DNA from: a virus
Virus record (IMG/VR): IMGVR_UViG_3300035162_004494
Span: 1 to 21,829 of that record
Reading direction: 5' to 3' (one strand)
DNA length: 21,829 bases
Shown here: positions 1 through 21,829 of the stretch, one piece after another
How positions within the stretch are numbered: position 1 is the first letter of the stretch
How the letters are laid out: each line of letters opens with the position of its first letter
Made by a program: the position numbers and the translations under genes
Notes under the pieces: generated by a model
What the model was told of the DNA's origin: nothing
Database searches by the model: none
What the model saw: only the letters and a program-made list of their open reading frames with translations

Positions 1-130
1 AACGAGTGTCCATAACAACTCGTTCCCATATTGAGAATTTTGCGCGTGTATCTCTTATACGCTGTTCGACGCATTTATTTACAATGCGTCTACGTCTATT
101 GGTTCCGTAAACCAAGGCTTTTGTATTCAT
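1..130 (-). CDS. Unrecognised basic protein, N-terminal part, runs off the left edge
   Basis: Reading leftward from an ATG at 130-128 the frame stays open for 43 codons to the window edge. The visible start is very basic (MNTKALVYGTNRRRRIVNKC) and includes four consecutive arginines. It begins 5 nt after the stop of the gene at 136-354, so it is the third member of a tight minus-strand operon. No family recognised; an RNA- or DNA-binding role would fit the charge but is only inference. The start is the first ATG after the previous stop. Confidence 0.5.
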   Translation of the reverse strand, partial: MNTKALVYGTNRRRRIVNKCVEQRIRDTRAKFSIWERVVMDTR

Positions 131-135
131 AGTAA

Positions 136-354
136 TTAGCCAATGATGATAGTTATTTGACCACGGTTTCCTAGCCGTGTGAAGTGCTGTGTAGAAGCGC
201 GCTTCTTGCGCTTGTACTTAGTAGGTTCTTGTGCCTGCTGTTCAGCAAGGGAAATTGTGGGCATACGCATGCCAAATCGTCCGCTGCAGTTTTGTCTACT
301 GCGCGGATTGGGGAAGGGACTTTCGTCCCAACCCGTCACCAAACTACTTGCCAT
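136..354 (-). CDS. Small basic protein of unknown function (72 aa)
   Basis: A 72-residue frame starting at ATG 354, 4 nt after the stop of the gene at 359-829, and ending 5 nt before the next start. That packing is the main reason to believe it. The C-terminal half is basic (KYKRKKR) and ends in a short hydrophobic run ITIIIG. A second possible start is an internal Met-Arg-Met about 28 codons in, which would leave a 44-residue basic peptide. No recognised family. Plus-strand frames over the same DNA are shorter and have no operon-like spacing. Confidence 0.5.
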   Translation of the reverse strand: MASSLVTGWDESPFPNPRSRQNCSGRFGMRMPTISLAEQQAQEPTKYKRKKRASTQHFTRLGNRGQITIIIG

Positions 355-358
355 AATA

Positions 359-829
359 TTACTTCTTTCCCAAACCTTGGAATGAGATCCTCTGACCGAA
401 TGCCTCAGTCATATTAAGGGAAGACTTCATAGTGGCAAGTCCCTCACCTGAAGCCATTTTACGGAGGTTGATGCTGTATTTCATTACAGCGGATGACGTG
501 TAATCATCCGTAGTCATAACACATTCAGCCAAATCGGAACTCTGACCGCTTTCCGAATAATATACTCGGATAACAATGGGCTGAGTCTCAGTGAAAGCAC
601 TTGCCATAGGCTTGCCAAATTGCTCCTTGTATGTGGATGCCTCTAACATCTGAACCTGCGCATAACTTTGTATGTGCCTGCTCACAGCATGGAGAACGTC
701 CGCAGTATCACGGGGCTTGCTCATGGTTTGTGTGGTTTCCGTCTGAATCCTGAAATCTGAAGGATTTTCGACACGAGCCTTATTGCTCCTGTATTGCGTC
801 AATTGAACGCACATTGTCAACTTGGACAT
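359..829 (-). CDS. Unrecognised 156-aa protein, first gene of the leftward operon
   Basis: The frame is open from 916, but I place the start at the internal ATG 829-827 (MSKLTMCVQLTQYR...), giving 156 residues. Upstream of that ATG the same DNA forms a 7-bp hairpin and a perfect cloverleaf, and its translation is low-complexity and unconvincing, so it looks like an RNA leader. The protein has a mixed polar sequence, a central helix-like stretch around residues 45-70 (DTADVLHAVSRHIQSYAQ), then beta-like segments (QPIVIRVYYSES). Size and texture would suit a small structural or nucleic-acid-binding protein, but I do not recognise it. By eye its codon and base use is more GC-balanced than most of the rightward genes. 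No Shine-Dalgarno is visible; a run of seven C residues lies 6 nt upstream of the start. Confidence 0.6.
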   Translation of the reverse strand: MSKLTMCVQLTQYRSNKARVENPSDFRIQTETTQTMSKPRDTADVLHAVSRHIQSYAQVQMLEASTYKEQFGKPMASAFTETQPIVIRVYYSESGQSSDLAECVMTTDDYTSSAVMKYSINLRKMASGEGLATMKSSLNMTEAFGQRISFQGLGKK

Positions 830-852
830 GATATTGGGGGGGTTGTGGTTAT

Positions 853-872
853 GACTCCCAAAATCGGGAGTC
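853..872 (-). promoter_or_regulatory. 7-bp leader hairpin upstream of the 156-aa gene
   Basis: Perfect inverted repeat GACTCCC (853-859) / GGGAGTC (866-872) with a 6-nt loop. On the minus strand it directly follows the cloverleaf at 873-933 and ends 23 nt before the ATG at 829. No T-run follows it (the next bases are ATAACCACAACC and then C-rich), so it is not an obvious terminator; a leader element is more likely. Confidence 0.5.
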
Positions 873-933
873 GTGTCAGAGAACGGAGTCGAACCGCTCC
901 ACAGTTGTGCCGCCATCCTCGACGGTCTGACAC
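873..933 (-). ncRNA. Four-helix cloverleaf with tRNA-like T-loop in the leader of the leftward operon
   Basis: Read on the minus strand, 61 nt fold into a four-way junction with no unpaired junction bases: P1 GTGTCAGA (933-926) with TCTGACAC (880-873), 8 bp; P2 CCGTC/GGCGG around loop GAGGAT; P3 CAC/GTG around AACT; P4 GAGCGG/CCGTTC closed by loop TTCGACT, which matches the T-loop of tRNA. The two non-Watson-Crick pairs (one each in P2 and P4) are G-U on the minus strand but would be A-C on the plus strand, which favours a minus-strand RNA. It is too short for a real tRNA and has no anticodon arm. It sits 43 nt upstream of the ATG at 829, so a cis-acting leader or a processed tRNA-like RNA are both possible. 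Confidence 0.6.
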
Positions 934-941
934 CTCCGTAA

Positions 942-992
942 AATTAACCGCGCCTATCTTTGACGCTTGACTAGTTGGCTAGTCGGTTAATT
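942..992. repeat. Branched inverted repeat (three-way junction)
   Basis: Outer stem AATTAACC (942-949) / GGTTAATT (985-992) encloses hairpin GACTAG (969-974) / CTAGTC (979-984) with a 4-nt loop, and a short GCG/CGC pairing (950-952/964-966). The bases ATTAACCGC recur at 1169-1177, so the GGTTAAT strand has a second possible partner. It lies between the minus-strand cloverleaf and the plus-strand promoter-like motif at 991-1000, which it overlaps by two bases. Confidence 0.55.
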
Positions 993-1000
993 ATATTTGT
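991..1000 (+). promoter_or_regulatory. Promoter-like TTATATTTGT (Bacteroidota -7 box)
   Basis: TATATTTG (992-999) fits the Bacteroidota consensus TAnnTTTG. The decamer TTATATTTGT recurs exactly at 7138-7147 and 15348-15357, each in an intergenic gap just before a gene, and nearly so at 2489-2498. No clear -33 box; a TTG lies at 967-969. It would drive plus-strand transcription into the structured gene-free region. The decamer also occurs inside the fibre gene (21174-21183) and inverted at 20372-20381, so chance copies exist. Confidence 0.4.
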
Positions 1001-1030
1001 TGTTAATTTTATAGACTACACCGAAACAGT

Positions 1031-1108
1031 CCTACCATGGTGGGTAGGTCGGTAACGGGGCATAATAATTGGAATATGTGGGAGGAACCGTAACATGATG
1101 CGACCTAC
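1031..1108. repeat. Two mutually exclusive stems sharing GTAGG
   Basis: CCTACC (1031-1036) pairs with GGTAGG (1043-1048) as a local hairpin, but GTAGGTCG (1044-1051) is also perfectly complementary to CGACCTAC (1101-1108). The strand GTAGG at 1044-1048 cannot be in both stems, an arrangement typical of RNA switches. The local loop contains the palindrome CCATGG. Confidence 0.5.
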
Positions 1109-1114
1109 TAACAG

Positions 1115-1158
1115 AGTCACGATATAGGATACCTCACCACCTATATTCATCGCTGACT
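1115..1158. repeat. Extended interrupted hairpin
   Basis: AGTCA (1115-1119) / TGACT (1154-1158) forms the base, an asymmetric internal loop follows, and ATATAGG (1122-1128) / CCTATAT (1140-1146) forms the upper 7-bp stem with an 11-nt loop. Confidence 0.5.
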
Positions 1159-1350
1159 TGCTTTCAACTATTAACCGCACCACCTCTTGGAGGGGATATA
1201 GTCTCTACTGTTCGTCCATAGACATAATTATACCTCGTTTGTGCATTTGTTCGTTCGGCCATGCACTCAATGAGTCGCCGTCCTCGTTCGAGGCCAAGAG
1301 GTTAGGGGTATTCGCCTCGTTGCATACTGAGCCACTATGATTTCGACTGT

Positions 1351-1371
1351 GTACAGGTATCCCACCTGTAC
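1351..1371. repeat. Perfect 8-bp hairpin GTACAGGT/ACCTGTAC
   Basis: Perfect inverted repeat with a 5-nt loop (ATCCC). No T-run on either side, so it does not look like a terminator. It could be an RNA stem or an operator-like DNA palindrome. Confidence 0.55.
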
Positions 1372-1486
1372 GTGTCTAAGCATACCTAGCCCACGAATTT
1401 TAATACCCGTCACCATGTCAAACTGTACCCGTATCCCCTTTGGAACACCACAATATTACTTTGGAAGTTTCACACTAAAAATTTCC

Positions 1487-1549
1487 TTCGACAGACAGTT
1501 ATATAATCGTTCAAAAAAAACGTAACTATCTGATTATCAAGTAGTTAGA
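1487..1549. repeat. Diverged direct repeat, copy 1
   Basis: Begins with TTCGACAGA and ends with a 33-nt block (1517-1549) matching 1778-1810 at 26 of 33 positions by hand count, including AAAACGTAA and TCAAGTAGTTA at equal spacing. TAACTA (1523-1528) also pairs with TAGTTA (1542-1547) in this copy. Confidence 0.5.
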
Positions 1550-1757
1550 AAACGTGTAATTTCGACTAACGGTGTTGACAGGATATTATACGGGGGGTAA
1601 AACAGGTAGTACATTAAACCGTGCGCGCGGGATTCTAAATACAACATCACGCGCGATACAAAACAAAATTTACACTACCAAATAAAAACAAAAGAATTAA
1701 CATTTTTTGGCTGTCAGGAGATCTGGTCAAACTGAAAATTAACGTTTATTGGGATAA

Positions 1758-1810
1758 TTCGACAGAAAAGACTTGACAAAACGTAAAGTGCTGATATTCA
1801 AGTAGTTATA
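1758..1810. repeat. Diverged direct repeat, copy 2
   Basis: Second copy of the block at 1487-1549, 10 nt shorter between TTCGACAGA (1758-1766) and the conserved 33-nt part. It cannot form the TAACTA/TAGTTA hairpin seen in copy 1. GTCAAACTG also occurs ahead of both copies (1418-1426 region and 1727-1735 region), hinting at a longer, older duplication. Confidence 0.5.
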
Positions 1811-1846
1811 GCGTCCTCGGTATAACGCCGATACAGTGATAGTACA

Positions 1847-1892
1847 CCCCCACAGACCACCGAAAGTGCCTCAGAATGGCTAAGAATGGGGG
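1847..1892. repeat. C5/G5 stem enclosing small hairpins
   Basis: CCCCC (1847-1851) pairs with GGGGG (1888-1892), extendable by ACA/TGT across one bulged A. Inside, CAC-CGAAA-GTG and GCC-TCAGAAT-GGC can form short hairpins, giving a multibranch element. Confidence 0.35.
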
Positions 1893-1952
1893 ATGTCATG
1901 GCAACCACAAAAACAAATGGAATTAGCCAATAAATGTTAAAAGAAGTGAACG

Positions 1953-1982
1953 AGTATACCCCCCCAATCGAGTGGGTATACT
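1953..1982. repeat. Perfect 9-bp hairpin AGTATACCC/GGGTATACT
   Basis: Longest uninterrupted hairpin stem in the region, with a 12-nt loop. No T-run follows on either strand. RNA stem or DNA palindrome. Confidence 0.55.
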
Positions 1983-2108
1983 AGGTGTTAGATACGTGTT
2001 GGGGTATTGTGCTATCATTCAACGCTTTAAGCCTCATCCCTTAAAGTATACCGACAGGTAGCCTTACTTAAAACCCTGGAAATCAATTAGTTAGAGAAAA
2101 AAGGTGGA

Positions 2109-2148
2109 ATTTCAGTCAATACCCTATCAAATAGGTAGTAATTGAAAT
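2109..2148. repeat. Bulged long hairpin
   Basis: ATTTCA (2109-2114) and a following CAAT face ATTGAAAT (2141-2148) across a small bulge, enclosing a perfect 5-bp hairpin CCTAT/ATAGG (2123-2127/2131-2135) with a 3-nt loop. Followed by an A/T-rich tract (2180-2245) that could melt easily. Confidence 0.4.
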
Positions 2149-2351
2149 ACAATATCCATTTTGGGAATGAAAATCGTTTCGTCTATATAATATATAATCC
2201 CCCCTCAAAATACTTCTAATATTTTTTTTAACTCCAATATTTTTTCACTGGGTCATCTCTTGTAGCTGTTCAAAACATATTGTTATTCGCCTTGACATTG
2301 TCATTTTTATGTTATACCTTAGCAAGACTTCGTCAGAAACGATATACTGAC

Positions 2352-2381
2352 ACACAGTAAGCAGTAGACAGTGTTTTTTTT
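2352..2381 (+). terminator. Weak terminator-like stem followed by T8
   Basis: ACAC (2352-2355) pairs with GTGT (2371-2374); after an A/A mismatch GT pairs with AC (2357-2358/2368-2369), and eight T residues span 2374-2381. The stem is short and AT-rich, so this is a weak call. It lies between the gene-free region and the start at 2502 and would separate the two transcripts. Confidence 0.35.
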
Positions 2382-2488
2382 GATATATAAAAGAATACCG
2401 ATCAGTAGTTTATGACAAGGGTTGCTGTGTCCAGCGGTTAAATCACTTAAAGTAAAGGTTTAAGTAAATAGTTAAAGCGTTGTCTTTC

Positions 2489-2498
2489 ATATATTTGT
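2489..2498 (+). promoter_or_regulatory. Promoter-like ATATATTTGT directly upstream of the giant virion gene
   Basis: Contains TATATTTG (2490-2497), fitting TAnnTTTG. It ends only 3 nt before the ATG at 2502, so a transcript starting the usual few bases downstream of this box would be leaderless or nearly so. Confidence 0.45.
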
Positions 2499-2501
2499 GA
2501 A

Positions 2502-5500
2502 ATGGACATTAAGAAACGCCGTAGACCAGGAATTAAAGCTATAAGAGACTTCCAGAATGGCGGGTTATTTATATCGCCAGACGAGGCGAGGGAGTTATCT
2601 AGTCAAGCTGACTTTCAATCATATAATAGAGAGAGGGATCCAGGAAGTATCAAACCAACCCCACCCTTAACCCACTCAAAAGTTCTAGAAAGCCTAGCGT
2701 ACATGATAGCCAACCCACTGGATTCATGGACAGCAGGAAGAGATTACGACACTTTTCTACCTTCAAGAGAACAGATACTGTCCAAAACCTCTCCTATGGG
2801 GGCGGCTATAACAGCTTTAAACCCTTTAGATGAGGCAGCTGCTGTTATTTCTTCTTTGGTAGAACTAGAAAAAGGAAATTATGTAAATGCAGCTATATAC
2901 CCTGTCCTATCAATGTTCCCGCAGGCTTTCAGGAAGTCATTGCGTGATAGAGCAGATAAAATAAGAAAACACCATGATAGTGGGAGCCAATGGAGCGGCA
3001 ATTGGGAGTGGCAGAAATTAGTAAAAGAGCAAAATGATGAAATTGCGGATCTCACGGTTTACACAAGGAACCAAAATCCGCAAGAGTTTGACGATATGCT
3101 AAAACAATCTATTATCAACCTCCCAGAACCACAAGCAAAAAATTTATTTCAAAGTTTAGTTGCCACCAGGCAAGAACATCTAGGATACGGGAACATGTCG
3201 ATATTCAAAGGACTTGATCCAAGTACTAGAATAGATCAACCGATTACTTTTGATAGATTTGGTTTAGAAAATGTAGAGGGGAACCCATCTGTAGATGCGA
3301 TTTCTAAGGCGAGAACCCATCAAATGGACCCTTATCATCCAGGGAGTGGTCTTTTTCATCATGATGAAATGCAGCGCCTTACTAATAGTGTGCCATTATA
3401 TCGTACTGTAAGATCAAAAGACGCTACTTCACCTTACAATGTAATAAGAGGTGAAGACAGAATAAAAGTTCACGAAGATGAACTCCTACCAAATGATATT
3501 ATAACCTCTCTAAGTCAACCTAATACTGAGGGGAGAAAGGATGTAACTATACCTGGTGATAGAGCTGTAAGTACATCAAATGAGAATGATCCACTTTTTT
3601 GGTCGACTATTAATAAAAAAACGAATAGTTTTACTACCCCTTTCAAAATACAAAATACTAAAGGGCTTCCTGTTATGAGACAGCCTTTGCTAAATTCTTC
3701 CGAATCGAGTCTTAATCATGAGCAAGAATTTACTCTTCCTTCGAATCAAGCATTTAAAGTTGTAAAAGTCGGGGATAGAGATTTGACTTTTCCAGAAAAT
3801 TTGTCAAGTGAAAATAAGAAAGATATTCTCAATAGAATAGAACCACATATAATTGAGCCTATAAAATTAAATAAAGGACAGCGGGAATTTAGGCAAGGCG
3901 GTAAGCGGAGTCTTAATGTTGCAAAAACTCCTAAAGAACAAAAGCAAGGGTTAAGACTTGCACACCAAGCGGGGAACGTTAATCAAAGTATGGCATTTCC
4001 TAATGTCCCTCCTAACACTCCATTCAATACGATGGGCATGAAGGCTCCAATCGATATCAAGAAGTTCGACAAGCAGGGAAACTTAATTAAGTCATACGAT
4101 AACGTTCCCCCAGGTGTACAGAACCTCCCAACAGGACCACAAAAAGGTACTGTTCTTGAAACTCCCGCTAACATGCAGTCAGGAGGAGAAGTAAAAATGC
4201 AAAGTGAGGGGACTATCTCTCCAGATGAGATGATGCAGAAGTTGCAACAGTCAAAAAACCCTGACAAGTTGAGAGGAAGTGATGCCCCCGTCCCCCGCAC
4301 CATCGAGCAAGAAAAAGAACGTCAATCAAGAGAGTGGGCTAAAGAGAAGACCCCTGATGCGTTTTTCCAAACAGCTAGGTTTATGCCTCTCCTTGGTGAG
4401 ACTATAGACTCAGCGGAGCTGGCTAAAGTTCGACTTACAGGTACGGACTTCTATGGTAATGAGCACAACCCTAATATTTACGCAGCTATGACGGCGGCAG
4501 GTTACCTCATACCTAATATATTGGAGAAACCTTTAAAAAGTGCTTGGCGAGCACTGAAAAAGTTCCCTTCTAATTTTTCCAAGAAAGACTTCGCAGATAT
4601 CTCAATAGAAAAAAGGGAAGGGATCCTCGGAAATCTAGTTACAGCTCACGATGAGGTATACAGACAGTCAGGAGTAACCAACGGCATCTTGCTTGCTGAA
4701 GACGCAGCGATGATGAGAAATGTGCGGCAGCTCCCGTCTTTGATGTCTGGTAGTAATCTAGAGAATTCCGTAGGGAAGGACGGGATGATCCACGCATCAC
4801 AGATAAAGAACCTTATATCCAATAAAAACACTTCGAATGTGGAGAGAACGTACCTCCAAGAGGCACTAGACGTATCCACATTGACAGGAGGTAAGATAGA
4901 TTACAACCAGTTCCGCCGAGAGGTCGTTTCTTTGGTTTCTTCCGAAAAAGGCATTTTCCATACAGAGCAAACCGACCAGTATGCCGATTATGGCTTGGTT
5001 AATCTTTCGAAAATAGGTGAAGGGAAGTTTGGGGTGGATGAGCTTAATGCGAAAACCAACCTTATACGCACCACTGACCAAGATCTCCAGAGCGAAAGAG
5101 AAGGCCATTTCGGGAAGGACGTTATCGGCCACTACAGGTCCTTTGAGCGTCCAGATGAGAAGGGGGTTCTATATATCTCTGAGATGCAATCCGACCCGAT
5201 GCAGGCCAGCGCGCAGGGAGGGGGGCCAAAAAGGGTTTCCCTCCTAGGGGCACATCGCATGAGTGACGATGAAGTTAATGGTGATATGTTTTCGGCACTC
5301 AGGTTTATTGATGATGATAAAAAGATGTTGGCTGACCTGGATAACGTCAAGACCCTACAGGACATGAGGACTTGGAGTAGGATATTCAATCTGTCCGCTT
5401 TTTCGGACGATTATACAACCCTTTCTATCGACAATAATCGTGCAATTCAGCACTTTGAGAGTATGGGTAATCCCTTCTCGGCGCAGTCCGATTTCATGAT

Positions 5501-6365
5501 AACGATCAACGGCGATGCAGTAAAGAATGCCGCGATTAATCTGGGCCCTAGCACTGGTAACAGCGCCGACTTGCTCCCTATACGCAAGGCTTTAGAAGAA
5601 AAAATAGCGCTGACACAGGCGTATCACGATGGCTTAGAAGGCGGTTGGAGAGGCGGCCCAAACCCCAAGCAAGCCAGCCTAATTAAGAACCAAGACCAGT
5701 TCCTTATCTCTCACGTCCTGGAGCAGGAAGCGAAGGGGGCAGACAAGCTCCGCTTCCCGACGGGGGAGACGACAGGTAAAATTCAGGGGTACGAGGATGT
5801 AGAATTTACCCGTCGGGAAGCCAAGGAGCGTTTTGAACGCTATGAGGCCCTGGCTCAATCGTTCAGGGAAATGCCTGGGGTTGATAGGGCTTTCAAAGAA
5901 CACCCAATGCTAAAAGGTAAGACCGATGACGAGGTGCATGTAATAATGGACAAGGTGAATGGTCATCGTAGAATTACGGAAGCTCATGGCCCGTCAGATA
6001 AGGTGGAGGGCTACCAATGGGCGGATGAGGCGAAAGAATGGGAACAAGGGTGGCTCAGAATGAAAAACGGTAGATCTATTGAGAAGGGGGCGGTAAAGGA
6101 TTGGCATGACGCTAGAAGCGGTATCCGTACCAGCAAAATACACTTAGATGCCGTAAACTCCTACGCTCCAGTCCAGATAGGGATTATGAAGGGGTATGAC
6201 GACCTCCCGAAAGCGCTGAAGAAGCACGGGTTGGAAGCGAAAAAAGTCACTGACGATGCAGGCAACAGTTGGTGGGAGGTAGATATCCCCGCTAAACTAG
6301 GTCAAGGTGTAGGGGAGATCAGATCATACAAAAAAGGTGGTAAATTTAAAATATTAAAGAAATAA
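2502..6365 (+). CDS. Giant virion-associated polyvalent-type protein (1287 aa) with EMQSD motif
   Basis: A single 1287-codon frame. The C-terminal part resembles phage large polyvalent or internal virion proteins: VLYISEMQSD with Glu894-Met-Gln-Ser-Asp898, then ADKLRFPTGETTG around residue 1084, then a closing segment with KGYDDLPKALKKHG and WWEVDIP near the C terminus. In known families these are parts of one domain of unknown biochemistry found in proteins packaged with or injected alongside phage DNA. Four aromatic/Met-x-x-Gly-Gly motifs occur: FQNGG (residues 17-21), FRQGG (463-467), MQSGG (558-562) and YKKGG close to the end. SPDE follows both the first and the third, suggesting two fused modules. 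By eye, DNA before about 4000 is AT-rich and DNA after about 4200 richer in G and C, which supports fusion or mosaic origin. No transmembrane segment or protease motif noticed. Start chosen as the first ATG after the promoter-like box. Confidence 0.75.
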   Translation: MDIKKRRRPGIKAIRDFQNGGLFISPDEARELSSQADFQSYNRERDPGSIKPTPPLTHSKVLESLAYMIANPLDSWTAGRDYDTFLPSREQILSKTSPMGAAITALNPLDEAAAVISSLVELEKGNYVNAAIYPVLSMFPQAFRKSLRDRADKIRKHHDSGSQWSGNWEWQKLVKEQNDEIADLTVYTRNQNPQEFDDMLKQSIINLPEPQAKNLFQSLVATRQEHLGYGNMSIFKGLDPSTRIDQPITFDRFGLENVEGNPSVDAISKARTHQMDPYHPGSGLFHHDEMQRLTNSVPLYRTVRSKDATSPYNVIRGEDRIKVHEDELLPNDIITSLSQPNTEGRKDVTIPGDRAVSTSNENDPLFWSTINKKTNSFTTPFKIQNTKGLPVMRQPLLNSSESSLNHEQEFTLPSNQAFKVVKVGDRDLTFPENLSSENKKDILNRIEPHIIEPIKLNKGQREFRQGGKRSLNVAKTPKEQKQGLRLAHQAGNVNQSMAFPNVPPNTPFNTMGMKAPIDIKKFDKQGNLIKSYDNVPPGVQNLPTGPQKGTVLETPANMQSGGEVKMQSEGTISPDEMMQKLQQSKNPDKLRGSDAPVPRTIEQEKERQSREWAKEKTPDAFFQTARFMPLLGETIDSAELAKVRLTGTDFYGNEHNPNIYAAMTAAGYLIPNILEKPLKSAWRALKKFPSNFSKKDFADISIEKREGILGNLVTAHDEVYRQSGVTNGILLAEDAAMMRNVRQLPSLMSGSNLENSVGKDGMIHASQIKNLISNKNTSNVERTYLQEALDVSTLTGGKIDYNQFRREVVSLVSSEKGIFHTEQTDQYADYGLVNLSKIGEGKFGVDELNAKTNLIRTTDQDLQSEREGHFGKDVIGHYRSFERPDEKGVLYISEMQSDPMQASAQGGGPKRVSLLGAHRMSDDEVNGDMFSALRFIDDDKKMLADLDNVKTLQDMRTWSRIFNLSAFSDDYTTLSIDNNRAIQHFESMGNPFSAQSDFMITINGDAVKNAAINLGPSTGNSADLLPIRKALEEKIALTQAYHDGLEGGWRGGPNPKQASLIKNQDQFLISHVLEQEAKGADKLRFPTGETTGKIQGYEDVEFTRREAKERFERYEALAQSFREMPGVDRAFKEHPMLKGKTDDEVHVIMDKVNGHRRITEAHGPSDKVEGYQWADEAKEWEQGWLRMKNGRSIEKGAVKDWHDARSGIRTSKIHLDAVNSYAPVQIGIMKGYDDLPKALKKHGLEAKKVTDDAGNSWWEVDIPAKLGQGVGEIRSYKKGGKFKILKK

Positions 6366-6371
6366 TAAAAT

Positions 6372-7001
6372 ATGAAGCCTATTAGTACAAATAAGAGGTC
6401 AGTTCAGGACATATTATATTCTATGGTCGGGCCAAGTCATACTAGAAGGGTGACAGATATGGATACTTCGTCTACTATGCATGACGGACACATGAATTAT
6501 CAGGGAGGCGGAGTAATACCTACAGACCCAGAGAAGCTAAAGAAAGGTCTGGCCTGGGTGGAGAGTAGAAACACTTCTACAGCCATGAATCCGAGTAGTT
6601 CGGCGACGGGGAAGTACCAGCAGATGTATAAAAGCCTCCGTAACGAACCTGAGATGACCTTTGAAGACAGCGAAAGTTCGAACCTGGTGTTAAGAGATAG
6701 TTTAGCCAATAACCCAGATCTTCAAGAGCTGTTCATGGATCGTAGTATCAATGAGGGTATCGGCGGTCGCAGTTTACTTAGAAACGGAAAAGAGTTAACA
6801 CAAGAGTATAAATCGCAGCTTGGGGATAAGTGGAACTTCCGAGAAGACGAAGTAGCTGCTTTAAGCCACTTCATAGGTCGAGAGGGGACAAGAAATTATT
6901 TCGCCTCTCTACGAGATAATACTACGTATAAACCCCCTGGAATAAACCATACCCCTGAACGTTACTTGAAAGAGTACAACGAAGGATTAAATAGAAAATA
7001 A
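6372..7001 (+). CDS. Virion lytic transglycosylase-like protein (209 aa)
   Basis: Probably cleaves peptidoglycan glycan strands during DNA entry. LAWVESRN places a candidate catalytic Glu at residue 64, followed by NPSSSATGKYQ (residues 73-83), which resembles the ES...SxxGxxQ core of lytic transglycosylases. The C-terminal part (ALSHFIGREGTRNYF ... YLKEYNEG) resembles the helical end of that fold. The first 60 residues form an unrelated N-terminal tail carrying YQGGG (43-47). It starts 6 nt after the giant virion gene, so both are probably co-transcribed and co-packaged; linkage to a virion protein rather than to a holin favours an entry enzyme over a lysis endolysin. The Gln/Gly positions are atypical, so enzyme class is inferred. 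Confidence 0.65.
   Translation: MKPISTNKRSVQDILYSMVGPSHTRRVTDMDTSSTMHDGHMNYQGGGVIPTDPEKLKKGLAWVESRNTSTAMNPSSSATGKYQQMYKSLRNEPEMTFEDSESSNLVLRDSLANNPDLQELFMDRSINEGIGGRSLLRNGKELTQEYKSQLGDKWNFREDEVAALSHFIGREGTRNYFASLRDNTTYKPPGINHTPERYLKEYNEGLNRK
6526..6545 (+). repeat. 20-bp direct repeat, copy in the transglycosylase-like gene
   Basis: ACCCAGAGAAGCTAAAGAAA is identical at 7035-7054. In both genes it is read in the same frame and encodes Pro-Glu-Lys-Leu-Lys-Lys. Confidence 0.85.
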
Positions 7002-7003
7002 AT

Positions 7004-7132
7004 ATGAGAGAAGAAGACGAAGTAAGCTTCCTTAACCCAGAGAAGCTAAAGAAAAGTGAACAGAAACTAGAGAGCGGGGAGATCACATGCAACCTCGACT
7101 CCCCCGAGGACTGCGAAAGCTGCAGCGGTTAA
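7004..7132 (+). CDS. 42-aa acidic cysteine-containing peptide
   Basis: ATG at 7004, 2 nt after the previous stop, TAA at 7130-7132; 42 residues beginning MREEDEVSFLNPEKLKKSEQ. Three cysteines cluster at the end (Cys29, Cys37, Cys40, with Cys37-x-x-Cys40), which could bind metal or form a disulfide. The first half shares a 20-bp identity, in frame, with the transglycosylase-like gene (PEKLKK), so part of it may derive from duplication of that gene. Function unknown. The A-rich leader AAATAAAT before the ATG is like that of neighbouring genes. Confidence 0.55.
   Translation: MREEDEVSFLNPEKLKKSEQKLESGEITCNLDSPEDCESCSG
7035..7054 (+). repeat. 20-bp direct repeat, copy in the 42-aa gene
   Basis: Identical to 6526-6545. 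Flanking bases also resemble each other only briefly, so identity is confined to this block. Confidence 0.85.
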
Positions 7133-7137
7133 TCTGT

Positions 7138-7147
7138 TTATATTTGT
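7138..7147 (+). promoter_or_regulatory. Promoter-like TTATATTTGT before the 150-aa gene
   Basis: Exact copy of the motif at 991-1000 and 15348-15357, in the 19-nt gap between genes. It ends 4 nt before the ATG at 7152, again implying a leaderless or very short-leadered transcript if used. No -33 box seen. Confidence 0.45.
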
Positions 7148-7151
7148 AGTT

Positions 7152-7604
7152 ATGAAGACGTTACGTAGATACCAAGAAGGAGGTAAGTCACCGCAGTCAG
7201 CCTCGGATATGTTCAATGCTTTGAGCCCATCTCTGCAAGACTTTGCACGGCGAAGAGGAAATCGAGAAATGTACGAGAGTGACTTCTACGACAATATGCG
7301 CCGTAATCAACAGTTCAGAGGAAGGCTTGATAGAGACGGTAATGTTCTCCCTGCCCTCCGTGGCGGTGAGATGCGCGAGATTCTTGAGGGGCAAGAGGGT
7401 ATGAGATCAGACGGAGAGGCAAAGATGGCGATGATGTTGAACCGCATGTTGCAGAATGCAATGGCGGGTGATACATATGCCGAGGACTTTCTTAATCGAG
7501 TGAACAATGCCTATGACGCACGGATGTCAGAAGATCGGTCTGAGGCTGCGCGTCTAGATCGACTTTCCAAAGGCAGTGGCAAACCAGGACCATTTGAGCG
7601 TTAA
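7152..7604 (+). CDS. Unknown virion-type protein with N-terminal YQEGG motif (150 aa)
   Basis: Not assigned to a family. It opens with MKTLRRYQEGG (motif at residues 7-11), like several neighbours. The rest is charged and helix-prone, rich in Arg, Glu, Asp and Met (for example GEAKMAMMLNRMLQNAM around residues 88-104), with no signal peptide, membrane segment or cysteine. The next gene starts 3 nt after its stop, so the two are co-expressed. Likely a minor virion or assembly protein from context only. Confidence 0.6.
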   Translation: MKTLRRYQEGGKSPQSASDMFNALSPSLQDFARRRGNREMYESDFYDNMRRNQQFRGRLDRDGNVLPALRGGEMREILEGQEGMRSDGEAKMAMMLNRMLQNAMAGDTYAEDFLNRVNNAYDARMSEDRSEAARLDRLSKGSGKPGPFER

Positions 7605-7606
7605 TC

Positions 7607-8077
7607 ATGGCAACACTAACACTAACATTAAAGGAAGAGCTAGAGCTCAATGGACGAGAGCGCGGAAGTGAAATGGTTCTGAGTATAGGAAGCGTTACTG
7701 AAGCCTACCATCGTATTATCACTTGTCCTGCAAACAACGACACAACAATAGCTACGTTTCAGACAGCTGTTCATACATCTGACAATGCTATTGATCTTGA
7801 AGACGCTAAGTATATCAGAGTGACCAATCTTGACGCGGCTAATCCAGTAGTTTTATCTCTACAGATTTCTAATGATGAGGATGGGGCGGCTGATGCCTCT
7901 ACTAGTATTTCTCTGGCTGCTGGTATGAGTTATATTATGGGGTCTCCACATGAAACTATTGCTTGTGATGATGATTCAGCTGCTATTATTACTGACGCAG
8001 CCTTACATGATTTAGAAAGCATATTGGTAGATCCACTAGGAAATGCCGTTGTAGTAGAAGTATTTATTTTAAGTTAA
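7607..8077 (+). CDS. Beta-rich structural-type protein (156 aa)
   Basis: Starts MATLTLTLKEELELNG and continues with alternating hydrophobic/polar segments typical of a beta-sandwich (YIRVTNLDAANPVVLSLQISN near residues 65-85). No GG motif. Acidic, without cysteine-rich or catalytic signatures. This texture matches small phage head-fibre, decoration or baseplate proteins, but I recognise no named family. The junction TTAATCATGGCAA is the same as that before the gene at 17808. Ends 10 nt before the next start. Confidence 0.6.
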   Translation: MATLTLTLKEELELNGRERGSEMVLSIGSVTEAYHRIITCPANNDTTIATFQTAVHTSDNAIDLEDAKYIRVTNLDAANPVVLSLQISNDEDGAADASTSISLAAGMSYIMGSPHETIACDDDSAAIITDAALHDLESILVDPLGNAVVVEVFILS

Positions 8078-8087
8078 AATATATATT

Positions 8088-8561
8088 ATGAGACCTATTA
8101 GATCGTACCCCTATGGTGGAGAATACTCTGATAGGCCAGAGAAGCATATTTTTGCTAGAGATGCGGGAAAGATGACTGACAAGAGGTTCCAAAACGTTTG
8201 GAGTAAAGCTTTTAAAGAAGCCTCTACAGAAGAAAAGGACCGCATGATGGATTTATCTTTAAATCCAATTTCTGAAAGCACCTGGGATAGTCAGGGGGGG
8301 GATGAGCAGGTAGATCCTAACCAATTAGCTATGGATGATATTGTTCAGAAATATTTAAATGATAGAGCATCCAATAGAACTAAAAAAGTAGCAATGGGAG
8401 CGGCACCTTCTTTACTTGGAGCGGCTGCGTATGGTACAGGTCTACAGCCTAGATATGTTGAAGGTCCAGCTGGATCTACTGAACCTACAAGGTTAAATAA
8501 CATGCAGCGTTTATGGAGGATGTTGGGAATGGGACCTTATACAAACGCAGAACCACAATGA
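8088..8561 (+). CDS. Unknown protein with N-terminal YPYGG motif and an Ala/Gly-rich segment (157 aa)
   Basis: MRPIRSYPYGGEYSD carries the GG motif at residues 7-11. The middle is charged and helical (residues 30-58). Residues 101-118 (VAMGAAPSLLGAAAYGTG) form a mildly hydrophobic Ala/Gly-rich stretch that could be a weak membrane-interacting segment. The stop overlaps the next start (ATGA), indicating coupled translation. Function unknown; context suggests a minor virion protein. Confidence 0.6.
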   Translation: MRPIRSYPYGGEYSDRPEKHIFARDAGKMTDKRFQNVWSKAFKEASTEEKDRMMDLSLNPISESTWDSQGGDEQVDPNQLAMDDIVQKYLNDRASNRTKKVAMGAAPSLLGAAAYGTGLQPRYVEGPAGSTEPTRLNNMQRLWRMLGMGPYTNAEPQ

Positions 8562-8872
8562 AAGTATTGCAAAACGGCGGTGTGTCTTATACGACAACTA
8601 AAAAAACAGACCGTAAGAAAAAAAAGAAGAAAGTAAGGGTACTTAAGAGAGAGGAAAAGAACAACCCTAGGAGAAACGTAGCACCCACATCCCCTAGGTT
8701 TATGTCGTCTTCTCAAATGGTAGGCACTGGAGCTATGCCGTCCCCCTCACCCTCGGAGGATAAGAAAAAGAAGCCAAAAATCAAAACAATTAAAGGGGGA
8801 TCCAGTAGTGTACTTAGGCTTTGTGGTAGTGGAGGAGCAAAAAAATCGGCTAAGGGGTCATGTAGAAATTAA
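8558..8872 (+). CDS. Lysine-rich 104-aa protein with N-terminal LQNGG motif
   Basis: I use the ATG at 8558, which overlaps the previous TGA, rather than an upstream in-frame ATG at 8513. The protein begins MKVLQNGGVSY, so the GG motif is at residues 7-8, mirroring its neighbours and supporting this start. It has dense lysine clusters (residues 15-31 and 69-80), a Ser/Pro-rich linker, and two cysteines at 89 and 102 near the end. Highly basic and probably disordered; DNA binding inside the capsid would fit but is speculative. Confidence 0.55.
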   Translation: MKVLQNGGVSYTTTKKTDRKKKKKKVRVLKREEKNNPRRNVAPTSPRFMSSSQMVGTGAMPSPSPSEDKKKKPKIKTIKGGSSSVLRLCGSGGAKKSAKGSCRN

Positions 8873-8912
8873 TCGTTAATGTCTTATAGAGGATATTTTA
8901 ACCCGCGATTAA
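8869..8912 (+). repeat. 7-bp inverted repeat in the gap after the lysine-rich gene
   Basis: TTAATCG (8869-8875) and CGATTAA (8906-8912) flank 30 nt, with a nested GTTAA/TTAAC, and A residues follow. It could be a weak terminator or an operator for the next gene at 8943; the long loop makes either uncertain. Confidence 0.25.
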
Positions 8913-8942
8913 AAAAATTCAATTCACACAATAGGGTAAAGA

Positions 8943-9410
8943 ATGAAATTAGAAGTAATAAGATTCAGCTCAGAAAAAGACTCAACAAATGGGATTCTAC
9001 TCGACGTTACGAATGATGAAAAAAAGTTTCTTGCTTATACTCTCGAAGATGAACAGCGTGATGAAAAAGTTATGGGGGAAACTAGGGTGCCTGCGGGAGA
9101 GTATAGGATCTCTACTCGAAACACTGGTGGATTCCACACTAAATATGCGTCAAGATTTCGCCATATTCATGTGGGAATGCTGTGGGTCCGTGATGTCCCT
9201 GGTTTCAAGTATATACTCATACATTGTGGGAATACTGACGAGGATACGGGAGGGTGTCTTCTCGTGGGCGATACGCAAGAAAACAACCAAGTAAAACCTA
9301 ATGGTTTTATTGGACATAGTACTCGCGCTTATATGCGCATTTACCCTTACGTGGTTAATGCTTTGGCGCGAGGGGAAGAAGTGACAATAAAATACACAGA
9401 TATGTGTTAA
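8943..9410 (+). CDS. DUF5675 family protein, possible cell-wall enzyme (155 aa)
   Basis: The sequence shows the hallmarks of the phage-associated DUF5675 family: YTLEDE (32-37), GETRVPAGEYRI (45-56), HVGMLWVRDVPGF (76-88), ILIHCGN (91-97) and DTGGCLLVG (101-109). His94 and Cys105 are spaced as in L,D-transpeptidase (YkuD) active sites (IH...GC), so an L,D-transpeptidase-like fold acting on peptidoglycan is plausible; this is inference, as the family has no assigned reaction known to me. Length is near complete for the family. The stop overlaps the convergent gene at 9407 by 4 nt. No holin-like gene is adjacent. Confidence 0.75.
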   Translation: MKLEVIRFSSEKDSTNGILLDVTNDEKKFLAYTLEDEQRDEKVMGETRVPAGEYRISTRNTGGFHTKYASRFRHIHVGMLWVRDVPGFKYILIHCGNTDEDTGGCLLVGDTQENNQVKPNGFIGHSTRAYMRIYPYVVNALARGEEVTIKYTDMC

Positions 9411-9829
9411 CTGTCTAGTTTATTATACAGCCTCTGTACCATAAGCCTGCCTTTTTGTGTTAAGGCATAGCGAACTCGGTAGTTATATTTTGTTTCTTCT
9501 CTAAATATATGGTCTTCCATAGTTTGAGAAGGAGTGAGTTTATTGAAGTACTTATATATATAGCCTTCTTTCACTAACGGGTACACTAAATTCTCTGCTA
9601 GTTTCTTCTCAACCATTTCGTAGTCTTCGGAAGCAAATCTTAGGGTCCAGAACTCTAAGTCATATGCCCACAGCATAAAATAAATTTCCTTTTGAAATAG
9701 TCTGTGATGCTCCTTAGCCCAAGCCAGGCAAGATCTAAGTTTCTTGAGGTGGTTTTGTTTTATGTATCTTTGATTTAGTCTAGAAGACTCTCTAAAAATT
9801 TTCTTTTTAGACTTGTATCCTTGAGGCAT
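9407..9829 (-). CDS. Winged-helix-like protein, only leftward gene right of 2.5 kb (140 aa)
   Basis: The C-terminal half has the pattern of a winged-helix/MarR-like domain: a hydrophobic helix run KKLAENLVYPLVKEGYIYKY (residues 75-94), then YRVRYALTQKGRLMVQRLY (117-135), where L-T-x-K-G-R is typical of the strand-turn-helix following the wing. The N terminus is basic (GYKSKKK). It could be a transcription regulator. It converges on the DUF5675 gene with a 4-nt stop overlap and diverges from the gene at 9846 with only 16 nt between start codons, so any promoter lies inside the neighbouring gene. Good position for a regulator of the small-gene block, but no operator is visible. Confidence 0.6.
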   Translation of the reverse strand: MPQGYKSKKKIFRESSRLNQRYIKQNHLKKLRSCLAWAKEHHRLFQKEIYFMLWAYDLEFWTLRFASEDYEMVEKKLAENLVYPLVKEGYIYKYFNKLTPSQTMEDHIFREETKYNYRVRYALTQKGRLMVQRLYNKLDS

Positions 9830-9845
9830 TTTTAATTAATAAATT

Positions 9846-10181
9846 ATGGGGCTAGATAGAAAAGAGCAGTTTTTGTTAGAGGTTCAAAAACTTCACTGGC
9901 ATTTAGAGCAACTCACCGAACTTTATGATATGAAAGGCGAGGTAATTAATATAATGGTTACTGGTATGCTAGATCATGATTCTTTCGGAGAGCCTATATT
10001 AAAAGCAATATACTCTTTGAATGTAGAAAATGAGGATGTGCTTGATGAAACCTTAGATTTTATTAGGTTCTCATATACTTACAACGAATCAGTTTCTGAT
10101 GAAGAGGAAAAATCTGAAAATTGGTGGAGCGATTTACTCAATGGAAACGATTCTTCAGAGAATAATTTTAATTTAAACTAA
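9846..10181 (+). CDS. Acidic protein of unknown function (111 aa)
   Basis: Starts MGLDRKEQFLLEVQKLHWHLEQLTELYDMKGEV, helix-prone, with a strongly acidic tail (SVSDEEEKSENWWSDLL, residues 86-102) and an Asn-rich end. Not recognised. The stop overlaps the next start (TAATG). A TATCTTTG box (9765-9772, inside the opposite gene) is a possible promoter about 75 nt upstream, on weak evidence. Confidence 0.6.
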   Translation: MGLDRKEQFLLEVQKLHWHLEQLTELYDMKGEVINIMVTGMLDHDSFGEPILKAIYSLNVENEDVLDETLDFIRFSYTYNESVSDEEEKSENWWSDLLNGNDSSENNFNLN

Positions 10182-10417
10182 TGCAAGGTATTATACGAAA
10201 GATCATCATTGGGAGAGATCCCAAAGATGCTATGGCGTACTATGTGGGAATGCGAGCGGGAGACGGAAAAGTAGTTGCTATAGTATTAGATGAAAAACAT
10301 CTACATGTTTACTCAAAAAAGAGATATTTAGTATATTTAGAGGTAGATAGCGCCCAGGTACTATGGAAAAGCGTTGACGATATGCCTTGTATACTTGAGT
10401 TTGATTTGAATTTTTAA
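10181..10417 (+). CDS. Small conserved-looking phage protein (78 aa)
   Basis: Compact alpha/beta-type sequence (IIRKIIIGRDPKDAMAYYVG, then VVAIVLDEKHL and MPCILEFDLNF at the end). It starts and ends in one-base stop/start overlaps (TAATG), so translation is coupled on both sides. I do not know its function; the regular hydrophobic pattern and context suggest a real, folded protein. Confidence 0.6.
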   Translation: MQGIIRKIIIGRDPKDAMAYYVGMRAGDGKVVAIVLDEKHLHVYSKKRYLVYLEVDSAQVLWKSVDDMPCILEFDLNF

Positions 10418-10992
10418 TGAATATGTTATATTATTTCGTTGTAAAGCTTGATAAAGCTTTCAATGATGAGGTGGACTTCAATGGGGATAAGATCTACATG
10501 GAGACCAAGTTTGATGAGTTTAAACATCGCGTTACACAAGGTCCTGTAGTATCGACTCCCTTTAAATATGATACTCCAGTAAAACCTGGGGACACTCTGT
10601 TCTTTCACCACTTAGTAGTTATGAACGGAGGTCAGATGCTAACGGGTTGTGACAACCATTACATGGTTGCTTATGATCCAAATGTACCCATCAACTCTCA
10701 GGCTTTTGCTTACCGTTCTTATGATAGTGATACAGTACATCCTTTGCCAGGATGGTCTATTCTATCCCCTGACTTCCCTGAAGAGTTGATTTCAGAAATG
10801 TTTGATTTAGTGTCTTATGAGGAACCGCTACCCACTCGTGGAGTAGTTGCTTTTGATAGCGACGAACTTGCAGAGCTTGGAGTATATGTGGGTGATACAG
10901 TAGGGTTTAAGGAAAATAGAGATTACAGGTTTAAAATTGACGGGGATGAGTTTTACCGTACCCGTTGCCAAGATTTATTATATGCCGTCTAA
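10417..10992 (+). CDS. Tandem GroES-like co-chaperonin (191 aa)
   Basis: Two GroES-like halves are visible. First: RVTQGPVVSTP (38-48), then VKPGDTLFFHH (55-65) and a mobile-loop-like segment. Second: TRGVVAFDSDELAELGVYVGDTVGF (140-164), RDYRFKIDGDEFYRTRCQDLLYAV (168-191), which matches the GroES ending in which a GD-V-F strand, an IDG-x-x-Y turn and a D-I/L-L-AV tail occur in order. Known phage co-chaperonins (such as T4 gp31) replace host GroES so that GroEL can fold large virion proteins. At 191 residues it is about twice a normal GroES subunit. Starts inside TAATG; its end overlaps the next gene by 11 nt. An alternative start two codons in is possible. Confidence 0.7.
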   Translation: MNMLYYFVVKLDKAFNDEVDFNGDKIYMETKFDEFKHRVTQGPVVSTPFKYDTPVKPGDTLFFHHLVVMNGGQMLTGCDNHYMVAYDPNVPINSQAFAYRSYDSDTVHPLPGWSILSPDFPEELISEMFDLVSYEEPLPTRGVVAFDSDELAELGVYVGDTVGFKENRDYRFKIDGDEFYRTRCQDLLYAV

Positions 10993-11272
10993 AAAATTTA
11001 CTGCTGTAGATGCTGCCCGTAGGCTCATGAGGAGTATGGAGGAGGCTATAGATAATATGATCGAGGAGATAAGAAAACCCGTCGATCCAGAAATTAATGG
11101 TAGCGCTCGTAAGGCAGAATTGCAATCTATCAAACAGACCGCAATAGATTGTAAAGAACTACTTGTGGAAAGACAAAGGTTGGAACAGATGATGAAAGAC
11201 CTTACTATTGAAGGAAACATAATGAACGTCCAGGATTATTCTGGCGGTTTTGCAGAAAAATTTTCAAAATGA
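10982..11272 (+). CDS. Helical 96-aa protein, possible terminase small subunit
   Basis: I choose the ATG at 10982 (MPSKKFTAVDAARRLMRSME), which gives an 11-nt overlap with the co-chaperonin gene, over an in-frame ATG at 10937 buried deeper in that gene. The product is almost entirely charged helix (EEAIDNMIEEIRK, KELLVERQRLEQMMKDL), coiled-coil-like, with a conserved-looking tail NVQDYSGGFAEKFSK. Position upstream of an HNH-like gene and TerL suggests a packaging role such as small terminase, but there is no clear helix-turn-helix signature, so this is a guess from context. Its stop overlaps the next start (ATGA). Confidence 0.55.
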   Translation: MPSKKFTAVDAARRLMRSMEEAIDNMIEEIRKPVDPEINGSARKAELQSIKQTAIDCKELLVERQRLEQMMKDLTIEGNIMNVQDYSGGFAEKFSK

Positions 11273-11562
11273 GCTTTAAAAAAGAAGATTGGGATGAGTT
11301 AATGCTTGAGTTAATAGAAGAAGAGTGTCTATTAGCTGATGGCTTTGAGATTGCTTTGGTAGGTATTAGCGCAGGTATTAACCCTGTAGCGGTATACGAC
11401 GTAAATAAAATGGTCAATGTTTTAAAACAGCGTGATGAAATGACTCACGAGGAGGCTCTTGAGTACTTGTCCTTCAATGTTATAAGCGCTTACGTAGGTG
11501 AAAAAACACCTATCTTCATAAATTTAGATTTCATGAGAGCGTGTGCCTTTCAAAATCAATAG
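11269..11562 (+). CDS. Conserved-type phage protein of unknown function (97 aa)
   Basis: Acidic start (FKKEDWDELMLELIEEECL), a hydrophobic middle (EIALVGISAGINPVAVYDV, residues 26-44), then MTHEEALEYLSFNVISAYVGEKTPIF. The last part, mT-x-EEA-x-EY-x-x-FNV-x-x-AYVG-x-x-TP, is a pattern I associate with small uncharacterised proteins common in phage genomes. Function unknown. Coupled to the upstream gene by ATGA. Confidence 0.6.
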   Translation: MSFKKEDWDELMLELIEEECLLADGFEIALVGISAGINPVAVYDVNKMVNVLKQRDEMTHEEALEYLSFNVISAYVGEKTPIFINLDFMRACAFQNQ

Positions 11563-11569
11563 TTTATAG

Positions 11570-11821
11570 ATGAAGGTTAAGAGAAACTATAAAGACGAAT
11601 ACAAAAAGTTTCATAGCTCTAAGGCGGCTAAGGGCATGAGGGTTAAGTTAAACGCTCACGCTAGAAAAAAAGGTGGTCCAGCAGGTCCTGGTAAAGACTA
11701 CTCTCATAAAGACGGAGGTATAGTTCCAGAAAGTAGTAGCGTAAACCGAGGGCGATCAGGGGAAGGCGGCAGAAAAAAAGGCATACCACACAAATACCCT
11801 GCTAAAAGGCGAAACGGGTAA
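11570..11821 (+). CDS. Basic HNH-like small protein next to the packaging genes (83 aa)
   Basis: Very basic. Residues 28-60 (NAHARKKG...GPGKDYSHKDGG...SVNR) follow the outline of a family of small phage proteins with GDGKDxDHK...NR, related to HNH endonucleases; here Asp43, His46 and Asn59-Arg60 align with that pattern, but the usual D-H pair is stretched to D-Y-S-H, so catalysis is doubtful. HNH proteins often sit beside terminase genes and help packaging. It also carries KDGG (47-50). Its stop overlaps the next start (TAATG). Possibly degenerate or only DNA-binding. Confidence 0.55.
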   Translation: MKVKRNYKDEYKKFHSSKAAKGMRVKLNAHARKKGGPAGPGKDYSHKDGGIVPESSSVNRGRSGEGGRKKGIPHKYPAKRRNG

Positions 11822-13140
11822 TGAGATTCATATTTCTATTATTTCTATTCCCTAGTATTGTTATAGGGCAATGCGACGTGGAGCTCATATATTATGATTT
11901 TGAGACTCATGAGGTTTCTATAACTACTCATAACGGCAGTGGGTGTATTGGGGATGGGGTGCAGAAGCTGCAGCTGGGTATGCATAAGCCAGGGTTGGAT
12001 AGCAACTGGATGTATTGCTCTAACCCGATAAATCACCCAGGATATGTATGGTTCCCTACTATAAACTGGGACAGCGCCCCTTCCAACAACGCGGTTCCTG
12101 AGTTAGATCCCGATGGCGACGGATATCTTACTGAAGGGGATACGTGTACGTTTAACATACTAGACCTCCCATATATACAAAGCGACTACTACTGGTGTTG
12201 GTTTGAGATGGTAGAGCAGGCGTATGCTGACGGTTGCGTAGAGATAGTTTTGTGGCAGATAAACCTCTCTCAGACATCTCACGTATGGGAAGGCGGTTGG
12301 GCGACATCACCTAGCGGAATATCCGTAGGAAACTACCCAGATGTAAACATAGAAGACAATAGCGTATCAGTAGAAGATAGCTGCTACTGTGTCACGGATA
12401 CTTTTACGGTATGGATATACGCTGATACTTTATACGAGTATAGCGTAGATACTATTGTAGAGTATGTAGAAGTCGAGCTATGGGATACCCTTATAGCAAC
12501 TCAGATAGACACCCTCATAGAGTACGTACAGATACCACCAGACACAGTCATTACAATTCAAGTAGACACTCTAATAGAATACGTTTGGGACACCTTATTG
12601 ATTGTTCAAGTCGATACGGTAGTGGAGTTTGTTGAACTCCCACCTGATACCATTGAGATCGAAATAGTAGATACATTGTACCTCAACGTCTTTGACACTA
12701 CGTACATAGACGTTCATGACACCCTGTACATACAAGTAGTAGATACGGTTTTCTTCTATCAAAATGACACTCTTATAGAGTATTTGGTTGAGACAATTTA
12801 CATAGATTGTGCTACTGGACTGTTTTGTAATGAAATACCAGAGGTAGATGATTGCAATGGAGCCTCTATCTATATACCTAATGCATTCTCCCCTAATAAT
12901 GACGGATTAAACGATGCTTGGGGGGCTATAGCTCAAAATGAATGCTGGGAAGATTGGAACTTAAAGGTATTTAATCGTTGGGGCGAGGTAATATGGCAAT
13001 CGACATCACCAGAACATAAATGGATAGGCGGCGATGATTACTATTCTGAAGGAGGCATGTATTCATACATTGTTTCGGCAAAAAGAAAAACAGACAGTAA
13101 GCGTTTTAGTTATCAAGGGGTTATAGTTATTTTAAGGTGA
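11821..13140 (+). CDS. Secreted protein with type IX secretion (CHU_C / gliding-motility) C-terminal domain (439 aa)
   Basis: Three parts. Residues 1-16 form a signal peptide (MRFIFLLFLFPSIVIG) with cleavage likely before or after Gln17. Residues 17 to about 190 are a Cys/Trp-rich extracellular-type domain with a calcium-loop-like DPDGDGYLTEGD. Residues about 195-330 are a linker of repeated Asp-Thr-(Leu/Val) units spaced roughly every 7-9 residues. Residues 351-439 are the gliding-motility-associated C-terminal domain: YIPNAFSPNNDGLND (351-365), then LKVFNRWGEVIW and a terminal beta-strand run. In Bacteroidota this domain directs export through the type IX system to the cell surface. The phage context is clear: it overlaps the HNH-like gene by one base and is followed by a tRNA and TerL. 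It may coat infected cells, act in exclusion, or be carried cargo; the role is unknown. Confidence 0.8.
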   Translation: MRFIFLLFLFPSIVIGQCDVELIYYDFETHEVSITTHNGSGCIGDGVQKLQLGMHKPGLDSNWMYCSNPINHPGYVWFPTINWDSAPSNNAVPELDPDGDGYLTEGDTCTFNILDLPYIQSDYYWCWFEMVEQAYADGCVEIVLWQINLSQTSHVWEGGWATSPSGISVGNYPDVNIEDNSVSVEDSCYCVTDTFTVWIYADTLYEYSVDTIVEYVEVELWDTLIATQIDTLIEYVQIPPDTVITIQVDTLIEYVWDTLLIVQVDTVVEFVELPPDTIEIEIVDTLYLNVFDTTYIDVHDTLYIQVVDTVFFYQNDTLIEYLVETIYIDCATGLFCNEIPEVDDCNGASIYIPNAFSPNNDGLNDAWGAIAQNECWEDWNLKVFNRWGEVIWQSTSPEHKWIGGDDYYSEGGMYSYIVSAKRKTDSKRFSYQGVIVILR

Positions 13141-13141
13141 A

Positions 13142-13215
13142 ACCCCTGTAACTCAATTGGATAGAGTAACGCCCTTCTAAGGCGTAAGTTTTGGGTTCGA
13201 ATCCCAACAGAGGTA
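13142..13215 (+). tRNA. tRNA-Arg (anticodon TCT)
   Basis: Full cloverleaf: acceptor 13142-13148/13208-13214, D stem ACTC/GAGT (13151-13154/13164-13167) with GG in the loop, anticodon stem ACGCC/GGCGT with loop CTTCTAA and anticodon TCT at 13176-13178, T stem TTGGG/CCCAA with loop TTCGAAT. Discriminator is A13215. The acceptor stem has one C-A mismatch (13145/13211), and CCA is not encoded. It fits within the 79 nt between the stop at 13140 and the TerL start at 13220. It would decode AGA (and AGG by wobble), codons that look common in the phage genes. Confidence 0.92.
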
Positions 13216-13219
13216 CAAT

Positions 13220-15343
13220 ATGAATATTTTAATAGATTTAGAAGGGTATGAGGAGAAAGGGATCTGCATCTGCCCCAACGGTACGGTTGGCGACTACATT
13301 GAAATCGGTGGGCTTCTCATTGTGCTCCCGAAAACGCCTAAGAGAAATAAAATTGCCTACCACGACCTTCCCATCAATGAGCAAAGATGGAAACGGGAAG
13401 ATATTCCGAGTGAGTTATCACGTATACGCTCTATGGATGAGTGGTCGGAAATGCCCAGGGAGTTTAGGGAAAGGTTTCATCCGTATATCGAAGAAGAATT
13501 TCGGCGTAGGCGTGAGGGCTTTTGGTTTTTTAATAGAGGCACACCTACATACGTCACTGGTCGTAATTACATGATGTTGCAATGGACCAATTTAGACATT
13601 GGGCCTCCATTTTATCTAAACTTTCAGCGTCAAATATTTTTACACTTAGCAGCATGTGAAGCAGACCCTAGATGTATTGGGCAGCTTTATACCAAGTGTC
13701 GTAGATCAGGATACACCAATATATGTTCTGCTGTGTTACTTGACGAGGGTACTCAAGTTAAGGACAAGCTATTGGGTATACAGAGTAAGACGGGTAAAGA
13801 CGCACAAGAAAACATTTTCATGAAGAAAGTGGTTCAGATGTTTCGTAAATATCCATTCTTCTTTAAGCCTATACAAGACGGAACTACTAATCCGCGTATG
13901 GAGTTGGCCTTTAGGGAGCCGTCTAAAAAAATTACTAAGAAGAATAAAACTTCTCAAATAGGAGAAGCTTTGAACACAGTTATAAACTGGAAAAACACAA
14001 CGAATAACGCATATGACGGTGAAAAAGTTCACTTGTTGTATTTAGATGAGGCAGGTAAATGGGAAAAACCAACAGATATAAGAGAAGCCTGGAGGATACA
14101 GAGAACGTGTCTAATAGTAGGAAGAAAAATCGTCGGGAAAGCGATGGTGGGGAGTACGGTAAACCCTATGGGAAAAGGGGGAAACGAGTACAAAGACCTA
14201 TGGAGGGATTCGGATCCTTTGGAGAGGAACAAGAATGGGAGGACTAGGTCTGGTCTTTATAGGTTATTTATACCAGCTTATGATTCTTTAGAAGGATTCT
14301 TTGATAAATATGGTCATCCCATTATAGATAATCCAGAAGAACACATAGAAGGCATTGACGGAGAATACGTTCATATGGGAGCTAAGACCTTTCTAAAGAA
14401 TGAAAGAGAGAGTTTAAAAAATGACGCTTCAGAATTAAATGAAGTTATACGTCAGTTTCCATTTACCGAAGATGAAGCGTTTAGAGATAGTATAGACGGG
14501 AGCTTATTTAATATAGGTAAGATATATGAGCAAATAGAGCATAACGATAATTTGTTTCCCAACCCTATTGTAAAGGGTAATTTTGTATGGCAAGATGGAG
14601 TTGCGGACACAAAAGTTGTTTTTTCTCCTGACCCAAAAGGAAGGTGTCATATATCGTGGATGCCGCCAGAAGAACTACGAAATTTAAAGAAAGAAGAACG
14701 TGGGAAACGAGTAGCCCCTAATGGTAATATAGGATGTGGTGGAGTAGATAGTTATGATCTGGACTCCACTGTAGATGGTCGTGGATCAAAAGGAGCCTTG
14801 CACCTATACAATAAGTTTAATATGGAAATGCCTGCTAATATGTTTGTTCTTGAGTACGCCTCAAGACCGCCTTTAGCAAAGATCTTCTATGAAGATGTTT
14901 TAATGGCTGCTGTGTTTTATGGCTATCCTATTTTAATAGAGAACAACAAATATGGTATAGCTAGGCACTTTGAGGCCAGGGGTTATGACGGATACCTCAT
15001 GGATAGACCTGCACACTTGCTCTCTATTTCAGCAAAAGTTAATGTAAAAACAAAAGGGATCCCTTCTAATTCACAAGATGTAATTCATTCTCACGCTCAT
15101 GCGATAGAAGCTTATATACATGATCATGTAGGCGGTAATAGGGATACAGGTGAAATAGGAAATATGTATTTTAATAGAACTCTAGAAGACTGGATTGGAT
15201 TTAAAATTGATGACAGAACAAAGTTTGACCTTACTATTAGTTCTGGCTTGTGTTTGCTTGCTGCACAAAAAATAAACCCCAAAAAAATTACTTCTAATTT
15301 TCAAGAGTCTAAGTTTTTTAGGCGATATAAGGTGAGGGGATGA
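13220..15343 (+). CDS. terL: Terminase large subunit (707 aa)
   Basis: The packaging motor ATPase and nuclease. ATPase: a degenerate Walker A KCRRSGYT (residues 159-166, Lys159, Gly164, Thr166) after the typical FYLNFQRQIF segment, and Walker B LLYLDEA with Asp276-Glu277, followed by GSTVNPMGKGG, which fits motif III. Nuclease: GVDSYDLDST with Asp510 and Asp513, and LIENNK with Glu574, as in the RNase H-like fold of terminases. At 707 residues it is longer than most TerL proteins, with an N-terminal extension of about 100 residues. The start lies 4 nt after the tRNA; no Shine-Dalgarno. A TTATATTTGT motif follows its stop, giving the portal gene its own possible promoter. Confidence 0.92.
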   Translation: MNILIDLEGYEEKGICICPNGTVGDYIEIGGLLIVLPKTPKRNKIAYHDLPINEQRWKREDIPSELSRIRSMDEWSEMPREFRERFHPYIEEEFRRRREGFWFFNRGTPTYVTGRNYMMLQWTNLDIGPPFYLNFQRQIFLHLAACEADPRCIGQLYTKCRRSGYTNICSAVLLDEGTQVKDKLLGIQSKTGKDAQENIFMKKVVQMFRKYPFFFKPIQDGTTNPRMELAFREPSKKITKKNKTSQIGEALNTVINWKNTTNNAYDGEKVHLLYLDEAGKWEKPTDIREAWRIQRTCLIVGRKIVGKAMVGSTVNPMGKGGNEYKDLWRDSDPLERNKNGRTRSGLYRLFIPAYDSLEGFFDKYGHPIIDNPEEHIEGIDGEYVHMGAKTFLKNERESLKNDASELNEVIRQFPFTEDEAFRDSIDGSLFNIGKIYEQIEHNDNLFPNPIVKGNFVWQDGVADTKVVFSPDPKGRCHISWMPPEELRNLKKEERGKRVAPNGNIGCGGVDSYDLDSTVDGRGSKGALHLYNKFNMEMPANMFVLEYASRPPLAKIFYEDVLMAAVFYGYPILIENNKYGIARHFEARGYDGYLMDRPAHLLSISAKVNVKTKGIPSNSQDVIHSHAHAIEAYIHDHVGGNRDTGEIGNMYFNRTLEDWIGFKIDDRTKFDLTISSGLCLLAAQKINPKKITSNFQESKFFRRYKVRG

Positions 15344-15347
15344 TTTA

Positions 15348-15357
15348 TTATATTTGT
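15348..15357 (+). promoter_or_regulatory. Promoter-like TTATATTTGT between terL and portal
   Basis: Exact copy of the motif at 991-1000 and 7138-7147, inside the 38-nt gap. It ends 24 nt before the portal ATG, the only copy here with room for a short leader. No -33 box seen. Confidence 0.45.
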
Positions 15358-15381
15358 GGGTATTAATTAGCCTTTCCCCGC

Positions 15382-17805
15382 ATGTATAATAATGAAAGCA
15401 GTAAGTCAAGTGGGTTCCCAGATCCTTTAGCTTCTCATGAGTCTAAAGCTGATAAGGCGTATGGTTTGCAGTACGCAAAAGCTATAGAAGGTCAATGGGG
15501 GAGTATGCATGAGAGCAACTCTATTTTTGGAATCAGAAAAAAAATGTTTTCGCGTAATAGAGATTACGCTAACGGAACTCAAGATACTAATATATATAAA
15601 CAGCTATTAAATTCTTTAGACCCTAATAGTGGAGATGGGTCTTTGATGAATATTGACTTTACTTCTGTACCCATCCTACCTAAGTTCGTTCGTATCGTAG
15701 TAAACAAGATTCTTTCTAACAATCCATATCCTAATCTAGAGGCAGTAGATCCATTGTCTTCCTCTGAAAAGAATATTGAAAAGAACAGAATTAAAAATCA
15801 AGTTGAGCTACGTAAAGAGTTAAAGGCTTTAAAGCAACAAGCAGGAAAAGTTTTAGTTGGTCAAGACCCTGATACTTTGCCTGAAAGTTTAGAAGAAGTT
15901 GACATCTTCCTTGAGACTAATATAAAAACTGATGCTGAAATAGCCGCTCAAGTGGCTACTAATATGACGTTGTCTTGGAATAATTTCGAGGACAACACAT
16001 TTAGGCGCTGTGTTAATGATCTCGCAGCTTTAGGTATGACCGTTGTAAAAAGGAGCAATGATCCTAATTACGGCATCAAAGTAGATTACGTAAACCCAGA
16101 GAACTTTATACATAGTTACAGTGACGATCCTAATTTAGATGACCTTACATATGCTGGACATGTAAAAGAGATACCTATTCAAGAGTTAAAGAGGTTGGCG
16201 GGAGATCAGCTTACAGAGGAGGATTTTAAAAAGATATCTAAAACTTCAAAGCGGACAGCCTCAAATAACAAGAGGGGTCAATACTCTGGGACTGTAGATA
16301 AAAAAGATTATGGGGGGCAAACAGTAGATATTATGGAGTTCGAGTTTATCTCGATAGAATCTATGTTTTTTGAGGAAAAGGAAAGCCGTTATGGAAACAA
16401 AGGTTTCTATTATGAAGGTTTTGATTATAAAGAAAGATCTGGTAGCGTATTTGAGCGCACTCCACATAAGATGGATATAGCTGTGGTCTATTCAGGGCTA
16501 TATGTAGTTGGGACTGAGCATGTTTTGAATTACGGCAAGCAGGCCAATGTGCCTAAAAACATCCATGATATTAGTAAAGCTAAACTTTCTTTCTCTGCAG
16601 TAGCAGTAAACATAAGAGATCAGCAGCCAAAATCGATGGTGGATAGCTGCATAGGTTTTGCTGATATGCTTCAGATTACGCACCTGAAGCTTCAGCAGTC
16701 TATAGCTAAAGCCAAACCCGACGGGTTGATTATTGATATTGAGGGGCTAGAGAACGTACAGCTAGGTAAAGGCGGGGAACTACAACCACTAGAGCTTCAC
16801 GATATATACGAGCAGACAGGCGTGTTCTACTATCGTAGTAAAAATCCAGAGGGAGGTTTTCAGAACCCTCCAGTACGGGAGATCGGCAATAGTATAAGGA
16901 ATGTAAACGAACTTATTGCACTTTATAATCACTACTTAAGAATGATCCGTGACGCTACGGGAATCAATGAAGTAGTAGACGCATCGTCTCCAAAAGGAGA
17001 TGCCCTTGTAGGGGTAAGAGATCAAGCTATTGCAGCTAGTAATAACGCCACTTATGATGTGACTAACGCAGCTATGATCCTATACAAGAAAGTATGTGAG
17101 GATATAGTCAAATGCGTTCAAATCATACCTAAAGATTCGGTTATATATAAAGCGTATCAAAACGCTATAGGGGATCAGAATATGAATATTCTTTCATCCT
17201 TTGATGATTTACCTATGTATAACTTTGGTGTACAGGTACAGCGTGATATGGAAGAATCGGATAAAGTTCTTCTAGAGCAGAATATACAGATATCCTTATC
17301 TCAAAAAGAACTTGATATCGAAGATGCTATGGCTATTCGATCTATGAAGGATGTCAACCAGGCAGAGAGGCTGCTTGTACTGCGCAGAAAGAAGCGATTG
17401 AATCGTCAGCAGGAGATGCAACAGCAAGCCGCTCAGATGCAAGCGCAGCAAGCGCAGCAGCAAGCTGCTATGGCGGCACAGGCAGCGCAACAAGAAATGC
17501 AGATGAAGGCTCAATTAGATGCTCAATCTATACAATTGAAAACCGAAGCTGAGATATCTATTGCGCGTGTAAAACACGAGATGCAAAAAGAGATGGAGAT
17601 ATTAAAAGGTAAGGTTGCTTCAGAAGCAAAAGGCTCTGATCATGAGCTTAGAAAAGACATAGAGTCATTGAAAGACGACAGAAAAGACACTAGAGTGAAA
17701 AAGCAAGCTGTAGAGCAAAGCAAGCTTATCTCTCAAAGAAAGGGTAAAAGACCAGAACTTGAAGAAGATATCCCTTTTGATATTACCGAATTATTGAATA
17801 ATTAA
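15382..17805 (+). CDS. Portal protein (807 aa)
   Basis: Forms the dodecameric channel at the capsid vertex through which TerL pumps DNA. Assigned from position directly after terL, length in the range of large podovirus portals, and characteristic stretches: FTSVPILPKFVRIVVNKIL (around residues 94-112), NPENFIHSYSDDP (about 248-260), then a helical stem and RMIRDATGINEVVDASSPKG (about 519-538), a segment typical of portals of this type. The C-terminal tail, roughly residues 660-790, is a long coiled coil with a Gln/Ala/Met-rich run (QMQAQQAQQQAAMAAQAAQ) and then a highly charged segment. The CAA/CAG/GCA-rich codons there could be recombination-prone. Stop is 2 nt before the next start. Confidence 0.88.
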   Translation: MYNNESSKSSGFPDPLASHESKADKAYGLQYAKAIEGQWGSMHESNSIFGIRKKMFSRNRDYANGTQDTNIYKQLLNSLDPNSGDGSLMNIDFTSVPILPKFVRIVVNKILSNNPYPNLEAVDPLSSSEKNIEKNRIKNQVELRKELKALKQQAGKVLVGQDPDTLPESLEEVDIFLETNIKTDAEIAAQVATNMTLSWNNFEDNTFRRCVNDLAALGMTVVKRSNDPNYGIKVDYVNPENFIHSYSDDPNLDDLTYAGHVKEIPIQELKRLAGDQLTEEDFKKISKTSKRTASNNKRGQYSGTVDKKDYGGQTVDIMEFEFISIESMFFEEKESRYGNKGFYYEGFDYKERSGSVFERTPHKMDIAVVYSGLYVVGTEHVLNYGKQANVPKNIHDISKAKLSFSAVAVNIRDQQPKSMVDSCIGFADMLQITHLKLQQSIAKAKPDGLIIDIEGLENVQLGKGGELQPLELHDIYEQTGVFYYRSKNPEGGFQNPPVREIGNSIRNVNELIALYNHYLRMIRDATGINEVVDASSPKGDALVGVRDQAIAASNNATYDVTNAAMILYKKVCEDIVKCVQIIPKDSVIYKAYQNAIGDQNMNILSSFDDLPMYNFGVQVQRDMEESDKVLLEQNIQISLSQKELDIEDAMAIRSMKDVNQAERLLVLRRKKRLNRQQEMQQQAAQMQAQQAQQQAAMAAQAAQQEMQMKAQLDAQSIQLKTEAEISIARVKHEMQKEMEILKGKVASEAKGSDHELRKDIESLKDDRKDTRVKKQAVEQSKLISQRKGKRPELEEDIPFDITELLNN

Positions 17806-17807
17806 TC

Positions 17808-18233
17808 ATGGCAAAAGTAAATCTTGATGTATCAGAAAAGCTAGACATCACTTGTAGGAAGGGAGATACGTTTAGTCTTAGTCTTACCTTAAAGGATTCT
17901 AATGGTACTGCATTAACGCTGTCTACTTCTGGATATGAATTTCTTATGCAAGTTCGTAGTTCGCGTAAAGTAATGTCAAAAGGCAAAATGTTGGAGAGAG
18001 AATTAGTTATAGGTACTGTAAGTAAAGGTAGAACCAGTTCTCAGGGCATTAACTTTACTTTCACTACTGATGACCTTGGTGTCGCTACCATAACTGTGGA
18101 TGATGATACTATGAGAAAAGTCACTCCAGGCAGATATGTGTATGACTTACAGCAGATAGTATCTAGCGTTTCAACTACAATATTAAAAGGTAATTTCATT
18201 ATTAATGACGATATTTCTGATGTTCTTGTCTGA
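17808..18233 (+). CDS. Beta-rich virion protein between portal and tail fibre (141 aa)
   Basis: Pattern DITCRKGDTFSLSLTLKDSNGTALTLS (residues 13-39) followed by YEFLMQVRSS and a closing VTPGRYVYDLQQI...LKGNFIINDDI resembles small phage baseplate/upper-fibre domains (BppU-like N-terminal type) that pair with fibre proteins. This is a resemblance of pattern, not a firm family match. Its stop overlaps the fibre start (TGATG), so translation of the two is coupled, supporting a fibre-attachment or adaptor role. It occupies the place where a scaffold or capsid gene is often found after portal. Confidence 0.6.
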   Translation: MAKVNLDVSEKLDITCRKGDTFSLSLTLKDSNGTALTLSTSGYEFLMQVRSSRKVMSKGKMLERELVIGTVSKGRTSSQGINFTFTTDDLGVATITVDDDTMRKVTPGRYVYDLQQIVSSVSTTILKGNFIINDDISDVLV

Positions 18234-21200
18234 TGGCTATTACTTTAACAACAAGTTCGGGTAACCAGGTAACCGTTTCCGTTAATAGCGGAACATCTAC
18301 ATCTATCTCGACTACGAGTAGCGATGTGTCTGTTACCTCCCCTGCCAGCTCGGCTATTACTGTCAGCTCTAAGGGTCCTAAAGGAGACAGCGGAGTAGAT
18401 GGCGAGGTGGGGACTACTGGTGCTACTGGGGCTACAGGTGCTACGGGGGCAGCAGGTTCAGATGGGCTTACTTATAGCGTGTCGTGTGTCGATGGGGACA
18501 ACTCAGATGAGGAGAAGATACGCTTGACCGCAAGCACGGGGGACACTGATGACGTAGTCCTAGAGGCTGGTACAGGTATGACCATTAGCCGCAGTGGAGA
18601 TAAGATCACCTTCACAAACGCTGTGACGGATACAGACACGGTTCTTAGTGCAGAGCAGGTTCAGGACATTGTTGGAGCTATGTTCAGCTCTAATACAGAG
18701 ACTCGAATCACCGCTACCTATCAGGATGGGGACGGGACTGTTGACCTAGTTGTTGACGACATGACTGCCAACGACAACACTACTTATGGTGTGTCGTGTG
18801 TCGATGGGGACAACTCCGATGAAGAGAAGATTAGGCTTACAGCCAGCACAGGGGCTACTGATGACGTAGTTATAGAAGCTGGGACAGGGATGTCTATTGC
18901 CCGTAGTGGCGATAAAATCACCCTAACCAATACAGTCACTGACACGGATACCAATACCAACCAGCTAACGACATTTCAGCTGGAAGATGATAGTGGTGAC
19001 GAGGTTACTATTTCTCACGGGAAAGAGGTTAAGTTTATTGGAGCTGGTGGGCTAACCGTAAACTGGACAGATACAGACAACGGCACCGATGGGGACCCAT
19101 ATGACCTCACTTTTACCATAGGGACGTTAAATCAAAACACTACTGGGAGTGCCGCAACACTGACTACGCCCCGATCGATAAACGGACAGAATTTTGATGG
19201 GAGTGCAGCCATTACTATTACGGCTGCTGGCTCTACCCTCTCTGATACTGTAACGGTAGCCAAGGGGGGTACTGGGGCTACGTCTTTAACCGCTGATGGG
19301 GTGTTGTTCGGGAATGGCACATCGGCTGTCTCGGCGGTAGACCTTTCTACTAACGGTAATATAATTGTCGGGGGGGCTACTCCAGCAGTAGTGACAGGTG
19401 CCAACTTAGCTGGGTCAGGTCTTGCAGCTACAGTAGGTGATGGGACTTTAGTGCTGGCTGTAGAAACTCTTAATCAAAACACTACGGGAAGTGCTGCCAC
19501 TCTTACTACTCCGAGAGCTATCAACGGCCAGAATTTTGATGGGAGTGCAGCCATCACAGTTACCGCAGCAGGCTCTACTCTTTCTGATACCGTCCCCGTT
19601 TCAAAAGGGGGGACTAACGCCACGTCTCTAGCTGATAAGGCCGTCTTGATAACTCAAGACACTGGAACAGATACCGTAGCGGCAGCTGTCATGGATGCCA
19701 ATGGCGAGCTACTTATTGGAGGGACGAGTGGCCCAGCCGTGGCGACGCTAACTGCTGGGACGGGGATATCCGTCACCAATGCAGACGGGGCGATTACCAT
19801 AGCTAATACGGTTAGCGATACGAACACTACATATACAGCAGGGGACGGCCTTACTTTAACGGGGACGGACTTTGATATAGACGCGGCTCAGACCACCCTC
19901 ACGTCTATAATCAATGCAAGCTTCACTAAGTTCGGCACAGCCGCCGACCAAGAGTACGTTACGTTCGGGACTTCTAATGAAGTGAACACCTTCGTGAACA
20001 ATACTGAGCGTCTTAGTGTAACAGCCTCAGGAGTAGATGTTACAGGCGCACTCACGGTTAGTGGAAGCTATAATCTAGCTTCTGGAGACATACCCAATAA
20101 CGCCGCTGACACTAGTGGCACTGCCGACATAGCAACAACCGTCACCGTCACGGATAATGAGAGCACCGCAGAAAACAACGTAATTACTTTTGTGGCTGGC
20201 GCTGCAGGGAGCGGTAATGTCGGGTTGGAAGCAGACGGCAATCTTACTTATAATCCATCAACGGGGAAAGTAACTGCCACTGGGTTTGTCGGGGCCCTTA
20301 CAGGTCAGGCAGATACAGTAGCAACGATCGCAGGGCTGGCACCAAACACAGCCACCACCGCCGCCGCTCAAACAAATATAACGTCGCTAGGCACTCTAAC
20401 TGCGCTGCAAGTAGACAACATCAACATAAACGGCAATGCTATAACAAGCACAGCGGGGACAGACTTAACTATATCCCCCTTAGCAGGCCAGCAAATTGTT
20501 CTGGACGGAGCGATTGTCATTGACGCGGGTGTGGTTACAGGAGCAACATCTATTACTTCAACAGCGTTTGTTGGCGATATAACAGGTGATGTTACTGGTA
20601 ATGCTGACACGGTGACTACGAACGCTAACTTGACAGGCGAAGTCACGAGTTCTGGTAACGCCACGACCATAGCGAATAATATAGTAGATGAAGCAAACCT
20701 TAAGGTTTCTAATGCCCCCACTAATGGTTATTTCTTATCCGCTCAATCTGGTGACACAGGTGGGCTGACTTGGGCTGCAGTAAGCGGCGGAAGCGGAGAC
20801 ATAACTTCTGTTGTCGCTGGAACAGGTATGACGGGCGGGGCTGATAGTGGAGATGCAACATTAAATGTAATCGGTGGAGATGGTATTACTGCAAATGCTA
20901 ATGACGTTGCTATAACCGCAGCTCAAACTACTGTTACGTCTGTTACAAATGCAGCTTTAAAATTAGCTAGAGATGGTCATAATTTTATGGACTTTGGCAC
21001 TGACGATCAAATCAAATTTACTGTTGGAACGAATCAAGCTATAACGTTTAAACCTTCAGGTGAAATTGAAGCTACTAAGTTTGATGGTGCTTTAGAGGGT
21101 AACGCTGACACAGCAACTTTAGCAGCAACAGTTACTATTGCAGATAATGAATCTACAGATGAAAATAACCCACTTATATTTGTTCCTGGAGGAGATTTAG

Positions 21201-21829
21201 ATGGAGGAGATTTTGCATTAGAATCAGATGGAACTTTACATTACAACCCCTCATCAGGAAAAATAACTGCTACCTTACTTGCAGGAACAGTAAGTACAGC
21301 CACTCAAGCCACTATAGATCACGACTCATTAGCAAACTTTGTAGGGAACGAACATATAGACCACACAGGAGTAAGTGTTATAGCAGGTACTGGACTAACG
21401 GGTGGGGGTACAATAGCCGCAAACAGAACTTTAAATGTAATCGGTGGAGATGGAATAACGGCTAATGCAAACGATATTGCTATTACGCCAGCACAAACTA
21501 CTATTACATCAATATTTGCCACTGACCTTATTATAGGAGAAGATGCACAGACAGCTATTGACTTTGGCACTGCCAATGAAATAGATTTTAAGATCAACAA
21601 CGCTACAGAATTAACTTTAAGTGCCACTGCTCTATACCCAGTAACCGATGCAGGGCTAGATCTTGGCACTAGTGGGTTAGAATTTAAAGACGCTTTTTTT
21701 GACGGTACAGTTACCTCAGACGCTTTTGCGGGACCACTAACAGGAGACGTAACAGGAAACGCAGATACTGCTACTGCTTTAGCTACAGCTAGGGCTATCA
21801 ATGGTGTAGACTTCGATGGTACTGCGGCG
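18233..21829 (+). CDS. Large repeat-rich tail fibre protein, N-terminal 1199 residues, open at the right edge
   Basis: The frame starts in the TGATG overlap and stays open for exactly 1199 codons to the window end. Ser/Thr/Val-rich N terminus (1-47), then a collagen-like Gly-x-y stretch (residues 48-78), then beta-strand modules rich in AGTGxT, GGTxATS and TGDVTGNADT units typical of phage fibres that trimerise into beta-helices. Four module types each occur twice (listed separately), and a third partial copy of module B begins at the right edge (ARAINGVDFDGTAA). Base use changes within the gene: to about 20800 codons are G/C-rich, afterwards clearly A/T-rich, suggesting mosaic origin. Receptor-binding and any C-terminal chaperone domain lie outside the window. 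Long minus-strand frames here are shadows. Confidence 0.85.
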   Translation, partial: MAITLTTSSGNQVTVSVNSGTSTSISTTSSDVSVTSPASSAITVSSKGPKGDSGVDGEVGTTGATGATGATGAAGSDGLTYSVSCVDGDNSDEEKIRLTASTGDTDDVVLEAGTGMTISRSGDKITFTNAVTDTDTVLSAEQVQDIVGAMFSSNTETRITATYQDGDGTVDLVVDDMTANDNTTYGVSCVDGDNSDEEKIRLTASTGATDDVVIEAGTGMSIARSGDKITLTNTVTDTDTNTNQLTTFQLEDDSGDEVTISHGKEVKFIGAGGLTVNWTDTDNGTDGDPYDLTFTIGTLNQNTTGSAATLTTPRSINGQNFDGSAAITITAAGSTLSDTVTVAKGGTGATSLTADGVLFGNGTSAVSAVDLSTNGNIIVGGATPAVVTGANLAGSGLAATVGDGTLVLAVETLNQNTTGSAATLTTPRAINGQNFDGSAAITVTAAGSTLSDTVPVSKGGTNATSLADKAVLITQDTGTDTVAAAVMDANGELLIGGTSGPAVATLTAGTGISVTNADGAITIANTVSDTNTTYTAGDGLTLTGTDFDIDAAQTTLTSIINASFTKFGTAADQEYVTFGTSNEVNTFVNNTERLSVTASGVDVTGALTVSGSYNLASGDIPNNAADTSGTADIATTVTVTDNESTAENNVITFVAGAAGSGNVGLEADGNLTYNPSTGKVTATGFVGALTGQADTVATIAGLAPNTATTAAAQTNITSLGTLTALQVDNININGNAITSTAGTDLTISPLAGQQIVLDGAIVIDAGVVTGATSITSTAFVGDITGDVTGNADTVTTNANLTGEVTSSGNATTIANNIVDEANLKVSNAPTNGYFLSAQSGDTGGLTWAAVSGGSGDITSVVAGTGMTGGADSGDATLNVIGGDGITANANDVAITAAQTTVTSVTNAALKLARDGHNFMDFGTDDQIKFTVGTNQAITFKPSGEIEATKFDGALEGNADTATLAATVTIADNESTDENNPLIFVPGGDLDGGDFALESDGTLHYNPSSGKITATLLAGTVSTATQATIDHDSLANFVGNEHIDHTGVSVIAGTGLTGGGTIAANRTLNVIGGDGITANANDIAITPAQTTITSIFATDLIIGEDAQTAIDFGTANEIDFKINNATELTLSATALYPVTDAGLDLGTSGLEFKDAFFDGTVTSDAFAGPLTGDVTGNADTATALATARAINGVDFDGTAA
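18374..18466 (+). repeat. Collagen-like Gly-x-y repeat in the tail fibre
   Basis: Ten Gly-x-y triplets plus a closing Gly (residues 48-78), including four GAT-type triplets in a row encoded by near-identical GGTGCTACT-like nonamers. Such stretches form trimeric triple helices in phage fibres. Confidence 0.85.
18470..18640 (+). repeat. Fibre module A, copy 1
   Basis: Residues 80-136 (TYSVSCVDGDNSDEEKIRL ...). Repeats at residues 184-240 with a period of 312 nt. Confidence 0.85.
18782..18952 (+). repeat. Fibre module A, copy 2
   Basis: Residues 184-240, nearly identical in protein to copy 1, including the unusual Cys in VSCVDGDN; many silent differences show it is not a recent or assembly duplication. 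Confidence 0.85.
19127..19288 (+). repeat. Fibre module B, copy 1
   Basis: Residues 299-352 (LNQNTTGSAATLTTPRSING ... KGGTGATSL). Period to copy 2 is 342 nt. Confidence 0.85.
19469..19630 (+). repeat. Fibre module B, copy 2
   Basis: Residues 413-466, differing from copy 1 at only a few residues. A third, partial copy starts near 21782. Confidence 0.85.
20138..20281 (+). repeat. Fibre module C, copy 1
   Basis: Residues 636-683 (TVTVTDNESTAENN ... LTYNPSTGKVTAT), G/C-rich coding. Confidence 0.8.
20810..20944 (+). repeat. Fibre module D, copy 1
   Basis: Residues 860-904 (VVAGTGMTGG ... LNVIGGDGITANAND). The DNA TTAAATGTAATCGGTGGAGA is shared exactly with copy 2. Confidence 0.85.
21125..21271 (+). 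repeat. Fibre module C, copy 2
   Basis: Residues 965-1013, same module as copy 1 but A/T-rich coding and more diverged, consistent with a different evolutionary source. Confidence 0.8.
21377..21514 (+). repeat. Fibre module D, copy 2
   Basis: Residues 1049-1094; close to copy 1 in both protein and DNA. Confidence 0.85.

What the first reader, a model, noticed from the sequence alone, without database searches (positions are those of the whole stretch)
11821..13140. Phage-encoded protein built for the host type IX secretion system
Signal peptide, an ectodomain with a calcium-loop-like motif, a DT-repeat stalk and a CHU_C/gliding-motility C-terminal domain are all present between an HNH-like gene and terL. 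A phage that uses type IX sorting to place its own protein on the infected cell surface would be a rarely described strategy: superinfection exclusion, surface remodelling, or blocking gliding adhesins. Retention of an intact C-terminal domain argues against a decaying host gene.
Basis: partly seen in the sequence, partly recalled or inferred. Interest (0 to 1): 0.8.

Follow-up and report, generated by a model that had tools for sequence, protein, structure and literature searches.

The report
Phage-made host-surface protein (type IX)
A virus of marine Bacteroidota carries a gene for a protein built to be exported by its host's own type IX secretion system and displayed on the infected cell's surface, and hundreds of related viral contigs carry the same kind of gene with swappable sorting tags, which suggests that surface remodelling of infected cells is a common but little-studied phage strategy.

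Summary
Window 11821-13140 encodes 439 aa: a Sec signal peptide ending before Q17 (Bacteroidetes Q-rule), a conserved ~170-aa beta-sandwich-like domain, a non-random DT stalk, and a type B T9SS sorting domain (PF13585, E 4.8e-15, above cut-off; TIGR04131 34.7 bits, cut-off 35). It overlaps the preceding phage gene by one base (TAATG) and lies just before a tRNA-Arg and terL. It is not a stray host gene: IMG/VR holds hundreds of relatives. All 97 complete N-domain ORFs end in the CTD, the Q-rule holds throughout, dN/dS is about 0.1, and the only genome-contig hit is a mis-binned phage contig. The family spans Elemovirus-like podoviruses and T4-like phages and sits in an exchangeable slot between groES and terL. 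Its domains are mosaic: 95%-identical ectodomains carry different CTDs and vice versa. No SprF-like shuttle was found in the phage records tested, so a host shuttle is presumably used. Best explanation: a phage protein displayed on the host surface through T9SS. The role (superinfection or re-adsorption block most likely) is inferred. T9SS cargo in phages was reported before (Cryophage, crAss-BACON), so this is a new variant: type B, modular, widespread. The 'HNH-like' neighbour is not supported.

The parts
11821..13140 (+). CDS of the phage-encoded T9SS type B surface protein (439 aa)
   Evidence: family alignments A1/A4
11821..11868 (+). Sec signal peptide, aa 1-16, predicted cut before Gln17 (Bacteroidetes Q-rule)
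   Evidence: sequence; same [AGS]-Q-C junction (QTC in two) in all full-length relatives; rule from PMC5837995
11869..12372 (+). N-terminal ectodomain, aa 17-184: conserved beta-sandwich-like domain (CD..., NHPG, GDT, WQIN, GGWA, YPD motifs)
   Evidence: alignment A3 of 50 sequences; AF2 model pLDDT 77, no confident PDB match
12106..12141 (+). calcium-loop-like stretch D96-D107 (DPDGDGYLTEGD), not conserved in relatives
   Evidence: sequence
12388..12798 (+). DT-repeat stalk, 15 DT pairs, mostly 8-residue spacing
   Evidence: 0 of 20,000 shuffles; at least 5 DT in 49 of 50 family members
12871..13125 (+). CHU_C / type B T9SS sorting domain, aa 351-435
   Evidence: PF13585 E 4.8e-15; TIGR04131 34.7 bits vs cut-off 35; four-strand sheet in the model
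11570..11821 (+). 83-aa phage gene (PHROG 6437, unknown function); its stop overlaps the start of the surface-protein gene (TAATG)
13142..13216 (+). tRNA-Arg (TCT) between the gene and terL
13220..15343 (+). terminase large subunit (PHROG 6681)
   Evidence: E 3e-201
15382..17805 (+). portal protein (PHROG 6547)
   Evidence: E 1e-180
10417..10992 (+). GroES-like gene that bounds the exchangeable cargo slot upstream
   Evidence: PHROG 13932 E 1e-36; synteny in relatives

Best explanation
The gene makes a phage protein for display on the outside of the infected Bacteroidota cell. Steps: (1) read from the phage operon near terL/portal, probably late (inferred from position); (2) exported by host Sec and cut by host signal peptidase I before Gln17, which the host probably cyclises to pyroglutamate (inferred from the Q-rule); (3) its CHU_C C-terminal domain is taken through the host T9SS translocon and handed to a host PorP/SprF-like shuttle, because no phage-encoded shuttle was found (inferred from the domain and published type B biology); (4) the shuttle keeps it on the outer membrane, with the beta-sandwich ectodomain held away from the surface by the DT stalk. 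Most likely purpose: to change the surface of the infected cell so that further virions, including the phage's own progeny, do not adsorb productively, possibly also by taking shuttles away from gliding adhesins. Steps 1-4 together I hold at about 0.72; the particular purpose at about 0.35.
For: CHU_C and TIGR04131 matches in the window protein and in all 50 aligned relatives at the thresholds used. Every complete N-domain ORF carries the CTD. Q-rule junction in all full-length relatives. Confident four-strand CTD sheet, as described for predicted type B CTDs in PMC12618676. dN/dS about 0.10, similar in ectodomain (0.089) and CTD (0.091). One-base overlap with the upstream phage gene and GC/codon usage like the rest of the window. 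terL found in 61 of 91 fetched flanks, plus GroEL, clamp loader and baseplate genes in the T4-like records. Domain mosaicism: N-domain 95-96% identical with CTD 35-38% identical, and the reverse, as expected if CTDs are exchanged to match different host shuttles. Published: type B cargo needs and stays bound to PorP/SprF-like shuttles, and orphan type B cargo can use a shared shuttle (PMC9143113, PMC12618676); gliding/T9SS proteins matter for adsorption of marine flavophages (PMC13288928).
Against: No secretion, localisation or infection data exist. The window's TIGR04131 score is 0.3 bits under the curated cut-off. The host is unknown, so the presence of a T9SS and of a matching shuttle in it is assumed. 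Published type B signals may need up to about 235 residues, beyond the core CTD, and a cognate shuttle. Late expression is inferred from position only. About 38 of 50 terL relatives show no CHU_C protein in the DNA held (many are fragments), so it is accessory, not essential.
Confidence: 0.72

Rival explanations
1. Surface-displayed adhesin: the ectodomain on its stalk makes infected cells stick to other cells, particles or virions, helping spread rather than blocking adsorption.
For: Stalk-plus-ectodomain architecture with repetitive spacers resembles adhesins; the model is an Ig/Fn3-like beta-sandwich; ectodomains are diverse while terL is conserved.
Against: No known adhesin domain found; the fold match is weak (Z under 6).
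Confidence: 0.25
2. Decoy for the secretion machine: the CTD saturates host PorP/SprF-like shuttles or the translocon, stopping gliding and export of adhesins that serve as phage receptors; the ectodomain matters little.
For: Endogenous type B shuttles are low in abundance and limiting (PMC12618676); gliding/T9SS mutations give phage resistance (PMC13288928); CTDs are swapped between phages.
Against: The ectodomain is under purifying selection as strong as the CTD, so it is not a passive passenger.
Confidence: 0.15
3. Virion component: the protein is part of the particle and the Ig-like CHU_C domain binds host glycans.
For: The gene lies within the packaging/structural region; in L237 it lies next to tailspike-like genes.
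Against: Signal peptide with Q-rule junction in all full-length relatives; a companion secreted gene overlaps it in many relatives; no similarity to virion proteins in PHROGs.
Confidence: 0.08
4. Recently captured host surface gene with no phage function.
For: The CTD is a host-type domain and host CHU_C proteins align with it.
Against: dN/dS about 0.1; hundreds of viral relatives and no cellular one found; one-base overlap with the preceding phage gene.
Confidence: 0.03

Closest known systems
Cryophage T9SS type A cargo genes (Bellas et al. 2020, PMC7468147)
   Same: Phage-encoded proteins with T9SS C-terminal signals, variable between phage variants; superinfection exclusion was suggested there
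   Different: Those are type A sorting domains on endoglucanase, GH39 and PA14 proteins of one phage population; here type B (CHU_C) on a dedicated ectodomain-stalk family across many phages, with CTD exchange
crAss-BACON cluster 2 phage ORFs with T9SS sorting domains (PMC6949934)
   Same: T9SS-sorted phage proteins encoded next to the head genes
   Different: BACON-domain proteins of gut crAss-like phages; no type B CTD, DT stalk or this ectodomain reported in the passages read
Porphyromonas gingivalis phage Q-rule proteins (PMC10367356)
   Same: Phage genes with signal peptides obeying the Q-rule, proposed to modify the host surface
   Different: No T9SS domain mentioned in the text searched; different proteins
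[quoted passage not shown]
   Same: Signal peptide plus TIGR04131/CHU_C CTD; surface anchoring by PorP/SprF-like barrels
   Different: Cellular genes, often next to their shuttle gene; the phage genes have none and have an unrelated ectodomain
T5 Llp and other phage superinfection-exclusion surface proteins
   Same: Phage-made host-surface proteins that block adsorption (functional analogy only)
   Different: Llp is a small lipoprotein that blocks FhuA (own knowledge); no relation by sequence or export route

Membership tests
T9SS type B (TIGR04131/CHU_C) cargo | C-terminal CHU_C / TIGR04131 domain | tested here: met
   PF13585 55.9 bits over cut-off 27; TIGR04131 34.7 vs 35, E 1.4e-8; all 50 aligned members match both models at the thresholds used
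T9SS type B (TIGR04131/CHU_C) cargo | N-terminal Sec/SPI signal peptide, Q-rule in Bacteroidota | tested here: met
   Sequence reading and simple pattern; Q after the hydrophobic segment in all full-length relatives; no dedicated signal-peptide predictor available
[quoted passage not shown]
   AF2 model strands 376-384, 390-394, 412-422, 428-437, high pLDDT
T9SS type B (TIGR04131/CHU_C) cargo | Five motifs A-E needed for export | not testable with these tools
   The motifs are shown only in a figure of PMC12618676; core CHU_C positions N354, P358, N364, D365, G388, W401, Y414 are kept in all 50 and most also in host CHU_C proteins
T9SS type B (TIGR04131/CHU_C) cargo | Linked porP/sprF-like shuttle gene (usual, not universal) | tested here: not met
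   PF11751 absent from all phage records searched, rings in the Bernardetia plasmid control; 3 of 12 F. johnsoniae type B proteins are also orphans (PMC12618676), so not disqualifying
T9SS type B (TIGR04131/CHU_C) cargo | T9SS-dependent export and surface location | not testable with these tools
   Needs an experiment
Phage superinfection-exclusion protein | Blocks later infection when expressed | not testable with these tools
   No assay; inference from surface location only
HNH endonuclease (claimed for upstream gene) | HNH domain in the gene at 11570-11821 | tested here: not met
   No Pfam match at E 0.1; PHROG 6437 unknown function

The most novel reading that the evidence does not exclude
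Marine Bacteroidota phages run a modular, exchangeable T9SS surface-display system: phage-only ectodomains are recombined with different type B sorting domains to fit the PorP/SprF-like shuttles of different hosts, alongside, in relatives, a companion secreted protein, a separate type A T9SS cargo and a phage outer-membrane-barrel-like protein, so that the infected cell's surface is rebuilt and gliding or adsorption is turned off.
Probability: 0.3. Interest if true: 0.85.

Novelty: new variant of a known kind. Interest (0 to 1): 0.68.

Why it matters
Phage use of the type IX secretion system has been noted only in passing (three type A cargo genes in Cryophage, some crAss-BACON ORFs). Here a family with hundreds of viral relatives shows all the sequence marks of dedicated T9SS cargo, with an ectodomain not found in bacteria within the searches' reach, and a pattern of sorting-domain exchange that turns an open question, how specific type B signals are for their shuttles across hosts, into something testable with natural variants. 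It also predicts a surface-remodelled state of infected marine Bacteroidota.

Tried and rejected
Direct search of viral contigs with the single window protein found nothing: it is too divergent, and the alignment was needed. Named phages: only weak CTD-only hits in two huge phages and one faecal contig; none for another relative's protein. CARDB-like fold suspected from the YPD..NN ending: no Pfam support, and Foldseek/VIA gave only generic beta-sandwiches at Z under 6; left open. PDB sequence search: only chance hits. A phage-encoded SprF-like shuttle: not found; the outer-membrane-barrel-like phage protein does not resemble a PorP/SprF protein by hhalign. Decaying host gene: rejected. Promoter/terminator scan near chance. 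A taxon-wide search of Bacteroidota genomes with the N-domain profile could not be run, as no such genome handle was accepted. L163, cut at a contig end, gave a false high-N/low-CTD pair and was ignored.

Full report
OBSERVATION. The ORF at 11821-13140 is real and reads as described. Pfam CHU_C matches aa 351-435 at 55.9 bits against a cut-off of 27; the NCBIfam type B sorting model TIGR04131 matches at 34.7 bits, 0.3 under its cut-off. The signal peptide ends ...IVIG|QCDV. The stalk holds 15 DT pairs, ten of fourteen spacings being exactly eight residues, never approached in 20,000 shuffles of the same letters. The calcium-loop-like stretch is real but specific to this protein. The upstream 83-aa gene is not HNH-like (PHROG 6437, unknown), and a tRNA-Arg lies between the gene and terL.

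A PHAGE GENE. The neighbours are terL (PHROG 6681, E 3e-201) and portal (PHROG 6547, E 1e-180), with a GroES-like gene upstream. The nearest named phages by terL are Caudoviricetes sp. MW202828 (49%) and the Elemovirus flavophages (43%). The stop of the preceding gene overlaps the start codon (TAATG), and GC content and codon usage match the rest of the window.

RELATIVES. A terL search of IMG/VR returned 80 loci 76-82% identical. Direct homologues of the finding lie upstream of terL in eleven of them, two cut at contig ends. CHU_C passes its cut-off in 12 of 50 of these records (one of them, G016, has it elsewhere on the contig). A profile search found 362 relatives by the CTD patterns and 126 by the N-domain patterns. 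Of 101 distinct N-domain ORFs, 97 carry the CTD and the remaining four are cut off by contig ends. The ectodomain was found in one of 84,980 species genomes only, on a 61.6-kb contig with GroEL and tailspike-like genes, binned into a Pseudomonadales MAG and evidently a phage. The genome scan used exact degenerate patterns, so distant cellular relatives may have been missed.

THE SLOT. Between groES and terL these phages carry exchangeable cargo: HNH endonucleases, GroEL, a 245-aa and a 210-aa protein of unknown function, tRNAs, and the CHU_C gene in different places relative to the small conserved genes. The family is not tied to this place: of 91 full-length genes (the window not counted), 61 have terL in the fetched flank, and others lie in large phages with T4-like clamp loader and baseplate genes.

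SELECTION AND MOSAICISM. Median dN/dS is 0.10 over 126 pairs, with similar values for ectodomain and CTD. The window protein is only 33-41% identical to relatives whose terL is about 80% identical. Among pairs with terL identity over 0.75, the median ectodomain identity is 0.63 and the median CTD identity 0.41. Pairs such as L021/L096 have ectodomains 96% and CTDs 35% identical, while L089/L143 have 27% and 89%. Ectodomain and sorting domain are therefore recombined.

HOW IT LIKELY WORKS. All full-length relatives have Q directly after the signal peptide, the Bacteroidetes Q-rule (PMC5837995). Type B CTDs need PorP/SprF-like shuttles, bind specific ones, and stay anchored through them; orphan cargo can share a shuttle (PMC9143113, PMC12618676). 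No phage record searched encodes such a shuttle, while the control does, so the phage presumably relies on host shuttles. Exchange of CTDs between otherwise alike proteins is what host matching would look like; this is inference. The ectodomain model is a beta-sandwich without a confident match in the PDB; the stalk is not modelled with confidence and the CTD is a confident four-strand sheet. Gliding and T9SS proteins are needed for adsorption of marine flavophages (PMC13288928), so a phage protein in that pathway could block re-adsorption or superinfection, by masking or by taking up shuttles. Which of these it does, if any, is not shown.

KNOWN OR NEW. Phage-encoded T9SS cargo was described for Cryophage (type A, PMC7468147, where superinfection exclusion was already suggested) and noted in crAss-BACON phages (PMC6949934); Q-rule phage proteins in Porphyromonas phages (PMC10367356). 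No paper in the searches made was seen to describe a type B phage family, its terL-side slot or its CTD exchange; the library holds open-licence papers only. I file it as a new variant of a known kind.

Noticed in passing
L021:6225-6584; also L022, L048, L084, L113, L136, L181, L237 and others: A ~120-aa secreted companion (Q-rule signal peptide, QCNQHVFTSVGAEKW..., EF-hand/dockerin-like tail) lies next to the CHU_C gene in about 35 of 91 loci, usually with overlapping frames, and in no fetched locus without it; it is absent from the window.
   Followed up: partly
L021:13677-15716 and 15916-16953; L246-L251: The same phage group often encodes a separate ~670-840-aa protein with a type A T9SS tail (PF18962 in 11 of 50 records, 10 over the cut-off), followed in several records by a conserved ~345-aa outer-membrane-barrel-like Q-rule protein with no Pfam family; it does not resemble PorP/SprF in one hhalign test.
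   Followed up: partly
L120 (G058), L151 (G068): Large T4-like phage contigs carry the CHU_C gene beside an M43 protease, with a fasciclin protein nearby, and (L120) queC/queE-like, thyX-like and TonB-dependent receptor genes: a possible phage secretome.
   Followed up: partly
L237 (WLWP01000006.1): A 61.6-kb phage contig is binned into a Pseudomonadales MAG although its genes point to a Bacteroidota phage.
   Followed up: partly
L034:1-681 (- strand): Fragment of an M43 (pappalysin-like) secreted protease beside the terL slot, cut by the contig end.
   Followed up: no
window 2502-6365: 1287-aa protein with a marginal DUF192 domain match at aa 471-559 and no PHROG match; possible virion or injected protein.
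   Followed up: no
L008:3881-4615, L014, L017, L025, L072: A 245-aa 'MRSVCFFMVYH' protein without a Pfam match recurs in the slot before terL.
   Followed up: no
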